A stretch of DNA of 64,000 nucleotides from Nostoc calcicola FACHB-3891 (GTDB taxonomy: Bacteria > Cyanobacteriota > Cyanobacteriia > Cyanobacteriales > Nostocaceae): positions 1-64,000 of the forward strand of contig NZ_JACJRQ010000005.1 of the NCBI RefSeq assembly GCF_014697355.1. The letters are read 5' to 3'. Made by a program: the position numbers and the translations under genes. Each line of letters opens with the position of its first letter. The first letter of the stretch is position 1. Positions 1 through 64,000 of this stretch are shown here, one piece after another. The notes under the pieces were generated by a model, which saw only the letters and a list, made by a program, of their open reading frames with translations, did not search any database and was not told the origin of the DNA.

Positions 1-69
1 ATTAATGCTAGCTATTATCATTAAGTGTCTTAACTTTTGAATCAAACTTAGTTTTTATGTACTACTCTG

Positions 70-2547
70 TCAGCTTTTTGTTGGTGTGTGACAGTTAGGG
101 TGCGGAATGTGGGTTTGATTTGGCGTATTTCCTGAATTTTGGGTACTCAGAACAATTTCAGCCAGTGCGCGGGGTGGTGTGTTGGGATTGCGAACAACTT
201 CTAAACGAGTTGTAAAATCTGGATGACTAGCCAGCACTTCCAAAGTTTCAGGAAAAGTATTAGCATTACTGGCGACAGCACGCACGGTAGCTACATAAGA
301 ATCTCTCGCTAACTGTCTTAAAACGGTGGCTGGTGTATTTGGGTGACAAGCAACTCGATAACGCACTGAACTATCAGTGTGACTTGCTAACTGTGACAAA
401 ATTTCAACAGGCATTTGTGAACCTTTGACAGGATGTTCAATAAAATCAGCAAGATTTTTGCTACTCATGCTTTTAACAGCCTGAGCAAGGACAATTCCTG
501 GTGTATTCGGGTTGCGTTGATTTACGAGATTTTCTTCTAAACCCAAGCGAGTGAGTATTGTCACAGGAGTATTGGGGTTAGCAGTCAGTTTCGTTTTCAC
601 TTCACGGCTGGTATCGTTGGCTAACCGCATTAAAATTTCCACAGGTGTATCGGGATGTTCTGCAACTTTGGCTCGGACTTGCTCAGATTCATCTTGTGCC
701 AATATTTCTAATAATTGAATAGGCGTTGGTGTTTTATTATGAGATGATTTGTAGGCAAGTGCCTGTCGAATTTTTACACTGGAATTTCGTGCCAGTCCGA
801 GTAAAAGATTGAGGGGTAAATTGGAGTTTTGTGAGACAGCTTGACGCACAGTCTCATCTGGATATTTTGCCAGTTGTTCTAAAATTTGAATCGGAGTTTT
901 ATTGCTACGTGCTGCAATCAATTTAGCTTTTTGATCTCCCTTTTCCACAACCTGCGCTAAAGCATAATAACTATGGGGACGCTGCGCCAATAATTCATTT
1001 GTTTTTGTAATTTCTTCTGCTTGTACTTGGGCTAAAAGCAAACGGTAACATCCCAAAATCATTTGCTGATATTCTTCTGGTATCAGCATTCGTTGATGTT
1101 CTTCCAAGTAAGGCACGTTAATATTTTTTAACGCGCATTCCCGCACTTGTATGTCATTATCTCTCACTAGCTCAATCAAAACTTCCACAGGAATGGAGGG
1201 ATTTTTCGCTACATAACAACGGATGATGCTATCTGATGATTTTGCCAGTTCCGTCAATCTGTTAAGTGATGTATTTGGATCTTGGCTTTCTCGCTCTAAG
1301 CTTTGCTGTTTATCTTTTGCTCTAAATCCTGATGAAATATGATAAACATGGTTAGTTGATTTTGCTGCCAATAAAGACTTTTTGAGAGCTTTCGGCGTTT
1401 TTGGATTGTTGATAACTGCTTCTTGTACTTGAGAACTTGAATCTTTAGCCAGTTGCTTAAGTGTACTTACTAATACTTGCGGATGTTTAGCAACATTAAC
1501 TCGCATCGATTCTAATGAATCATTTGCTAAAAGTTCGAGAATTTCTCCTGATATGTTTGCCTGATTGATTACCGAATTGACATAATAGTAAAAATTTTTC
1601 TCACTGCGATCGCCTACTATTTGCTCTATAATACTTAGCGGTAAATTTTTCCTTTGAGTAATAATTATATGTTTGTGCTTTGGATAGAGTTTTAATAATG
1701 CTTGTTCTGAAGTCTTGGGATGTTTTGCTACAGCCGTTTGAATTTCGTGAACAAAATGGTTTGCAAGCAAATTTAGTGCTTCTGTTGGAGTCAGAGGATT
1801 TCGAGAAATAGCTAACTGAATTTTATACGCCCCATCACCAGCCAACTGCATCAGCGTCTCTGAGGAAGCTGAAGGATTTTGTGCCACAGCCAACCTCACC
1901 CACGCCCAACGACTCTGCGCCAACATCGCTAATTGTTCAACATCTGTATTCCAGTCAGAGGCGATGGTATGCTGTCCTTCTACCAGTTCAATTAATGCCG
2001 GTGGACAACTAGGATTAAACTTCACCGCCAAGCGTATTGGTAATTCCAAATCACCCGCCAATTGTTCCAATACTGCCAAGGGCGTTTCTGGTGACTCTGC
2101 TACCTGCAAACGTGGTTCTAAAGTTGGTTCCTGTGCCAGTCGCTCCAATAGTTGCAAACGATACTTTAATGGCATGTGGGGATTACGCAAGCCTTCAATT
2201 AGTCGTTCGGCTGGCACCCACTCGCTGAGAAAATATGGTGGCACTGGGCCTAACTTGAGCAATTCTACAGCGAGGCGATCGTTTTGCCCTAGTTGCTGTT
2301 GTTGCAGCAGCGCATCTACTATTTGCTGCCAGCCGTCTGTTATTTCTCCAGCAAAGTTTACGTGTAAGCTTGCTGTTTCGGCTACTTGTGCATCAGGGCT
2401 ATTAACTAGAACCTCTAAGAGACTGCGGGGTGTGTCAGGAAAACTGGCGATCGCCAATTGCAAATCTCCTGACTGTTGCAATAACTCCTCTGGTGCTGAC
2501 AAAAACCCTTGCAAATCCGATCCGCTAACTGGCTGAAGAGGTCGCAT
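70..2547 (-). CDS. LRV (leucine-rich repeat variant) repeat protein
   Basis: The 825-residue protein is built almost wholly of repeats of about 24 residues. Each carries an A-x-x-x-N-P-x-T-P turn followed by a V/I-L-x-x-L-A helix; clear units lie around residues 170-300, 340-400, 440-475 and 545-810. This matches leucine-rich repeat variant / HEAT-like solenoids, which act as protein-binding scaffolds. I see no signal peptide, no membrane segment and no N-terminal four-cysteine cluster like that of the Azotobacter LRV iron-sulfur protein, so it is probably cytoplasmic. The start is the first ATG of the frame and has no clear ribosome binding site. Its partner is unknown, and the neighbouring pirin gene is separated by a palindrome, so an operon is not evident. 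Confidence 0.75.
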   Translation of the reverse strand: MRPLQPVSGSDLQGFLSAPEELLQQSGDLQLAIASFPDTPRSLLEVLVNSPDAQVAETASLHVNFAGEITDGWQQIVDALLQQQQLGQNDRLAVELLKLGPVPPYFLSEWVPAERLIEGLRNPHMPLKYRLQLLERLAQEPTLEPRLQVAESPETPLAVLEQLAGDLELPIRLAVKFNPSCPPALIELVEGQHTIASDWNTDVEQLAMLAQSRWAWVRLAVAQNPSASSETLMQLAGDGAYKIQLAISRNPLTPTEALNLLANHFVHEIQTAVAKHPKTSEQALLKLYPKHKHIIITQRKNLPLSIIEQIVGDRSEKNFYYYVNSVINQANISGEILELLANDSLESMRVNVAKHPQVLVSTLKQLAKDSSSQVQEAVINNPKTPKALKKSLLAAKSTNHVYHISSGFRAKDKQQSLERESQDPNTSLNRLTELAKSSDSIIRCYVAKNPSIPVEVLIELVRDNDIQVRECALKNINVPYLEEHQRMLIPEEYQQMILGCYRLLLAQVQAEEITKTNELLAQRPHSYYALAQVVEKGDQKAKLIAARSNKTPIQILEQLAKYPDETVRQAVSQNSNLPLNLLLGLARNSSVKIRQALAYKSSHNKTPTPIQLLEILAQDESEQVRAKVAEHPDTPVEILMRLANDTSREVKTKLTANPNTPVTILTRLGLEENLVNQRNPNTPGIVLAQAVKSMSSKNLADFIEHPVKGSQMPVEILSQLASHTDSSVRYRVACHPNTPATVLRQLARDSYVATVRAVASNANTFPETLEVLASHPDFTTRLEVVRNPNTPPRALAEIVLSTQNSGNTPNQTHIPHPNCHTPTKS

Positions 2548-2695
2548 GGCTGTTAAACTAAATTTTATAGTTCATTTATACTATAAAAAAGGATACGTGA
2601 AAACTATTGTAAAAGTTTTGTATCCCTCTGTTTAGAATTCCCGATGCGAGCATCAACTTAACGCAAAATCAGCGGTTAGAGTTCGCCCAATAATC

Positions 2696-2723
2696 GTAGG
2701 GGCGCACAGCTGTGCGCCCCTAC
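2696..2723. repeat. 28-bp perfect palindrome, copy 1 of a family
   Basis: Two 14-bp arms (GTAGGGGCGCACAG and its exact complement) meet without a loop. Further copies lie at 27872, 35381, 36785, 44147, 50028 and 57690. Here it lies between two minus-strand genes, downstream of the pirin gene, where it could form a hairpin in the transcript, but no T-run follows. Confidence 0.85.
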
Positions 2724-2752
2724 AACAGTGGTCTATTCAACTACTTAGGATA

Positions 2753-3469
2753 TTAACCCAAATCAAAAAGCAAGATTTCGCCGCCGATATTGGTGCTAAT
2801 TTCTAGCTGTTCTTCGCCGTTGATTTGTACGCCATCGCCGGCTCTGAGTTCTTCACCATTTAAGTTGACTATACCTTGGGCTACTTGTAACCAAGCATAG
2901 CGATCGCCTTTTACTTGATAATTAACAACATCACCTGACTCTAAAACAGAGGCGTATAAATCAACATCTTGGTGAATTGTCACAGCACCATCGCGCCCAT
3001 CTTTAGCAGCAATTAAGCGTAATTGACCGCGCTTTTCTTCAATGGGAAAAGCTTTTTGTTCGTATCTTGGTGTCAACCCTTCTTCGTCAGGAAGAATCCA
3101 GATTTGTAGCAAGTGCAGTGGTTCAGTTGGTGAAGGATTAAATTCGCTGTGGCTGATTCCAGTACCAGCACTCATAATTTGGGCATCACCGGGACGAATT
3201 ACTGAGCCAGTACCCAAGCTGTCTTTGTGTTCTACAGCACCTTCTAACACATAAGTGAGAATTTCCATGTCACGATGACCGTGGGTAGGAAATCCAGAAC
3301 CAGGGGCGATGCGATCGTCGTTGATGACTCGCAGAGAACGAAATCCCATACGGTTGGGATCGTAAAAACTACCGAAGGAAAATGTATGATAACTATCGAG
3401 CCAGCCTGTTTGAGCGTGACCGCGGGCATTGCGATCGTGAATTAAGTGGGTAATTGTATTTTTAGACAT
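2753..3469 (-). CDS. Pirin family protein (YhaK-type cupin)
   Basis: At 238 residues this has the usual length of a bacterial pirin. The N-terminal cupin carries the metal-binding set His63, His65 (PTHGHRDME), His107 and Glu109 (SHSEFN). Related proteins include quercetin 2,3-dioxygenase-like enzymes and redox-linked regulators, so the substrate cannot be named from sequence. The C-terminal half is the second cupin domain (residues about 160-238). The start is supported by a GAGGTA ribosome binding site 8 nt upstream of the ATG. It is monocistronic as far as can be seen. The next upstream gene is dps, 420 bp away, so a shared oxidative-stress role is only a guess. Confidence 0.88.
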
Positions 3470-3888
3470 AGATTTACCTCGTTGTTAATTGTTTTTAGAA
3501 GTGTTCAGAATTCTTATTTATTCAATCTAATTTTGAACTATTTAAATAGTAAAGTATATACAGACAAAATGAAAAGTACGTACTTAAAAGTGCCATACTT
3601 ACCAAAAAGATACTGTAAAATTTTACAGTCTTTTTCAATTGAATAGCATTGTTTTCTTGATATGAAAAAATAAAAATATTTATAGGTTGGGTTTTCCCAG
3701 AGTAAGCCAATAAAACCTAATACAGTTCAGATAGAGCTACAAAACCCTCATGTAGAGACGCGATTTATCGCGTCTTTTCTAGACCAATTATCTACACTTA
3801 ACATTTCTATAAATAATATGGTGCGTTACGGCTTTAGCCGTAACGCACCCTACTAGTTAAGATTTACTGTTCCCTGATTGAAAAGTGC
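3470..3888. other. Intergenic region with two palindromic repeats
   Basis: This stretch between dps and the pirin gene is AT-rich and holds no convincing gene. It includes an AGACGCGAT/ATCGCGTCT inverted repeat (3756-3775), belonging to a repeat family also seen at about 25885, 47268 and 58996, and a 13-bp-arm palindrome at 3820-3849 that is listed separately. The pirin promoter must lie in its left part, but I cannot pick out reliable -10/-35 boxes. Confidence 0.6.
3820..3849. terminator. Perfect 13-bp-arm hairpin downstream of dps
   Basis: GGTGCGTTACGGC, a TTTA loop and the exact complementary arm lie 40 bp beyond the dps stop codon. Position suggests a transcript end for dps, but no T-run follows on the minus strand. 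A degenerate relative (GGTGTGTTA...TAACGCACC) occurs at 38832-38862, so it is a dispersed repeat that may have been co-opted. Confidence 0.5.
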
Positions 3889-4461
3889 TTACTTGACACC
3901 GACTACTGTCTTTTGAGTTTTACTAGCACCTGCGTTGCCATTCTCTGCCTTAATTTCTGCTACTTGGAGATGAGCTTCTAAGAACCAGAGGCGTTTGTCA
4001 ATGGTGCGGGAAATTTCAGTGTAAAGGTCAGCGGTATCAGCATCACCTAATTCATCGGTTTTAGCGATCGCTTCCCGAATATGTTTAGCGTAAGCTGCAA
4101 AACGATCTGCTAAAGCTGTCACATGGTCTTTACCATCCAAAATATCAAAGGGATATTCTGGCAGAATGGAATTACTAGCAGCAGCACGGGCTGTCCCTAC
4201 AGCATATCCACCTAAAGCAGTTACGCGTTCGGCAACCATATCAACGTATTCTTCCAATTCACCAGCAAGTTCATCAAACAATTCGTGCAGCTGGTAGAAA
4301 TCGGTGCCTTTAACATTCCAGTGCGCTTGCTTTGCCTGAGTTTTCAAATCCAAAGTGGCTGCTAAGGTTTGGTTGAGAAGCACCACGATTTGCACTCGCG
4401 CTGCGGCAGGAATATCAATGCGGGTAGGGTAAAGACGTGATGCAATGGTGTTGTCGCTCAT
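3889..4461 (-). CDS. dps: Dps family DNA-binding / ferritin-like protein
   Basis: This 190-residue protein is a Dps mini-ferritin, which oxidises Fe(II) with peroxide, stores the iron and protects DNA in starvation or oxidative stress. The inter-subunit ferroxidase ligands are all present with canonical spacing: His47, His59, Asp63, Asp74 and Glu78 within the motif AHWNVKG...FYQLHELFDELA. The C-terminal tail (residues 175-190) contains three lysines and could contact DNA, which is inference. Cyanobacteria carry several Dps paralogues with different metal preferences, and I cannot say which this is. The gene stands alone, with a hairpin repeat 40 bp downstream. The start is the first ATG of the frame; its ribosome binding site is weak. 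Confidence 0.93.
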   Translation of the reverse strand: MSDNTIASRLYPTRIDIPAAARVQIVVLLNQTLAATLDLKTQAKQAHWNVKGTDFYQLHELFDELAGELEEYVDMVAERVTALGGYAVGTARAAASNSILPEYPFDILDGKDHVTALADRFAAYAKHIREAIAKTDELGDADTADLYTEISRTIDKRLWFLEAHLQVAEIKAENGNAGASKTQKTVVGVK

Positions 4462-4586
4462 GGTCGTAGTTAATGCGTTTTACATATAACTTTACAGATT
4501 TTAGTTTACGATGCGAAACTCTCTGACGATAGATTGTATTAATGCCTGAATGTGTTAGTGTTTGAATCTGATACAATTTTGGATTT

Positions 4587-4674
4587 GGTGATTGGTCATT
4601 GGTCATTAGTCATTGGTTTTGAACAAAGGATAAATAACAAAGGACAAATGACAAATGACAAATGACAAATGACA
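4587..4674. repeat. Heptanucleotide repeats as an inverted pair
   Basis: GTCATTG/GTCATTA units (4587-4615) are followed by CAAATGA units (4637-4674), their approximate complement, so the transcript can fold back. It lies between aldo/keto reductase and dps and touches the 3' end of the reductase gene. Confidence 0.75.
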
Positions 4675-5727
4675 TTAAATCCGATGGTTGTCTATGGCAT
4701 TAAATGTACCACCAAAAAGACGATCGCGAATTGTATCATTGTGCAAAAAGTCATGGGGAAAACCCAATTCAATTTGACTCACTTCATTTAAGCGCTGCAA
4801 ATGTTCTGGGGAAAGAGTCACATCCAAAGAAGCTAAGTTATCTTGAAACTGAGTTAATTTACGTGCGCCAATAATCGGAATGATTGCCCCACTTTGAGCG
4901 CGTAACCAAGCTAATGCTACCTGTGATGGTGTGTGTCCAATTTCTTCTGCAACTTGACTGACGACTTCAGCGATCGCTAAACTTTTTTCTGAAATAGTTC
5001 CTGAGGCTGCATTTGCTAATCGTCCTTGTTCGCCACTTTCTTGAGCAGATTTATTATACTTCCCTGTCAGCACACCACCACCCAAAGGTGACCACGGTGT
5101 TACTGCTAAATCGAAGGCTTTGGCCATCGGTATCAAGTCGCGTTCTGGTGTCCGCTGAATTAAACTATACTCAATTTGCAGGGCAACAAACTGCGTCCAT
5201 CCTTGATATTGGGCGATGGTGTTTGCTTGGGAAATAATCCAAGCGGGTGCATCAGAAATGCCGATGTAAAGTACTTTACCTTGACGAACTACATCATCAA
5301 GCGATCGCAATACTTCTTCAATAGGCGTGGTAAAGTCCCAAGCGTGCAACCAAAATAAGTCAATATAGTCGGTATTCAACCGCTTCAGGCTACCTTCTAA
5401 AGACTGGATTAAGTTCTTGCGATGATTCCCACTACCATTGGGGTTGCCGTTCTTGTCATTCATCCGCAAGGGAAAGGAATATTTTGTAGCAACTACAAAA
5501 CGTTCCCGATCTTTGGCGATTAATTCACCGACAATTTTTTCACTGCTACCGTCAGTATAACCATTGGCGGTGTCAATAAAATTGCCTCCTGCTTCCACAA
5601 AAGTATCAAACACTTTACCGCTTTCGTCTTTGGAAGCACCCCAACCCCAATCTTCACCAAAAGTCATGGTTCCTAAGCAGAGTTCAGATACTCTTAACCC
5701 GCTTTTGCCCAAGAGTTTGTATCTCAT
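4675..5727 (-). CDS. Aldo/keto reductase
   Basis: This is a 350-residue NADPH-dependent aldo/keto reductase, a TIM-barrel enzyme that reduces aldehydes and ketones. The catalytic tetrad is visible as Asp52, Tyr57 (FIDTANGYTDG), Lys82 (VATKYSF) and His128 (FWLHAWD). The C-terminal cofactor segment IPIIGARKLTQFQDN is also typical. The length and N-terminal motif (LGTMTFGEDWGWG) fit the AKR branch related to voltage-gated potassium channel beta subunits and YghZ-like enzymes. The substrate is unknown. No neighbour obviously shares a pathway. The frame starts at the first ATG and no strong ribosome binding site is visible. Confidence 0.9.
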   Translation of the reverse strand: MRYKLLGKSGLRVSELCLGTMTFGEDWGWGASKDESGKVFDTFVEAGGNFIDTANGYTDGSSEKIVGELIAKDRERFVVATKYSFPLRMNDKNGNPNGSGNHRKNLIQSLEGSLKRLNTDYIDLFWLHAWDFTTPIEEVLRSLDDVVRQGKVLYIGISDAPAWIISQANTIAQYQGWTQFVALQIEYSLIQRTPERDLIPMAKAFDLAVTPWSPLGGGVLTGKYNKSAQESGEQGRLANAASGTISEKSLAIAEVVSQVAEEIGHTPSQVALAWLRAQSGAIIPIIGARKLTQFQDNLASLDVTLSPEHLQRLNEVSQIELGFPHDFLHNDTIRDRLFGGTFNAIDNHRI

Positions 5728-5940
5728 GAATATTTTCTCACTAATGAAAAAAACTATGCGAATACTATCCCAAAGGCATGATAACTAGAAATTAGTACTT
5801 ACGCACTGTAGAAATTAATTATGGTATGCATTCACTAAAATAAATACTTTCAGACTTTGATTAATCATTTTTTGATGGTATGTAGATCCGCATTGTAGGG
5901 GTTAATTGGTATCAACTGAAGTAAGAAGTAAATTCAATAC

Positions 5941-6558
5941 TTATTGACCAATATTGAACACTTGTTCCGCCGTCAACTTTAACTCAGGGAAAGTAGGAGA
6001 TATAATTTTATCGCTACCCCTAAACTGACTGACTTGGTATTCCCCATCAATTAGTTGATAGACTGAGAAAGTGGGTTGTTTGGGATTACCAATAAACTTC
6101 CTAGCTCCCAATGCTGCATAGTCAACAATCCAATATTCGGCAATACCCATCTGTTCATAATCGGCAAGTTTGAGGTAGTAATCATCGCGCCAGTTGGTAC
6201 TGACAACCTCAATTACTAAAGGAATTGATGTACCCTTAGTGACAGTAGAATATTTTTCCCAAAGCGGTTCATCAACTAAAGCAGCGTCATTTAGGATTAA
6301 TACATCTGGGAAATAACCTGATTCTCTTTCTGGTGGCTTTACTATTGCTTGATTGGGGATAAAGTAGGGGAGACTTAATCGTCTAAACTCTAAAGTTAAT
6401 TCAGCAGCAGAAAATCCTTTTATCCTTTCATGCTTCCCTGTTGGCTGTGCCATTTCGACAATTTCCCCGTTGTGCAGTTCGTAGCGTACCCCAGAGTTTT
6501 CGGGATACCACGAGATAAATTCGTCAAAGATAACTATTTTTGGTAAGGCTTGGGTCAT
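5941..6558 (-). CDS. Uma2 family protein (PD-(D/E)XK nuclease fold)
   Basis: The 205-residue protein belongs to the Uma2/DUF820 family, which is strongly expanded in cyanobacteria. Family features are the N-terminal FDEFISWYPENSG segment, YFPDVLIL (the PD of the nuclease core), VIEVVSTNW and then DYEQMGIAEYWIVD. These give the PD...E-x-V pattern expected of the restriction-endonuclease-like fold. No biochemical role is established for most members. A second, divergent Uma2 protein lies at 36017-36580. There is no partner gene beside it. Confidence 0.85.
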   Translation of the reverse strand: MTQALPKIVIFDEFISWYPENSGVRYELHNGEIVEMAQPTGKHERIKGFSAAELTLEFRRLSLPYFIPNQAIVKPPERESGYFPDVLILNDAALVDEPLWEKYSTVTKGTSIPLVIEVVSTNWRDDYYLKLADYEQMGIAEYWIVDYAALGARKFIGNPKQPTFSVYQLIDGEYQVSQFRGSDKIISPTFPELKLTAEQVFNIGQ

Positions 6559-6651
6559 AACAATTGATTACTGTGGGTTTGCTTTTATTCTAGAAGTGCT
6601 GTCCCTTCCTCGGTTTCTTCCTCCCCTGACAGCAACGCTGTTAAAGCCCCA

Positions 6652-7854
6652 TCAATGCAAAACTTCCCAATCTTGCAGTAAGGAAATAGCATCTTTATAG
6701 AAAGACAAATCTACTTGGTTCACTTCTATTCCCTGTCCGATTCCTTCTAGAAGAGTGATTGTTAATTTACCTCCTAAATGTTCGCGGAACTCGGTAAGAC
6801 CCCTAAATATACAATTGGGATGGTCTGGCCGATCTAATTGCTCTGCCAGTGCTGGTATATACAAAGTAAAGCCTAATTTCTTAAGTGTAACTAGAATTCT
6901 TTGCCATTCGGATTGTAAAAGTTTACCTGTTAAATATGAATAGGTTGTATCCAAAGCAATACCGATCGCCACAGCTTCACCGTGACGTAAACTGTAATTA
7001 GTTAAATGTTCCAGTTTGTGAGCAGCCCAATGTCCAAAATCTAAAGGACGCGATGAACCCATTTCAAAAGGGTCACCACTACCAGCAATATGCTCTAAGT
7101 GCAACTGCGAACAACGATAGATCAGCTTTTCCATAATCTCCATGTCTCGATTAGCTAATCTATCGGCATAAGTCATAATAAAATTAAAGAAATCTGCATC
7201 TTTAATCAGTGCTACTTTCACCGCTTCTGCAATACCCGATCGCCAATCACGATTGTCAAGGCTGGTAATAAAATCAAAGTCATTCAATACAGCATAAGGA
7301 GGCATGAATGTACCAAGAAAATTTTTCTTGCCAAAGGCATTAATCCCATTCTTGACTCCGACACCCGAATCATTTTGTCCTAATACTGTTGTCGGCACTC
7401 GTAGCAGCCTAATTCCTCGGTGAGCCGTTGCTGCCGCGTATCCTGCCATATCTAATACCGCTCCACCTCCAATTGCTAACACATAGGAATGACGGCACAA
7501 TCCAACTTCATCAATTACTTGATGAATTTGCTCTATAAATCTAGAATCATTTTTGACTACTTCTCCACCAGGAACAATCGTCGGTTCACCGCTCAAGGTA
7601 AGTACATCTGCATAACACTGGGCGTAAAGTGCTAACTTTTTTAGCAACCCATTTTGGTAATTTAAAACTCCTCCATCTACCACTGCTAGCACTCGTTTTG
7701 GCGTTGTCTCGCCATTTGCTGCAATCACTTGTGCCAATAAAGGATTATCTAACTCAAACAAACCTCTAGTAAAGTGAACATCATAGTTGAAAGTTACTTC
7801 AACACATTGATTAATGGGTTGCAGGTTGAAAGCAGTCTTTTGTTTAAGAGCCAT
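6652..7854 (-). CDS. eboD: EboD, 3-dehydroquinate synthase-like protein of the ebo cluster
   Basis: The 400-residue protein is a sugar-phosphate cyclase of the dehydroquinate-synthase superfamily. The NAD-binding region reads AIGGGAVLDMAGYAAATAHRG, followed by RVPTTVLGQNDSGVGVKNGIN. Candidate zinc ligands are the Glu in SGIAEAVK and the histidines in FGHWAAHKLE and RHGEAVAIG. It is longer than AroB (about 360) and lies divergently from eboA, so I assign the EboD branch, not the housekeeping AroB. Cyclisation chemistry is expected but no substrate is proven. Related alternatives are 2-epi-5-epi-valiolone synthase and demethyl-4-deoxygadusol synthase. The intergenic region upstream is shared with the eboABCEF operon. 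Confidence 0.8.
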   Translation of the reverse strand: MALKQKTAFNLQPINQCVEVTFNYDVHFTRGLFELDNPLLAQVIAANGETTPKRVLAVVDGGVLNYQNGLLKKLALYAQCYADVLTLSGEPTIVPGGEVVKNDSRFIEQIHQVIDEVGLCRHSYVLAIGGGAVLDMAGYAAATAHRGIRLLRVPTTVLGQNDSGVGVKNGINAFGKKNFLGTFMPPYAVLNDFDFITSLDNRDWRSGIAEAVKVALIKDADFFNFIMTYADRLANRDMEIMEKLIYRCSQLHLEHIAGSGDPFEMGSSRPLDFGHWAAHKLEHLTNYSLRHGEAVAIGIALDTTYSYLTGKLLQSEWQRILVTLKKLGFTLYIPALAEQLDRPDHPNCIFRGLTEFREHLGGKLTITLLEGIGQGIEVNQVDLSFYKDAISLLQDWEVLH

Positions 7855-8341
7855 ACTTAATATTATTAGTTTTTAACTATTTGAAAATATATTTGCTACT
7901 GCAATTAAGATTAGCGGCAACTTCAACAATAGAAATTTGGCACTCTCAAATTCAAACGATTTACCAGACAATTAAATCTAATAAATCATTGTTTTACAGT
8001 GCCTCTATCCGTTGTTGGATCGAGTCTAGGATAAGGATTGGTTACAATTTTTTGGGATGAATATAATTTCTGTCCTAGACTTTATATGTAAGTTGGGTAG
8101 TAGATATCATCATTACATAAAATTCTAATTTTTTTCAGTAACCTAACTTGCATCTTTATTCTTTCAAAATCATATCTTTACAGTATCTTCTTTAAAATTA
8201 GTATATTTTTATAGATTCAATGAAGTTATTAAGTAAGTAATATACTATAGAACTGGTTGAATAATAAAGTATCAAATTTAATGCTAAATATTATACATAG
8301 TTGTCACAAAAAAAGTTGAGCAACTTCTCCTGAAATTTATC
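7855..8341. promoter_or_regulatory. Divergent intergenic region between eboD and eboA
   Basis: This AT-rich stretch contains no plausible gene and must carry the outward-facing promoters of eboD (minus) and the eboABCEF run (plus). A TATACT-like box sits at about 8239-8244, roughly 100 bp before eboA, but the matching -35 is not convincing. No long palindrome was found. Confidence 0.5.
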
Positions 8342-9202
8342 ATGAGTAGAGTAAACAAGTTACTACATCAGTGGTTACTACAGTCTGTTTCCCAGACAGG
8401 TATTACTTGGCTGGAACAGAAGCAGGCACAGATTGCTAGCGGTGCTGCTGAGCGACTATTTTTCACGGCTTTTAGTGCTGTGCCGCGTTATTTGGGTAAA
8501 CAGAAATTGCAACTCACATCCCAAGACTTAGAAGCAGCACAGGAGGCGATTAGCGGTTGGAATCCTGTTAATTGGAGTGTAGATCAAGCAGGTCGCACAC
8601 TCTTGCTTTTAGCTTTGCCTCAGGATGATGCCGAGACTTATGTGCGATCGCTTGATAAAGTCTTCTCTAGTGCCGATATGGGCGAATTAGTTGCACTTTA
8701 TCAGAGTTTGCCCCTATTACCACATCCAGAATTACATCGCCAACGCGCTGCTGAGGGAATTCGCAGCAATATGAGCAATGTATTTCAAGCCATAGCACTA
8801 CGCAATCCTTATCCGGCAGATTATTTAGATAATGCCGCTTGGAATCAAATGGTACTGAAAGCCGTGTTTGTGGGTAGTCCGTTGCATCTAATTTGGGGTT
8901 TGGATCGTCGCGCCAACCCAGAATTAGCAAAGATGTTAACAGACTATGCCCATGAACGCTGGGCAGCAAAACGCTCAGTTATCCCAGAACTTTGGCGGCC
9001 TGTAGGTAAATTTGCTGATAGTGCAATCATCGCAGATTTAGAAAAAGTCCTGGCTAACGGAGATATAACCGAGCAACAAGCAGCAGCATTAGCCTGTGCT
9101 GAATCATCTTTACCCCAAGCGCAAGCATTACTTTCCCACTATCCAGATTTACAGTCATCCATAGAACAGGGTAACCTGACTTGGAGCAGTTTTAGCGTGT
9201 AA
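8342..9202 (+). CDS. eboA: EboA, metabolite traffic protein
   Basis: A 286-residue soluble alpha-helical protein with no transmembrane segment, first gene of the plus-strand ebo run. I recognise it by context and by motifs such as WNPVNWSVDQAGRTLLLL, LPLLPHPELHRQRAAEGIRSN and HERWAAKRSV. The ebo genes were shown in Nostoc punctiforme to be needed for moving a scytonemin precursor to the periplasm; the biochemical role of EboA is not known. The next gene starts 145 bp downstream after a repeat array. The ATG at 8342 has no clear ribosome binding site, but the protein aligns in length with what is expected. Confidence 0.85.
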   Translation: MSRVNKLLHQWLLQSVSQTGITWLEQKQAQIASGAAERLFFTAFSAVPRYLGKQKLQLTSQDLEAAQEAISGWNPVNWSVDQAGRTLLLLALPQDDAETYVRSLDKVFSSADMGELVALYQSLPLLPHPELHRQRAAEGIRSNMSNVFQAIALRNPYPADYLDNAAWNQMVLKAVFVGSPLHLIWGLDRRANPELAKMLTDYAHERWAAKRSVIPELWRPVGKFADSAIIADLEKVLANGDITEQQAAALACAESSLPQAQALLSHYPDLQSSIEQGNLTWSSFSV

Positions 9203-9240
9203 ATGAAAGGGACTAGGGAGTGGGGGACAAGGGGACAAGG

Positions 9241-9330
9241 AGAATAACTCCTACCTCCTAACTCCTACCTCCTAACTCCTAACTCCTAACTCCTAACTCC
9301 TAACTCCTAACTCCTAACTCCTAACTCCCC
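9241..9330. repeat. Heptanucleotide array CTCCTAA between eboA and eboB
   Basis: About a dozen CTCCTAA/CTCCTAC units fill most of the eboA-eboB gap. The same array type, in either orientation, occurs at 25853, 46400-46650 and 55694. It is transcribed if eboA and eboB share a messenger. Confidence 0.9.
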
Positions 9331-9347
9331 AATCCCCAAACCACACC

Positions 9348-10250
9348 ATGATGTTTATCGATCCTCACATTCACATGTGTTCTCGTACTACTTACGATTA
9401 CTTAGTAATGCGGGAATATGGCATTGTCGCCGTTATTGAACCAGCTTTTTGGCTAGGACAACCCCGAACCAACGCCGGCACATTCAAAGACTATTTCAGC
9501 AGCCTTGTAGGCTGGGAACGGTTTCGTGCTAGTCAGTTCGGCATTCAACATTACTGCACAATCGGCTTAAATCCTAAAGAAGCGAACAACGAGGCACTAG
9601 CAGCAGAAGTTATCGAATTGCTACCGCTTTATGCTTGTAAAGAAGGAGTTGTTGCCATTGGCGAAATTGGCTATGACGACATGACAGAAGCAGAAGATAA
9701 GTACTTTTGTCAACAGTTAGAGTTAGCCAAAGAACTCGATATGTTGGTACTAATTCATACCCCTCATCGGAATAAGAAAGCGGGTGCTATTCGGAGTATG
9801 GATCGGTGTATTGAATATGGCTTAGATCCTTCCCAAGTAGTTATCGATCATAACAACGAAGAAACTGTTGAAGAAGTATTAAAACGCGGTTTTTGGGCGG
9901 CTTTTACGATTTATCCCCAAACAAAAATGGGTAACGCTCGGATGGTGGAAGTTGTTCGTAAATATGGACGCGATCGTATCATTGTTGATAGTAGTGCTGA
10001 CTGGGGAATTAGCGATCCGTTAGCAGTGCCAAAAACGGCTCAGTTAATGTTAGAAAGAGGCATTCCAGAAGAACATGTGCGAGCAGTTTGTTACGAAAAT
10101 GCTCTAGCTGCTTACAGCCAAACTGGGCAGATGCAAGCATCAGATTGGCTCAATCCCGAATCTATCGATCAGCGTCAGTTATTTAATGGTAATTCTGTGT
10201 TACGAGGACAAGAACCAGGTATTAATTCGCTTTCAGTGCTGATTGAATAG
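9348..10250 (+). CDS. eboB: EboB, TatD-like metal-dependent hydrolase
   Basis: This 300-residue TIM-barrel protein is of the TatD / amidohydrolase type. Likely metal ligands are His7 and His9 (DPHIHM), Glu106 (GEIGYDD), His137 (LIHTPH), His168 (IDHNNEE) and Asp214 or Asp218 (VDSSADWG). It is the second gene of the ebo run and corresponds to the TatD-family member of that cluster; the true substrate is unknown. Two adjacent ATG codons (9348 and 9351) could start it, and neither has a clear ribosome binding site. Confidence 0.87.
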   Translation: MMFIDPHIHMCSRTTYDYLVMREYGIVAVIEPAFWLGQPRTNAGTFKDYFSSLVGWERFRASQFGIQHYCTIGLNPKEANNEALAAEVIELLPLYACKEGVVAIGEIGYDDMTEAEDKYFCQQLELAKELDMLVLIHTPHRNKKAGAIRSMDRCIEYGLDPSQVVIDHNNEETVEEVLKRGFWAAFTIYPQTKMGNARMVEVVRKYGRDRIIVDSSADWGISDPLAVPKTAQLMLERGIPEEHVRAVCYENALAAYSQTGQMQASDWLNPESIDQRQLFNGNSVLRGQEPGINSLSVLIE

Positions 10251-10358
10251 AAAATTGGGAATTGGGCATGGCAAAATAAATTTTTATCTTTGCATTATCA
10301 CTCTCGCAATCCAAAATCCAAAATCTAAAATCAAAAATAGCATTAGGGGGGCAAACAA

Positions 10359-11291
10359 GTGAATGTTGCAAACTTAAATTTTCCAAACTGGCGGGGTTAT
10401 TTTGAATTGATGCGTCCGGCTAATATTGTTACTGCTTGGGCTGATATTTTGGTTGGCTTTGCGGCTTCTGGTTCTGGGATTATTTTTATTCAATTAATCA
10501 ATGGTGAAGCAAATTTTGCGCTTTTAATTCCATTAGCTTGGTTATTATTAGCTACAACTGGTTTATATGGCGGCGGTATCGTTTTTAATGATGTTTTTGA
10601 CGCTGAATTAGATGCCAAAGAACGACCAAATAGAGCAATTCCCAGTGGCCGGGTGTCGCTGAAAAATGCTACTTTCTTGGGAAGTATATTGTTTGCAATC
10701 GGCATTGGAGCGGCTTTTCAGGTATCTTGGGTGAGTGGTGCGATCGCTATCTTCATTACTCTTTCAGCACTGCTGTATAATTCACTTGCCAAACATCATC
10801 CTTTTTTTGGCCCCCTTAATATGGGTTTATGCCGTGGCAGCAACTTATTATTAGGTGTAAGTGTTGTCCCAGAAATCATAGGAGAACGTTGGTATTTAAC
10901 GCTAATTCCTGTTATTTATATTGCTGCTATCACTGCAATTAGCCAGGGCGAAGTTCACGGCGGAAAGAAGATTACGGGAGTACTAGCGCTAGTGTTGATT
11001 GCAATAGTTTTGACGGCAGTTTTAGCTTTAGGATTATTAGCCGAGTATACAGCGATCGCAGCATTACCATTCGCAGCTTTATTAGCCATCCGAGTACTGC
11101 CTAATTTTATCAAAGCTGCCCGTGAACCTTTACCTGAAAATATCCGCAATGCTGTCAAAATAGGTGTGTTGTCTCTAATTGTTTTAGATGCGACTGTTGC
11201 ATCTGGTTTTGCTGGTTTGTATTACGGTTTAGCAGTTCTGATTTTGTTGCCAATTTCTATGAAGTTAGCGCAAGTATTTGCTGTTACTTGA
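10359..11291 (+). CDS. eboC: EboC, UbiA-like membrane prenyltransferase
   Basis: A 310-residue polytopic membrane protein with about nine hydrophobic segments. The UbiA-type first Asp-rich motif is clear: Asn77, Asp78, Asp81 and Asp85 in FNDVFDAELDAKERPNRAIPSG. The second Asp-rich motif of canonical UbiA enzymes is not obvious (the loop reads SQGEVHGGKK), so the acceptor and even transferase activity remain open. The start is GTG, preceded by AGGGGGG 7 nt upstream, a strong ribosome binding site. It is the third gene of the ebo run and supplies its only integral membrane protein, so it is the natural candidate for a membrane step in precursor export. Confidence 0.87.
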   Translation: MNVANLNFPNWRGYFELMRPANIVTAWADILVGFAASGSGIIFIQLINGEANFALLIPLAWLLLATTGLYGGGIVFNDVFDAELDAKERPNRAIPSGRVSLKNATFLGSILFAIGIGAAFQVSWVSGAIAIFITLSALLYNSLAKHHPFFGPLNMGLCRGSNLLLGVSVVPEIIGERWYLTLIPVIYIAAITAISQGEVHGGKKITGVLALVLIAIVLTAVLALGLLAEYTAIAALPFAALLAIRVLPNFIKAAREPLPENIRNAVKIGVLSLIVLDATVASGFAGLYYGLAVLILLPISMKLAQVFAVT

Positions 11292-11311
11292 AATTACAAT
11301 TGTGAAAATAT

Positions 11312-11407
11312 CACGCAGAGGCGCAGAGAGAAAGATTGAGTTTTATGCAATATTTTGTAATTATTCATATTCCAAAAACCTCTCCGCGTCTCTGCGTCTC
11401 TGCGTGC
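11312..11407. repeat. Inverted CGCAGAG repeats between eboC and eboE
   Basis: CACGCAGAGGCGCAGAGAG (11312-11330) and its near complement CTCTGCGTCTCTGCGTG (11391-11407) enclose about 60 bp of AT-rich DNA. The unit CGCAGAGG(A)CGCAGAG also occurs inside the MITE-like element at 30159. This may be a small non-autonomous element, or a foldback in the ebo messenger. Confidence 0.6.
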
Positions 11408-11432
11408 GAATAAAAAATACAGGATGCAGAAA

Positions 11433-12695
11433 ATGAAAATTACAAAAAACAACAACTTCCACTTAACTTATTGCAGCAATATTCATCCTGGCGAAAGTTG
11501 GGTAGAGGTATTTGCAAATTTGCAAAAATATATTCCCGAACTCAAATCACGTTTATCGCCAACAGAACCTTTTGGCATTGGTTTGAGGTTAGCAGATGTA
11601 GCTGCCAAGGAACTTTTAGAAAGTAATAATTTACGTCAATTTCAAGAATGGTTAAATAAACAATATTTATATGTTTTCACCTTAAATGGATTTCCTTACG
11701 GAGGATTTCATCGACAGGTGGTAAAAGACCAAGTTTATGCACCAGATTGGTCTACACAAGAACGGCTAAACTATACATTAAATCTTACAAAAATTTTAGC
11801 AACCCTATTACCAGCAGGACTTGATGGTGGAATTTCTACCTTGCCATTATCGTATAAACCTTGGTGGGGAGAAGACCAAACAACTTGCGACTCGGTTATC
11901 AAAAAGAGTTGTTTGAATCTAGCATCAGTTGTTGTAGAAATGATTCGTATCTGGGAAGAAACAGGAAAAATACTACATATTGATTTAGAACCTGAACCGG
12001 ATGGATTAATTGAGAACACCTCAGAAGTAATTGATTTTTTTCAAAATTGGTTGTTGCCAATTGGTGGTAATTATTTAGCCGAAAAATTACATATTGAACA
12101 AAGTTTAGCCGAAACTAAACTGCTAGAACATGTTCGACTGTGTTATGATACCTGCCATTTTTCAGTTGAATATGAACATCCAAATTCTGTATTTGCACGT
12201 TTAGAATCAGCAGGAATTAAGATTGGTAAGATTCAAATCAGCGCAGCCATTCAAGTAAAAATTCCCGCTGAAATTGAGAAACGTGGTTTGATAGTTGAAC
12301 GCTTACGTCCTTTTGCAGAATCTACCTATCTTCACCAAGTAATCGAACGTCGTAGTGATGATACTCTACATCACTATCCCGATCTAATGACTGCATTACC
12401 TCATTTAGAGCAGTCTCTAGCCGAAGAATGGCGTACTCACTTCCATGTGCCAATTTTTATTCGTGATTATCAAATTTTGCAGTCTACCCAAGATGATATT
12501 GCTACTGTTTTACATCTACTGCAAACTAATAATGCTTGTTCACATTTAGAAATTGAAACTTACACTTGGGATGTATTGCCATCAGAAATGAAAATCGATT
12601 TGCTGACTTCTATTCAGCGGGAATATGACTGGGTATTAAAAGAATTTGCTAAGAATTCAGAATCCAGAATCCAGAATTCAGAATCAGGAAATTAA
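11433..12695 (+). CDS. eboE: EboE, TIM-barrel (sugar isomerase-like) metabolite traffic protein
   Basis: A protein of 420 residues from the ATG at 11433, chosen because AGGA lies 8 nt before it; an in-frame ATG at 11424 overlaps that site. The sequence fits the xylose-isomerase-like TIM barrel: YCSNIHPGESWVEVFANL, LNGFPYGGFH, ILHIDLEPEPDGLIENT (acidic metal-site segment) and LCYDTCHFSVEYE. EboE is a conserved member of the cluster, with no proven reaction. The last 13 or so codons (NSESRIQNSESGN) are encoded by CCAGAATTCAGAAT heptanucleotide repeats, so the C-terminus has been remodelled by repeat DNA. eboF follows after 4 bp. Confidence 0.85.
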   Translation: MKITKNNNFHLTYCSNIHPGESWVEVFANLQKYIPELKSRLSPTEPFGIGLRLADVAAKELLESNNLRQFQEWLNKQYLYVFTLNGFPYGGFHRQVVKDQVYAPDWSTQERLNYTLNLTKILATLLPAGLDGGISTLPLSYKPWWGEDQTTCDSVIKKSCLNLASVVVEMIRIWEETGKILHIDLEPEPDGLIENTSEVIDFFQNWLLPIGGNYLAEKLHIEQSLAETKLLEHVRLCYDTCHFSVEYEHPNSVFARLESAGIKIGKIQISAAIQVKIPAEIEKRGLIVERLRPFAESTYLHQVIERRSDDTLHHYPDLMTALPHLEQSLAEEWRTHFHVPIFIRDYQILQSTQDDIATVLHLLQTNNACSHLEIETYTWDVLPSEMKIDLLTSIQREYDWVLKEFAKNSESRIQNSESGN

Positions 12696-12699
12696 GTTG

Positions 12700-14076
12700 A
12701 TGAAAAAAACCGTTATTCTAAATATCGTAGGATTAACGCCTAGCTTACTAGGAAAAAACACGCCGTTTTTATCTGCGTGGGCGGCTATTGGCCAAGTAGT
12801 TCCAATCAAAACAGTTTTACCTGCTGTAACTTGTTCTGTTCAAGCTACTTATTTAACAGGAAAACTGCCTGATGAACATGGCATTGTTGCTAATGGTTGG
12901 TACTTCCGCGATGAATGTGAAGTAAAATTTTGGCGACAATCTAATAAATTAGTACAGCCTCCCAAAGTTTGGGACATTGCTAAATCAATCGATCCAAACT
13001 TTACTTGTGCCAACCTTTTTTGGTGGTACAATATGTATTCTTCAGTAGATTATGCCATTACACCGCGTCCAATGTATCCGGCAGATGGGAGAAAATTACC
13101 GGATATTTATACCCATCCTAGTGATGTGCGATCGCCAATTCAATCTGATTTAGGCCAATTCCCTTTATTCGATTTTTGGGGACCAAAAACTTCAATTAAT
13201 TCTAGTCAATGGATCGCTAATTCCGCCAAATGGATTGAGGAACGTTATAGCCCGACATTATCACTAGTTTATCTGCCACATTTAGATTATTGTCTGCAAA
13301 AATTTGGTCACGATGAAAAACACATCCAAGCAGATTTACAGGAAATTGATGCTGTTTGTCGTGATTTAATCGAATATTATCAAGCACGAAATACTCAAGT
13401 AATTATTCTTTCTGAGTATGGCATTACCCCAGTTAATAAAGCAGTAGATTTGAACCGCGTGTTACGGCAAAATAATTTAATTGCTGTGCGAGAAGAATTG
13501 GGGCGAGAACTACTCGATTTTGGTGCTAGTATTGCCTTTGCTGTAGCCGATCACCAAATTGCTCATGTATATGTGAACGATCCGGCTTACATTCCGAAAG
13601 TACGATCGCTTTTAGAAGCCACAGAAGGTGTAGCCCAAGTATTGGATGAACAGGGTAAACAAGCCTACCACCTTAATCATCCTAGATCGGGAGAGTTAGT
13701 GGCGATCGCCGGGCCTAATACTTGGTTCACCTATTATTATTGGCTTGATGATAACAAAGCCCCTGATTTTGCCAGAACCGTAGATATTCACCGCAAACCC
13801 GGCTACGATCCTGTAGAGCTTTTCCTCGATCCGCAGATTAAATTTCCCCAAGGAAAAATCGCTCTCAAGCTACTTAAGAAACAATTAGGTTTTCGCTACC
13901 TCATGGATGTAATTCCTCTGGATGCTTCCTTAGTACGTGGCTCCCACGGTCACATTACCACTTCTGTTGATGAAGGACCTCTATTTATCACCCATCAAAC
14001 TGACGTTGTTGATACAAACACAATTGAAGCCACAGATGTTTGTTCGTTGATTCTCAAACATTTGAATCGGGAGTAG
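12700..14076 (+). CDS. eboF: EboF, nucleotide pyrophosphatase / phosphodiesterase-like protein
   Basis: A protein of 458 residues from the ATG at 12700, which has AGGAA 9 nt upstream and lies 4 bp after eboE. An in-frame upstream ATG at 12646 would only translate repeat DNA overlapping eboE. It belongs to the alkaline-phosphatase superfamily, type I phosphodiesterase branch: PAVTCSVQATYLTG carries the nucleophile threonine, and YLPHLDYCLQKFGHD, LSEYGITPV and GSHGH supply the metal ligands. It is the last gene of the ebo run and should hydrolyse or transfer a phospho-ester of the transported metabolite. That substrate is inference. Confidence 0.87.
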   Translation: MKKTVILNIVGLTPSLLGKNTPFLSAWAAIGQVVPIKTVLPAVTCSVQATYLTGKLPDEHGIVANGWYFRDECEVKFWRQSNKLVQPPKVWDIAKSIDPNFTCANLFWWYNMYSSVDYAITPRPMYPADGRKLPDIYTHPSDVRSPIQSDLGQFPLFDFWGPKTSINSSQWIANSAKWIEERYSPTLSLVYLPHLDYCLQKFGHDEKHIQADLQEIDAVCRDLIEYYQARNTQVIILSEYGITPVNKAVDLNRVLRQNNLIAVREELGRELLDFGASIAFAVADHQIAHVYVNDPAYIPKVRSLLEATEGVAQVLDEQGKQAYHLNHPRSGELVAIAGPNTWFTYYYWLDDNKAPDFARTVDIHRKPGYDPVELFLDPQIKFPQGKIALKLLKKQLGFRYLMDVIPLDASLVRGSHGHITTSVDEGPLFITHQTDVVDTNTIEATDVCSLILKHLNRE

Positions 14077-14198
14077 GGAGTGGCGAAATGAGGGGAATGA
14101 GGGGGACTGTGTTCAATCACACCCCCTGTTTTTTGCTTTGAGGTCAGCTAAAATTACCTTGATATTTGCAGTTCCCAACAATTAGAAACCGCCTGGCA

Positions 14199-15353
14199 TT
14201 ACGGAGATGGAACCGCTACTCGATTGCCAGGAACAATCTGTGCCTGATAGGAAAACACCTCTCGGCTACGGGGATTTACGATCACCTTGACCCAATTGAC
14301 ATCGTTGGTGCCGTTCGCCGCATTGTCGCCAAATGTCTCGACACGAGTGAAGTTTTCGATGCGTCTGCCTTGAGCATCTAGAAATGGCTTGTCAACGCGG
14401 TGGTAGTGGGAGTCGCCGTCTACGTAGGCAACCGGTTTACGGAAAGCAATCACCTCATCGCGCAACGCTAATAAAAAGCTCTGGAAGCCATCAGGCTGCC
14501 CATCGGTTTCCACCAGCGTCTTTGGATCGCGCAAAGGTGCCCTGGTTCCGTCGGTCAGATCCCACCCTGGATTCCCTTGGGAGATAAACATGACCGCTAC
14601 CGATTTCTGTGCCTTTGCCACTTGAAAGGTCTCTCTCATCCATGCAATATTAGCCGCGTTTCGCGCCGCGTACTCCTGGGGGTCTGGCGCAGTGTCGCAT
14701 AGGTTGTTGCACGAACCCTGGATATTGAGTGTTGTATACGTAACCTTACCGACCGTCCAGCGACGGTTCTCAACACAACCCACAGGAGTGTCGCTTGCAC
14801 TAAGGCACAGCGGTGCTGTCTGCACTTCCTGGACTAGCCGACGCTGCCCAAGGGAAAATTTTGTGCTGAAGAATACCTGACGCTCGTAGTCGAGGCGCTC
14901 ACGTGAGTTGAATCCACCGTTTGAGGGGCGATCGCAGTCAGTCCAATCGTTATCGCCTGGCGTGAAGGCTGCTGGCGACTTCAGGGCGTTGAAGTAGCCA
15001 AGCGCCTGGGTGTAGAGGGCATTGTTGCAGGTAGTTGGTGTGACCGAGCCGGGCGTAGAGTTGCCCGCCTTCAGATCGCCGTCGTGGACTGTGAAGGCCA
15101 GGTTTTGCGCGTTCATGTCAGCGATGAGGTTTGGAACCCCGGTCGTTGCTTGTAGATCCGAGTAGGGGAAATCGCCCCAAAGTCCGATGGCGTATGAGTC
15201 GTTCTCGCCCTCATACTCGTTCTCGCTGGCAGTGGCTAAACTCATTGCGGAACTTGCCAGGAATGGCACAGTCAGCGCCAGTAAACACATTTTACGTAGC
15301 AAACGTGCAGTGGTGATGTGTTGAAACACTGAGTAGCTAAGCTTTGTCATCAT
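14199..15353 (-). CDS. Secreted metallophosphoesterase-like protein, GC-rich
   Basis: A 384-residue protein with an N-terminal signal peptide (hydrophobic LLALTVPFLASSAMSLATA, cleavage after ATA at about residue 42). The mature part carries calcineurin-type metallophosphoesterase traces: IGLWGDFPYSD, HDGDLKAGNS, FTPGDNDW and YVDGDSHYH. Cysteines occur in close pairs (GSCNNLC and others), which suits disulfides in the periplasm. Base composition is clearly richer in G+C than the flanking genes (about 60% in sampled lines against about 35-45%), and HIP1 sites are nearly absent, so recent transfer is likely. Substrate unknown. It lies tail to tail with eboF. Confidence 0.75.
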   Translation of the reverse strand: MMTKLSYSVFQHITTARLLRKMCLLALTVPFLASSAMSLATASENEYEGENDSYAIGLWGDFPYSDLQATTGVPNLIADMNAQNLAFTVHDGDLKAGNSTPGSVTPTTCNNALYTQALGYFNALKSPAAFTPGDNDWTDCDRPSNGGFNSRERLDYERQVFFSTKFSLGQRRLVQEVQTAPLCLSASDTPVGCVENRRWTVGKVTYTTLNIQGSCNNLCDTAPDPQEYAARNAANIAWMRETFQVAKAQKSVAVMFISQGNPGWDLTDGTRAPLRDPKTLVETDGQPDGFQSFLLALRDEVIAFRKPVAYVDGDSHYHRVDKPFLDAQGRRIENFTRVETFGDNAANGTNDVNWVKVIVNPRSREVFSYQAQIVPGNRVAVPSP

Positions 15354-15612
15354 CTATATCCTCGATTATTCTCTGGGTCTGTGAGCGCATTTTGGACAAT
15401 TAGCCCCTGCTCATGCCATTTCAGTTAGGAAATTTAGATTACCGGATTGTCGATGACAGATAGGTTATAGATTGGTTAAAAGTTCACTTTTTTACAGTTA
15501 ATTCACGGATACTTTACAGGTTCGCATTTTCCGAGCAGTATTCGGCTGACTCAGGATTGATTGGTAATTGACGCATTATGTGGATTAAACGCTAAAACCC
15601 TTGATTTATCCT

Positions 15613-15643
15613 TGTAAAGACGTTGCAGTGCAACGTCTCTACA
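15613..15643. repeat. 31-bp inverted repeat, TGTA-AGACGTTGCA type
   Basis: Two 15-bp arms around a single central base, with one mismatch. The ends (TGTAgAGACG) relate it to the dispersed TAGAGACGCG palindromes seen at 3752, 25878 and 58993. Confidence 0.75.
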
Positions 15644-15884
15644 GGGCGCACAATCGTTGATATTTCGTTGATTTGGATAATTCACATCAGACGTAATTGA
15701 GTAAGTTTTATATAACTAGGACTAGGGTGGAATCCAATACTGCAAGGGATAGCATTTTTAACTCCCAATTGGGTTTGGGGAAAAGGTTACTGGGTTTAGG
15801 TTAAAGGTTTTTTCTTTCCCCTTCCCCTTTTCCCCAAAACCCGACAAGTATTGGGGTGGAATCCCGCTTAAGTAAGTGGTATTC

Positions 15885-15983
15885 AGGACTAAGGCGTGTT
15901 TTCAAACTGCTCGTTTAGTCTTTGCCCCCGAATTTATCGGGGGGTTGGGGGGATCTAAGACTTTGAAAACACGCCCTAGTCCT
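15885..15983. mobile_element. 99-bp MITE-like element
   Basis: Terminal inverted repeats of 22 bp (AGGACTAAGGCGTGTTTTCAAA and the complement of AGGACTAGGGCGTGTTTTCAAA) match at 21 of 22 positions. The interior cannot encode a transposase. No convincing target duplication is visible. Its ends would have been recognised by a transposase encoded elsewhere. Confidence 0.7.
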
Positions 15984-16079
15984 AATAAGCCCTTTCAAGG
16001 TTTTTACGTTAAGTTGACAGCAATAGACAGCTGTCCACCCCTACAGATCCGAAAAATACAAAAAATTCCTTGTAAATCG

Positions 16080-16122
16080 TAGTCATTTCGAGTATGATTT
16101 ACATATGAACTCGAAATGACTA
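16080..16122. promoter_or_regulatory. Inverted repeat upstream of the catalase gene
   Basis: TAGTCATTTCGAGT and its exact complement are separated by 15 bp, centred about 117 bp before the catalase ATG. The arms are too far apart for a compact terminator and resemble a two-site operator or a transcript stem. No regulator can be named; PerR- or OxyR-like control is only a hypothesis. Confidence 0.5.
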
Positions 16123-16217
16123 TGAATTAGTAATTTCTATCGGTAGGCAACCGTGTATCTACTGACTAAAATATACTGTGGGCAATTTGACTAACTTAAT
16201 GGAGAACTTCTTCACCC

Positions 16218-17711
16218 ATGACTGAACCCCAAAACTTGACAACTGCTGATGGTATCCCTGTTGGAGATAACCAAAATTCACTGACTGCGGGGGCGCGTGG
16301 CCCTGTATTAATTCAGGATTTTCACCTGCTAGAAAAGCTGGCTCATTTCAACAGAGAACGTATTCCTGAAAGAGTTGTCCATGCCAAAGGTGCGGCTGCT
16401 TTTGGTACTTTTACGGTAACTAACGATATCACACGCTACAGCAAAGCCAAACTTTTTTCTGAGATTGGCAAGAAAACAGAAGTCCTGCTGCGTTTTTCTA
16501 CGGTTGGCGGAGAAAAAGGTTCAGCAGATGCGGAACGCGATCCTAGAGGTTTCGCCATCAAATTTTATACAGAAGAAGGCAACTGGGATATTACAGGTAA
16601 CAATACTCCGATTTTCTTCATTCGTGACCCACTGAAGTTTCCTGATTTCATCCATACCCAAAAACGCAATCCCCAAACAAATTGCAAAGATCACAATGCA
16701 AAATGGGATTTTTGGTCACTCAGTCCGGAATCACTCCACCAGGTAACGATCCTGTTTTCAGATCGGGGAATTCCCAAAACCTATCGACACATGGACGGCT
16801 TTGGTAGCCATACCTTTAGCTTAATTAATGCTGAGGGCGATCGCGTTTGGTGTAAATTTCACTTTAAGACCTTACAAGGACATCAAACCTTGACAGAGGA
16901 TGAATCGGGCAAGCTTAAGGGGGAAGATCCCGATCATGCGACTCGCGATCTATTTGAAGCGATCGCTCAAGGAGATTATCCCAAATGGCGGATGTGTATT
17001 CAAGTGATGACTGACGAGCAAGCCGCAAAACATCGAGATAATCCCTTTGACTTGACAAAAGTTTGGAAGCACTCAGAATATCCTTTAATCGAAGTCGGGA
17101 TATTAGAGCTAAATCGTAACCCAGAGAATTATTTCGCCGAAGTTGAACAAGCCGCTTTTAGTCCTAGTGCAGTGGTTCCTGGCGTTAGTTTCTCTCCAGA
17201 CAAAATGCTTCAAGCTCGGATCTTTTCTTACCCAGATGCTCAACGGTATCGCTTGGGTGGTAACTATCAGCAACTACCCGTCAACCAGCCCAAATGTCCA
17301 GTGATGCATTACCAGCGAGATGGCTTTATGGCATCGGGGAACAACGGCGGTAGCGTTCCTAACTATGAACCCAATAGTGCTGAGGGTACGCCCAAAGAAA
17401 ATCCAGCTTATGCAGAACCACCCAGCCATTTGGGCGATGTCACAGTCGATCGCTACAATCATCGTGAAGGAAACGACGATTATACCCAAGCAGGGGATCT
17501 GTATCGGTTAATGACTCCCGAACAGCAAGAGCGTCTTGTGCAAAATATCGTTGGTACTCTCAGCCAAGCAAGGCAAGACATCCAAATGCGGCAACTTTGC
17601 CATTTCTTTAGAGCAGATGTTTCCTATGGTTTGCGTGTAGCTGAAGGACTAGGCATTGCGATCGATCCTTCAATGTTCGGTGCTACTGCTCAACCTGTAG
17701 GTAACTGGTAA
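16218..17711 (+). CDS. Heme catalase, small-subunit type
   Basis: This 497-residue enzyme disproportionates hydrogen peroxide. The distal His55 ([12 protein letters not shown]), Asn128 ([10 protein letters not shown]) and the proximal heme-ligand Tyr338 ([14 protein letters not shown]) are all present, as is the [21 protein letters not shown] motif. The length fits monofunctional small-subunit catalases; many cyanobacteria depend on KatG and lack this type. There is no signal peptide, so it is cytoplasmic. A GGAG lies about 13 nt before the ATG, a rather long spacing. An inverted repeat upstream and a hairpin just after the stop frame it as a single-gene transcript. Confidence 0.95.
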
Positions 17712-17728
17712 CCCGATCCAATTTTGTG

Positions 17729-17749
17729 GGGTGGGCATCTTGCCCGCCC
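17729..17749 (+). terminator. GC-rich hairpin after catalase
   Basis: GGGTGGGCA-TCT-TGCCCGCCC, 9-bp arms with one G-T pair, 17 bp after the catalase stop. There is no T-run, and the same sequence type is a common cyanobacterial dispersed repeat, so true termination is uncertain. Confidence 0.45.
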
Positions 17750-17799
17750 TAAAGCAAATTCATTTGATTAACTTACAAAATCAATCGAGGTAATTAAAC

Positions 17800-18009
17800 A
17801 TGAAATTAACAGCAACAGAAGAAGGCTTATTAATCCCTAAAGAACTATTAGGAGAAAACCAAGAATTTGAGATTATTCAAGAAAATGGAAAAATTATTAT
17901 TACTAGCATCAAAAAAACATCTTCTATTTGGGATTTAGGTTCAAATCCTGTGGAATGTGATGTAAAAGATGGTGCAATTAACCACGATCGCTATCTCTAT
18001 AACCCATGA
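17800..18009 (+). CDS. Antitoxin-like protein of a VapBC-type pair
   Basis: A 69-residue protein with an N-terminal AbrB-like or swapped-hairpin look (MKLTATEEGLLIPKELL, then FEIIQENGKIIITSI) and a polar C-terminal tail that would wrap the toxin. Its stop overlaps the start of the PIN-domain gene by 4 bp (ATGA), a translational coupling typical of toxin-antitoxin operons. AGGTAA 9 nt upstream can serve as ribosome binding site. Its family cannot be fixed from sequence; the role is inferred from the partner. Confidence 0.72.
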   Translation: MKLTATEEGLLIPKELLGENQEFEIIQENGKIIITSIKKTSSIWDLGSNPVECDVKDGAINHDRYLYNP

Positions 18010-18419
18010 GAGATATCTACTTTTTAGATACCAGCTATATTTTAGCTCTGGAAATCAAAAATGAAGATGCTCATCAAAAAGTATTACAAAATTGGGCTAA
18101 TTTAATAAAATCCAAACCTTTTTTAATCACAACAACATACATTTTTGATGAAGTTGTTACTTTTTTTAATAGTCGGAACCTTCATTATAAAGCCGTTGAA
18201 GTTGGTAATCGGTTATTGGAAAGTCCTGATATAGAATTAATCGAAGTTGATCGAACTCTATTTAATCAGGGATGGGAATATTTTCAAAAGCATAAAGACA
18301 AATCTTATTCTCTCACTGATTGTTTATCATTTATCGTTATGCAACAACGAGAGATTGTTACAGCTTTAACCTTAGATAATCATTTTTATCAAGCTGGATT
18401 TCAAATTTTACCATCATAA
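18006..18419 (+). CDS. PIN-domain ribonuclease toxin (VapC-like)
   Basis: The 137-residue protein has the PIN acidic quartet: Asp8 (FLDTSYIL), Glu49 (FDEVVT), Asp105 (SLTDCLS) and Asp124 (TLDNHF). Such proteins cleave RNA, often initiator tRNA or rRNA loops, and are held inactive by the co-encoded antitoxin. Start overlaps the antitoxin stop. The T/S-T-Y-I-F-D-E-V segment suits the subgroup common in cyanobacteria. It is followed directly by 21-bp tandem repeats. Confidence 0.88.
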   Translation: MRDIYFLDTSYILALEIKNEDAHQKVLQNWANLIKSKPFLITTTYIFDEVVTFFNSRNLHYKAVEVGNRLLESPDIELIEVDRTLFNQGWEYFQKHKDKSYSLTDCLSFIVMQQREIVTALTLDNHFYQAGFQILPS

Positions 18420-18746
18420 ATGAGTTCAGAGGCTCGTTGACGCAGATAAAAGCCTCGTTGACGGAGATAAAATACTCGTTGACGGAGTTCAGAGGCTCAT
18501 TAAGTAGAGAAATAAAAATATTTACAGTTATTGCGATCGCTCCCATCGCAGAGCATATCCTAGAGAAGTAGTTGTAGGTTGTGCGATCGCATTATTTTGC
18601 TTGACTGCATTTGCAATGATATTGTGTAATTAATTATCTTGCCTACTTATTAGACTGGGATTCAAATTCCTGGCGGGTAATGCAGCCGATGCAGATTACC
18701 TAAATTACTGAAACCAACGCCAGACAAAAGCAACCATTCTCCTGAA
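18420..18746. other. Gap between toxin gene and caspase gene, with 21-bp repeats
   Basis: The left part (about 18421-18500) holds roughly three and a half 21-bp units beginning CTCGTTGACGGAGATAAAA, with CTCGTTGACGcAG and CTCATT variants. The rest holds two HIP1 sites and no gene. As the unit is a multiple of three, all frames stay open across it, which explains spurious short reading frames here. Confidence 0.7.
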
Positions 18747-21700
18747 TCAAGGCTGACGATTCCGCCGCAAGTCTTCCAGATTTTCACGGTAGGTTATTGT
18801 ATTGGGATGATTTGCCCCTAAGCATTTTTCAGCAATTTCCAAAGCTTCGACGTACAAAGGTTCGGCTTCGCTGTACCTTCCCTGTGAATTGTAGAGTCTA
18901 GCCAAATTGCTCAGGCTAGTTGCCACATCTGGGTGTTCATCCCCCAGCAGGCGTTTTCTCATCGCCAAAGCTTCGACGTACAAAGGTTCGGCTTCGCTGT
19001 ACCTTCCCTGTGAATTGTAGAGTCTAGCCAAATTGCTCAGGCTAGTTGCCACATCTGGGTGTTCATCCCCCAGCAGACGTTTATACATCGCTAAAGCTTC
19101 GATGTACAAAGGTTCGGCTTCGCTGTACCTTCCCTGTGAATTGTAAAGTCCAGCCGAATCGTTCAGGCTAGTTGCCACATCTGGGTGTTCATCCCCCAGC
19201 AGGCGTTTTCTCATGGCCAAAGCTTCGATGTACAAAGGTTCGGCTTCGCTGTACCTTCCTTGTGAATGGTAGAGGAATGCCAAATTGTTCAGGATAGTTG
19301 CCACCCAAGGGTGTTCATCCCCCACCAGGCGTTTTGTCATCGCCAAAGCTTGGATGTACAAAGGTTCGGCTTCGCTGTATCTTCCTTGTGAATAGTAGAG
19401 TTCTGCCAAATCGTTCAGGCTAGTTGCCACATCTGGATGTTCATCCCCCAGCAGGCGTTTTCTCATCGCCAAAGCTTCGATAAACAAAGGTTCGGTTTCG
19501 CTGTACCTTCCCTGTGAATTGTAGAGTAATGCCAAATCGTTAAGGCTAGTTGCCACATCTGGGTGTTCATCTCCCAGCAGGCGTTTTCTCATGGCCAAAG
19601 CTTGGATGTGCAAAGGTTCGGCTTCGCTGTACCTTCCCTGTGAATAGTAGAGTAATCCCAAATCGTTCAGGCTAGTTGCCACATCTGGGTGTTCATCCCC
19701 CAGCAGGCGTTTTCTCATAGCCAAAGCTTGGATGTGCAAAGGTTCGGCTTCGCTGTACCTTCCCTGTGAATAGTAGAGTAATGCCAAATTGTTCAGGCTA
19801 GTTGCCACATCTGGGTGTTCATCGCCGAAACGTTTTCTTGTAGAGGATAAACATTGTTCACACCACGGTAAGGCTTGGGCGTAGGCTCCTTGACCTAGGT
19901 AAAAGCTACTTAAGCCTACAAAAGGCCAGATTAAATCATCATCTCTTAACCAAGCTTGGTAAACTGTGGCAGCTTCCGCAAGGTGAGGGATAACTAGGGT
20001 TGCTTGAGCAATGTCTCTCAATGTGGGTATGCTAGGAATATCTTTTGCTACTCCTAACATTGCTTGACAATAGCCACGCTTGAGTTCATCTGCTTCAGCT
20101 AACTCTTCTAACTTGTCACTCAAGAATTCTCGAATCAGCTGATGCAGTTGGTAAGTTTCTTCTCCAGTGCGCTGAAGTAAACTCAGATTCACTAGGTAAT
20201 CATCTCTGACATCTTCTAAATCTTCTGAGTCTTGGTTGGGTAAACACCTTTCCACTAAATACCAAGGAATGGGAGCTAGAGCAAAAATACTGAGCAAACA
20301 CCCCAAATTTTGGGCTTGGTTATCTAGTTCCTGCCAACTTAATTCAAAAGCAGCAACAACTCCTCGTTGTGCTGTCATTTCTGCCGATGGCTCTTGCATT
20401 GAACGATGTGTTAGCAGCTTCTCTGCTAATCTTTGCCGCATTTTAGCTAGAGATACATCCGGTTTACGTTGCAAATATCGCGCTACTAACTCTAAACCTA
20501 AAGGCAAAAATCCTAAATCAGCACAGAGTTGTTTTGCTTCGTCTAGTTCCCTTTGTATCCGCTCATCCCCAACAAAGGAAACTAACAATTCCAAAGCAGC
20601 TACTTCCTCTAAAACTTCTAAGCATAACCGCTCAAAAGACTGCCCCAACCACTGTTGCCGTGTGGTGATGAGTATTTTAAACCTTGGCTCACTTGGCGGT
20701 AGGTAGGGTTTTACCTGCTCATATTTACTAACATCATCGAATACTAACAGCACATCGCCTGCTTGCCATTGCCGCCACATGTAATTAATCTGAGTTGGTA
20801 AATCCCCATCCTCTGGTAGCTGCAAACCTAACTTGTCTCTAGCAAACGCGACAATCTGAGTTCCCAAATCTTCATCCCTCACGCGCAACCAGCAAACTCC
20901 GCCTGTGTAAGTGGCTTCCTGCCAATGATGTTGAGCATATTGCAGCGCTAGTTCACTTTTGCCGATACCACCCATGCCAGTAACAGTAGTAATGGCAACT
21001 CGTTGCCTTCGCTGCAACTGTTCGTGTAGCGTTGCAAGTGCTTGTTCTCGTCCGACAAACTTTTTAACGCCACTGCGGGGAAGATTTTGTGGTGAAGTGA
21101 GCGTTCCTACACGATACTCTTCTCTATCTCCATCCCAATTTTGCTTATATAAATAGATGGGAGCTTGGTTTTTGTTTAATTGCTCCAAACGCTGTTTAAC
21201 TTGTTCGGCAATTACTTTCATATTCGGCGGAAAAATCTCAGTAGATGCTTCCTCTAAAGCCTCCCGCACAGCTTGAGAAAAGTATCCTGTTTTATTTTCA
21301 GAATTTACCTTAGCTTGCTCTCCTTCCCGCGTAGCCAGTAACACAAATTGTTGACTATCTTTATGTGGCTGTCCACTCAAAAAAGCTTTGCCACCTAAAT
21401 TAGTTGGTCTTCCTTTGGACTCTAAAACATAATTGGCACAGGCATCAATAATACAAATATGATTGCGAATCTGAAATTTATCGGAACCCAACAAAACTAA
21501 TAAAGAATTCAGATCTAAATTCTGCCAATTCTGTTTATTGGCATCAGCACAAAGCAACCGACGCTCTCGTTCTGAGGTAATCAAACCATGTCCCGCCCAA
21601 AAAATGTAGAGTAAATCTCCCGACTTTGGGGATAAAAAGTTAGTCAGAATGTCGGAGATATTTTGCTCTGTTGCTAACTCTACAGTTAACCCACATTCCC

Positions 21701-21902
21701 CAATTAACTGCTGATTTTCTTCCAGCGCTGATAAACATAACCGCATATTCTCCTTCGGCACACCGCGCCGATGCAGCCAATCAGCAAATTTCAGCGCGTC
21801 ATCGGCTGGCCCTCCACCCGTCACATTCCAAGTAGATTCGTGGTACTTTTCAATACCCACAATTAACCCAAAAGTGCGCTCAGGTTTCGCCATCAACTGC
21901 AT
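18747..21902 (-). CDS. Caspase-like / NB-ARC / TPR STAND protein
   Basis: A protein of about 1050 residues with three modules. (Numbering is from a GTG at 21920, which overlaps the AGGAGG ribosome binding site; ATG at 21902 is the likelier start, though spaced far.) Residues 15-270 are a caspase-like C14 protease with the His111/Cys161 dyad (FWAGHG and IIDACANY). Residues 290-580 are an NB-ARC NTPase: P-loop GMGGIGKS 315-322, Walker B LLVFDD 391-396, ILITTRQQW and a GLxPLGLEL motif. Residues about 660-1050 are TPRs of the kinesin-light-chain type, eight 42-residue units sharing SQGRYSEAEPL. This is the architecture of a sensor-switch-effector conflict or cell-death protein: TPRs sense, NTPase oligomerises, protease acts. 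Two genes upstream may belong to the same cassette. Confidence 0.88.
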   Translation of the reverse strand: MQLMAKPERTFGLIVGIEKYHESTWNVTGGGPADDALKFADWLHRRGVPKENMRLCLSALEENQQLIGECGLTVELATEQNISDILTNFLSPKSGDLLYIFWAGHGLITSERERRLLCADANKQNWQNLDLNSLLVLLGSDKFQIRNHICIIDACANYVLESKGRPTNLGGKAFLSGQPHKDSQQFVLLATREGEQAKVNSENKTGYFSQAVREALEEASTEIFPPNMKVIAEQVKQRLEQLNKNQAPIYLYKQNWDGDREEYRVGTLTSPQNLPRSGVKKFVGREQALATLHEQLQRRQRVAITTVTGMGGIGKSELALQYAQHHWQEATYTGGVCWLRVRDEDLGTQIVAFARDKLGLQLPEDGDLPTQINYMWRQWQAGDVLLVFDDVSKYEQVKPYLPPSEPRFKILITTRQQWLGQSFERLCLEVLEEVAALELLVSFVGDERIQRELDEAKQLCADLGFLPLGLELVARYLQRKPDVSLAKMRQRLAEKLLTHRSMQEPSAEMTAQRGVVAAFELSWQELDNQAQNLGCLLSIFALAPIPWYLVERCLPNQDSEDLEDVRDDYLVNLSLLQRTGEETYQLHQLIREFLSDKLEELAEADELKRGYCQAMLGVAKDIPSIPTLRDIAQATLVIPHLAEAATVYQAWLRDDDLIWPFVGLSSFYLGQGAYAQALPWCEQCLSSTRKRFGDEHPDVATSLNNLALLYYSQGRYSEAEPLHIQALAMRKRLLGDEHPDVATSLNDLGLLYYSQGRYSEAEPLHIQALAMRKRLLGDEHPDVATSLNDLALLYNSQGRYSETEPLFIEALAMRKRLLGDEHPDVATSLNDLAELYYSQGRYSEAEPLYIQALAMTKRLVGDEHPWVATILNNLAFLYHSQGRYSEAEPLYIEALAMRKRLLGDEHPDVATSLNDSAGLYNSQGRYSEAEPLYIEALAMYKRLLGDEHPDVATSLSNLARLYNSQGRYSEAEPLYVEALAMRKRLLGDEHPDVATSLSNLARLYNSQGRYSEAEPLYVEALEIAEKCLGANHPNTITYRENLEDLRRNRQP
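18840..19850 (-). repeat. 126-bp tandem repeats encoding the TPR array
   Basis: Eight direct 126-bp units, each one TPR of 42 residues. The two nearest the 3' end of the gene (starting at about 18840 and 18966) are identical for roughly the first 107 bp on the plus strand, while others differ by scattered substitutions. This shows recent expansion or gene conversion. Confidence 0.85.
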
Positions 21903-21939
21903 GATGATTTGGTTTCTCACCTCCTATGGAAAATGACCT

Positions 21940-22085
21940 AACCCCCTAATCCCCTAACCCCCTTCCCTAGCAGGGAATCTACCGTGTACACACTTGAATT
22001 ACCCCCCTTAATCCCCCCTTGGAAAGGGGGGAAAAAAGAAATCTAGTTCCCTCCCCTTTACAAGGGGAGGGTTAGGGTGGGGTAA
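21940..22085. repeat. C/G-run repeat DNA between hydrolase and caspase genes
   Basis: CCCCCTAATCCCC units and an inverted pair (CCCCCCTT...AAGGGGGG around 22003-22032) occupy the gap. It separates the two minus-strand genes without an obvious new promoter, so cotranscription is possible, and the hairpin could modulate expression of the caspase gene. Confidence 0.55.
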
Positions 22086-22089
22086 ACCA

Positions 22090-23265
22090 TTATGGCAGCC
22101 TCGAAATAATCGCCTCCCAGGTTTTGGCATTTGTCCAATAAGCACCGTGGGAACGGGGAAAGGGTTGTCTGCTATCCACTCGCACATCCTGCACTCTATC
22201 AGGGAAAATTTTCTTACCCACGTAACTGAGAAAATCCCGTAAATCGTAGATATTCAACCATTCCGGGAAATGCTCTGGTAATAACTGCCCATATTTTAAG
22301 CTGTAGAGGGCGTTAATTTCATATAAAAATGGTGCTTGGGAACCAACCGTCACCAATAATTCCACCTGAGACAACTGCTGCTGCACTAGCAAATCTACAC
22401 AAGCAATTCCTCCCAAGCTATGGGCGATTAAAACCACTGGCGGTTCTGCTTGTTCAATTTGTTCCTGGATAAACTCCCTGATTTTTTCACCCCGCGTCTG
22501 ATACAACAAAATATCACCAGGCATAGGCGAAATTTTATCAGTTAGCTGAAAGCGGTTTCCTCTGACATAATTTGTTCCGATGGGCAAGGCTAACTCAACA
22601 AGTGGCTTTAACAACCAGCCACCCAATCCTAATTCCGCCTCTCCCAAAGCCAGAGTCAGCAATTCCACAACTTTATCCCGCAATTGGGCATCGGTGAGTA
22701 TCGGCGGAAATTTTTCTTGCTGTTCGCTAATAAACATTGCTTGAGCGACAACTGCTCTAGCTATTAGTGCATAATACTCGCTCAAATCAGATTCGGAAAC
22801 TGTGAGCAATGCCAGTTTATACGGTTCACTCTGGATAACCGCCTCTCGTGCTGGCTCAAATACCTCTGCAATTCCCGCCTCTTGCAACTTAGCTTGTAGT
22901 TGAGATGCCGAAGTGAGACTGGCTAGACGAGATTGTAAAATATCACCTGGATCTTCCCCAAAGGGATTTCCTGCCTCAACAGGTTTCAAAGACAACAGCC
23001 GTAACTCATACAGAGGATCGCGGTATAATTGCCCCCACAACACAATATCTGCGTCTTCTTCTCCTTGAGATAAAGCCAGTGTTGCATCTTCCAAGGGTAC
23101 TGATGCGCGATTCTCATTGAACTTTGCACCTAATGCACCCCAAAGACAGGGAGCAACTTTGATATCAGGACGTTGGGCGTGAATTTTTTGCTCAATTATC
23201 TCAAAGGTTTCGTTGTATTCTCGTTCCCTAATGCCAGTGCCATGTACAAATATTACAGTGGTCAT
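22090..23265 (-). CDS. Alpha/beta hydrolase (lipase-like) of the caspase cassette
   Basis: A 391-residue protein beginning TTVIFVHGTGIRE, the first strand and oxyanion loop of an alpha/beta hydrolase. The nucleophile elbow is Ser283 in LIAHSLGGIAC; Asp341 or Asp344 (YDLRDF) and His373 (RSHGAYW) complete a possible triad. A long insert (residues about 40-250) carries helices and no membrane anchor. It lies between a small unknown gene and the caspase-NB-ARC-TPR gene on the same strand. Esterases and caspases occur as alternative effectors in NTPase-linked bacterial conflict systems, so a role as co-effector is inferred. Substrate unknown. Confidence 0.8.
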   Translation of the reverse strand: MTTVIFVHGTGIREREYNETFEIIEQKIHAQRPDIKVAPCLWGALGAKFNENRASVPLEDATLALSQGEEDADIVLWGQLYRDPLYELRLLSLKPVEAGNPFGEDPGDILQSRLASLTSASQLQAKLQEAGIAEVFEPAREAVIQSEPYKLALLTVSESDLSEYYALIARAVVAQAMFISEQQEKFPPILTDAQLRDKVVELLTLALGEAELGLGGWLLKPLVELALPIGTNYVRGNRFQLTDKISPMPGDILLYQTRGEKIREFIQEQIEQAEPPVVLIAHSLGGIACVDLLVQQQLSQVELLVTVGSQAPFLYEINALYSLKYGQLLPEHFPEWLNIYDLRDFLSYVGKKIFPDRVQDVRVDSRQPFPRSHGAYWTNAKTWEAIISRLP

Positions 23266-23365
23266 TGTTTATTACAAGGGTGGCTAGCGTGCCTGGGTTG
23301 GGCTACGCCTACGCCAAGCTTTCCTCTGTATTATTCCTTACTACTTTCTCTGACACAAGTTGATT

Positions 23366-23794
23366 TCATTCACTTGGCTTATTAAAAACCTCTAAAATCT
23401 GTCGGCAAATCTGTTTGAGCTTATCTCCAATTTCATCAGAAGGGGAAGATGCGCCGACAACACTCCAGTTTTCCACCGTAGAAAGTCGCCACGCCTCACC
23501 GCGATGATCGAACCCAGCTACCTCCACACCGATCGCTCGCCGTAAATTAGTAATGGGATCTTGATAAAATCGGATTTGAATTAAGACACTGCGACTTCGC
23601 CAAGATTTGCTAATACCAGGAAAGTGAAAGCCAATATCTATAGAATCTGGATCGACTAACTCCCTGGTTTCCGGGTCATTTTTCCAGGGTTTGAGGTCAG
23701 ATTTGGCATCAGGGAACTCGAATTTGAACAAATTAACTACCGTAGCAATGTTGCTGGCGAGTTCAAGGTTCGTTGCCTGTTCAGCTGCGTTCAC
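23366..23794 (-). CDS. Hypothetical protein, first gene of the caspase cassette
   Basis: A 142-residue protein not recognised. It has an N-terminal helix (ASNIATVVNLFKFEFPDA), then beta-rich segments (VLIQIRFYQD, AIGVEVAGFDHRGEAWRLST) and a C-terminal helix (KLKQICRQILEVF). It has no signal, no membrane segment and few cysteines. It precedes the hydrolase by 100 bp on the same strand, so it may be an adaptor or sensor linked to the hydrolase and caspase. That role is inferred from position only. Confidence 0.6.
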   Translation of the reverse strand: MNAAEQATNLELASNIATVVNLFKFEFPDAKSDLKPWKNDPETRELVDPDSIDIGFHFPGISKSWRSRSVLIQIRFYQDPITNLRRAIGVEVAGFDHRGEAWRLSTVENWSVVGASSPSDEIGDKLKQICRQILEVFNKPSE

Positions 23795-24154
23795 TAAAAA
23801 ATACTCCTATATTGCGTCGGCATCTGGGGAAATGTGAAGAAAGAAAAAACCGCCAGAAGGCTTACACTATTGGTGTTTCAGCTTATCAAGACCTTTGAGA
23901 TTTAGCAACTTTAAATCAGGTTTTCCTAACAATATTCTGATTAACAGATGCTAAAAATTCCTTCTTGTTGGGACTGGGTGACACCTATTAAGTAATTATA
24001 CTTAAAAAATCCTCCAAAAGCAGATGAAACTCCCCCCTTTGGAGAAAATATCAAAATTTTCTGCAAAATCCTTGGCTGACAAGAATGATAAAGTGCGCTA
24101 GCGATCTAAAATTACACTGTTAATAGGCAAACAAAAAGCAAATAACTTCGGTGT
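23795..24154. promoter_or_regulatory. Divergent gap between the caspase cassette and psbQ
   Basis: This 360-bp stretch contains no gene. It must contain the promoters of the minus-strand cassette and of psbQ. I could not single out boxes or long palindromes with confidence. Confidence 0.4.
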
Positions 24155-24610
24155 ATGGCGCGTCAACGCTCGATTTTTTCATTGATTTTAGTATTATTGG
24201 CGACATTTCTCATTAGTTGTGGCGGTCCTGGTGTCGCAGTGGCACCTCCAACGTACACAACAGCTCAAATTGAGAAAATTCAGCTATACGTTCCTGAAAT
24301 TCAGGCTGTGCTCGATCGCTCAGAAGAGTTGAAAAGCCTGATCCAAAAACAAGATTGGATCAATGTGAGTAACTTTATACATGGCCCGGTAACCTCAGCG
24401 AGGCTAAACCTGACTTATGTCACTCCCAACCTTCTGCCCAACGACCAAGCTAAAGCACGTCAAATAACGCGAGATTTGTTTAACCACTTGGTTAAAGTCA
24501 ATCAAGGCGCTTCCTCTAGCAACCCTCAACTTGCATTGAGTAATTCGGAAGCCGCTTTCGCAGATATTGACAAATTCCTCCAGTTGCTTCCTGAGGCAAG
24601 CACTCAATAG
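24155..24610 (+). CDS. psbQ: Photosystem II lipoprotein PsbQ (CyanoQ)
   Basis: A 151-residue lipoprotein: an N-terminal hydrophobic segment ends in the lipobox LISC with Cys22 as the acylated residue. The mature part is a four-helix-bundle PsbQ: YVPEIQAVLDRSEELKSLIQKQDWINVSNFIHGP, LLPNDQAKARQITRDLFNHL and ADIDKFLQLLPEAS match the cyanobacterial family. The protein sits on the lumenal side of photosystem II and stabilises the oxygen-evolving complex. It is transcribed away from the caspase cassette. The ATG is at 24155; no strong ribosome binding site is visible. Confidence 0.9.
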   Translation: MARQRSIFSLILVLLATFLISCGGPGVAVAPPTYTTAQIEKIQLYVPEIQAVLDRSEELKSLIQKQDWINVSNFIHGPVTSARLNLTYVTPNLLPNDQAKARQITRDLFNHLVKVNQGASSSNPQLALSNSEAAFADIDKFLQLLPEASTQ

Positions 24611-24633
24611 AAGCAAGTGTAAGATGGGCAGAG

Positions 24634-24728
24634 GGGCAGGGAGCAGGGAGCAGAGGGGAAAGAGGTAATTTTTCATTCTCCCCCTTGCCCCCTACCCCCT
24701 GCCCCTCTGCCTCTTCCCCATGCCCTAT
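24634..24728. repeat. GGGAGCA/CCCCCTG inverted repeats, copy of an element also at 61.9 kb
   Basis: GCAGGGAGCAGGGAGCAGAGG is followed by AAAGAGGTAATTTTTCATTC and then by CCCCCTGCCCCTCTGCC, forming a foldback. The central block AGTAATTTTTCATTCTCCC recurs with a similar surround at 61906-62000, so this is a dispersed element and not chance low complexity. Confidence 0.65.
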
Positions 24729-24745
24729 TCCCTCTCAAACAAGTA

Positions 24746-25861
24746 ATGAGTCATGTAGTCATTATCGGCTGTGGTGTAGTTGGGGCTGCGATCGCTTATG
24801 AACTCAGTCAAGTAAAAGGGCTGAAAATCACAGTTTTCGACCAACAACCACCAGCACAAGCTTCCACCGGTGCTGCACTTGGTGTTTTAATGGGCGTCAT
24901 CAGTCAAAAAATCAAGGGTAAGGCTTGGCAAATGCGACAAACTAGCATCCAACGCTACCAAACCTTGATTCCAGAATTAGAAGCTTTAACAAATCGCAAA
25001 ATCCCTTTTAACCGTCAGGGAATTCTCATGCTGTTGTCCGATGCCGTGGAGGAAATCTCAGCATGGGAAAAGTTAGTAGAAACTCGCCACTCCCAAGGCT
25101 GGCAGTTAGAAATTTGGGACACTGCTAAACTCAAAAATATCTGCCCTCAGGTAGATTGCGAAAAAATTACTGGCGCTGTCTATTCTCCCCAAGACCGTCA
25201 ACTCGATCCAACTGCCCTGACATTAGCTTTAGTTGAAGCTGCCCTGCATAATGATGTGACTTTCAAATTTGGCGTGGCTGTTTTGGATAGCCAAACCTCA
25301 ATACCTGAATCTTCGCCCAAATGTTGCCATTGCCTTGAGACTACAGAAGGAAAAATAACCGCTGATTGGTTTGTAGTTGCAGCGGGGTTAGGTTCGACAC
25401 CACTCACGGCAAAATTAAACCAGCCGATTGATATCCGCCCCGTCTTAGGGCAAGCCCTAAAAGTGCGTGTAGGGCATCCATTAGGCAATGCCGACTTCCA
25501 GCCAGCGATTACTGGTAATGATGTCCATATTGTTCCTGTGGGCGGTGGAGATTATTGGCTGGGTGCAACAGTGGAATTTCCCACCAACGGCGATGAGATA
25601 CCGCCGAATCAACAATTGCTGGCATCTTTGAGGGAACAAGCGATCGCATTTTGCCCAGAATTAGCCACAGCAAGTATTTTGGGTACTTGGTCGGGGTTAC
25701 GCCCTCGTCCTGAAGGACGCCCAGCCCCAGTCATTGGCAAGTTGCCAGGATTTAGTAACGTCCTCCTAGCTACCGGGCACTATCGCAACGGCGTTTTATT
25801 AGCACCCGCCACAGCATATGCAATTCGTGAGATGATTATTCCTCAGGGAGTTAGGAGTTAG
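24746..25861 (+). CDS. FAD-dependent amino-acid oxidase family protein (DAO/ThiO-like)
   Basis: This 371-residue flavoprotein has an N-terminal Rossmann FAD motif (VVIIGCGVVGAAIAYELS) and the DAO-family segments STGAALGVLMG, FVVAAGLGS, PVGGGDYWLGATVE and the C-terminal TWSGLRPRPEGRPAPVIGKL...TGHYRNGVLLAP. The final motif is characteristic of glycine oxidase ThiO and related enzymes. ThiO forms the imine for thiamin thiazole, but the D-amino acid dehydrogenase group is hard to separate, so I leave the symbol blank. The last codons run into a TTAGGAG repeat array. No thi gene is adjacent. Confidence 0.82.
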   Translation: MSHVVIIGCGVVGAAIAYELSQVKGLKITVFDQQPPAQASTGAALGVLMGVISQKIKGKAWQMRQTSIQRYQTLIPELEALTNRKIPFNRQGILMLLSDAVEEISAWEKLVETRHSQGWQLEIWDTAKLKNICPQVDCEKITGAVYSPQDRQLDPTALTLALVEAALHNDVTFKFGVAVLDSQTSIPESSPKCCHCLETTEGKITADWFVVAAGLGSTPLTAKLNQPIDIRPVLGQALKVRVGHPLGNADFQPAITGNDVHIVPVGGGDYWLGATVEFPTNGDEIPPNQQLLASLREQAIAFCPELATASILGTWSGLRPRPEGRPAPVIGKLPGFSNVLLATGHYRNGVLLAPATAYAIREMIIPQGVRS

Positions 25862-25915
25862 GAGTTAGGAGTTAGGAGTAGAGAGGCAATTAATCGCGTC
25901 TCTACAGGAGTTAAG
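25853..25915. repeat. TTAGGAG heptanucleotides and a TAGAGA...TCTCTA palindrome
   Basis: Three to four GTTAGGA units overlap the end of the oxidase gene, then a GTAGAGAGGCAATTAATCGCGTCTCTAC inverted repeat follows (25878-25906). Both belong to families repeated across this window. Confidence 0.75.
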
Positions 25916-26084
25916 AGTTATTATTCTCTGCTTGAACCTCTGCTCCAAGAGCCTCTTGTATCCCATACCCTTTTATAAAAAACACCTTTTCATCTTTGCG
26001 CCTACCCTTCGGGAACGTTTTCAACGAATGCGCCTTTGCGTGAGGCTCTTAGATTCTTAGATTTCAAATCCATAGGAAAATAGC

Positions 26085-26936
26085 GTGTCAATAACAGAAC
26101 ATAAAATAACTGTAAATTCACTTGAATGGTTTTATCGGGAATCTTCACCAATCGGCAGAACTGACTTAGCACCAGTATTGTTGCTACATGGCTTAGTTTC
26201 ACAAAGTTACAGTTGGCGTCATATTATACCAGCTTTGGCGAATCAGGGTACAAGAGCGATCGCACCAGATTGGATTGGTTACGGCTTTTCTGCAAAACCA
26301 GAAAAACGAGATTTTGCTTATACTCCTGATGCTTTTATTACAGTTTTAGAAGCATTTATCAAAGCACTAGAACTTGAACATTTTTCTTTAGTTGTACAAG
26401 GATTTTTAGGTTCTGTAGGACTACAATATGCTTTGCGTCACCCAGAACAAATTGCCAATTTAGCTATCTTAAATACACCTATTTCAACGGCTGCCAAATT
26501 ACCCTGGAAAATTAAACAAATGGGTTTACCTTTGGCTGGTGAAATCATGACCCAAGACCCGCTGTTAGTTGACCGGACGCTAGAAGGTGGAAGCCGTTAT
26601 CGCATCGGAGATAAAGATTTAGATGTTTATCGAAAACCATTTTTGACAACTTCTGCATCTGGTCGAGCTTTGTTAGCAAGTATCCGCAACTTACAACTTG
26701 ATTCAGCAATGACAGAAATCGAATCTGGCTTTAAAGAATGGCAACAGCCGATTCTGATTCAGTGGGGTATGATTGACCCTTGGTTACCCGTAGATATTGC
26801 AGAAAATTTTGCTAATTCGGTATCCAATACAGAATTAATAAAACTTAATAACGTCGGACATTATCCTCAAGAACATTACCACGAAACTATTTTAGAAGAC
26901 CTTTTACCATTTTTGCGTCGTAAAGATACTCATTGA
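26085..26936 (+). CDS. Alpha/beta fold hydrolase lacking an obvious nucleophile
   Basis: A 283-residue protein starting at GTG (26085), with AGGA 7 nt upstream. Fold signatures are VLLLHGLVSQSYSWRHIIPALANQ and APDWIGYGFSAKP, as in haloalkane dehalogenase-like and epoxide-hydrolase-like proteins. The elbow that normally reads G-x-(S/D)-x-G reads VVQGFLGSVG, which puts glycine at the nucleophile position. The acid (IDPWLP) and the final histidine (VGHYPQEHYHE) are present. It may therefore be a non-hydrolytic member or use Ser offset in the elbow. It sits upstream of hemJ but is separated by repeats. Function unknown. Confidence 0.8.
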   Translation: MSITEHKITVNSLEWFYRESSPIGRTDLAPVLLLHGLVSQSYSWRHIIPALANQGTRAIAPDWIGYGFSAKPEKRDFAYTPDAFITVLEAFIKALELEHFSLVVQGFLGSVGLQYALRHPEQIANLAILNTPISTAAKLPWKIKQMGLPLAGEIMTQDPLLVDRTLEGGSRYRIGDKDLDVYRKPFLTTSASGRALLASIRNLQLDSAMTEIESGFKEWQQPILIQWGMIDPWLPVDIAENFANSVSNTELIKLNNVGHYPQEHYHETILEDLLPFLRRKDTH

Positions 26937-26973
26937 GAATATACCTCTGGCAAAAATCGATAATATAAAAAGG

Positions 26974-27216
26974 AGTCAGAATTCAGAATTCAGAATTCAG
27001 AATTCAGGAGTCAGAATTCAGGAGTCAGAATTCAGAATAAGTGAATGGAGGGTTATAAGTCACCACTAATTTGAGTTCCATAAATGGAATATTGAGTCCC
27101 GAAATTAAAACATTTTTGCTTGTTAAAACTCCATTCTTTCACTGCTGGAGTATTCTGACTTCTGAATTCTGACTTCTGAATTCTGACTCCTGACTCCTGA
27201 CTCCTGAATTCTGACT
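26974..27216. repeat. CAGAATT heptanucleotide arrays as a large inverted pair
   Basis: GAATTCAGAATTCAGGAGTCAG units (26974-27036) and complementary CTGACTTCTGAATTCTGACTCC units (27153-27216) flank about 115 bp with no gene. The arms can form a stem of tens of bp. This gap of 322 bp upstream of hemJ has no other content that I can see. Confidence 0.8.
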
Positions 27217-27258
27217 ACTAAAAATGCATCACAACCACACTGATGGAGATGAAAATTC

Positions 27259-27843
27259 ATGGCTTATTCATGGTTTAAAGCATTTCATATTGTCGGATTT
27301 GTAGTTTGGTTTGCCGGTTTATTCTACCTGGTACGTCTTTTTATTTATCACGTTGAAGCGAACCTTGAACCTGAACCAGCGCGAACCATACTGAAAAATC
27401 AGTATCAAATTATGGAAAAGCGCCTCTACCATATCATCACTAATCCAGGAATGTATGTGACGATCGCCATGGCCATCGGTTTAGTCAGCACTGAACCCGA
27501 AGTCTTAAAAGAGGGCTGGTTGCATATCAAACTGCTGTTTGTGGCTATCCTAATAGGCTATCATCATTACTGCGCTCGTCTAATGAAGAAATTAGCAGCA
27601 GATCAATGTACCTGGAGTGGTCAGCAATTACGTGCGTTAAATGAAGCACCGACAGTTATGTTGGTAGCGATCGTCTTACTCGCTATATTTAAAAATAATC
27701 TCCCAACAGATATTGCTGCCTGGGGCATTTTCGCCATGATTATTTTGATGGCAGTCACTATTCAACTTTATGCCAAAAAACGTAGGCAGGATAAAGAGAA
27801 GTTGATGGCGCAGATAGGACAAATTCCACAAGAACAAAGTTAG
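27259..27843 (+). CDS. hemJ: Protoporphyrinogen IX oxidase HemJ
   Basis: This 194-residue integral membrane protein matches HemJ (UPF0093), the protoporphyrinogen oxidase of most cyanobacteria, which makes protoporphyrin IX for heme and chlorophyll. The N-terminus SWFKAFHIVGFVVWFAGLFYLVRLFIYH carries the conserved heme-ligand-type histidine in the first helix; MEKRLYHIITNPGM and LHIKLLFVAILIGYHHYC give the other conserved histidines. Four to five transmembrane helices are visible. GGAG lies about 11 nt before the ATG. It stands alone between repeat arrays. Confidence 0.92.
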   Translation: MAYSWFKAFHIVGFVVWFAGLFYLVRLFIYHVEANLEPEPARTILKNQYQIMEKRLYHIITNPGMYVTIAMAIGLVSTEPEVLKEGWLHIKLLFVAILIGYHHYCARLMKKLAADQCTWSGQQLRALNEAPTVMLVAIVLLAIFKNNLPTDIAAWGIFAMIILMAVTIQLYAKKRRQDKEKLMAQIGQIPQEQS

Positions 27844-27871
27844 GGAATTCCAACAAAAAAAATATTCCACC

Positions 27872-27899
27872 GTAGGGTAGCACAGCTGTGCTACCCTAC
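27872..27899. repeat. 28-bp perfect palindrome, TA variant
   Basis: GTAGGGTAGCACAG and its exact complement. It differs from the copy at 2696 by GC-to-TA changes made on both arms, so pairing is kept. It lies 28 bp after the hemJ stop. Confidence 0.85.
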
Positions 27900-28007
27900 A
27901 AATGTAAAAATAATTTGGGATAATTTATTTTCTGGAAGTCCCTTAGACAACATTCCCTCGAATATCTCAGATAATGTAGGGGCACAAGATTTTTCAGCGA
28001 ATTTTAG

Positions 28008-28058
28008 ATTTTAAATTTGGGATTTTGAACCTTCAATGCAAAATCCCAAATTTAAAAT
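28008..28058. terminator. 20-bp perfect inverted repeat between convergent genes
   Basis: ATTTTAAATTTGGGATTTTG, an 11-nt loop and the exact complementary arm lie between hemJ and the peptidoglycan-binding protein gene. It could end transcription in both directions. The AAATCCCAAATTTAAAAT sequence is related to a short repeat seen before eboC (10311-10338). Confidence 0.55.
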
Positions 28059-28091
28059 GTCTGAGAGCAATATGTTGCTTGATTCTCAAAA

Positions 28092-28985
28092 CTACTTCAA
28101 TAAATCATCCCCAGGAATGACAGTAGTATAAAAGACATAATTTTTATTAGCTAAATAGCGGGGGTCTTGTTTAATTATCGCCATGAACTCTCGATGCCCC
28201 TCGCGCCTGCGTCCTACTAAACAACCTGCACTAGCATTCTTGATATCATTTGCAGGAGCATCATAACCGTAGTGTTGATTTACTAAGAAAAGACCTGTAT
28301 CCACTTTGTCGCCAGTCCGTTGAAAATCTTTATTAAAATCTCGGTAAACACTAATGGGTGCAACTTGGATTAATGCTTCGTGAGGTTCTGAATTGCCGTG
28401 TATGCCAACAGACCAAGATTTGTATTGCCCAAATTTAATTCTGGCAGCACCTCCGGGATTCATCGGGTTATAAGTATAGTGGCTACCTGGTTCTGTAGTT
28501 GCTTGCCAGTGATTTACAATTTTAGGAATACCGTCTACTACTTCAATTACAATACGGCGATCGTTGAATTGATTAGGTGTATCGCTGTTGAGAGTCCAGT
28601 CTTCATTTACTCCTTCTAAATAAACAATGTTGTATTCTTTGGGGTTAGTGAATACTTCATAGTTTTTTGCCTGCATGTACTTCACAATTTTACTGGCAAT
28701 GTCATTACCAAGTTTTAGGGGAGGTTTAGGAAGTTCCTCTCGTTTAGTTTCAATTAGTTCTTTGGCGGTGACTGCCCCTAAAAAGTCAGTTTCTCCAGTT
28801 TTCATTAATTCTTGAAATTTTTTCAGGGCGGCGGCAGATATTGGCCCAAACTTGTCGTCGGCTGGAGGATCGAGTAAACCCAAACCAATTAACAGTATTT
28901 GAATCTGGCGAGTTAATTCTGGATCTTTGGCGATCGCCTCGAATCCCCATTTTTCATCTTTTCCTAAGAAATCTTGTAGTTTCAT
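28092..28985 (-). CDS. Peptidoglycan-binding-domain protein, possible L,D-transpeptidase-like
   Basis: A 297-residue protein whose first 80 residues form a PG_binding_1 domain (QIQILLIGLGLLDPPADDKFGPISAAALKKFQELM). The remainder is not a family I know with certainty. It holds SVGIHGNSEPH and, some 50 residues later, NASAGCLVGRRREGH, a His...Ser-x-Gly-Cys arrangement that recalls the L,D-transpeptidase/YkuD active site, but with atypical spacing. No signal peptide is evident, which is odd for a wall enzyme and would fit a phage- or effector-derived lysin. Start is the ATG at 28985. Confidence 0.65.
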   Translation of the reverse strand: MKLQDFLGKDEKWGFEAIAKDPELTRQIQILLIGLGLLDPPADDKFGPISAAALKKFQELMKTGETDFLGAVTAKELIETKREELPKPPLKLGNDIASKIVKYMQAKNYEVFTNPKEYNIVYLEGVNEDWTLNSDTPNQFNDRRIVIEVVDGIPKIVNHWQATTEPGSHYTYNPMNPGGAARIKFGQYKSWSVGIHGNSEPHEALIQVAPISVYRDFNKDFQRTGDKVDTGLFLVNQHYGYDAPANDIKNASAGCLVGRRREGHREFMAIIKQDPRYLANKNYVFYTTVIPGDDLLK

Positions 28986-29310
28986 TATGCACCTACCTTG
29001 ATAGACTTACTTCTAAGTATAAACATCATTTTCAGGATTGATGTTGTTTTAAACTACACTTTTATTTCTTAATGTAATGTCACAATTTTTACTATTAATT
29101 TCAGATTTACACACAAAATTTTACATAATTTTACTTAAATAAAAGTGGAGACGAGGTAAATGGTAAGGATTCAGAGGAAACAGAATAGTAAATTTTACTC
29201 AATTGCTCGAAAAACTAGGGTTTAATTACTTTTCTACCCTTAGTTACATTCAATAAATTTTCAGATGTATTATATCTAACTTATTCTTATTCGTTCTTTC
29301 AGGTATTCCG
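28986..29310. promoter_or_regulatory. Divergent promoter region upstream of carbonic anhydrase
   Basis: 325 bp of AT-rich DNA between two divergent genes, with no gene and no long repeat. Promoters for both must be here, but no box can be assigned securely. Confidence 0.4.
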
Positions 29311-30129
29311 ATGAAAAAATTGATTAAAGGCTTGCGCGAATTCAAAAGTAGTTACTTTTCCACTCATGAAGAACTGTTTGAACAACTTTCTCATGGTCAA
29401 AAGCCCAGGGTACTATTTATTACTTGTTCGGATTCGCGTATCGATCCAAACTTAATTACACAAGCCGGATTAGGTGAATTGTTTGTTATTCGCAATGCAG
29501 GCAACATTATTCCACCATTTGGTGCGACTAATGGCGGTGAAGGAGCAACAATTGAGTATGCTGTTCAAGCATTAGATATTCAACAAATTATTGTCTGTGG
29601 TCACTCGCATTGTGGTGCTATGAAAGGCTTAATGAAGTTAGACAGCTTGCGGATAGAAATGCCCCTTGTACATGACTGGCTCAAGTATGCAGAGGCAACC
29701 CGACGATTGGTGAAAGACAATTATAGCGACTACGAAGGCGAAGATCTTTTAGAAATAATTATTGCTGAGAATGTACTCACCCAAATCGAAAATTTACGAA
29801 CTTATCCGGTGATTCACTCTAAGCTTCACCAAGGGCAAATCACTATTTATGCTTGGATTTATCAAATTGAGACGGGAGAAGTTTTGGCATACGACCCACA
29901 AAAGCACGCTTATGTCTTGCCCCTACATCAGCTTCCCCCATCCGAGATAGATGAGACGTTATCTAGCCGAGCTTTTACTAGGAATGGGGAAAAACCTTTC
30001 ACTAAAACTGAACAGCAGGCGTTTCAATCTTTTCATAAACCCGCTATTTCTACAGATACAGGGTTTCCAATGACAGTGCTTTCTCCAGAGCAAATGGAGC
30101 GAATTTATCGAGGCTCGACAACAAAGTAG
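29311..30129 (+). CDS. ccaA: Beta-carbonic anhydrase (carboxysomal CcaA/IcfA type)
   Basis: The 272-residue enzyme has the beta-class zinc site: Cys39 (ITCSDSR), the Asp41/Arg43 dyad, His98 and Cys101 (CGHSHCGAM). It interconverts bicarbonate and CO2. The length and the C-terminal extension beyond residue 200 (ending LSPEQMERIYRGS) fit CcaA, which supplies CO2 to Rubisco inside beta-carboxysomes. Plain beta-enzymes are about 200-220 residues. No carboxysome genes adjoin it here, so the subtype rests on the extension. A 92-bp MITE-like element follows. Confidence 0.82.
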   Translation: MKKLIKGLREFKSSYFSTHEELFEQLSHGQKPRVLFITCSDSRIDPNLITQAGLGELFVIRNAGNIIPPFGATNGGEGATIEYAVQALDIQQIIVCGHSHCGAMKGLMKLDSLRIEMPLVHDWLKYAEATRRLVKDNYSDYEGEDLLEIIIAENVLTQIENLRTYPVIHSKLHQGQITIYAWIYQIETGEVLAYDPQKHAYVLPLHQLPPSEIDETLSSRAFTRNGEKPFTKTEQQAFQSFHKPAISTDTGFPMTVLSPEQMERIYRGSTTK

Positions 30130-30158
30130 TATGGAAAATTCCTTTAAACGTTAAAAAC

Positions 30159-30250
30159 AGGACTTACGCACAGGTAACGGAAAATCGAACCGCAGAGGAC
30201 GCAGAGGACACGGAGAAATAAGAGTTTCAGACAGTTCTTGCGTAAGTCCT
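30159..30250. mobile_element. 92-bp MITE-like element, AGGACTTACGCA ends
   Basis: Begins AGGACTTACGCA and ends TGCGTAAGTCCT, perfect 12-bp terminal inverted repeats. The interior (CGCAGAGGACGCAGAGGACA...AATAAGAGTTT) reappears, reversed, in the element at 57789-57906. It contains no gene. Confidence 0.8.
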
Positions 30251-30307
30251 AAAAAATATAAATGGAGAGTGGAAAATTTGTTGTCAGAGAACAAAATGTG
30301 ATTATTA

Positions 30308-30458
30308 ACGTGAGTTCGATGAACCTCTCCCCAACCCCTCTCCGACGCGGAGAGGGGCTTTGAAATTCTTGATAAAAAACGAAAAATTAAGGTTTTTAAG
30401 CCTCTCTCCTTTCAGGGGAGAGGTTTGGAGAGGGGTCTTTTAAATCTGTCGAACTCAC
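30308..30458. mobile_element. 151-bp MITE-like element with 10-bp flanking duplication
   Basis: Terminal inverted repeats GTGAGTTCGA/TCGAACTCAC, with longer imperfect pairing of CCTCTCCCCAACCCCTCTCC and GGAGAGGTTTGGAGAGGGG inside. GTGATTATTA occurs immediately outside both ends (30298-30307 and 30459-30468), an exact 10-bp direct repeat expected of a target duplication. Confidence 0.75.
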
Positions 30459-30548
30459 GTGATTATTAGGTGACACGGTGAGGGAAATTATCTTTGGGTC
30501 GCCGCGTCTTTGTTAATCTCAAACCATCAATTTCAACTTAACAGACTA

Positions 30549-32297
30549 TTACTTAATTCGCGGCTGGGCATCTTGTCCATCGGAGAAAACTAAGGTAGGC
30601 ATGGGTGTGGTTTTAGTTTGGTAAGCGTTTTTGACAGCAACCCAGTTACTCGCAATTGGCATTCGCCAGCCAGTTCCAAAGGCGCGATCGGTGATTTTTA
30701 AGCCGGGGGGTGCTTGTCGGCGTTTAAATTCAGCCCGCGCCACCATTTGAATTACTCGGTTGACAATTACAGAATCGTGACCGGCTGCGACAATTTGGGC
30801 TGCTGATTGGTGGTTGTGAATCAGGCGTTGCAAGATATCGTCTAAAATTTCGTAGGGCGGTAGAGAGTCTTGGTCTACTTGGCCTGGTTTGAGTTCGGCG
30901 CTTGGTGCTTTAGTCAGGACGTTTTGGGGGATGATTTCGTTGTTGCGATTTAACCAGTGGCAAAGTGAATAAACGCGAGTTTTGGGAACATCTGCAATGA
31001 CTGCTAAACCGCCATTCATATCGCCGTAGAGAGTACAGTAACCAACAGCCATTTCTGACTTGTTACCGGTGGATAAGAGAAGATAGCCAAACTTGTTAGC
31101 GATCGCCATTAATAAATTACCCCGAATCCGGGACTGGATATTCTCTTCTGCTAGTCCAAATTCTGTATCAGCAAATAAATTGGCTAAGGTGCGATCGAAG
31201 CCTTGCATTAACTGCTCTATTGGTAAAATATCAGTTTTAATTCCTAAATTTTTCGCTAATGCCAAAGCATCGCTAATCGAATGGTCGGAACTATAAGGCG
31301 AAGGCATGAGAACACCCAGCACATTTTCTTGACCAAGTGCAGCAGTGGCGATCGCTGCGACTAATGCTGAATCAATCCCGCCACTTAGACCTAAAACTAC
31401 TTTAGAAAAGCGACACTTTCTAGCATAATCTCGGACTCCTAAAACTAAAGCTTGCCAGATTTCCTCATCTTCTGACTCATATGCAGGTGCCACAGAACTC
31501 AATTGCAAATCTCGCACCGCCTCGTCAAATTCAACCGCCAACAAATCAGTTTCAAAACCACGGGCGCGACAGACAATTTCACCTTGACGATTCAAAGCAA
31601 AACTCCGACCATCAAAAATTAAATCATCATTTCCTCCAACCTGGTTAGCATAAATAATTGGTTGTTGAAAACGCACTGCGCTATGCTTAAGCATTGTTTC
31701 ACGAAACTGTTGCTTGCTGGCAGTATAAGGAGAAGCAGACAAATTCACAATTAAATCTACACCCAGAATTGCTAAATCAGCAATGGGATTTACTGCATAA
31801 GTACGTTTGCCCCAGAATTCCTCATCATTCCATAAATCTTCGCAAATAGTAACGCCGATATCGATATTATCTAAAGTGAAATAGTTAGCTTGCAAGCCTG
31901 GTTCAAAATAACGACGTTCATCAAATACATCATAAGTAGGCAAAAGTCGCTTGTGAAAAACTTGCTTGACTTGACCATTTTCTAACAAAGCGATGCTGTT
32001 AAATAAACTTTTACCACCAGTAATATGAGCTTTGATATTTTGTTCAACAGTTCCTACCAACACAGCTAAATTTGCTGGTAAATCCTGGGCTAAGTTTTGT
32101 AAAGTTATATTCATAGCTTCTACAAAACTAGGATTTAGTAATAAATCTCTTGGTGGATAGCCACACAAAGAAAGTTCAGGTGTGAGCAACAAACGCGCAC
32201 CAACCGATGCAGCGCGTTGTGCCGCTTCTAGGATTTTTTGGGCATTTCCTAGTAAATCACCAATAGTCGGATTAATTTGAGCGATCGCTATTTTCAT
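30549..32297 (-). CDS. nadE: Glutamine-dependent NAD+ synthetase
   Basis: A 582-residue two-domain enzyme that amidates nicotinate adenine dinucleotide to NAD. Residues 1-265 are the nitrilase-type glutaminase: the Glu in LLTPELSLCGYPP, the Lys in HKRLLPTYDVF and the Cys in VTICEDLWND. From about 285 on is the ATP-pyrophosphatase synthetase domain with LGLSGGIDSALVAAIA, STGNKSEMAVGYCTLYGD and KAPSAELKPGQVDQDSLPPY. It lies 112 bp downstream of nrtR on the same strand, across a GTCATTA repeat array, so it forms one functional group with pncB, nadD and nrtR. Confidence 0.96.
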   Translation of the reverse strand: MKIAIAQINPTIGDLLGNAQKILEAAQRAASVGARLLLTPELSLCGYPPRDLLLNPSFVEAMNITLQNLAQDLPANLAVLVGTVEQNIKAHITGGKSLFNSIALLENGQVKQVFHKRLLPTYDVFDERRYFEPGLQANYFTLDNIDIGVTICEDLWNDEEFWGKRTYAVNPIADLAILGVDLIVNLSASPYTASKQQFRETMLKHSAVRFQQPIIYANQVGGNDDLIFDGRSFALNRQGEIVCRARGFETDLLAVEFDEAVRDLQLSSVAPAYESEDEEIWQALVLGVRDYARKCRFSKVVLGLSGGIDSALVAAIATAALGQENVLGVLMPSPYSSDHSISDALALAKNLGIKTDILPIEQLMQGFDRTLANLFADTEFGLAEENIQSRIRGNLLMAIANKFGYLLLSTGNKSEMAVGYCTLYGDMNGGLAVIADVPKTRVYSLCHWLNRNNEIIPQNVLTKAPSAELKPGQVDQDSLPPYEILDDILQRLIHNHQSAAQIVAAGHDSVIVNRVIQMVARAEFKRRQAPPGLKITDRAFGTGWRMPIASNWVAVKNAYQTKTTPMPTLVFSDGQDAQPRIK

Positions 32298-32311
32298 TTT
32301 CTTAGTTATTA

Positions 32312-32360
32312 GTCATTGGTCATTGGTCATTAGTCATTAGTCATTAGTCATTGTTCATTA
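32312..32360. repeat. GTCATTA/GTCATTG heptanucleotide array
   Basis: Six to seven units between nrtR and nadE; the same unit type as at 4587 and 52800. Confidence 0.85.
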
Positions 32361-32409
32361 GTTTTTCTTTGCGTCTCCCTCATCTCCCTCATCCCAGATT
32401 AACCGTTCA

Positions 32410-33156
32410 TTAAATAAACACCAAAGGTTTATCTTTCAACGGGGCAAAGGCTTCGGCATCAAACTTATACAAACTAGCCGGACGACCGGCACCGCGTGAG
32501 ACTTTAATTCCGGTATCGGATAGAAAACCTAACTTCAGTAAACGCGCCCGAAAGTTAGAATAATCAGAAAAATTGTCACCTAAAACTGTGGTGTATAACT
32601 GATATAAATCATTTAAAGTAAACATTTCTGGTAAGACTTCAAAAGCCACGGGACTGTACTCCAATTTATTTCGCAATCGTCTATGTCCATAGGTCAAAAT
32701 TTCGTTATGATCGAAGGCTAATTGTGGGACTTGTTTAACTGGATACCAAGCTATTCCTGTGACGCGATCGGCGATTAATTCGGCTTCTTCAAATCGCACA
32801 AGGGCAAAATAACTAACTGATAGATAACGCACACCATAGCTATCTGTTGCTTCCCGTGGATCGCGATTCGGACCTCCAAAGGTATAAAGTTGTTCCAAAT
32901 AGAGGTTGTTGACCTTTATTTTCTCTGCCATAATGCGGTAGGCGGCATCTTCTAAAGACTCTCCGGGACGCACTAAAGTACCGGGAAGACTCCAATGATT
33001 TAAAAATGGTTCTTGCTGCCGCATTACTAACAGAACTAACAGCCGATTTTGTGCAGTATCTACAGAAAAAATAACATTATCAACACCAACCTTGAAATCG
33101 GCCAAAGGTTGTTGATTTAGCGGAGTTGGAATCTTTTTTTGCTGGCGTCCTGGCAT
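32410..33156 (-). CDS. nrtR: NrtR-type Nudix-related transcriptional regulator
   Basis: The 248-residue protein couples an N-terminal Nudix domain (residues about 20-160) to a C-terminal winged helix (about 170-248, SNFRARLLKLGFLSDTGIKVSRGAGRPASLYKF). The Nudix box is degenerate: where hydrolases have REUxEE this reads RIMAEK, and the upstream Glu is Arg. Loss of catalysis is typical of NrtR repressors, which sense ADP-ribose and control NAD biosynthesis. It overlaps nadD by 40 bp and sits within pncB-nadD-nrtR. A 29-bp palindrome upstream of pncB is the probable operator. A residual hydrolase activity cannot be excluded. Confidence 0.85.
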   Translation of the reverse strand: MPGRQQKKIPTPLNQQPLADFKVGVDNVIFSVDTAQNRLLVLLVMRQQEPFLNHWSLPGTLVRPGESLEDAAYRIMAEKIKVNNLYLEQLYTFGGPNRDPREATDSYGVRYLSVSYFALVRFEEAELIADRVTGIAWYPVKQVPQLAFDHNEILTYGHRRLRNKLEYSPVAFEVLPEMFTLNDLYQLYTTVLGDNFSDYSNFRARLLKLGFLSDTGIKVSRGAGRPASLYKFDAEAFAPLKDKPLVFI

Positions 33157-33719
33157 TCGTATAAATGCTCTCGATTAATATAAGCAACTACAGGGGGAGT
33201 CAAGGCTTGAGAATCTCCATGTTCGCGGTAAGCTGTTGAGGAAATATCTAGACCAGTTAGACTAGCGATCGCCATCTTGCCTCCCAGGTTTTGTATTACC
33301 TCCAAGCTAGATTCATCTATTACATATCCCGGTCGCGGCACAATCAATAGTTGCACTTCCTGTAACAAATCTTCAATACGATACCAACGTGGTAGCTGAG
33401 TCAGTAAATCTGAACCAATTACTAATGTTAATTCAACGTCATCACCCCAACGCAATTTTGCTTTTTCCACTGTTTCCAGCGTTCTCAAGCTACTCAATTC
33501 TTGTTCCAAAGCAATATTTTGTCGTGGCGTATCGATATCCACAATCAACAATTGCAACATTGCCGCCCGATGCTGTAAGGGTGCTTGATGTGACTTAAAT
33601 GGATTATCCGCCGCCCAAACCGCTACGCGATCGTAACGCTCAGACAACCAACTTAAAATTTCCTGATGTCCAGCAGTTGGCGGATCGGCACTCGTTCCAA
33701 ACAAAGCAATTCTCATCAT
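33117..33719 (-). CDS. nadD: Nicotinate-nucleotide adenylyltransferase
   Basis: This 200-residue enzyme makes nicotinate adenine dinucleotide from NaMN and ATP. Nucleotidyltransferase motifs are IALFGTSADPPTAGH (GxxxxPxxxGH) near the N-terminus, LVIGSDLLTQLPRWYR and the C-terminal ISSTAYR. It begins directly after the pncB stop and overlaps nrtR by 40 bp, so the three are translationally linked. The last dozen residues (DASKKRFQLR) lie in the overlap and may be dispensable. Two ATG codons lie in tandem at the start. Confidence 0.92.
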   Translation of the reverse strand: MMRIALFGTSADPPTAGHQEILSWLSERYDRVAVWAADNPFKSHQAPLQHRAAMLQLLIVDIDTPRQNIALEQELSSLRTLETVEKAKLRWGDDVELTLVIGSDLLTQLPRWYRIEDLLQEVQLLIVPRPGYVIDESSLEVIQNLGGKMAIASLTGLDISSTAYREHGDSQALTPPVVAYINREHLYECQDASKKRFQLR

Positions 33720-33720
33720 C

Positions 33721-35145
33721 TTACTTTGCGTCCTTTGCGTCCTTTGTGGTAGCCTGCGGCAAGCCGCTGGCGCGTCTACGTTTTTTAGTTTCTTCAGTCA
33801 GCACCCGTAAACTCTCAGAAATTTCCACTTCTATAGGCACAGGACGATCCAACCGTCGTGTCTGTTCTGGCAAACTGGCAACTGAGGCAGCAGTTCGCTG
33901 ACGAATTGTTTCCAAACTCTCCAGCGGTTGCACTCGTTTACCCTGCTGGACTACCAACTGCAATAATGGTTGTTCTTCCCAGGAACTTTCACCTAAAAGT
34001 CCCAATCTGTCTGCTTTTACCTTACCTCCTGTCAACGAGCGAAAAATCTGCTTGCGTCCTGGATAAGTTACCTTGCCACTCGACTCCTTCATGACTGGAA
34101 TACCATCAATGTCTACAAGTTTGTAAACTCCATTTACCGGAGAACCTGTAACTAATCGCGTCCCCAGTCCGTAACCATCAATTTCAGCCCCAGCGGCTTT
34201 GAGTCTGGCAATTTCCCACTCGTCCAAGTCGCCACTCGCAAAAATTGGCACACCAGGAAGTAGCGATCGCACCTGTTTTGATAAGGTAACTAAATCTCCT
34301 GAGTCCAATCTCACGCCTGTTAATTCCATTTCCCCGGCATTGACTTTTGCAGCTAAGCCTTGGGCAGCAGCAATGGTATCGTAAGTATCAATCAACAATG
34401 GCGCACCCGGAAAATATCGGTGAAATGCACTAAAGGCTTGTTCTTCAGTGCCTTCGATTGCTGACAGCGCCATGACCAAGGCGTGTGCCATCGTACCACT
34501 TGGCTTTTGTCCCAGTTGTAGCGCTGCTAACACATTGGAAGTGGAATCTAAACCACCTGCCAAAGCTGCCCGCGCCGCCCACAAAGATGCTTGGGGACTA
34601 AAGGCGCGTCTTGTGCCAAATTCCAAAAGTGTTGCTGACTCTCCAGCCACATCCCGCAACCGTGCGGCTTTTGTGGCAATCAAGGTCTGGTAATTAATAG
34701 TATTTAAAAGATAAGTTTCTACTAGTTGGGCTTGCCAAAGAGGTGCTTCCACCCGTAACAGTGGCTGATTGGCAAACACAGCCGTGCCTTCTGGTACTGC
34801 CCAAACATCGCCGGTGAACTTGCCTTGGGCTAATAACGACCAAAAGCGATCGCTTGCGTGAGCAAAAATCCCCGTCGCCTGTAATGCCGCAATTTGCGAT
34901 GGACTAAAGCGAAATTTTGTTAAATATTCCAACGCTTGCGGCAAACCCATTGCAATTAAATAACCAAAATGATCTGGCAAGCGTCTGACAGACAACTCAA
35001 AGCTTGCCCATCGTTGTTCTATACCTTCGCCTGTGTAACAAGCCGCCATCGTCAATTGGTAAAGATCGGTCAGCAAACTGTAGTCATCTGCACACAGGTT
35101 TAGTTCCTGGGTTTGCTGTTTATCTACATAGTCCAAAGTTGTCAT
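33721..35145 (-). CDS. pncB: Nicotinate phosphoribosyltransferase
   Basis: A 474-residue enzyme that converts nicotinate and PRPP to NaMN. Recognised by DDYSLLTDLYQLTMAACYT, FGTRRAFSPQASLWAARAALAGGLDSTSNV, LIDTYDT and GVRLDSGDLVTLSKQV. AAGGAAG lies 8 nt before the ATG, a good ribosome binding site. First gene of pncB-nadD-nrtR. The last 18 or so codons (ASGLPQATTKDAKDAK) are translated from a dispersed repeat (CTGCGGCAAGCCGCTGGCGC and flanks) also present inside the MITE at 57.8 kb, so the C-terminus is a repeat-derived extension. Confidence 0.94.
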   Translation of the reverse strand: MTTLDYVDKQQTQELNLCADDYSLLTDLYQLTMAACYTGEGIEQRWASFELSVRRLPDHFGYLIAMGLPQALEYLTKFRFSPSQIAALQATGIFAHASDRFWSLLAQGKFTGDVWAVPEGTAVFANQPLLRVEAPLWQAQLVETYLLNTINYQTLIATKAARLRDVAGESATLLEFGTRRAFSPQASLWAARAALAGGLDSTSNVLAALQLGQKPSGTMAHALVMALSAIEGTEEQAFSAFHRYFPGAPLLIDTYDTIAAAQGLAAKVNAGEMELTGVRLDSGDLVTLSKQVRSLLPGVPIFASGDLDEWEIARLKAAGAEIDGYGLGTRLVTGSPVNGVYKLVDIDGIPVMKESSGKVTYPGRKQIFRSLTGGKVKADRLGLLGESSWEEQPLLQLVVQQGKRVQPLESLETIRQRTAASVASLPEQTRRLDRPVPIEVEISESLRVLTEETKKRRRASGLPQATTKDAKDAK

Positions 35146-35174
35146 GCCAGAGCTTCCTTATAAGAACGCTTCTT

Positions 35175-35203
35175 TTATTTATGGTAATATTTACCATAAA
35201 TAA
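35175..35203. promoter_or_regulatory. 29-bp perfect palindrome, candidate NrtR operator
   Basis: TTATTTATGGTAA, TAT, then the exact complement TTACCATAAATAA. It ends 30 bp before the pncB ATG, where a repressor would block the promoter. The gene for an NrtR-type regulator is in the operon, so self-regulated NAD biosynthesis is the simplest reading. Confidence 0.7.
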
Positions 35204-35611
35204 TGTCAACTCCTAGCAAGGATACTTCCGAGACTACTGTATAACAGTAGATTTACAGCCATATTAATATTAATTTCATAAATTATTTAACATTTTTTAA
35301 TAGTAATAGCTAGTAATAGTGCGAATTAGATAAGATGAACAGTAATATCTTTTCACAAAATACCTGATACAGATACATAGGTAGGGGCGTACAGCTGCAC
35401 GCCCCTACAGATGGGATTGAAGACAAAACTAGGTTATAATTAGAAATAAGGAAAAAATTTTGACTTTTTGAAAAGCTAAAGTATTGCAAACTTATCTGAA
35501 TAAACATTGCATAGATTCTCAATATATTGAGACTTGCGGCTAGTCAACAAAATTAGGATTAGAGTATAGGTATCACAACTAAAGTGACTCAAAAATTAGG
35601 AGTCCAATAAT
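35204..35611. other. Intergenic region with one degenerate palindrome copy
   Basis: AT-rich DNA between pncB and a small gene, with no other gene evident. It contains a palindrome copy (35381-35408, one arm mismatch). The promoter of the small gene should lie just left of 35598. Confidence 0.5.
35381..35408. repeat. 28-bp palindrome copy
   Basis: GTAGGGGCGTACAG with arm CTGCACGCCCCTAC; one mispaired position, otherwise as the copy at 2696. Confidence 0.8.
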
Positions 35612-35773
35612 ATGACTATTTCCAATATTTCCCAAATGCTTGCTAACGTCACCCAGTATATTTCTGAAGCTGCAATGCGGATTTTTGGGCCTAATGATGA
35701 TGCTTATCCTACTATCGGCGTACAACCTTTTACAGGTGAACCTTATAAGAAAGGTACAGCAGAAACTTGGTAG
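35612..35773 (+). CDS. Small protein of 53 residues, unknown
   Basis: A short frame with AGGAG 9 nt before the ATG, codon use like its neighbours, and a perfect hairpin 45 bp after its stop. The protein starts MTISNISQMLANVTQYISE, a potentially amphipathic helix, and ends in a Pro/Gly/Thr-rich stretch (IGVQPFTGEPYKKGTAETW). It has no membrane helix and no cysteine. Ribosome binding site plus hairpin make it a believable small gene. I do not recognise the family and infer nothing about its function. Confidence 0.65.
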   Translation: MTISNISQMLANVTQYISEAAMRIFGPNDDAYPTIGVQPFTGEPYKKGTAETW

Positions 35774-35818
35774 TTATTAACTCAGTAGCTATAGCATTCC
35801 TAAATTATTCGTGAGAAA

Positions 35819-35855
35819 CAAGATCCCCGACTTGTTTGAGAAGTCGGGGATCTTG
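35819..35855 (+). terminator. 15-bp perfect hairpin after the small gene
   Basis: CAAGATCCCCGACTT, a 7-nt loop and the exact complementary arm. The same palindrome type, with a compensated base change, is at 42505-42537. It suits a transcript end, but lacks a long T-run. Confidence 0.6.
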
Positions 35856-36016
35856 ACATCGCAAATTCTTACAAATCAAATAAGATTGCTATAGGCGTAA
35901 ATCAAAGTTTGTAGTCAGTACTTTAGTACATATAAGCTATTAGCAACTATTGTCGATAAAAATTGAGCACAAGAGAGACCATTTCGTTAGGAATGTACGT
36001 GCAAATTTCTCTTTAG

Positions 36017-36580
36017 CTAAAGTTGCAACTCAAATCCAGGTAAGATATCTTCTCCAGAAAGAATCGCTGGCATTTGGATAATTTCTACAGCTTTTCCTAT
36101 TCGGTAAATCTCCACATTTGCATCTTGAGGATTAATCAACCATCCCAAACGCAAACCATTTTCGATGTATTCCTGCATTTTCTCTTGGATAGGTTTGAGC
36201 CGGTCTGTTTCAGAACGCAGTTCAATTGCAAAATCCGGTACAAGTGGCGGAAATTTTTTTCGCTGTTCTAATGTTAAAGCTTGCCATCTCTCCAACTTCA
36301 CCCAAGCCGCATCAGGGGAACGTTTTGCATTATTTGGCAGGATAAAAATAGTTGAAGAACTAAAAACTTTGCCTAATTTAGCTTGACGATTCCATATTTC
36401 TAAATCAGCTATCAGGCCAGCTTCTTGATTGCCGCTTTCTCCTCCGACTGGTGGCACAATGATTAATTCTCCTGCTGCGTTCATTTCGAGGCTTAGATCG
36501 CGATTGGCAAGACACAATTGATAAAATTGCTCATCGCTTAAATTAGTCACAGGTTTTAGATTGAGGACAATAGTATTCAT
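36017..36580 (-). CDS. Uma2 family protein (second copy, divergent)
   Basis: A 187-residue Uma2/DUF820 protein. LSDEQFYQLCLANRDLSLEMNAAGELIIVPPVGG is the family N-terminus, RSPDAAWV carries the core PD, and FAIELRSETD with EKMQEYIENGLRLGWLI completes the nuclease-fold pattern. It shares few residues with the copy at 5941-6558, representing the other main subgroup. It stands alone; role unknown. Confidence 0.87.
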   Translation of the reverse strand: MNTIVLNLKPVTNLSDEQFYQLCLANRDLSLEMNAAGELIIVPPVGGESGNQEAGLIADLEIWNRQAKLGKVFSSSTIFILPNNAKRSPDAAWVKLERWQALTLEQRKKFPPLVPDFAIELRSETDRLKPIQEKMQEYIENGLRLGWLINPQDANVEIYRIGKAVEIIQMPAILSGEDILPGFELQL

Positions 36581-36944
36581 TAAACCTTTCCTCGTGTCTT
36601 TTTTGCTAACATCAGCTACAAACTCTTATATATAGCAGTCCGATTTGTATAGGCAGGCAAGAGGCAATAGGCAATAGGCAACAGGGTTATAAAAGAGTAA
36701 AGTTTACGGAATTTTGTTCAAAAATCAAATAGGATTCCTATAGCGATCGCATTTACAGCAATTTTCAGGTAAATAGACCACGTTGTAGGGGCGCACAGCT
36801 GTGCGCCCCTACCGAGGATTGTGGTTCAAATAGATGAAAAGCGCTGTAAGTTGTGAAATTAGTCGTTGAGGCAGAGAACAGGCAATAGTCAATAGGCAAC
36901 AAATTTTTTTCACGAATCATGAAGTCTAAAAGGTAAGAAAGTTC
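36581..36944. other. Repeat-rich gap
   Basis: GGCAATA heptanucleotides near 36660-36685 and 36878-36900, and a perfect 28-bp palindrome at 36785-36812. No gene seen. Confidence 0.6.
36785..36812. repeat. 28-bp perfect palindrome copy
   Basis: Identical to the copy at 2696-2723. Confidence 0.85.
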
Positions 36945-38756
36945 TCACGGAAAAACGCAGACAACACGAAAACCAACGTCGTTGTAACAGTTACGTGCCC
37001 CGTTCTTATGACGATTTGCACTGCGACAGTTACCTGGGTTGTCGTACCAAGAACCACCACGCAGCATTCTACTATTACTCAATAAACCCGATGACAAAGC
37101 AGTTGTTAACCAAGCACTACCATCAATTGGTGTGCGTTGGTAGTTGTCATGCCAGTAATCTTGACACCATTCCCAAATGTTGCCATGCATGTCGTATAAA
37201 CCAAAAGCATTAGGAGGAAAACTGCCTACTGACGTTGTTTGCTTATGATACAAACCTTTCGATCCAGAGGCGTATGTATAATTTCCGTCGTAGTTTGCTA
37301 AATCACTAGTAATAGTTTCACCAAAATAGAAAGGTGTAGTTGTTCCAGCACGACAGGCGTATTCCCATTCGGCTTCGCTGGGTAGTCGATACCTGCGTCT
37401 TGTCTTTTCACTCAATTTTTTACAAAATCTTACGGCATCATTCCAACTCAGATTTTCCACGGGCTGATTTACACCTCTAAAATTCGAGGGATTTTTACCC
37501 ATAATTGCTTGATACTGTGCTTGGGTAATTTCATATTTACCCATAAAGAACCCAGGAACTGTTACTTGATGCTGTGGACGTTCATTAGCCTTTCCTTGAT
37601 TATTTGGTGAACCCATCATAAAAGTACCACCAGGGATGGATACCATTTCTAAAATTACCCCATTTCCCAAGTCTTCAACAAAGAAGTTTGCACTATGGCG
37701 TTTACGGGTAATTTCTATACCTCTTGCGTCTACTGTGACTACATCAAATTCAAAAGTTTGTAGAGATGTAGTATGTGTTTGAACTCTTGGTGATTGCGGT
37801 TGTGGAATCTCCAGAATTGTTGTTGCAATCTTGGGTTTTGGAGAATTTAAATCTTCTAAAACTTCTGTTGCTGATTGATATCTTTCCCTTGGTAAGTGCT
37901 TGACCAATTTATCGATAATTTGCCCTAAATGCTCGCTAATAGTAATACCTTTTTCCTGCAAAATTTCTCGCCACAACCATTGAGCGTTAAAAGCATCATA
38001 AAGACGATCGTAGAGATTTCCAGAGGTATCTTGCACAGCCAAAGATTGAGTTAAAAGACGCGCACACGTGACACCCAAAGCATATAAATCACTAAGAGGA
38101 GTGGCGAATCCTGCCATTTGTTCGCTTGGGGCATAACCAACGGTGTAAATTCCTGTGGCTTGTCTGGCTAAACTCGTTTGGGTTACTTGTTTAGCACCCC
38201 CAAAATCTATTAAGATCAGATGGCGATCGCTCTCCCTTCGCATGATATTCTCTGGCTTAATATCCCGATGGATGACATGGCGATCGTGGATGAATTGCAG
38301 AACTGGTAATAAATCTGCTAAAAGTTCCCGAATTTGTGCTTCACTAAAAGCTTGTTGCTGAAGTTCTTTGAGCAAAGTTTGTCCTTGAATAAATTCTTGC
38401 ACGAGATACAAACTTGCACCTTGTTCAAAATAAGCTAACAATCTCGGAATTTGAGAATGATTTTCTCCCAATTCATAAAGTCGCTTAGCTTCTTGTTTGA
38501 ATAATTCTGTTGCTTTAGCAAGTGCTGCTGTTCCTTGCACTTGTGGAAAAAATTGCTTGATGACACACACATCATCAAATCTACCCGTGTCTTCTGCTGT
38601 ATAAGTTCTGCCAAATCCACCTTCGCCCAAGAGTTGCAAAACACGGTAGCGATTCCCCAGCAAATTACCAAAGTTATTTTGTCCGCAACTCATGCAAAAT
38701 CTATTGCTATCAGGGTTGAAGGGATTTGAGCAATTGGGATTTTGGCAGATTTGCAT
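36945..38756 (-). CDS. Ser/Thr kinase fused to an FGE-sulfatase domain, copy A
   Basis: A 603-residue protein with three parts. Residues 3-25 are a zinc ribbon (CQNPNCSNPF...RFCMSCGQ). Residues about 34-300 are a Hanks-type kinase with LLGEGGFGRTY, VIKQFF, HRDIKPENI and LIDFGGAKQ, so catalytic residues are intact. Residues about 370-603 are a formylglycine-generating-enzyme (SUMF1/FGE) domain: IPGGTFMMGSP, RLPSEAEWEYACRAG, GLYDMHGNIWEWCQDYW, and LRGGSWYDNPGNCRSANR. FGE domains oxidise cysteines in sulfatases or, in diversity-generating systems, bind variable partners; here they may be a non-enzymatic recognition domain. A paralogue (copy B) lies directly upstream. Confidence 0.92.
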   Translation of the reverse strand: MQICQNPNCSNPFNPDSNRFCMSCGQNNFGNLLGNRYRVLQLLGEGGFGRTYTAEDTGRFDDVCVIKQFFPQVQGTAALAKATELFKQEAKRLYELGENHSQIPRLLAYFEQGASLYLVQEFIQGQTLLKELQQQAFSEAQIRELLADLLPVLQFIHDRHVIHRDIKPENIMRRESDRHLILIDFGGAKQVTQTSLARQATGIYTVGYAPSEQMAGFATPLSDLYALGVTCARLLTQSLAVQDTSGNLYDRLYDAFNAQWLWREILQEKGITISEHLGQIIDKLVKHLPRERYQSATEVLEDLNSPKPKIATTILEIPQPQSPRVQTHTTSLQTFEFDVVTVDARGIEITRKRHSANFFVEDLGNGVILEMVSIPGGTFMMGSPNNQGKANERPQHQVTVPGFFMGKYEITQAQYQAIMGKNPSNFRGVNQPVENLSWNDAVRFCKKLSEKTRRRYRLPSEAEWEYACRAGTTTPFYFGETITSDLANYDGNYTYASGSKGLYHKQTTSVGSFPPNAFGLYDMHGNIWEWCQDYWHDNYQRTPIDGSAWLTTALSSGLLSNSRMLRGGSWYDNPGNCRSANRHKNGARNCYNDVGFRVVCVFP

Positions 38757-39289
38757 AACTCAAAACTACAGGCAGTTTGTTTTATATATTACCAGCTTAT
38801 ACCATTTATTGACACGGTTTTTTGCCAGTATGGTGTGTTATGGACTTTAGTCCTAACGCACCTTACAAAACTGTAAGTAGATTTGCTGAAATTTCTTGAA
38901 AATAAGAGGTTTACAAGTTCAAAACTTGATTTACAAGTCCAAAACTTGATTTACAAGTTCAAAACTTGATTTACAAGTCCAAAACTTGATTTACAAGTCC
39001 AAAACTTGATTTACAAGTCCAAAACTTGATTTACAAGTCCAAAACTTGATTTACAAGTCCAAAACTTGATTTAGGACTTCCAGAGAATAAATTATCCCAA
39101 ATTATTTGTACATTTGTAGGGGCGCATCCCGTAGGAATGGACTATTTTTTCCTTGGAAGTCCCTTAAAGCACAATACAGTTCAGTTAAGCATTTTTTCCT
39201 TCTCTTTCTCTGTGTCCTCTGCGCCTGGAGTGGTTCGTTAAAAAATTGACTTTGGTAAAGAGTTTTAGCCTTAACCCAAGCGTATTGCC
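38757..39289. other. Gap between the two kinase-FGE genes
   Basis: Upstream region of copy A. Holds a degenerate GGTGCGTTA palindrome (38832-38862), the 20-bp repeat array (38911-39070), a half copy of the 28-bp palindrome near 39117, and a repeat-derived stretch CTCTGTGTCCTCTGCGCC (39211-39228). No gene. Confidence 0.65.
38911..39070. repeat. Eight direct 20-bp repeats with internal dyad
   Basis: Unit TTACAAGTYCAAAACTTGAT, repeated eight times without spacing. Only the Y position varies (T in units 1 and 3). Each unit contains CAAGT-N5-ACTTG, an inverted pair, so the array presents eight phased dyads at two helical turns per repeat, about 155 bp upstream of the copy A start. It could bind a protein cooperatively. 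Confidence 0.9.
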
Positions 39290-41122
39290 TTAAAGCATTC
39301 CATCTACAGAAAATACCACTCGAAAGCCACAAATCCTCAACCCACCGTCTGACTCATTCCAACTACGGCTGGCGCTGCGACAAAGTTCGGCGCTGAAACT
39401 CCAAGAACCGCCGCGCAGAACTCGGCGATGCATGTCACCGCCGGCTTCCCAAACTGTTGCATCTGAAGGTGCATCATTATAATTGTTATGCCACGGGTCG
39501 GCGCACCATTCCCAAACTAGCCCGTGCATATCGTACAATCCAAAGGCGTTGGCTACTTCAAAACTGCCGACGTTTGTTGTTTCTTTGCGGAATTTGCTTT
39601 TTGGTTCGTCAGCACAGCAAACTAAATCAGTGGTAATAGTTTCGCCAAAGTGAAAGGATGTCGTAGTTCCAGCACGACAAGCATATTCCCATTCAGCCTC
39701 ACTCGGTAAACGATAGTCGCGTCCAGTTTTTTCTGATAGCCTGAGACAAAATTCTACAGCTTCATGCCAAGATACATTTTCTACTGGTCTATCTAAACCT
39801 TTAAATTTCGATGGATTAGGATTTAGGGTTTGGTTGACTTTGGGTAAACCTGCTACTACTCTCCACTGTGCTTGAGTTACAAGAAATTTTCCCATAAAAA
39901 ATGGTTCTACCGTAACTTTGTGTTGAGGACGTTCGTCAGCGTCTCCTTCAAACTCCGGCGAACCCATCATATATGTACCATCAGCAATTGATACCATTTC
40001 TAAAGTGACAGACTTACCCAAGTCTTCAGCAAAGAAGTTTGCACTGCGACTGACGCGGCTAACTTCTCTACCTGCTGTGTCTACTGTCACTACCTCAAAT
40101 TCAAAAGTTTCTAAGGGCGGTAATGGGACTATTACCTTTGGCGGCGGTAATACGGGTTGGGGAATGGAAACCATTTTTAGCGCAACAGGTTCAAGGTTTA
40201 ATTTTGTAAACTCCAAATCCTTGATAACTTCTGCTGCTGTTTGATATCTTTCACTCGGTAAATGTTTGAGTAATTTATCTAAAATTTTTCCTAATTCGTC
40301 GCTGATAGTAATCCCATTTTTTTGTAACCGTTCGCGCCACAACCACTTAGCATTCATGGCATCATAAATAGGATCTTTAATCTGTCCAGAAATATCTTGT
40401 GAAGGCAAACATTGAGTTAAAAGACGCACGCAAGTTACACCCAAGGCATATAAATCGCTGGCGTGACAAGCAAAACCAGCCATTTGTTCAGTTGGTGCAT
40501 AACCAAGTGTATAAATTACTGTAGCTTGTCTGCCTAAACTGGTTTGTGTTACTTGTTTAGCACCACCAAAATCAATTAATACGGGTTTTCCATCAGTTGT
40601 ACGACGGATAATATTTTCTGGTTTAATATCCCGATGAATAATGTTACTAGTATGAATGAATTGCAGAACTGGCAATAAGTCAGCTAAAAGTTGCCAAATT
40701 TGTTCTTCGCCATAGATTTGTTGCTGAACTTCTTGTAAAAGAGTTTTTCCTTGAATAAATTCTTGTACGAGATACAAGCTAGTACCTTGTTCAAAATAAG
40801 CAAGTAATCTGGGAATTTGGGTATGATTTTCTCCCAGTTCATACAACCGAAAAGCCTCTTCTTTGAAAAATTCGGCTGCTTTGGTGCGTTGTCCTGTTCC
40901 CTGAAATTGGGGGAAAAATTGCTTGATAACGCAAGGTGCATTTAGTCTATCTGCATCTTCTGTAGCATAAGTTCTGCTAAACCCACCTTCACCTAAGAGT
41001 CTCAATACGCGGTAACGGTTTCTGAGAAGTTTGCCAAAGTTTTTTTGTCCGCAACTGACGCAAAATCTATTGCTATCAGAGTTGAATGGATTTGAGCAAT
41101 TGGGATTTTGGCAGATTTGCAT
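39290..41122 (-). CDS. Ser/Thr kinase fused to an FGE-sulfatase domain, copy B
   Basis: A 610-residue paralogue of copy A with the same zinc ribbon (CQNPNCSNPF...RFCVSCGQ), kinase (LLGEGGFSRTY, VIKQFF, HRDIKPENI, IDFGGAKQ) and FGE domain (MVSIADGTYMMGSPEF, RLPSEAEWEYACRAG, GLYDMHGLVWEWCADPW, RVLRGGSWSFSAELCRSASR). The linker at about 330-365 is proline-rich and the glycine-rich loop has Ser for Gly. The C-terminal 60 residues differ most from copy A, so ligand specificity may have diverged. Tandem duplication is evident. Possible roles include signalling or a conflict function; no substrate is known. Confidence 0.92.
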   Translation of the reverse strand: MQICQNPNCSNPFNSDSNRFCVSCGQKNFGKLLRNRYRVLRLLGEGGFSRTYATEDADRLNAPCVIKQFFPQFQGTGQRTKAAEFFKEEAFRLYELGENHTQIPRLLAYFEQGTSLYLVQEFIQGKTLLQEVQQQIYGEEQIWQLLADLLPVLQFIHTSNIIHRDIKPENIIRRTTDGKPVLIDFGGAKQVTQTSLGRQATVIYTLGYAPTEQMAGFACHASDLYALGVTCVRLLTQCLPSQDISGQIKDPIYDAMNAKWLWRERLQKNGITISDELGKILDKLLKHLPSERYQTAAEVIKDLEFTKLNLEPVALKMVSIPQPVLPPPKVIVPLPPLETFEFEVVTVDTAGREVSRVSRSANFFAEDLGKSVTLEMVSIADGTYMMGSPEFEGDADERPQHKVTVEPFFMGKFLVTQAQWRVVAGLPKVNQTLNPNPSKFKGLDRPVENVSWHEAVEFCLRLSEKTGRDYRLPSEAEWEYACRAGTTTSFHFGETITTDLVCCADEPKSKFRKETTNVGSFEVANAFGLYDMHGLVWEWCADPWHNNYNDAPSDATVWEAGGDMHRRVLRGGSWSFSAELCRSASRSWNESDGGLRICGFRVVFSVDGML

Positions 41123-41544
41123 AATGAAGTGAAAATAGCATCTTCTCCAAAGTTAGCCCCAATATCATCTTATTGAAAACAGTTATGTAGAGAAGCGAAC
41201 ACGGAATTTTTTATATGTGTTTAAATGTGTCAGGAGTCAGAATTCAGGAGTCAGAATTCAGGAGTCAAAATTTAGGTGTCAGTACTATTCGGTAACATGC
41301 TGAGTTAGGCTAATACCGTAATTTAGCCTACTTATAAATTATAAATTCTGAATTCTTCTTCAAGATAGCTGTTGTTTCTAGCTGAAAAAGTTCACTAATA
41401 ACTAAATAATCAATAAGTTATATCAAAACAGCAATATTTGTATAAATCGCCAGAACTCTCTTGCTTGTATTTTGTGGGACTTGCCAATGATAGATTCAGA
41501 ATTCTGAATTCTGAATTCTGAATTCTGACTCCTGACTCCTGAAT
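41123..41544. repeat. CAGAATT/AATTCTG arrays as an inverted pair
   Basis: GGAGTCAGAATTCAGGAGTCAG units (41229-41273) and complementary GAATTCTGAATTCTGACTCCTG units (41493-41545) flank about 220 bp of otherwise featureless DNA. No gene seen. The right array runs into the last codons of the permease gene. Confidence 0.75.
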
Positions 41545-42354
41545 TCATTCTAAGCTTTTATTTTCTCCTGAAATGCGAAGTAATTCAGCTATAAAAGCAA
41601 CGATCGCGGATACGGAAATCAACATCACACTCAAAGCGTTAATATCAGGCTTGACTCCTGTTCTAATCCGACTAAAAATTTCCATTGGCAGGGTGTTATA
41701 ACCGCTACCAGCGGTAAAGCTGGCAATCAAAAAATCATCCAAACTCAAGACAAAAGCTAACAAACAACCAGCAATAATACCAGGCATTAATTGAGGTAAT
41801 AATACTTTGATAAATGCTTGGGTTGGTGTAGCGCCTAAATCTAATGCTGCTTCTTCTAAGTGAGGATCTAAATTTGTCAGTCTGGAAGAAACTACAAGTC
41901 CCACGTAGGCGAGACAAAACACCACGTGTGCTGCAACTATTGTCCACAAGCTCAAAGGTATTGCAAACGTGGCTAAGCATACCAAGGTAGCCACTGCGAT
42001 CGCAATATCGGGAATAATCAATGGTAGGTAAGCAACACCACGATACAAATTCTTTCCAGGAAATTGGTAACGCGCCAAACCAACCGCCATTAAGGTTCCC
42101 AGCACTGCTGAAATCCCCACTGCACAACCAGCAACGATCAAGCTATTTTGCAAAGCTGATAAAATGCGATCGTCGCTGAACAACTTGCCATACCAATCCA
42201 AAGTAAATCCTTGCCAAGTTGCACTGTAAGGCGACTGATTAAAGCTATAAAAGCCAAGTACCAGTATAGGCAGGTACATAAACACAAATATCAGCAGTGA
42301 GAAAACCGCCTGCCATGTGACACGCGGTTTTTTGATATGTGGAGAAATATTCAC
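41545..42354 (-). CDS. ABC transporter permease, PotC-like (spermidine/putrescine type)
   Basis: A 269-residue membrane protein with about six helices and the EAA loop LEEAALDLGATPTQAFIKVLLPQLMPGI. Together with the N-terminal VFMYLPILVLGFYSFN and DWYGKLFSDDRI it fits the PotC side of polyamine-type importers. In this family the permease normally sits in potABCD; here no ATPase, second permease or binding protein is adjacent within the window, so it is either an isolated member or the end of an operon broken up. Substrate cannot be told. Confidence 0.88.
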   Translation of the reverse strand: MNISPHIKKPRVTWQAVFSLLIFVFMYLPILVLGFYSFNQSPYSATWQGFTLDWYGKLFSDDRILSALQNSLIVAGCAVGISAVLGTLMAVGLARYQFPGKNLYRGVAYLPLIIPDIAIAVATLVCLATFAIPLSLWTIVAAHVVFCLAYVGLVVSSRLTNLDPHLEEAALDLGATPTQAFIKVLLPQLMPGIIAGCLLAFVLSLDDFLIASFTAGSGYNTLPMEIFSRIRTGVKPDINALSVMLISVSAIVAFIAELLRISGENKSLE

Positions 42355-42995
42355 GTTTATATTTGGTTTTTCTTAGACAGCAATACAAAATATCATATTT
42401 AATGTAAAAAGTCAAACAATTTTGGATTGACCCCATGCTTGTCCCTTGGTGTTCTCACTCTTTCGGTAGGAGTAAAAAGCATATCACTTACTTAAGTTGT
42501 ATTTAGATGCCCGACTTCTTCAAGAAGTCGGGCATCTGAGCAACAAAGTAGTTTTACTTGAGAAAATCTATCGCTTGGCACAACCGATTATCCTTGATAA
42601 TTGCAGAATAAGCTGTTTAGATATCTAAAACCTCTATTTTTTAATTAATATCTGAAAATTAGATAATTGACATTAATGATATGAGATTATTAGCATATTA
42701 TCAGCCATCTAATCATATTTTAGCTATTTTAAAAAAATCTATTTATTTCAAATTTTCTGTATAAAACCGTTAGCAAAGCTTCATAAATTCCAATATATTT
42801 ACCTCCTATGGAAAGGTTAATTTATCCACTAGGGTAGATTAAAAATATACAAACAAGAGCATAAGATTTTGATGGAATTGTTAATAAACTTAGTGATTGA
42901 AGTTACTCGTGAGTGCAAGAGTAAATCAACTATAAGCACTACTGAGACAAAAAGAAAATACTTGTGATTCAAGTCTTATTTTTAGGAGGTTTCTA
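42355..42995. other. 641-bp divergent gap with a 33-bp palindrome
   Basis: AT-rich DNA between the permease and glycosyltransferase genes, without a gene. It holds the 33-bp palindrome at 42505-42537 and, near the right end, the strong ribosome binding site of the glycosyltransferase. The two promoters lie here but cannot be placed. Confidence 0.5.
42505..42537. repeat. 33-bp perfect palindrome, AGATGCCCGACTTCTT type
   Basis: 16-bp arms around one base. Relative of the hairpin at 35819: where that has C paired to G, this has G paired to C, a compensated change. Confidence 0.85.
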
Positions 42996-44081
42996 ATGCG
43001 AATTGCTCAAGTAGCCCCATTATTGGAGAGAGTACCCCCTCCAGCTTATGGTGGTATAGAGTTAGTAGTAGGGTTACTCACCGATGAATTAGTGCGACGC
43101 GGACATGAAGTAACGCTATTTGCATCGGGAGATTCTATTAGTTTGGCAAAACTAATATCAGTTCATCCCCATGCCTTAAGACTCGATCGCACTATCAAAG
43201 ATTACGGCGTTTACGAAATGCTCGAACTAGCTTCAGTGTATCAACGAGCAGGAGAGTTTGATATTATTCATTCTCATATGGGATATGCGGCATTACCCTA
43301 CGCGAATCTAGTCGCAACTCCCACGGTTCATACGTTGCATGGTATTTTTACCTCTGACAACGAAAAGATGTTTACTTTTGGGAAAAAACAACCATATATC
43401 AGCATTTCCGATGCACAACGAGAACCAAGGTTAGGGCTGAACTATGTAGCAACTGTTTATAACGGAATTGATGTTAACAATTATGAATTTCACGCCCAAC
43501 CAGAAAATCCGCCTTATCTAGCCTTTTTAGGTCGAATATCCCCAGAGAAAGGAGTACATCTAGCCATAGAAATTGCCAAACAAAGTGGTTGGTGTTTGAA
43601 AATTGCAGGTAAGCTCGACGTTGTTGATGTGGAATATTTTGAAACAGAAATCAAACCACAGATTGATGGCGAACAAATTCAGTATTTAGGTGAAGCGAAC
43701 CATGCTGAAAAAAATGCTCTGATGGGAGGTGCAGTCGCAACTCTGTTTCCCATCACTTGGCGAGAACCGTTTGGGTTAGTGATGGTTGAGTCAATGGCTT
43801 CAGGTACGCCCGTGATTGCGATAAAATTAGGGTCTACCCAAGAGGTTATTTCCCACGGTAGAACGGGTTTCCTTTGCAATAACATTCAAGAGTGTATCAG
43901 TGCTATTGACCGAGTAACAGAGTTAGACCGCTATGCTTGTCGTCAACATGTAGAAAATCATTTTAGTATTGAACAAATGGTTGATAGCTATGAAGCAGTT
44001 TATGAACAAGTCACAGGAGAAAAATTTTCTCACAATGGGTATTCACGCGGTTTGCTTAGTTTAGCAAACGAACGGGCTTAA
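42996..44081 (+). CDS. Glycosyltransferase family 4 protein
   Basis: A 361-residue GT-B glycosyltransferase. The N-terminal acceptor domain has YGGIELVVGLLTDELVRRGHEVTLFASGDS, and the C-terminal donor domain has FLGRISPEKGVHLAIEIAK and WREPFGLVMVESMASGTPVIA, the E-x7-E motif for the nucleotide-sugar. AGGAGGT 6 nt before the ATG is among the best ribosome binding sites in the window. Similar GT4 proteins make exopolysaccharide or glycolipids, but no polysaccharide gene adjoins it. Donor and acceptor are unknown. Confidence 0.9.
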   Translation: MRIAQVAPLLERVPPPAYGGIELVVGLLTDELVRRGHEVTLFASGDSISLAKLISVHPHALRLDRTIKDYGVYEMLELASVYQRAGEFDIIHSHMGYAALPYANLVATPTVHTLHGIFTSDNEKMFTFGKKQPYISISDAQREPRLGLNYVATVYNGIDVNNYEFHAQPENPPYLAFLGRISPEKGVHLAIEIAKQSGWCLKIAGKLDVVDVEYFETEIKPQIDGEQIQYLGEANHAEKNALMGGAVATLFPITWREPFGLVMVESMASGTPVIAIKLGSTQEVISHGRTGFLCNNIQECISAIDRVTELDRYACRQHVENHFSIEQMVDSYEAVYEQVTGEKFSHNGYSRGLLSLANERA

Positions 44082-44146
44082 ATAAGCTAAAATACATCAA
44101 TTTGCACAACTAAATTTGATTGAATTCTTCTAATAATTTGGCATCT

Positions 44147-44174
44147 GTAGGGTAGCACAGCAGTGCTACCCTAC
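44147..44174. repeat. 28-bp palindrome, TA variant with one central mismatch
   Basis: GTAGGGTAGCACAG/CAGTGCTACCCTAC, between the convergent glycosyltransferase and oxygenase genes. Confidence 0.8.
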
Positions 44175-44212
44175 CCTATGGTATTGTTAAGTGAAAATTT
44201 TCAAAGAATCTC

Positions 44213-44887
44213 TCAGGCATACTTTCTCTTTTTAGTTGCAGACTGAGTTTTTCTTGATTCTATAGTAAATTCGGGAATTTCTTGGAGTTCAGCTTCATTT
44301 AAACTATACTGTTCGCAAACTAAGCTAAGGCGATCGCCAGGAGTTTTGACTGCGTTAACAGAATGGGTTAAATCTCCCTGAAAGTATAGTAAAGTATTAA
44401 TCTGCGGCTTAATCTGTCCAAGTTGACGTTTGGGCGATCGCAGTACCAATTCTCCGCCTTCCATACCAACAGGTACTCGCACATAAAGCACACTCACAAG
44501 TATAGGCGGTTCAATGGTTTTACAGTAAGAACGTAAGGAGCGATCGATGTGCGGATCGACGCGAGAACCTTCTTTTAACTGTAAAGGATTGAGGTAAAAT
44601 GCATTACAATTTGGCTGGAGAGCCAAATCGAGATATGGCTTGAAGTAGGGAAACTGCTGTTCTACCGTTGCTAATCCAGAACGCTGAAATACTACCGAAA
44701 ATCCTTTAGTCGCAACAAAATCGCGGTTGAGGTTGTTGATGGCAAAATAAGGACAAGCTTGGATTTCTCCCCATAAGTTATTTAGGTAATCGTTAGGTAA
44801 TGCGTTGGATTGTTGTTGATAGTATTTCACGGTGGATGTGGAGAAAATAAGACTTATAAATTGATTTTTAACAAATTCTCGCACCAA
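44213..44887 (-). CDS. 2-oxoglutarate/Fe(II)-dependent oxygenase
   Basis: A 224-residue jelly-roll oxygenase. The iron triad is His113 and Asp115 (DPHIDRSL) with His175 (DLTHSVNAV); Arg186 (PGDRLSLV) would bind 2-oxoglutarate. It resembles prolyl-4-hydroxylase-like bacterial enzymes. The C-terminal tail is lysine-rich (TQSATKKRKYA). The gene is convergent with the glycosyltransferase and divergent from the DUF4160 gene. Substrate unknown. Confidence 0.87.
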   Translation of the reverse strand: MVREFVKNQFISLIFSTSTVKYYQQQSNALPNDYLNNLWGEIQACPYFAINNLNRDFVATKGFSVVFQRSGLATVEQQFPYFKPYLDLALQPNCNAFYLNPLQLKEGSRVDPHIDRSLRSYCKTIEPPILVSVLYVRVPVGMEGGELVLRSPKRQLGQIKPQINTLLYFQGDLTHSVNAVKTPGDRLSLVCEQYSLNEAELQEIPEFTIESRKTQSATKKRKYA

Positions 44888-44945
44888 TGGTGCAAGAATT
44901 TAATTACTTACCCCGCAATCAATACTTCATCATCTGAATGAAAGA

Positions 44946-45206
44946 ATGCCAGAAATTTGCCGTTTTTTCGGAATTATTATCACCATGTACTATAATGACC
45001 ATCCACCGCCACACTTTCACGTCCGCTACAATAACCAGAAAGCTATAGTCAGCATCCAAACTCTGGAGATTCTGGAAGGAGAACTGACTCCCAGACTCTT
45101 TAAACTGGTAACAGAATGGGCAACTTTACATCAAGCCGATCTGATGGAAGACTGGGAACTCGCTAGAGACAATCAAACTTTACAAAAAATTTCCCCATTA
45201 GAGTAA
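44946..45206 (+). CDS. DUF4160 domain protein (toxin-antitoxin-like pair, first gene)
   Basis: The 86-residue protein is a typical DUF4160 member: MPEICRFFGIIITMYYNDHPPPHFHVRYNNQKA followed by ILEGELTPRLFKLVTEWA. It ends 3 bp before a DUF2442 gene. DUF4160-DUF2442 pairs are widespread, mobile and resemble toxin-antitoxin modules, but no activity is established to my knowledge. Confidence 0.9.
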   Translation: MPEICRFFGIIITMYYNDHPPPHFHVRYNNQKAIVSIQTLEILEGELTPRLFKLVTEWATLHQADLMEDWELARDNQTLQKISPLE

Positions 45207-45209
45207 ATC

Positions 45210-45503
45210 ATGCTCAAAGATATCATTGCAGTTGAACCAAGAGAAAACTATCAACTTCACATCCGCTTTGAAGATGGCGTAGAAGGAGTGATTGATATTA
45301 GTAAAATTGTCCAATTTACAGGTGTATTTGCGCCTGTGCAAAATCAAGAATACTTTGCCACAGTTTCCGTAAACCCTGAATACGGGACAATTCAATGGGA
45401 ATCGGGAGCTGATTTAGACCCAGATGTTATTTATGCATTGATTACTAAACAGCCAATTCCAGAATATCAGCTAAGCGCTGTTTCAGCTAATTCTGCTGAT
45501 TGA
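45210..45503 (+). CDS. DUF2442 domain protein (partner of DUF4160)
   Basis: A 97-residue DUF2442 protein: ILHIRFEDGVEGVIDIS-type segment (YQLHIRFEDGVEG), FAPVQNQEYFATVSVNPEYGTIQWESGADLDPD. It follows the DUF4160 gene by 3 bp, so the two are translated from one messenger. Function as the partner or antitoxin is inferred from the pairing. Confidence 0.9.
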   Translation: MLKDIIAVEPRENYQLHIRFEDGVEGVIDISKIVQFTGVFAPVQNQEYFATVSVNPEYGTIQWESGADLDPDVIYALITKQPIPEYQLSAVSANSAD

Positions 45504-45524
45504 AATCGCGAAAGCCTGAATAAA

Positions 45525-46388
45525 TCAACGCAAAATCTGTTCAATCATCCGGTTGGCTTGGGAAGCATAACCACCGCCAAATAAATTGAAGTGATTCAAA
45601 ATATGATACAGGTTATAAAGTGTTTTTCTCTGCTCATAGCCGGCATCTAAAGGAAAGACTTCGTTATAACCCTTGTAAAACGCTGCTGGGAAACCACCAA
45701 ACAATTCTGTCATGGCAATATCAACTTCGCGATCGCCAAAATAAGTTGCAGGATCGAATATCACCGGTTCTCCCGACACAGTACACCCAGCGTTTCCACC
45801 CCATAAATCGCCATGCACCAAAGCTGGTTGTACTTGATGATTTGCCAACAATTCCGGAATCGCCGCTAGTAATTTATCTTGTTGAGGGAAATTACCACCG
45901 CGCCGCCTTGCTAATTGAAATTGATAACCCAGGCGATGTTTCACATAAAATTCTACCCAGTCTGTTGTCCAAGTATTGATTTGGGGTGTGGAACCAATGG
46001 TATTGTTAATTTTCCAACCAAAACCTTGACTACTGCTAGCTTTATGCATCGTCGCTAGCTGGCGTCCCATGTCTTCCCATGATTTGGTGTTACCGCTTCC
46101 CATTTCCAGCCATTCAAGGACGATGTAACTAGAATTATCAGCCACACCGCAGCAAAGAGGTTTGGGAACGCGAATACTAGCTGTTAGTAGCATTTCCTCT
46201 AAACCCAGCGTCTCAGCCTCGAACATTGCAACTTGCGAGGCTTGGTTTAGCTTGACGAAGTAGGTTATTTCTCCATTAGAGACAGCATAACCTTGGTTGA
46301 TGCATCCGCCACCAACCGATCGCCGTTGCTGACTTTGAAATTGTTCCCCAGTTATTTGGCTAATATACGCGTCGATTTGAGTCCACAT
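45525..46388 (-). CDS. Fructosamine kinase family protein
   Basis: The 287-residue protein belongs to the fructosamine-3-kinase/ketosamine kinase family, APH-like kinases that repair glycated proteins by phosphorylating the sugar adduct. VHGDLWGGN holds the catalytic Asp, VIFDPATYFGDREVDIAMTELFGGF the metal-binding DFG-equivalent, and YFVKLNQ the ATP lysine. Length is normal. It is tail to tail with the DUF2442 gene. Confidence 0.92.
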   Translation of the reverse strand: MWTQIDAYISQITGEQFQSQQRRSVGGGCINQGYAVSNGEITYFVKLNQASQVAMFEAETLGLEEMLLTASIRVPKPLCCGVADNSSYIVLEWLEMGSGNTKSWEDMGRQLATMHKASSSQGFGWKINNTIGSTPQINTWTTDWVEFYVKHRLGYQFQLARRRGGNFPQQDKLLAAIPELLANHQVQPALVHGDLWGGNAGCTVSGEPVIFDPATYFGDREVDIAMTELFGGFPAAFYKGYNEVFPLDAGYEQRKTLYNLYHILNHFNLFGGGYASQANRMIEQILR

Positions 46389-46399
46389 GGTTAAATAAA

Positions 46400-46650
46400 A
46401 GTTAGGAGTTAGGAGTGAGGAGTTAAATAAAAGTTAGGAGTTAGGAGTTAAATAAAAGTTAGGAGTTAGGAGTTAGATAAAAGTTAGGAGTCAGGAGTTA
46501 ATTGTGAGGAATGGGAGAAAAATCAAGAATCACAATTATAACTTTTTACTTGCAGAACCTAATTATTTACTCTTAACTCTTAACTCCTAACTCCTAACTC
46601 CTAACTCCTAACTCCTAACTTACTCCAAACTCCTAACTCTTAACTCCTAA
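46400..46650. repeat. TTAGGAG and CTCCTAA arrays as an inverted pair
   Basis: AAAAGTTAGGAGTTAGGAG units (46398-46500) and complementary CTCCTAACTCCTAACTCT units (46568-46652) enclose about 70 bp. The long complementary arms could form an extended stem between the fructosamine kinase gene and the peptidase gene. Confidence 0.85.
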
Positions 46651-46652
46651 CT

Positions 46653-47963
46653 CTAAAACGGCTTTAATATAACTACACCATAAGCATCTGGGGAGAGATA
46701 CTCTTTGGCTGCTTGCATTAAGTCAGTTGCATCTTGGTTTTGAATTTTAGCTGGGTAGTTAAATGCAGGTTCTAAATCTCCCACCAAAGAATGATAATAG
46801 CCATATAAGCCGGCGCGATCGCTTGGTGTTTCATTACCAAAGATAAATCTGTTGGCTACTCGCCGCCGCACACGCGCAATTTCTGATTCTTTCACCAACT
46901 CTGCATGTAGGCTGTTGATGTGTTGGGCGATCGCATTTTCTACTTCAGCTAAATCTTCCACTGCACATTTAGCTGAAATATAAAATGTACCTTGGAACTC
47001 ATGGCTAATATTGCTTACTGAAATTGAGGAAACTAATTTGCGTTCTTCTCGTAAATCTTGCACTAATCTTGATGTTCGTCCATGTCCCAAAATTGCTGCT
47101 AAAACATCCAGTCCATAAGTTTGTTCGAGGTGAATCATTCCTGGAACCCGCCACAGCATCACCAATCTAGCTTGTTGCAGAGTTTCATCAATAAATTCCC
47201 GACGGACTATTTCTGTAAATGGTAATTCAATCGGTAAAGACGCAATTAATCCCGTCTCCTTGTAGAGACGCGATTCATCGCGTCTTTGGGATTCATCGCG
47301 TCTCTGGGCTTGTGCAAACCCTTCACTAACAGTCGCAATTAATTCTTCTACGGGCAAATTACCCACAGCCACAGCAGTAATTGACTGGGGTTGATACCAA
47401 GTAGCGTGGAAATCCCGCATTTGTTGGGATTTGAGTCCAGCAATTACTTCTTCTGGCCCCAACACCGCACGGCGATATGGTAACCTATCAAACGCTGTTT
47501 CCATTGCCCGCCTATAAGTGCGGCGGCGGGGATTATCTTCTGAACGTTTAATTTCTTCCAAAACTACTAATCGTTCGCGTTCAAAGGCATCATCAGGAAT
47601 ACTCGCATTAGATACTACATCTATTTGTAAAGGCGCAAGCTCGGCGAAATCCTTAGGCGCAGTAGTTATATAGTAATGAGTATAGTCTTGGCTAGTAGCG
47701 GCATTAGTCACAGCACCCCGTTCTTCAATTCGACGTTCAAACTCGCCGCTAGCCAGTTGTTCCGTTCCTTTAAAAATCATATGCTCTAAAAAGTGAGCCA
47801 TGCCGTTAATCGCATCAGATTCCACCGCTGAGCCAACTTTTATCCATAAGCTGAGATTTACCGCATCAACTGGCATCTGCTCGGCTATGATTGTCAAGCC
47901 ATTAGGCAATTTATGCAAGTTTGGAGCATTTAGGCGAGGAAATTTGTTTAGAGTTGAAGTCAT
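46653..47963 (-). CDS. M16 family zinc peptidase (processing-peptidase type)
   Basis: This 436-residue peptidase has the inverted zinc motif HFLEH (MAHFLEHMIFKGTEQL) and further M16 segments VLEEIKRSEDNPRRRTYRR and RWQPHxxxT-like WYQPQSITAVAVGN. Cyanobacterial genomes often have two M16 genes side by side, one active and one not; only this active-type copy is visible. A short direct duplication, QRRDES twice, at about residues 225-240 is encoded by TAGAGACGCGATTCATCGCGTCT repeats that lie in frame inside the gene, a recent repeat insertion. Confidence 0.9.
   Translation of the reverse strand: MTSTLNKFPRLNAPNLHKLPNGLTIIAEQMPVDAVNLSLWIKVGSAVESDAINGMAHFLEHMIFKGTEQLASGEFERRIEERGAVTNAATSQDYTHYYITTAPKDFAELAPLQIDVVSNASIPDDAFERERLVVLEEIKRSEDNPRRRTYRRAMETAFDRLPYRRAVLGPEEVIAGLKSQQMRDFHATWYQPQSITAVAVGNLPVEELIATVSEGFAQAQRRDESQRRDESRLYKETGLIASLPIELPFTEIVRREFIDETLQQARLVMLWRVPGMIHLEQTYGLDVLAAILGHGRTSRLVQDLREERKLVSSISVSNISHEFQGTFYISAKCAVEDLAEVENAIAQHINSLHAELVKESEIARVRRRVANRFIFGNETPSDRAGLYGYYHSLVGDLEPAFNYPAKIQNQDATDLMQAAKEYLSPDAYGVVILKPF
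47255..47310. repeat. GACGCGATTCATCGCGTC palindrome inserted in frame in the M16 gene
   Basis: TAGAGACGCGATTCATCGCGTCT followed by a second GATTCATCGCGTCTC half. The same palindrome is intergenic at 3752 and 58993. Here it codes for part of a loop (ESQRRDESRL). Confidence 0.8.
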
Positions 47964-48494
47964 TGCTACTTGGGTGGGGAGAGCTACGTTACTCCTTTAT
48001 CTTATAAGACAAGCCAAGAAGCAAAGGGCAGGAGTCAGGACGAAAGAAGTATGAATGAAAACTTTAGTTCTGAGTAGAAAGCCCAGTTGAAAAAGTCGAA
48101 TTGTATCGACACGCGCAGTGCAAGATACGATGACTGACATGAGAAGGAGATACAGACGTAATATCATGTCTCGCGGAGAGTTTTTTTGATAAGTAATTGG
48201 TGGAGATGATATAAGGCGATGCAACTAAGGTGCAAGCCGATGCAACAAAGGTGCAGGGCAATGCAACAAAGGTGCAGGGCGATGCAACAAAGGTGCAGGG
48301 CGATGCATCAAAGGTGCAAGCCGATGCAACTAAGGTGCAAGCCGATGCAACAAAGGTGCAAGCCGATGCAACAAAGGTGCAGGTCGATGCAACAAAGGTG
48401 CAGGTCAATGCGCCCCTAGCAACGATTGTGCTTCAATCAATAACGCTGTAAAATTATGAATAGTAATGTTAAGAATTATAAAAAATAAGTATCA
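47964..48494. other. 531-bp gap between peptidase and desaturase genes
   Basis: Non-coding except for the 21-bp array at 48216-48404. The right end should contain the promoter of the desaturase gene. Confidence 0.55.
48216..48404. repeat. Nine tandem 21-bp repeats
   Basis: Unit GCGATGCAACAAAGGTGCAGG, nine copies in succession with CCG/TCG and AAG/AGG variants; a tenth is broken off. Because the unit is 3x7, frames stay open on both strands (DATKVQG-type and TFVASPC-type heptapeptides), but none has a convincing ribosome binding site or codon bias, so I treat it as repeat DNA. Confidence 0.85.
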
Positions 48495-50009
48495 ATGTCC
48501 AAGATTTCTGCTGAAAAAACTAAATCTCGTGTTGTCGTCATTGGTGCGGGAATTGGTGGACTGACTGCTGGGGCATTATTAGCCCATAGAGGTTACAGCG
48601 TCTTAATTTTAGATCAAGCGATCGCACCGGGAGGTTGTGCTTCAACCTTTAAACGCCAAGGATTTACCTTTGATGTCGGTGCAACTCAAGTTGCAGGGTT
48701 GGAACCAGGGGGAATTCACCATCGGATTTTCTCAGAATTGGAAATAGATTTACCAGAAGCCACACCTTGTGACCCAGCTTGTGCGGTATATTTACCTGGA
48801 GAAACTACACCCATCAACGTTTGGCGCGACCAAAAGAAATGGCAAGAGGAACGACAAAGGCAGTTTCCTGGTAGCGAACCGTTCTGGCAATTAATGGCAA
48901 CTTTATTTAATGCTAGCTGGGAATTTCAAGGACGCGACCCAGTGCTACCACCGCGTAATTTATGGGATTTGTGGCAGTTAACCCAAGCAGTACGTCCCAG
49001 TACATTAATTACAGTACCCTTCACTTTGTTGACGGTGGGAGATGCTTTGCGGTTATGTGGAGTGGGAAAAGACCAACGACTGAGAACATTTTTAGATTTG
49101 CAACTAAAGTTGTATTCCCAAGTCAACGCAGAAGAAACAGCATTACTTTACGCTGCCACAGCCTTGAGTGTATCGCAACTACCCCAAGGATTATTTCATC
49201 TCCAAGGTAGTATGCAAGTATTAAGCGATCGCCTGGTAGAATCCTTAGAAAGAGATGGCGGCAAATTATTGATGCGCCACACCGTAGAAGAAATCAAAGT
49301 CGAAAACGGCAAAACCACTGCTGTCAAGATTAGAAATCAGAAAACTGGCGAAGTTTGGACAGAAGCAGCCGAACATGTAGTTAGCAACGTCACCGTACAA
49401 AACTTGGTGCAGTTGTTAGGAGAAAAAGCGCCATCTGGTTATCAAAACAGAGTGGAAAAACTGCCCCAAGCATCCGGCGCTTTTGTGGTTTATTTGGGTG
49501 TAGACGCTAGTGCGATTCCCTTGGATTGTCCACCCCATCTACAATTTTTGTATGATGCCAACGGCCCCATTGGCGAGAATAATTCTTTATTTGTTTCCGT
49601 CAGTCATCCTGGAGACGGCCGCGCCCCAGAAGGTAAAGCCACAATTATCGCTTCCTCATTCGTCGATCCTACACCGTGGTGGCAAACTCAAGATTATCCA
49701 GGATTAAAAGAACAGTATACCCAACAAGCGATCGCTCGTCTTGCCGAATACTTTTATCTCAAACCAGAAACGATTATTCACGTAGAAGCTGCAACGCCCC
49801 GCAGCTTTGCTCATTACACAGCCCGCGATCGGGGTATAGTTGGCGGTATCGGTCAAAGAATCCCCACTTTCGGTCCCTTTGGTTTTGCCAATCGTACACC
49901 AATCCAACATCTCTGGTTAGTTGGTGACTCCACCCATCCCGGCGAAGGCACCGCAGGGGTGAGTTATTCAGCGCTAACGGTAGTCAGGCAAATTGAAGCG
50001 CAAATGTAG
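48495..50009 (+). CDS. Carotenoid desaturase/isomerase family protein, CrtD-like
   Basis: A 504-residue FAD enzyme of the phytoene desaturase superfamily. VVVIGAGIGGLTAGALLAHRG binds FAD near the N-terminus, GFTFDVGATQVAGLEP is the next conserved segment, and WLVGDSTHPGEGTAGVSYSALTVVRQIE closes the C-terminus. Sequence and length fit the cyanobacterial C-3',4' desaturase CrtD, a step toward myxol glycosides, but CrtO and carotene isomerase relatives are not fully excluded. No other carotenoid gene adjoins it. Confidence 0.75.
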   Translation: MSKISAEKTKSRVVVIGAGIGGLTAGALLAHRGYSVLILDQAIAPGGCASTFKRQGFTFDVGATQVAGLEPGGIHHRIFSELEIDLPEATPCDPACAVYLPGETTPINVWRDQKKWQEERQRQFPGSEPFWQLMATLFNASWEFQGRDPVLPPRNLWDLWQLTQAVRPSTLITVPFTLLTVGDALRLCGVGKDQRLRTFLDLQLKLYSQVNAEETALLYAATALSVSQLPQGLFHLQGSMQVLSDRLVESLERDGGKLLMRHTVEEIKVENGKTTAVKIRNQKTGEVWTEAAEHVVSNVTVQNLVQLLGEKAPSGYQNRVEKLPQASGAFVVYLGVDASAIPLDCPPHLQFLYDANGPIGENNSLFVSVSHPGDGRAPEGKATIIASSFVDPTPWWQTQDYPGLKEQYTQQAIARLAEYFYLKPETIIHVEAATPRSFAHYTARDRGIVGGIGQRIPTFGPFGFANRTPIQHLWLVGDSTHPGEGTAGVSYSALTVVRQIEAQM

Positions 50010-50027
50010 AGGCAATGTAGGGGCAAT

Positions 50028-50055
50028 GTAGGGGCGCACAGCTGTGCTACCCTAC
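50028..50055. repeat. 28-bp palindrome, mosaic copy
   Basis: Left arm GTAGGGGCGCACAG is of the GC type, right arm CTGTGCTACCCTAC of the TA type. The arms come from the two variants. Confidence 0.85.
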
Positions 50056-50165
50056 AACGTATCTGTAGGAAGAGTTTTGTGAAATGCAATAAATCACACT
50101 TGTAACTGATGACAAAGGAGACAGAAAACTGATGAAATAAGGTTAGTGTCGCTAATACTGGAGTA

Positions 50166-51272
50166 ATGACAGACAGAGTTTTAATTCTTGGCGGACGTGG
50201 GCGCATTGGTAGCAGTGTTGCTCAGGATCTAGCTAACTACACACAGGCACAGATTACAATTACTGGGCGTTCTGCTGAGCAGGGGAAAGGCGTTAGCTTA
50301 TCTTCAGGAGGGCAAGTAGAGTTTTTAGTATTAGACCTAGCAGAAATTGATAAATTAAGAGGAGCGATCGCTAACTCTAATCTAGTCATCCACTGTGCAG
50401 GCCCATTTCACTACAGAGATACTAATGTTCTAGAAACTTGTATTGCTCAAGGCGTTAACTATATAGATGTCAGCGACCACCGTTCTTATACTAGTAAAGC
50501 TCTCAATTATCATCAACAAGCTGCCGCTGCTGGAGTAACAGCGATTATTAATACTGGCATTTTTCCTGGTATTTCTAACAGCATGGTACGTCAGGGCGTT
50601 GAACAATTCGAGCAACCAGAAAAGATCCATTTAAGTTATTTAGTTTCTGGTTCTGGTGGTGCTGGCATTACAGTCATGCGAACAACTTTTCTGGGATTGC
50701 AACATCCTTTTGAAGCTTGGATAAATGGAAAATGGGAGATAGTCAAGCCTTACAGTGAAAGAGAAATAGTTGAATTTCCACCTCCCTATAAAGGCAGTGG
50801 AGTTTACTGGTTTGATATGCCAGAAACCTTTACACTACCCAAAGCTTTTCCATCAGTGAAAACTGTAATTACTAAATTTGGCTCTGTACCCGATTTTTAC
50901 AATCACCTCACTTGGATTGCAGCACATATTTTTCCTAAGAGGTTAATGCAGCGTCGTTACATGATTGAATTTCTTTCTCATGTCAGCCACTTGATGACAG
51001 ATGTCACCGATAATTTTAGTGGTATTGGCGTAGCCGTTCGTTCAGAAGTTACAGGACAAAAAAATGGTGAAACAGCCGTTTATTGTTCAAATTTAGTGCA
51101 TGAAAATACAGCAGGTGCTTCTGGTTGTGGTACTGGTAGTATTGCTCAGTTATTGCTAGAAGGTAAACTTAATCAACCAGGCGTTTTTCCTGTGGAAGAA
51201 GCACTACCAACAGATTTATTTGAATATACAATGCAAAACCGAGGAATTAAAATTCATCACAATTGGTCATAA
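50166..51272 (+). CDS. Saccharopine dehydrogenase-like NAD(P)-binding protein
   Basis: The 368-residue protein starts with a Rossmann motif (VLILGGRGRIGSSVAQDLA) and continues DLVIHCAGPFHY-like (NLVIHCAGPFHYRDT), VNYIDVSDHR and INTGIFPGISN. These place it in the saccharopine dehydrogenase/reductase-like family, which in bacteria includes trans-acting enoyl reductases and uncharacterised oxidoreductases. Lysine metabolism is not implied. It follows the CrtD-like gene by 157 bp on the same strand, so a shared pathway cannot be excluded. Confidence 0.82.
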   Translation: MTDRVLILGGRGRIGSSVAQDLANYTQAQITITGRSAEQGKGVSLSSGGQVEFLVLDLAEIDKLRGAIANSNLVIHCAGPFHYRDTNVLETCIAQGVNYIDVSDHRSYTSKALNYHQQAAAAGVTAIINTGIFPGISNSMVRQGVEQFEQPEKIHLSYLVSGSGGAGITVMRTTFLGLQHPFEAWINGKWEIVKPYSEREIVEFPPPYKGSGVYWFDMPETFTLPKAFPSVKTVITKFGSVPDFYNHLTWIAAHIFPKRLMQRRYMIEFLSHVSHLMTDVTDNFSGIGVAVRSEVTGQKNGETAVYCSNLVHENTAGASGCGTGSIAQLLLEGKLNQPGVFPVEEALPTDLFEYTMQNRGIKIHHNWS

Positions 51273-51413
51273 CTAAAAATTAATATACCCTGCGGTAGAA
51301 GGAAGAACTGTACCTAAACAATTAGGATGCCTGTGAGCCTCAGATATTGAGTCTATTTATACAGACATAACAAAGGCTCAAAGCAAAAACTTAGTAGATA
51401 GGAGAGTTTTTCC

Positions 51414-51803
51414 ATGTCAAAAATTTTATTAACCTTAAAGAAAGCTTTACGTTCAAGCTTCTTGATTGTTAGCTTAATGATTTTCATCAGCTTGTCTGGT
51501 TCATTCATTTTTATTCAGCAGGCTAGTTATGCAACTACTCTTGAAGAATTAAAGCTAATACCTCCAGAGTATAAACCTAACTCTGAAGAAAAAATTAACC
51601 GTGCTAACGAATACGATCCTGGTGTTGGCGTTCAAGAAGAAGCACGACAAGAGGCTTACGAACAAGCGGTAAAAGATTCTCAAAACCTTCAAACTATCGA
51701 GAAGGCTTACGAAAGAAATTTGAAGGCTGAACAACAACAAAAACCACAAGAAAGTTTTGGTGAAAAAGCAAAAAAAGTTATTGAAAACGTGACAGGTAAA
51801 TAA
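51414..51803 (+). CDS. Small exported hypothetical protein
   Basis: A 129-residue protein with an N-terminal signal sequence (SFLIVSLMIFISLSGSFIFIQQASYATT) and a highly charged mature part (PNSEEKINRANEYDPGVGVQEEARQEAYEQAVKD...KAKKVIENVTGK). AGGAG lies 8 nt before the ATG. The charged, helix-rich, Gln/Glu/Lys-rich sequence resembles small stress- or low-temperature-induced exported proteins of cyanobacteria, but that is a weak resemblance. Unknown function. Confidence 0.7.
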   Translation: MSKILLTLKKALRSSFLIVSLMIFISLSGSFIFIQQASYATTLEELKLIPPEYKPNSEEKINRANEYDPGVGVQEEARQEAYEQAVKDSQNLQTIEKAYERNLKAEQQQKPQESFGEKAKKVIENVTGK

Positions 51804-52289
51804 CAGATTATACACCTAACTTAAGAGGATGTTTTAAAAGTCCTCTTCTTAGTATCAAAACGTTCTAGATCCCCCTAAATCCCCCTTAGAAAGGGGGACT
51901 TTGTATCAAAACGTTCTAGATCCCCCTAAATACCCCTTAGAAAGGGGGACTTTGACTCCGGTTTCCCCCTTTTTAAGGGGGGTTAGGGGGGATCTAAAAG
52001 TGCCTAAAGTCACAGCGAAATACTTTTAAAACAACCTCTAAAACTTCTTCCTTACAATTGAAAGAGAGTAAGACTTAAAGCATCTCTTGTTTTATAAGCA
52101 AGCAATTTGTAGGGTAGCGTCAACTTAAATAGTTAGCAGGATAAGATGGGGTATTTACACCGCCATTCAGTCCTGCTGCGACCCTCATTTGAGAAAAAAA
52201 GACTAGGAATAAATACTTCCTAGCCTCTGATTTCTTTTGGTTTAAGAAGAACTATTTGTAAGTAAAAAGAATTGCCCGTTGACCTTTTA
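51804..52289. other. Repeat-bearing gap between convergent genes
   Basis: No gene. It contains two direct 51-bp copies (51853-51903 and 51904-51954) with one mismatch, followed by CCCCCTTTTTAAGGGGGG-type inverted sequence. A short stretch near 52113 has half of the 28-bp palindrome. Confidence 0.7.
51853..51954. repeat. Two tandem 51-bp repeats
   Basis: Each starts TATCAAAACGTTCTAGATC and ends GGGGGACTTTG. Contains CCCCCTTAGAAAGGGGG hairpin DNA. Confidence 0.85.
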
Positions 52290-52796
52290 CTATCGACAAC
52301 CCAAACTATCTCGCGTTGACACACCCGTAACTGGATTTACGCCATCGGCTCTTTCACACAATAGCGAGACTTGATAGCGGTCAATTAAAGCATCGCTAAA
52401 ATCAGCGCCAGTGACATCAGCATCATAAAATCGGCTGCGGGTTAAAGTTGCTTCTGTAAATATGGCATTTTTCAGGTTAGCACCATCCAAAGTCACGCGA
52501 TCGACTAAAGCGCCGGTCAGATTCGCGCCTTCCAGATTTGCTTTTAATAAAACTCCTTTAGTAAGAATTGCGTTGCTTAAATTCGCTCCTTGAAAATTTA
52601 TCCCTCGCATTTCTGCTGATACAAAAGTTACACCTGCCAAATCAGCATGAGAAAAGTCACGATTTTCTAAATTTATGCTGTTGTAGTTGATTGTGTTTAG
52701 TTGAGCAAAAGCCGGTTTTGGATTAAGTACAATCCACAAAAATGCTAGTATCAAAATTACAATCAAACCCAAAAAGCGGAATAAAATCTTTTTCAT
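52290..52796 (-). CDS. Pentapeptide-repeat protein with signal anchor
   Basis: A 168-residue protein with an N-terminal hydrophobic segment ([20 protein letters not shown]) and at least ten A(D/N)LxX pentapeptides ([60 protein letters not shown]) that form a right-handed beta helix. It ends in a Cys-bearing tail (VSLLCER...LGCR). Such proteins are common in the thylakoid lumen or periplasm of cyanobacteria; role unknown. Confidence 0.9.
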
Positions 52797-52799
52797 AAC

Positions 52800-52930
52800 T
52801 TTAATATTTGTCTTTTGTCCTTTGTCATTTGTCTTTCGTCATTAGTCCTTTGTCCTTTGTCCTCTGTTAGTTAACAATGACTAATGACTAATGACTAATG
52901 ACTAATGACCAATGACCAATGACCAATGAC
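52800..52930. repeat. TTTGTCC/TTTGTCA and AATGACT arrays, inverted pair
   Basis: TTTGTCCTTTGTCATTTGTC units on the left and AATGACTAATGACTAATGACC units on the right, partly complementary, fill the gap between the pentapeptide and LCP genes. Confidence 0.8.
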
Positions 52931-54447
52931 TATTTCCAATCTTTACCAATGCGAATTGTGAGGTCAGATTCTAAATCACCAATGGCCGCCACCTCGATTT
53001 GACCCAAGCCCAAGACTTGTTGCAAATCAGCCCCAACTCGTCGGTTGCCTTTTTGGACAACAATCTGAGTTTGACGTTGGGTATCTGGCCAATCAGGTAC
53101 TTTGTAAATATTAGTAAAGCCTTTCTGTTTGAGATAAGCAATAACTTTTTCAGTTAGCTGGGGTTGATTGGAAGCATTTTGAATAGCAATTTTGAGGTTC
53201 GGAACCCGGCGCATATCTGGTTTTAAACCAGGTACATTTACCCCAACATAATCATTCAACAGGCTTTGTTGTCCGGTCATGTTTAGCCAATAGCTATCAG
53301 GGTCTTTGCTAAAGCGGCTGAATGTACCAGGCAAAACGGTCATTTGGAAGTTATCTCGATCTAAGTTCAGACCGAAGTTCACCAACGCCATCATTTCTTC
53401 CATCTTCAGGTTGGTGTCAAAGTATTTTCGCATAAGGCGAGTTAATTGAGGCAACCTGGGTAAAAGGGTGGGACTATTGAGGCGTTGCAGCAAGGCTGCG
53501 ATGAGTGCTTGTTGACGCTGCACTCTCGGCAGATCTCCCAAACCTGGTTCGCGGAACCGAATAAACTGTTCTGCTTGTTCGCCGTTGAGGGTTTGCCAAC
53601 CACTGACCAAATTAATCGACAGCCGACTGCTGGAGTCTTTATATTCCATTGATTGGGGAACAAAGACTTCTACTCCGCCTAATTGATCGACTAACTGGCG
53701 TAAACCACTGGTAGAAATGCGGATATAGCGATCGATTGGGGCATTATTTAAAGTACGGCTAACTACCCGTGCAGCCAAGACTGGGCCGCCTTGGGCATTG
53801 GCATCAGATACCTTAGTTAAACCCTTTTCTCCCTTTTCTGGGATGGCGATCATTGTATCTCTAGGAATCGAAAGCACCCGTACAGATTTTTCACTAGGGT
53901 TGAGCCTTACTAGCAGCATGGAGTCGCTTTTTCCAGCAAAGCTTTCTGGCGAACCATCAACAGTACCACTGACTGGTTCAATCCCCATAATTAAGATATT
54001 CATGGGTCGTGAAAGCTTGTACTGAGAGAGTTTGCTCCATAATTCTCCCGGTAATGGAATTTTTTGCTCGTCCTTACCAGCAGTTCCTAAATCTTCATCT
54101 GTTCGATCTAAATTGCTCCATAAGGGAGTCCACAGCGCTAACGTTGACACCAGCAGCCCAGATAAAATCATGCCGATAACAATCGTCATGAACCACAACA
54201 GCCAGCGAGGCATGGTTAAGCCCAGTCTCTCGGAAAGCTGATTAGGAATTGCACCCACAGATTCAACGACGCTACGGTTCGTATTTGCTGGCTGGTTGAG
54301 TTCTACCTCCTCCTGGGGGTCTGCCACTGGTGCAGGTGTGGCTTGATTTTCCGGATATTGAAGTTGCTGCGATCGCACTTCTGTTTCAAACTCTGCTAAC
54401 TGTTGAGATGTGACCTGATTTTCCGACCATTCGACTTGTTTTATCAC
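52930..54447 (-). CDS. LytR-CpsA-Psr (LCP) family protein with LytR_C domain
   Basis: The 505-residue protein has a cytoplasmic tail of about 80 residues, one transmembrane helix (LLWFMTIVIGMILSGLLVSTLALW) and an extracytoplasmic LCP domain: RPMNILIMGIEP, SDSMLLVRLNPSEKSVRVLSIPRDT, LRQLVDQLGGVEVFV and RFREPGLGDLPRVQRQQALIAALL. A C-terminal LytR_C domain follows (about 410-500, NLKIAIQNASNQP). LCP enzymes attach polymers such as capsular or wall glycans to peptidoglycan. It lies divergent from the mannose-1-phosphate guanylyltransferase gene, so a polysaccharide link is possible but inferred. Confidence 0.92.
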   Translation of the reverse strand: MIKQVEWSENQVTSQQLAEFETEVRSQQLQYPENQATPAPVADPQEEVELNQPANTNRSVVESVGAIPNQLSERLGLTMPRWLLWFMTIVIGMILSGLLVSTLALWTPLWSNLDRTDEDLGTAGKDEQKIPLPGELWSKLSQYKLSRPMNILIMGIEPVSGTVDGSPESFAGKSDSMLLVRLNPSEKSVRVLSIPRDTMIAIPEKGEKGLTKVSDANAQGGPVLAARVVSRTLNNAPIDRYIRISTSGLRQLVDQLGGVEVFVPQSMEYKDSSSRLSINLVSGWQTLNGEQAEQFIRFREPGLGDLPRVQRQQALIAALLQRLNSPTLLPRLPQLTRLMRKYFDTNLKMEEMMALVNFGLNLDRDNFQMTVLPGTFSRFSKDPDSYWLNMTGQQSLLNDYVGVNVPGLKPDMRRVPNLKIAIQNASNQPQLTEKVIAYLKQKGFTNIYKVPDWPDTQRQTQIVVQKGNRRVGADLQQVLGLGQIEVAAIGDLESDLTIRIGKDWK

Positions 54448-54562
54448 GATTATCTCCCCACTGAACCACTCCCTAAAAGTATGTTAATGCAAGCTACAAA
54501 TATTGCCAGTGGAAAAGCTCACTGTAAACTTGTAATGTTCTTCAGTAGACGTGTATGACAAC

Positions 54563-55627
54563 ATGAATACTTTATTGTTCCCTGTAATCCTTGCTGGTGG
54601 TAAAGGCGAACGTTTTTGGCCTTTAAGTCGCCGAGACCGACCCAAACAATTTTTAAGTCTTGATGGTAGCTCTAGAAGCTTATTACAAGCAACCGCCGAT
54701 CGGTTGTTAAAACTCGCGGACGGGTGGGATTCCTTGTGGGTAATCACTTCTAGTCAGATAGCCCAAGGGGTACGAGAACAATTACCCGATCTACCATCTC
54801 AGAACTTACTAATTGAGTCAGAAGGAAGAGACACCGCCGCAGCCGTTGCTTGGACAAGTTTAGAAATCAAACAGCGCTATGGAGAAGACGCTGTGATTGG
54901 CTTTTTCCCTGCTGACCACTGGATTGCCGACCAAGAGGCGTTTGCACACACATTAAGCGCGGCTGTGCAACTGGCAACAAGCACAGAAGCCATCGTCACA
55001 CTGGGGATCAAGCCTACTTTTCCATCAACCGGTTACGGTTACATTGAACAAGGTGAAAAAATAGGTAGCTTTAATGAGTTGCCAGCTTATCACGTCAACC
55101 GCTTTACTGAAAAGCCCAACCGTGAAATAGCAGAAACTTTTTTATCTACGGGACGTTTTAGCTGGAATAGTGGCATGTTCGTCTTCCGGGCGGGGGTTGT
55201 TCTTAAGGAACTACATACCCATGCTCCAGAAATCATCGAACCTTTAGAACAACACGGACCTGATGTCTATCCCCAGTTACCTAAGAAGAGTATAGACTAT
55301 GCGCTTATGGAAAAGACAAGTCTAGCATACGTTTTGCCAGTTGACTTTGGTTGGGATGATTTAGGAGATTGGAATGCGATCGAACGCTTACTGAAAACAG
55401 AAGAGACTCCCAATGTAGAACTTGCTACCCACATAGGGCTGGATACCCAGGGGGCAATTATTTATGCCTCAAATCCAGAAGATGTAGTTGTTACTATTGG
55501 TTTAGAGGATGTAGTGATTGTGCGCGATCGCAATGTCACCCTCGTTGTGAAAAAAGAACGTACCCAAGAAATCAAGCAGATCCTGAAAATTCTCCAAAGC
55601 GATTCCCGATTTACCGACCTGCTGTAA
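54563..55627 (+). CDS. Mannose-1-phosphate guanylyltransferase
   Basis: A 354-residue nucleotidyltransferase that forms GDP-mannose. FPVILAGGKGERFWPLSRRDRPKQFLSL is the signature, with EGRDTAAAVAWTSLEI, FFPADHW, TEKPN and FGWDDLGDWNAI. The isomerase domain of bifunctional ManC enzymes is absent, so it makes GDP-mannose only. A GTG at 54551 could start it four residues earlier; I prefer the ATG at 54563. Supplies mannose/fucose precursors for glycans or sheath polysaccharide. Confidence 0.88.
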   Translation: MNTLLFPVILAGGKGERFWPLSRRDRPKQFLSLDGSSRSLLQATADRLLKLADGWDSLWVITSSQIAQGVREQLPDLPSQNLLIESEGRDTAAAVAWTSLEIKQRYGEDAVIGFFPADHWIADQEAFAHTLSAAVQLATSTEAIVTLGIKPTFPSTGYGYIEQGEKIGSFNELPAYHVNRFTEKPNREIAETFLSTGRFSWNSGMFVFRAGVVLKELHTHAPEIIEPLEQHGPDVYPQLPKKSIDYALMEKTSLAYVLPVDFGWDDLGDWNAIERLLKTEETPNVELATHIGLDTQGAIIYASNPEDVVVTIGLEDVVIVRDRNVTLVVKKERTQEIKQILKILQSDSRFTDLL

Positions 55628-55693
55628 AATTTAAAACCCCTGGCAGAGGCGAAAAAGTCTATTTTCCCATTATAACTTAAATGTCGAAAAAGG

Positions 55694-55784
55694 GGAGTTA
55701 GGAGTTAGGAGTTAGGAGTTAGGAGTTAGGAGTTAGGAGTTAGGAGTTAGGAGTTAGGAGTTAGGAGTTAGGAGTTAGGAGTTA
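55694..55784. repeat. Thirteen tandem GGAGTTA units
   Basis: A perfect run of thirteen heptanucleotides between the guanylyltransferase and ABC1-kinase genes, followed by CCCCATTCCCCATTCC-type repeats up to the next start codon. Confidence 0.95.
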
Positions 55785-55913
55785 GGAATTATTCTCCTCT
55801 GCCCCTTTGCTCCCTTATCTCCCTCATCTCCCTCATCTTCATGCCCCATTCCCCACTCCCCATTCCCCATTCCCCATTCCCCATTCCCCATTCCCTACTC
55901 CCCACATCCCAAA

Positions 55914-57560
55914 ATGTTCCTAACCCAAACTGTTCCCCGTCAACGAGAAATTATTGAAGTCTTCCTTCGCAATGGCTGGGACTATATGCGAAGGTTACTG
56001 ACTGGTGGTAAAGCTGATGAACCCCAGCTACCGACACCTGCGGTTTTAAAAAATATCTTGGTAGATTTAGGCCCGGTCTATGTCAAACTTGGTCAGCTAC
56101 TCTCTACCCGTCCAGATTTACTGAGCGCCGCCTACATTGATGAACTGTCAACTCTCCAAGATGAGGTACCGCCAGTTCCCTGGTCGGAGATAGAATTAAT
56201 TATTCGCAAACAGCTAAAACAGCCACTAGCAGAAACTTTCAGCACAATTAACCCAGTGCCAGTAGCAGCGGGATCGATCGCCCAAACCCATCGAGCTACA
56301 TTAATAGATGGTCGAGAAGTCGCGCTGAAAGTGCAGCGTCCGGGAATTGATGCTACTGTTGCCCAAGATATTGCTTTAATTCAAGGTATTGCCGATTTAG
56401 TGGCGCGTACTGATTTTGGGCAAACCTACGAAATCAAATCCATCGCCGAAGAATTTACCAAAGCTTTGGAAGCTGAGTTAGATTTCACACGGGAAGCAGG
56501 TTTTACAGACCAACTACGGCAGAATTTATCCAGCAGTCGCTGGTTTGATGCCAAACAAATAGTAGTTGCGGAAATTTATTGGGATTTGACCACAGAAAAA
56601 TTACTGGTGATGGAATGGTTGGATGGGGTGCCGTTCCTGTCGGCGGATTTGGAAAGCAACAATAATGATAAAGATCCTGCCCAAGAGCGTAAAGAAATCA
56701 CCACTTTGTTATTTCGGGCATTTTTTCAGCAACTATATATAGATGGCTTTTTTCATGCCGATCCCCATCCGGGTAACTTGTTTTATCTCAAAGATGGTCG
56801 CGTTGCCCTTTTAGACTGTGGGATGGTGGGACGACTCGATCCCCGTACACAGCAGATATTAACAGAAATGTTGTTGGCGATCGTAGATTTAGATGCTCAA
56901 AGGTGCGCTCAGTTAACTTTGCAGTTAGCAGATTCGGCTCAGCCAGTAATTTTGTCGCGGTTAGAAAATGATTATGACCGGATGCTGCGAAAGTATTATA
57001 ATGTCAGTCTGAGTGAAATGAATTTCAGTCAAATAATTTACGAAATATTACAGGTTGCCCGTAACAATAAAATTCGTTTACCGAGCAACATGGGTTTGTA
57101 TGCCAAAACTCTGGCAAACTTAGAAGGAGTGGCGCGTACTTTCAATCCAGAGGTGAATCTCATTGATGAAATTCAGCCATTAATTACAGACTTGTTTCGT
57201 CGGCAGTTATTGGGGGATAATCCAGTGCGATCGCTCCTCAGAACAGCCCTAGATATTAAAAGCTTGTCTCTGCAATCTCCCCGGCAAATTGAACTATTAT
57301 TAGACCGAGTTACCTCCGAAACCCTACAGTGGAATTTATCGCTGCGAGGCTTAGATGGCGTGCGGCGGACTATGGACGACGCTGCTAACCGATTGTCTTT
57401 TAGCATATTGGTGGGTTCGCTGATTATGGGAGCAGCAATTATTACCACTAGAGCGCAGACAGCGCAGCTATCTTTTTTAAGCAGTGTTCTGTTTGCAGCC
57501 GCGAGTTTATTGGGTTTGTGGCTAATTATTAGTACATTGCGATCGGGACGTTTACGGTAA
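55914..57560 (+). CDS. ABC1/UbiB-family atypical kinase
   Basis: The 548-residue protein has the ABC1 signature KLGQLLSTRPDLL (KxGQ motif), a full kinase-like core with VALKVQRPGI, EAELDFTREA, HADPHPGNLFYLKDGRVALLDCGMVGRL, and two C-terminal hydrophobic helices. These proteins are atypical ATPases linked to quinone, tocopherol or lipid metabolism in plastids and cyanobacteria; which lipid is served here cannot be told. The start codon follows directly on CCCCATT repeats without a clear ribosome binding site. Confidence 0.92.
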   Translation: MFLTQTVPRQREIIEVFLRNGWDYMRRLLTGGKADEPQLPTPAVLKNILVDLGPVYVKLGQLLSTRPDLLSAAYIDELSTLQDEVPPVPWSEIELIIRKQLKQPLAETFSTINPVPVAAGSIAQTHRATLIDGREVALKVQRPGIDATVAQDIALIQGIADLVARTDFGQTYEIKSIAEEFTKALEAELDFTREAGFTDQLRQNLSSSRWFDAKQIVVAEIYWDLTTEKLLVMEWLDGVPFLSADLESNNNDKDPAQERKEITTLLFRAFFQQLYIDGFFHADPHPGNLFYLKDGRVALLDCGMVGRLDPRTQQILTEMLLAIVDLDAQRCAQLTLQLADSAQPVILSRLENDYDRMLRKYYNVSLSEMNFSQIIYEILQVARNNKIRLPSNMGLYAKTLANLEGVARTFNPEVNLIDEIQPLITDLFRRQLLGDNPVRSLLRTALDIKSLSLQSPRQIELLLDRVTSETLQWNLSLRGLDGVRRTMDDAANRLSFSILVGSLIMGAAIITTRAQTAQLSFLSSVLFAAASLLGLWLIISTLRSGRLR

Positions 57561-57689
57561 AATTTTATGCTTATTGGCTGAATAATTCCCGATTTAGGAA
57601 CTTATGATTACTAAACGCAAGTTTGATTATTTTGAACTAAAGATGAACACAGATAATTTATAGCGATTTTCATGTGATTGAATTATGCG

Positions 57690-57717
57690 GTAGGGGCGCA
57701 CAGCCGTGCGCCCCTAC
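57690..57717. repeat. 28-bp palindrome copy with one central mismatch
   Basis: GTAGGGGCGCACAG/CCGTGCGCCCCTAC. Confidence 0.85.
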
Positions 57718-57788
57718 GAATTGTCTGTATTCTAAGCAATTGCAAACTACTATATCTGTGTTGATCTGTGTTTAAGCTCATCTGCATT

Positions 57789-57906
57789 AGGACTTACGCA
57801 ATAAACCTCTCAAACTCTTATTCCTCCGTGTCCTCTGCGTTCTCTGTGGTACCCTGCGGGAAGCCGCTTTGCGTCTACGATTTTCCCTGACTTGTGCGTA
57901 AGTCCT
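57789..57906. mobile_element. 118-bp MITE-like element, AGGACTTACGCA ends, nested repeat
   Basis: Same 12-bp terminal inverted repeats as the element at 30159. The interior is its reverse complement for about 35 bp (AAACTCTTATTCCTCCGTGTCC...). An additional CTGCGGGAAGCCGCTTTGCG block inside matches the repeat that codes for the PncB C-terminus. Confidence 0.8.
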
Positions 57907-58009
57907 GTGCATTTAAATGCCAAACGATAAATCGCTAATCACTTGACAACAAAAGTCTTTTTTCATTTTGACTTTTGAAATGGTTCTCTGTAGTTCTAAT
58001 AAAAAAAAT

Positions 58010-58993
58010 ATGTCAATCATCATTGTTGAAAAGCTAAGCAAATCTTATCCTGTAGCGGTAAAAAATTCTGGTATAAAAGGTACAATCAAGCACTTTTTTC
58101 GCCGTACCTACCGCACAATAAAAGCAGTTCAGGATGTTTCCTTTGAAATTGCTCCTGGTGAAGTGGTGGGGTTTTTGGGACCAAATGGTGCTGGTAAAAC
58201 TACCACACTAAAAATGCTCACGGGGCTGATTCATCCTTCGGGCGGTACAGTCAAAGTCGCTGGACAAGTTCCCTTTCGGCGCCAAGAAGCATTTTTGCAA
58301 AAAATTACTTTGGTAATGGGACAAAAGCAGCAGCTAATTTGGGATTTACCAGCCCTGGATTCTTTAAAAATTAATGCTGCTGTGTACAATATCTCCGATA
58401 AAGAATTCCAGCGGCGGGTGGGAGAATTAACAGAGATGCTTTCCCTAGAGGGCAAACTTACCCAACCAGTGCGGAAGTTGTCTTTGGGTGAACGGATGAA
58501 GGCGGAACTATTGGCAGCACTTTTGCACCGTCCCCAGGTATTGTTTCTAGATGAACCAACGCTAGGACTAGATGTAAATGCTCAAGCGGCGGTGCGCGAC
58601 TTCTTGCGTGAGTACAATCAACGTTATCAAGCTACAGTACTGTTAACAAGTCATTACATGGCTGACATCACAGCTTTGTGTCAACGGGTGCTGTTGATTC
58701 ACCAAGGAAGCCTGATGTACGACGGTAGCTTAGATGGACTGTTGGAACGTTTTGCTCCTTACCGCGAAGTCGATATCGAGTTAGCCCAACCTCTACCCAT
58801 AGAAAAACTCATGACCTATGGTGATGTGCAAGTATTAGAAGGGCGAACAGTGCGTTTTCTGGTGCCACGAGAGGCGCTCACCCGCACTGTATCTAAAATT
58901 TTGGCTGATTTAGAGGTAATTGATTTAACAGTAACTGAACCGCCTGTAGAACAAGTGATTGGGCAAGTTTTTCAGGCGGGGATTGTGGAGTAG
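58010..58993 (+). CDS. ABC-2 type exporter ATP-binding protein
   Basis: This ATPase of 327 residues from the ATG at 58010 (upstream in-frame TTG 57968 and ATG 57980 are possible) has Walker A GPNGAGKTTT, signature LSLGERMKAELLAALL, Walker B VLFLDEPTLGLD and the switch His in LLTSHYMAD. A C-terminal domain follows beyond residue about 230. It belongs to the NatA/DrrA group of exporters and lies 90 bp before a permease gene. No start has a good ribosome binding site. Confidence 0.92.
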   Translation: MSIIIVEKLSKSYPVAVKNSGIKGTIKHFFRRTYRTIKAVQDVSFEIAPGEVVGFLGPNGAGKTTTLKMLTGLIHPSGGTVKVAGQVPFRRQEAFLQKITLVMGQKQQLIWDLPALDSLKINAAVYNISDKEFQRRVGELTEMLSLEGKLTQPVRKLSLGERMKAELLAALLHRPQVLFLDEPTLGLDVNAQAAVRDFLREYNQRYQATVLLTSHYMADITALCQRVLLIHQGSLMYDGSLDGLLERFAPYREVDIELAQPLPIEKLMTYGDVQVLEGRTVRFLVPREALTRTVSKILADLEVIDLTVTEPPVEQVIGQVFQAGIVE

Positions 58994-59019
58994 AGACGCG
59001 ATGAATCGCGTCTGTACAA

Positions 59020-59056
59020 GAATTCTGAATTCTGAATTCTGAATTCTGAATTCTGG
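59020..59056. repeat. GAATTCT heptanucleotide array
   Basis: Four to five units between the ATPase and permease genes; a TAGAGACGCGATGAATCGCGTCT palindrome precedes at 58993-59017. Confidence 0.8.
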
Positions 59057-59083
59057 GTAATTTTCGTTGCGGGAAGTGAATAA

Positions 59084-59872
59084 ATGAAGCGGATAATTAG
59101 AAAAGCCTTAACTTTCCTCTCAGTATACTATGCCTATATGGTTGAGTATCGAGCAGAACTAATTTTATGGGTTTTGGCTGGAACTTTGCCGATTATCCTT
59201 ATGGGTGTCTGGGTACAAGCAGCCCAAGGTGGGCAGTTTGGGCTATCGCCTGTAGATTTTGCTCGTTACTTCATCACGGTTTTCATTGTCAGGCAATTTA
59301 CCGTGGCTTGGGTAATTTGGGACTTTGAAAGAGAAGTAGTAGAAGGCAAACTTTCGCCCAGGTTGCTACAACCACTCGATCCAATATGGCATCATATTGC
59401 GGGGCATATTTCTGAAAGATTTGCCCGTTTAAGCTTCGCTTTTTTATTAGTGGGATTATTTTTTATTCTTTATCCTCAAGCTGTTTGGTTACCAAGTTTG
59501 AATCAATTTTTGCTATTTGCATTGGCGGTGGTACTAGCTTTTACTTTGCGGTTTATTATTCAGTACACCTTTGCTATGTTCGCCTTTTGGACAGAACGCG
59601 CTAGTGCTTTAGAAAATTTCTGGTTGTTGTTTTATCTATTTTTATCTGGTTTGATAGCACCTTTAGAGGTTTTTCCCGAACCTATGCGGACAATAGTGAT
59701 GTTTACACCTTTTCCCTATTTGATTGATTTTCCTGTGAGTATTTTGGTGGGGTTACCTGTGGATATATGGCAAGGATTTTTCTCAATGGTGGGTTGGATA
59801 TTAATATTTTTGGGTGCAAATCGCTTGCTTTGGCGTGCAGGTTTGAAGCGGTATTCTGGAATGGGAGCTTAA
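59084..59872 (+). CDS. ABC-2 type exporter permease
   Basis: A 262-residue membrane protein with six hydrophobic helices, of the ABC-2 membrane group (VEYRAELILWVLAGTLPIILMGVWVQAA, VVLAFTLRFIIQYTFAMFAFWTE, FLSGLIAPLEVFP and the C-terminal YSGMGA). It pairs with the ATPase. Similar systems often have two permease genes; only one is present, so a homodimer or a distant second subunit is expected. Substrate unknown. Confidence 0.88.
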   Translation: MKRIIRKALTFLSVYYAYMVEYRAELILWVLAGTLPIILMGVWVQAAQGGQFGLSPVDFARYFITVFIVRQFTVAWVIWDFEREVVEGKLSPRLLQPLDPIWHHIAGHISERFARLSFAFLLVGLFFILYPQAVWLPSLNQFLLFALAVVLAFTLRFIIQYTFAMFAFWTERASALENFWLLFYLFLSGLIAPLEVFPEPMRTIVMFTPFPYLIDFPVSILVGLPVDIWQGFFSMVGWILIFLGANRLLWRAGLKRYSGMGA

Positions 59873-59969
59873 ATTTCAGAATTCAGAATTCTGAATTCTG
59901 AATTCTGAATCAAGAGCTTATATCTTGCACCAGCCTCATCATCGAAAACAAAAATTACTCAGCTCAAGC

Positions 59970-60019
59970 CAGGGACTCAAAGTCCCTGTCTAATAGCTTA
60001 AGTCCTCTATAAGAGGACT
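59970..60019. repeat. Double hairpin repeat
   Basis: CAGGGACT-CAA-AGTCCCTG and, twelve bases on, AGTCCTCT-ATA-AGAGGACT, both perfect. It lies 98 bp after the permease stop, between convergent genes, and may end transcription. Confidence 0.65.
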
Positions 60020-60129
60020 GAAAATAAAATTGATTTACTGTAATAGAAATGACGTTATTTTTGTATATTCATGGTTTATACTTAAATGTGCAAGATCTGA
60101 GTTTATAAATGGTCTCTAAAGGGCAGATA

Positions 60130-61830
60130 TTATAAATTACTTGGTATTGTCTTAAATTTATCAACTGTTCCCAAGGAATAATCTTCTAATTTAAAATCAG
60201 CAAATGGTTTTTTTTCTAATCTATTCCGTAGAGCTTCATCTATAATTACACCTGTTGATTCTGTTTTGACACCAATGATTATAATACTTCTTTGATATCT
60301 GGTTAAGTCCTGATGTGCTTGACAATCAGTTCGTTGAAATTGACCCAAATTTAATAAACGATAACGTTTGATGTTTGGGCTATTAATAAATAATTTTTTT
60401 ACTAAAAGTTGTATTTGTAAGGAACGTTCTAGCGCTACACGTTGTTGAAATTTTATATTACTTTTGCAAGAAGTTGTACCTACAGAGATAATCTCATTAG
60501 GTTCTTCCATTATATTTTGTATACCTTCTTGTTCTAGATTTAATTTTAAAAGGTTAAGGCTAATAATTTCATTATTATGTTTAATTTGAAAATTGCTGCC
60601 TAAAACCCATTTATATTGTAGTGATAAAACAGCTATGTTAAATTTCGCAATTCTCCCCTGACTATCTTTACCTTCTTTATAGGGAAAATAATCAATATTA
60701 CCTTTTGTTTCTGGAAGTTGTCCGTAATTTGGTATTAAAGTAATTTTTGATGTCTGCGTCGCTAAAGCCACTATACTAAGTAATCCTAATGCCACTAACA
60801 GTGCTACAAAAAGTGCCAGTAGCGGTAATTTTTGTGTATCGTTGTCTGAATTTGAAGAATTTTGAAGAATTTGTGGTGGTAATTCTTCAGGTTCAAAGTT
60901 ATTTAATGAATCGATATTTGAAGCAGTAGTTACTGTTAGTTGTATTTCGATTTCTTCTAGACGTTGTAAAATTTTCTTGGCATTAGTGGGGCGTTTTTCT
61001 ACATCCGGTGCGATGAGCCAATCAATTAAATTTAATAGTAAGGGTGAGATATCGATCGCACGATCGTGCCAGTGCAATAAATTTTGCTGGACATCATACA
61101 TATCTAAGGGATGGTTTCCCGTCAACAAAAACACAAAGGTGCGTCCTAAGGCAAAGAAATCTGATTGCGGTACAGCTTGACCATTCATTTGTTCTGGGGC
61201 ACTGTAGCCAGATGACATCAGTGCTGTCATTCGGGGGCTGTCGTTGAGTTCGTCTGGGTAGGTGATTTCATTGGCGGTGCCAAAATCAATGATTACTAAT
61301 TGCCCATCTGGCTTAATCATGATATTGGATGGCTTGATATCTCGATGCAGGTATTGTTTGCCATGCACTAAATCCAAAATTTCTGTTAACTGTTTTAACC
61401 AGGCGATCGCTTGTTCTTGAGAAATCGGGCAATTCTGCTGCTGGAACCACTCTTCTAAGTTATACCCGTCGATTTTTTCCATTGCAATGCAATGCAACAC
61501 TAAACCATTTCGGGTTTGATATTGAAAGTAACTATCTTCCTTGGGAATGCCGGGATGGTTCAGTTTCAGAAGGACAGTTAACTCTTGCTGAAATAGTTCT
61601 ACTGCTTGGGGATCGCTGGATAATTCTTCTTTAAGTACCTTGAGGATTTTGGGGGCATTTTGTTCGTATGCCTCATAAACTTTACTAAAACCTGTTTTGT
61701 CGCTCAACAGAGACTTCACTCGATAACGCCCTAGTAATTCCAGATGAGAACCACAACTTTGACAAAAACGGTTTTGATGATTATTTGGGTGATTTGGTTT
61801 GGGGCAAAGGGGATTGATACAAAGGCTCAT
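60130..61830 (-). CDS. Serine/threonine protein kinase with zinc ribbon and membrane anchor
   Basis: A 566-residue protein from the ATG at 61830; upstream in-frame codons only translate tandem repeat DNA. Residues 2-30 are a zinc ribbon (CINPLCPKP...RFCQSCGSHL). The kinase (about 35-300) has KILKVLKEE, LHRDIKPSNIM, VIIDFGTANE and MTALMSSGYSAPEQM. A transmembrane helix follows (LPLLALFVALLVALGLLSIVAL, about 340-360), with an extracytoplasmic C-terminal domain of about 200 residues carrying VGTTSCKSN and an OmpA-reminiscent look that I cannot assign. Sensor kinase role is inferred. Confidence 0.88.
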   Translation of the reverse strand: MSLCINPLCPKPNHPNNHQNRFCQSCGSHLELLGRYRVKSLLSDKTGFSKVYEAYEQNAPKILKVLKEELSSDPQAVELFQQELTVLLKLNHPGIPKEDSYFQYQTRNGLVLHCIAMEKIDGYNLEEWFQQQNCPISQEQAIAWLKQLTEILDLVHGKQYLHRDIKPSNIMIKPDGQLVIIDFGTANEITYPDELNDSPRMTALMSSGYSAPEQMNGQAVPQSDFFALGRTFVFLLTGNHPLDMYDVQQNLLHWHDRAIDISPLLLNLIDWLIAPDVEKRPTNAKKILQRLEEIEIQLTVTTASNIDSLNNFEPEELPPQILQNSSNSDNDTQKLPLLALFVALLVALGLLSIVALATQTSKITLIPNYGQLPETKGNIDYFPYKEGKDSQGRIAKFNIAVLSLQYKWVLGSNFQIKHNNEIISLNLLKLNLEQEGIQNIMEEPNEIISVGTTSCKSNIKFQQRVALERSLQIQLLVKKLFINSPNIKRYRLLNLGQFQRTDCQAHQDLTRYQRSIIIIGVKTESTGVIIDEALRNRLEKKPFADFKLEDYSLGTVDKFKTIPSNL

Positions 61831-62235
61831 GGGTGGGGAGTGGGGAGTGGGGAGATGAGGGGGATGAGGGGGATGAGGGGGATGAGGGAGATGTGGAGGC
61901 AGGGAGCAGGGAGCAGGGAGCAGGGGGGAAAGAAGTAATTTTTCATTCTCCCCCTTGCCCCCAGCAAGAACTGCCCCTCTGCCTCTTGTGCCCCATGCCC
62001 CATGTCCCATGCCCCATGCCCAATTCCCTTAAACATCGCTCATCTTAATTCTTCTGTTCTCGTGGGATAATCCCGTGTAATAATCATGAGATTTTTTATC
62101 AAAACAGAATAGAGGCGTCAGTCGCCAGAATTCAGAATTGAATTCTGTGTGAGTGGCGGATAGCGGAGCGGTAGCGAGTATTTTCGAGTCGCATCAAGAT
62201 TGCTGACTCCTGAATTCTGACTTCTGAATTCTTCT
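61831..62235. other. Repeat-filled gap upstream of the kinase gene
   Basis: GGGATGA (61858-61892), GGGAGCA (61903-61922), CCCATGC (61989-62022) arrays, and CAGAATT units near 62130 and 62210. The block 61906-62000 matches 24634-24728. No gene. Confidence 0.7.
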
Positions 62236-63075
62236 TCAACTGTGTTCTGCCAAGAATGTTGCTACGGTTTGGTTAAATGGCTCTGGTTGTGTCAAAAATG
62301 GCCAATGATTGCCAGGAACTTGGCATATGCGTAAGTTTTTCAGATAAGTTTTGTAGGGTTGGATTTGCCAATTTTGGCGGTTGAGTCCTTGTTCTGGCTG
62401 GATGAAGAGGGCGGCGGTGTCAAGGGGAATTGTAAAACCGGGCACTTGCATTACTGCTTCAAAAATTCCGTCGCGGGCGGGAATAGTAAATTTGCTCCCC
62501 CAGCTACCATCGGGTTTTTGTTCAATTCCTGCTTGGAAGACTTGCTGCTGTAGAGGACTCCATCCTTGATATTGCTTTAATTGCCGTGCTTGTTGTTCGG
62601 CTTCTTCTTGGCTGGTAAAGGGACCCATGCTTTTGAGAAAAGGCAAGAAGCGATACAGCATGGGAAAAGTTAGTCTGAAAAAGCTGGGCATTTTCCAGAT
62701 GAAAATTGGATCGATCAAAATCATACTTCGTAAACGCTTTGGGTTTTGTTTTGCCCAAATGGCGGCTAATTTGCCTGTCCAGGAGTGACTAACAATATGG
62801 GCAAAAGACCATCCGAGATGATCCATGAGTGCTTCCAGGTCTGCGATCGCACTTTCAAAGCTATAATCTCTCTCTGGCTTACTACTTTCGCCATGTCCAC
62901 GCATATCTGGCGCAACTATGTGGTAATCTGCCGCCAAGTAATCTCCCAAATTAGACCACACCAAAGCATGGTCGCCTAAACCATGTAATAACAGTAAAGG
63001 TTCTTGACCTTGATTCCACTCTAAATAAGAAAGTTGGATATCAGGTTTTGATAAAGTTTGACGTACAGCTATCAT
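62236..63075 (-). CDS. Alpha/beta hydrolase
   Basis: A 279-residue hydrolase. LLLLHGLGDHALVWSNLGDYL and APDMRGHGESSKP are the first strand motifs, IVSHSWTGKLAAIW has the nucleophile Ser, and the final His is in VPGNHWPFL. It is related to haloalkane-dehalogenase-like and epoxide-hydrolase-like enzymes; substrate unknown. It is upstream of the kinase gene on the same strand but divided from it by repeats. Confidence 0.88.
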   Translation of the reverse strand: MIAVRQTLSKPDIQLSYLEWNQGQEPLLLLHGLGDHALVWSNLGDYLAADYHIVAPDMRGHGESSKPERDYSFESAIADLEALMDHLGWSFAHIVSHSWTGKLAAIWAKQNPKRLRSMILIDPIFIWKMPSFFRLTFPMLYRFLPFLKSMGPFTSQEEAEQQARQLKQYQGWSPLQQQVFQAGIEQKPDGSWGSKFTIPARDGIFEAVMQVPGFTIPLDTAALFIQPEQGLNRQNWQIQPYKTYLKNLRICQVPGNHWPFLTQPEPFNQTVATFLAEHS

Positions 63076-63464
63076 TGCACATCCACCTGTGGAGAGATAT
63101 CTTTGCGTTTATATGGTACTGCGAAAGGGGAGTGGGGAGTGGGGGAGATGAGGGGGAATACGGTTCGGATAAGCAGTATGAACTTCCCTTGTGGTCTGGG
63201 AAAAGGTTAAGGGGTAAGGGGTAAAAGATGTATTTGAAACCTTTTCCCTTTCCCCTTTTCCCTTTCCCCTTTTCCCTTTCCCCTTTCCCCTTTCCCCTTT
63301 CCCCTTTCCCCTTTCCCCTTTCCCCTTTTCCCTTTCCCCATTTCCCAATTCAGTTACCAAATACCACTTTGTGAGTCTGAGGATTGTACCAATTGACACG
63401 AAATAATGACACTAATGAATGCCAAGATCAAGAATAAGAATGCCTCAAGGATATTAAAAGTACT
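63076..63464. other. Divergent gap with a pure pyrimidine tract
   Basis: Holds GGGAGTG repeats and the 100-nt C/T-only tract at 63240-63339. No gene. Promoters for the divergent flanking genes must be near its ends. Confidence 0.7.
63240..63339. repeat. 100-nt polypyrimidine tract
   Basis: Only C and T on the plus strand, in TTTCCCC/TTTTCCC units. Mirror symmetry of this kind can form triplex DNA. Confidence 0.95.
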
Positions 63465-64000
63465 ATGCCAGAATTACACCAATCAATTGCTCAGCATTAT
63501 CACGAACGGACTAAATACGACCCTGAAACTCTGGCCTCGAAAAATCACAGGTTAGACTGGGCGAAGCAGCCAGTACCTTTCAAAGAATACAAAATTGGCT
63601 CTACTTACGATCTCAAACCCTATATTCAAGAAAAACCAGAGGCATTTGCTAATAATTCAGATGCTCAATGGTGGCAAAGATTATCCCGGCTGCTGTTTCG
63701 CAGCTATGGACTAACGGCGAGAATGCCTTCTATGGGAAGTGCGGTGTATTTACGTGCTGCTCCCAGTGCGGGCGGGTTGTACCCTGCGGAAGTGTATCTT
63801 GTTTCTCGTGGCACGTCATTCTTACCAGCAGGTTTGTATAATTATCAGTGTCGGACTCATTCACTGATGCATTATTGGGAAAGCGATGTTTGGCAAACTC
63901 TACAATCAGCTTGTTTCTGGCATCCTTCCCTAGAAAATACTCAATTGGCAATTATTGTGACTGCGGTTTTCTACCGTTCTGCTTGGCGCTATGAAGACCG
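63465..64000 (+). CDS. SagB-type nitroreductase/dehydrogenase, cut by window end
   Basis: The first 178 residues of a SagB/ThcOx-like flavin dehydrogenase: ERTKYDPETLASK near the N-terminus is the SagB-domain start, and MGSAVYLRAAPSAGGLYPAEVYLVSRG is the FMN-binding segment of the nitroreductase fold. Such enzymes oxidise azolines in thiazole/oxazole-modified peptides, but many stand-alone members exist and no precursor or cyclodehydratase is visible in this window. The C-terminus lies beyond position 64000. The ATG at 63465 has AAGG about 14 nt upstream, a long spacing. Confidence 0.8.
   Translation, partial: MPELHQSIAQHYHERTKYDPETLASKNHRLDWAKQPVPFKEYKIGSTYDLKPYIQEKPEAFANNSDAQWWQRLSRLLFRSYGLTARMPSMGSAVYLRAAPSAGGLYPAEVYLVSRGTSFLPAGLYNYQCRTHSLMHYWESDVWQTLQSACFWHPSLENTQLAIIVTAVFYRSAWRYED

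Follow-up and report, generated by a model that had tools for sequence, protein, structure and literature searches.

A co-inherited alpha/beta-hydrolase and caspase-NB-ARC-TPR gene pair in Nostoc calcicola is an NLR-like variant of the VMAP-type hydrolase-caspase pairing

The window analyzed here is the 64,000-nucleotide stretch at positions 1-64,000 (forward strand) of contig NZ_JACJRQ010000005.1 from Nostoc calcicola FACHB-3891, and its family is the Nostocaceae. Three open reading frames lie together on the minus strand, at 18747-21920 (1057 aa from a GTG codon), 22090-23265 (391 aa) and 23366-23794 (142 aa). A scan for promoters and terminators returned 7 and 8 hits, compared with 9.1 and 5.9 in shuffled sequences, both within about one standard deviation.

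The largest of these frames encodes a caspase-NB-ARC-TPR protein. In most close relatives (L062, for example) the frame starts at MQLMA or an equivalent motif, and the ATG of MQLMA is likely to be the true start. The caspase domain (residues 1-268; 21117-21920, minus strand) is matched by PADLOC at 8e-12 and by the NCBIfam model caspase_w_EACC1 at 1e-9, the latter scoring 38 bits where 140 are required. Searched alone against Pfam it gave no match at E≤0.01; an orthologue that is 66% identical over this domain (L097) matches Peptidase_C14 at 1.9e-11. Its dyad, His111 and Cys161, is present in all 45 aligned relatives, and this dyad in a p20-like domain, with the Peptidase_C14 matches of orthologues, places the protein among the C14 caspases (orthocaspases). 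Asp159, which forms an Asp-x-Cys signature with Cys161, is found in 44 of the 45; in TbMCA2, Asp211 presumably sits two residues before the catalytic cysteine. Metacaspases prefer Arg or Lys, and Asp211 of TbMCA2 is described as part of a potential S1 pocket (PMC4357240); the signature of the window caspase is consistent with a protease of this specificity. The remainder of the chain matches NB-ARC (E=3e-17) and TPR (E=7e-137) in Pfam. The NB-ARC switch (about residues 287-620; 20061-21062, minus strand) has a P-loop at 315 with Lys321, LLVFDDV at 391 and GFLPLGLEL at 470, and the TPR array, a putative sensor (about residues 690-1050; 18771-19853, minus strand), carries nine GDEHP/GANHP marks at a spacing of 42 residues. 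P-loop, Walker B, GxP and C-terminal repeats together are those of a STAND protein of the NB-ARC (AP-ATPase) type.

The neighboring 391-residue protein falls just under the Pfam cut-off for Abhydrolase_6 (24.3 bits, 26.3 required), and a profile search of solved structures returned no believable relative (best E 0.007). In an alignment of 43 homologues, Ser283, Asp344 and His373 are invariant, and Asp344 is the probable acid of a Ser283-Asp344-His373 triad. An AlphaFold2 model (mean pLDDT 74.6), which drew on 25 related sequences, places a strand-elbow-helix around Ser283; the invariant triad and this predicted nucleophile elbow indicate an alpha/beta-hydrolase. A helical insert is predicted at residues 72-209, between a strand (36-42) and a helix (250-271), forming a cap flanked by two low-confidence loops at residues 44-68 (23062-23136, minus strand) and 211-253 (22507-22635, minus strand). 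Arg238 (codon 22552-22554), in the second loop, is invariant in 43 of 43 homologues and is the sole invariant basic residue of the two segments, whose other invariant positions are G46, S55, P57 and D251. It may mark the region at which a caspase would cut; its role may equally be catalytic or structural, and the loops may have a conserved structure that is poorly predicted from 25 sequences. The original prediction had described three adjacent same-strand genes, a hydrolase with Ser283 and His373, and enzymatic residues and NTPase motifs that look intact, and each of these readings holds.

The hydrolase and caspase genes form a co-inherited two-gene unit. Full-length hydrolases occur in 24 of 145 family genomes, a patchy distribution spread over several genomic sites, with decayed copies besides. 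The caspase (E≤1e-10) is detected in 20 of 140 family genomes, and in all 20 it is the same-strand gene immediately downstream of the hydrolase, although in one of them (G058) a run of N cuts off the visible sequence after 41 residues. Counted by genome-contig locus, the pair is present in 24 of 27, the other three having only partial hydrolase matches. Ten of the 11 loci that come from the order's other families keep it (the eleventh has a broken hydrolase), as do both L159 and L160. The two genes overlap in several divergent members (L095-L099, L103 and L159). Across 38 loci the distances of hydrolase and caspase are correlated (Mantel r 0.96, a value reached in none of 5000 shuffles), and in the 30 loci whose NB-ARC can be compared the coefficient is 0.91 for hydrolase and caspase against 0.41 for hydrolase and NB-ARC. 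Within 23 close loci r falls to 0.07 (1433 of 5000 shuffles as high), so that fine-scale coevolution of the pair is unsupported. The pairing is asymmetric in the family, where none of the 20 caspases lacks a hydrolase and four of the 24 full-length hydrolases lack a detected caspase; on the latter count we reject the hydrolase as a toxin restrained by the caspase.

The part of the protein that follows the caspase is exchangeable. In relatives this position is taken by NB-ARC-TPR, NACHT-HEAT, WD40, FGE-sulfatase, kinase or VMAP-C modules, or by nothing, and we count at least eight arrangements: fused NB-ARC-TPR, split NB-ARC, NB-ARC without recognized repeats, NACHT-HEAT, WD40, FGE-sulfatase, kinase, VMAP/MoxR and stand-alone. 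The switch of the window also recurs behind a CHAT domain, at 69% identity (L124). NB-ARC-TPR is a single chain in the window and two chains in most close relatives. A start codon stands at the junction of the split NB-ARC in 21 of the 23 rows that passed filtering, often after a GGGAG/GGAGG-like sequence, so that separate translation would be a simpler explanation than a programmed frameshift, which we set aside.

Homologues of the hydrolase tie the pair to a known class of conflict system. In VMAP ternary systems a caspase is reported to operate together with an alpha/beta-hydrolase, and a related hydrolase has been described in GAP1 systems (Kaur et al., 2020, eLife, PMC7159879). The same hydrolase family is present in VMAP/MoxR loci L103, L183-L190, L208 and L211, and eight non-cyanobacterial homologues lie in VMAP-type loci, each adjoining a MoxR-type ATPase gene. 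L103 and L208 have VMAP-C by Pfam, and L211 has MoxR with a weak VMAP match. In L189 a hydrolase homologue is kept in a VMAP locus that has EAD2 but lacks a caspase, a point against the cassette proposed below. The third genes of L103, L184, L208, L211, L183, L190 and L188 show no vWA domain in Pfam, and the label 'vWA' for this gene is thus inferred from its position. In a tree, VMAP-linked and STAND-linked cyanobacterial hydrolases form one group (support 98/98). The window itself differs from the VMAP-MoxR-vWA system in that its caspase shares a chain with NB-ARC and TPRs; tblastn of the whole 64 kb with seven queries from relatives (two VMAP-C, three MoxR and two third-gene 'vWA-position' proteins) gave no match at E≤1e-3. 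The pair is an NLR-like variant of the VMAP-type pairing. The resemblance to conflict systems of multicellular bacteria noted in the original prediction is borne out by the shared hydrolase family; its description as an undescribed system was too strong, since hydrolase-caspase pairing was already reported for VMAP systems in 2020. In the literature searched, no alpha/beta-hydrolase is described beside a caspase-NB-ARC-TPR gene.

Other systems share parts of this design. The EACC1-caspase system likewise combines a constant 5' gene with a caspase whose C-terminal part varies greatly, as outlined in PMC7159879, and the window caspase weakly matches its NCBIfam model; the 5' gene here encodes an enzyme with an intact triad, whereas EACC1 is described there as a one-helix membrane protein, and neither the hydrolase nor the 142-aa protein gave an EACC1 match in Pfam/NCBIfam. 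Like AP-ATPase (NB-ARC)-TPR STAND proteins, NLR-like and apoptosome-like, the window protein joins a protease to NB-ARC and a repeat sensor within a single chain; it differs in its dedicated hydrolase partner, and most of its close relatives differ in the division of NB-ARC over two frames. Cyanobacterial orthocaspases share the His-Cys dyad and likewise carry diverse accessory domains, but the accounts given in PMC8283722 and PMC3501461 mention no adjacent alpha/beta-hydrolase in the parts concerned, and the 2012 survey there names two caspase homologues of Chloroflexus as the only ones with NB-ARC. A precedent for the mechanism is found in nuclease-protease pairs and caspase-nuclease (canu) loci, where a protease, in several cases fused to a defense enzyme, accompanies a separate hydrolase-fold gene and unlocks effectors whose active sites are blocked by insertions, as the predicted cap might do here (PMC12799240). 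As described in that source, the effector there is an MBL-fold nuclease and canA has Ig-like folds, in contrast to the Ser-Asp-His alpha/beta-hydrolase of the window, for which activation by cleavage is a conjecture.

Taken together, the co-inherited pair, its intact catalytic residues, the swapping of switches, the relation to VMAP loci and the predicted cap suggest a two-gene conflict cassette in which a caspase with an exchangeable C-terminal sensor and switch unlocks the hydrolase, a reading to which we give an even chance. A trigger would bind the TPRs, whereupon NB-ARC would exchange nucleotide and oligomerize, and the attached caspases would be activated by proximity. The caspase would then cut the hydrolase encoded next to it, which would be kept inactive by its helical cap, in the flexible loop around Arg238; the freed enzyme would attack an ester substrate, most likely a membrane lipid, and the infected or stressed cell would be stopped or killed, possibly as a phage defense. 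A wider version, which we put forward only tentatively, is a portable caspase and pro-lipase module, cap-locked, opened at a universal Arg loop and mounted on at least eight sensors or switches, that would bring about a pyroptosis-like, lipid-destroying death without gasdermin. A pairing described for VMAP systems is now tied to NLR/apoptosome-like switches, which raises the question of whether a bacterial caspase activates a lipase-like pro-enzyme by a cut in one conserved loop. If so, pore formers and nucleases would be joined by another kind of executioner in bacterial caspase-driven death. The natural replacement of switches on a constant effector pair also offers good material for studying how parts are put together into bacterial immune receptors.

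Alternatively, hydrolase and caspase may be independent effectors on one switch, the first acting on a lipid or other ester and the second on other proteins, with no cleavage between them. Kaur et al. (PMC7159879), in their description of the pairing, say only that both operate together, and the Arg238 loop is a putative cleavage region by structure prediction; that the two genes stay neighbors and pair one to one while the C-terminal parts differ widely fits direct dependence better, and we consider independent action rather unlikely. Were the hydrolase instead an immunity-like protein that restrains or protects against a killing caspase, the asymmetric pairing would follow, as it also would if the caspase alone were harmful. 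The invariant triad would not be needed by a mere inhibitor, and protease-plus-pro-effector pairs have direct precedent in the systems outlined in PMC12799240, which makes this role unlikely. A regulatory proteolysis circuit serving stress or development rather than defense would agree with the confinement of the cyanobacterial hydrolase to the order of the window (all 12 matches among 386 phylum genomes), with the lack of a PADLOC match among ten neighboring window genes and with that of a hydrolase match in phage records. Against it stand the patchiness, multiple sites, decay and switch swapping usual for conflict systems, together with homologues on one virus-annotated contig and on replicons, actinobacterial and from Burkholderia, that are recorded as plasmids, and we regard a circuit of this kind as improbable.

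The 142-aa protein, which the original prediction had included in a joint system, is a cyanobacterial core gene flanking the site, and we judge it not to be a component. Of 145 family genomes, 140 carry its gene; in the phylum it is found in 103 of 244 genomes, which all belong to the window's own class and include some of only 1.6-1.8 Mb. No Pfam model matches the protein above its cut-off, and it lacks a hydrophobic segment (top 19-residue mean hydropathy 0.81). It adjoins the hydrolase in seven of the 140 family genomes, one of the seven hydrolases being decayed. A three-gene system, suggested by the common strand, the 100-bp spacing and the presence of the gene within the examined stretch in 19 of 27 genome-contig loci, is highly improbable, and the grouping of the 142-aa gene with the pair is rejected, because this class-wide core gene is mostly apart from the hydrolase (of 24 full-length family hydrolases, 18 are at other sites) and occurs close to katA without the pair in two genomes. 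Of the proposed joint system, the hydrolase and caspase/STAND genes are supported as a co-inherited unit, and the 142-aa gene is not supported as a component. A small MazE-like ORF and a PIN-domain gene (17801-18419) were considered as a caspase target and rejected, cleavage of a toxin-antitoxin antitoxin by an orthocaspase being among the findings reported in PMC7935541; among 47 mapped loci the PIN gene occurs in L061 only.

ORF, motif and domain analysis of the window confirmed the observation behind the original prediction, in that its three genes and their named motifs are present; its interpretation proved partly right. The alpha/beta-hydrolase gene (22090-23265, minus strand) and the caspase-NB-ARC-TPR gene (18747-21920, minus strand) form one unit, as had been proposed. 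Hydrolase matches were found in 29 of 145 genomes of the family Nostocaceae (G handles; L handles denote single loci or contigs): 24 are full-length, G038 and G120 have broken or truncated copies, and three weak partial matches (G018, G037, G100) were left out of the counts. At E ≤ 1e-10 a caspase domain was detected in 20 of 140 family genomes; all 20 belong to the 24 with full-length hydrolase, and each caspase lies directly downstream on the same strand, although that of G058 is visible for 41 residues before a run of N. The four full-length hydrolases with no detected caspase are in G102, G089, G028 and G022; TPR remnants remain in G102 and G089, with the caspase start linked to TPRs in the latter. 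In the named genome collection, which overlaps with the family set (at least five contigs match in length), the caspase is present in 24 of 27 loci, the other three having partial hydrolase matches only. An order-wide search with a profile from the family sequences matched 18 of 291 genomes and added 11 loci, from 10 genomes outside the family. In 10 of these loci the caspase adjoins the hydrolase; the eleventh has a broken hydrolase and no caspase. L159 and L160, also from other families, carry the pair too. The two genes overlap in several divergent members, and in close relatives the gap is mostly 146-647 bp, with an overlapping ORF start in L075. The window has C-rich repeats of the CCCCTAACCCCCT type in this gap (21932-22060), and ORFs in the gaps of L075 and L076 suggest a similar filling.

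The 142-aa gene (23366-23794, minus strand), by contrast, had been taken for a component of the system and is a bystander, to be removed from its description. Present in one copy in the host assembly (9.03 Mb, 98 contigs), it is carried by 140 of 145 family genomes and adjoins the hydrolase in seven of these 140 (G000, G110, G131, G059, G134, G084 and, beside a decayed hydrolase copy, G038). Of the 24 full-length hydrolases in the family, 18 lie elsewhere, two of them in genomes lacking any match to the 142-aa gene. The neighbourhood survey upheld co-occurrence of hydrolase and caspase and did not support the 142-aa protein as a component. Its co-location with the pair in 19 of 27 loci of the named collection arises because these loci share one site. 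L005 and L024 show this site without the pair: katA is 875 and 135 bp away from the 142-aa gene, and no hydrolase intervenes. On its other side a PsbQ-family gene is found in 24 of 30 family loci. In the window this gene is at 24155-24610 (Pfam, 1.5e-14). Across the phylum the 142-aa gene is present in 103 of 244 genomes, all of them in the class to which the window belongs; within that class 11 of 114 genomes lack it; genomes without it were listed by kinship, and the listing extends past the class. Twenty sequences from other families match the protein at 33-74% identity. It is conserved class-wide, gave no Pfam match over the cut-off and is an uncharacterised core protein. In some genomes there is another copy, roughly 40% identical.

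According to Pfam, the caspase is followed by NB-ARC-TPR in the window and L063, NB-ARC without recognised repeats in L097 and L098, NACHT-HEAT in L102 and L207, WD40 in L210 (with a weak NB-ARC-like stretch, 27% in tblastn), FGE-sulfatase in L096, a directly fused Ser/Thr kinase beside the hydrolase in L206 (10537-12144), VMAP-C adjoining a MoxR gene in L103 and L208, and nothing in L209; L211 has EAD2, then VMAP-like and MoxR genes. Identity to the window NB-ARC is 94-96% in L063, L068 and L071. It falls to 41-50% in most other close relatives, where caspase identity is 78-87%. In the hydrolase tree the window groups with L061 (support 100/98), which lacks the window-type switch, apart from L063 and L068; the exchange of the switch was thus independent of the hydrolase. 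In L076 (7470-11635) the ORF after a split switch carries a further NB-ARC with 89-90% identity to that of the window, a plausible intermediate of replacement, although this metagenome assembly may be chimeric. L124 (G104; 112-3771, minus strand) encodes CHAT-NB-ARC-TPR with an NB-ARC 69% identical to the window's, a switch of the window's type on another protease.

The window has the one-chain version of NB-ARC. Most close relatives encode it in two ORFs, the first holding the caspase and nucleotide-binding half (about 482 aa) and the second, which overlaps it, beginning with the following NB-ARC part and bearing the TPRs. Among the 23 rows left after motif and length filtering, the two ORFs overlap by 7 nt (ATGCTAG or similar) in 18, overlap as TGATG in two and are separated by a short gap in one; L061 and L075 fall outside the pattern. 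Upstream of the second start there is often a GGGAG or GGAGG-like sequence. The divided switch is predicted to be a natural two-piece STAND protein. A comparable split occurs in another family (L160, L203, L205). Within Nostocaceae the divided form is kept in L062 (7365-10603) and 20 further rows.

Over the whole range of 38 loci, hydrolase and caspase distances correlate strongly (r 0.96); among the 23 close loci they show no correlation (r 0.07). Of these close loci, 16 carry the 142-aa gene, and there the hydrolase tracks that gene (r 0.47) better than the caspase (r 0.02), the pattern expected if one site descends vertically while the caspase gene undergoes exchange.

In the hydrolase as modelled by AlphaFold2 from 25 sequences (mean pLDDT 74.6, pTM 0.74), residues 72-209 form a helical insert that separates strand 36-42 from helix 250-271; strand 277-282 runs into Ser283. 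The insert is flanked by two stretches with pLDDT below 50 (44-68 and 211-253). Across 43 homologues, which come from cyanobacteria, actinobacteria, Burkholderia and a virus-annotated contig, Ser283, Asp344, His373 and Arg238 never vary; Arg238 is the sole invariant basic residue of the two stretches and often lies within a basic run such as KRRRG. Since these stretches also contain G46, S55, P57 and D251, they may equally be structured. Among the caspases, all 45 keep His111 and Cys161, and 44 of them Asp159. In TbMCA2, Asp211 lies two residues ahead of the catalytic Cys. Metacaspases favour Arg/Lys, and Asp211 is assigned to a potential S1 pocket in PMC4357240; pro-nucleases that are gated by insertions and activated by a caspase or trypsin are described in PMC12799240. 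Arg238 and the insert, the caspase residues and these pro-nucleases together make it our leading model that the caspase would unlock a pro-hydrolase. Restraint of the caspase by the hydrolase is compatible with the one-sided loss pattern, in which some full-length hydrolases have no detected caspase and no detected caspase lacks the hydrolase. The same pattern argues against restraint of a toxic hydrolase by the caspase.

Kaur et al. 2020 (PMC7159879) report that VMAPs with a caspase-family domain always have a neighbouring alpha/beta-hydrolase gene, and describe a parallel two-gene EACC1-caspase system with very variable C-termini. The pair was therefore already known, and calling the system undescribed goes too far. 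The window itself falls outside the VMAP definition, and ten neighbouring genes in it gave no PADLOC match. In the literature searched, as far as its text was accessible, we found no description of the pair coupled to NB-ARC-TPR, NACHT-HEAT, WD40, kinase or FGE-sulfatase. The two genes make up a genuine NLR-like variant of a conflict-system pairing already on record, and the proposed activation mechanism can be tested. Plasmids gave seven hydrolase matches (33-41% identity, at least 95% coverage) and viral contigs one; in all eight a gene for a MoxR-type ATPase and another large gene follow downstream, and seven have the caspase, L189 having EAD2 instead. Pfam detects VMAP-C in three of four plasmid proteins tested (L184, L188 and L189, not L183). 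The large third gene of VMAP/MoxR loci encodes TIR, trypsin, NACHT, FGE-sulfatase or no recognised domain; in none of the seven third-gene proteins tested did Pfam detect a vWA domain, which leaves gene position and the published description as the grounds for the vWA label. The viral-contig locus (L190), with hydrolase, caspase, MoxR and large gene, lies near ORFs that by eye resemble reverse transcriptase and transposon genes. At 17801-18419 of the window, a PIN-domain gene and a small ORF whose MazE-antitoxin match stays below threshold converge on the caspase gene; among mapped relatives the PIN gene is found in L061 only.
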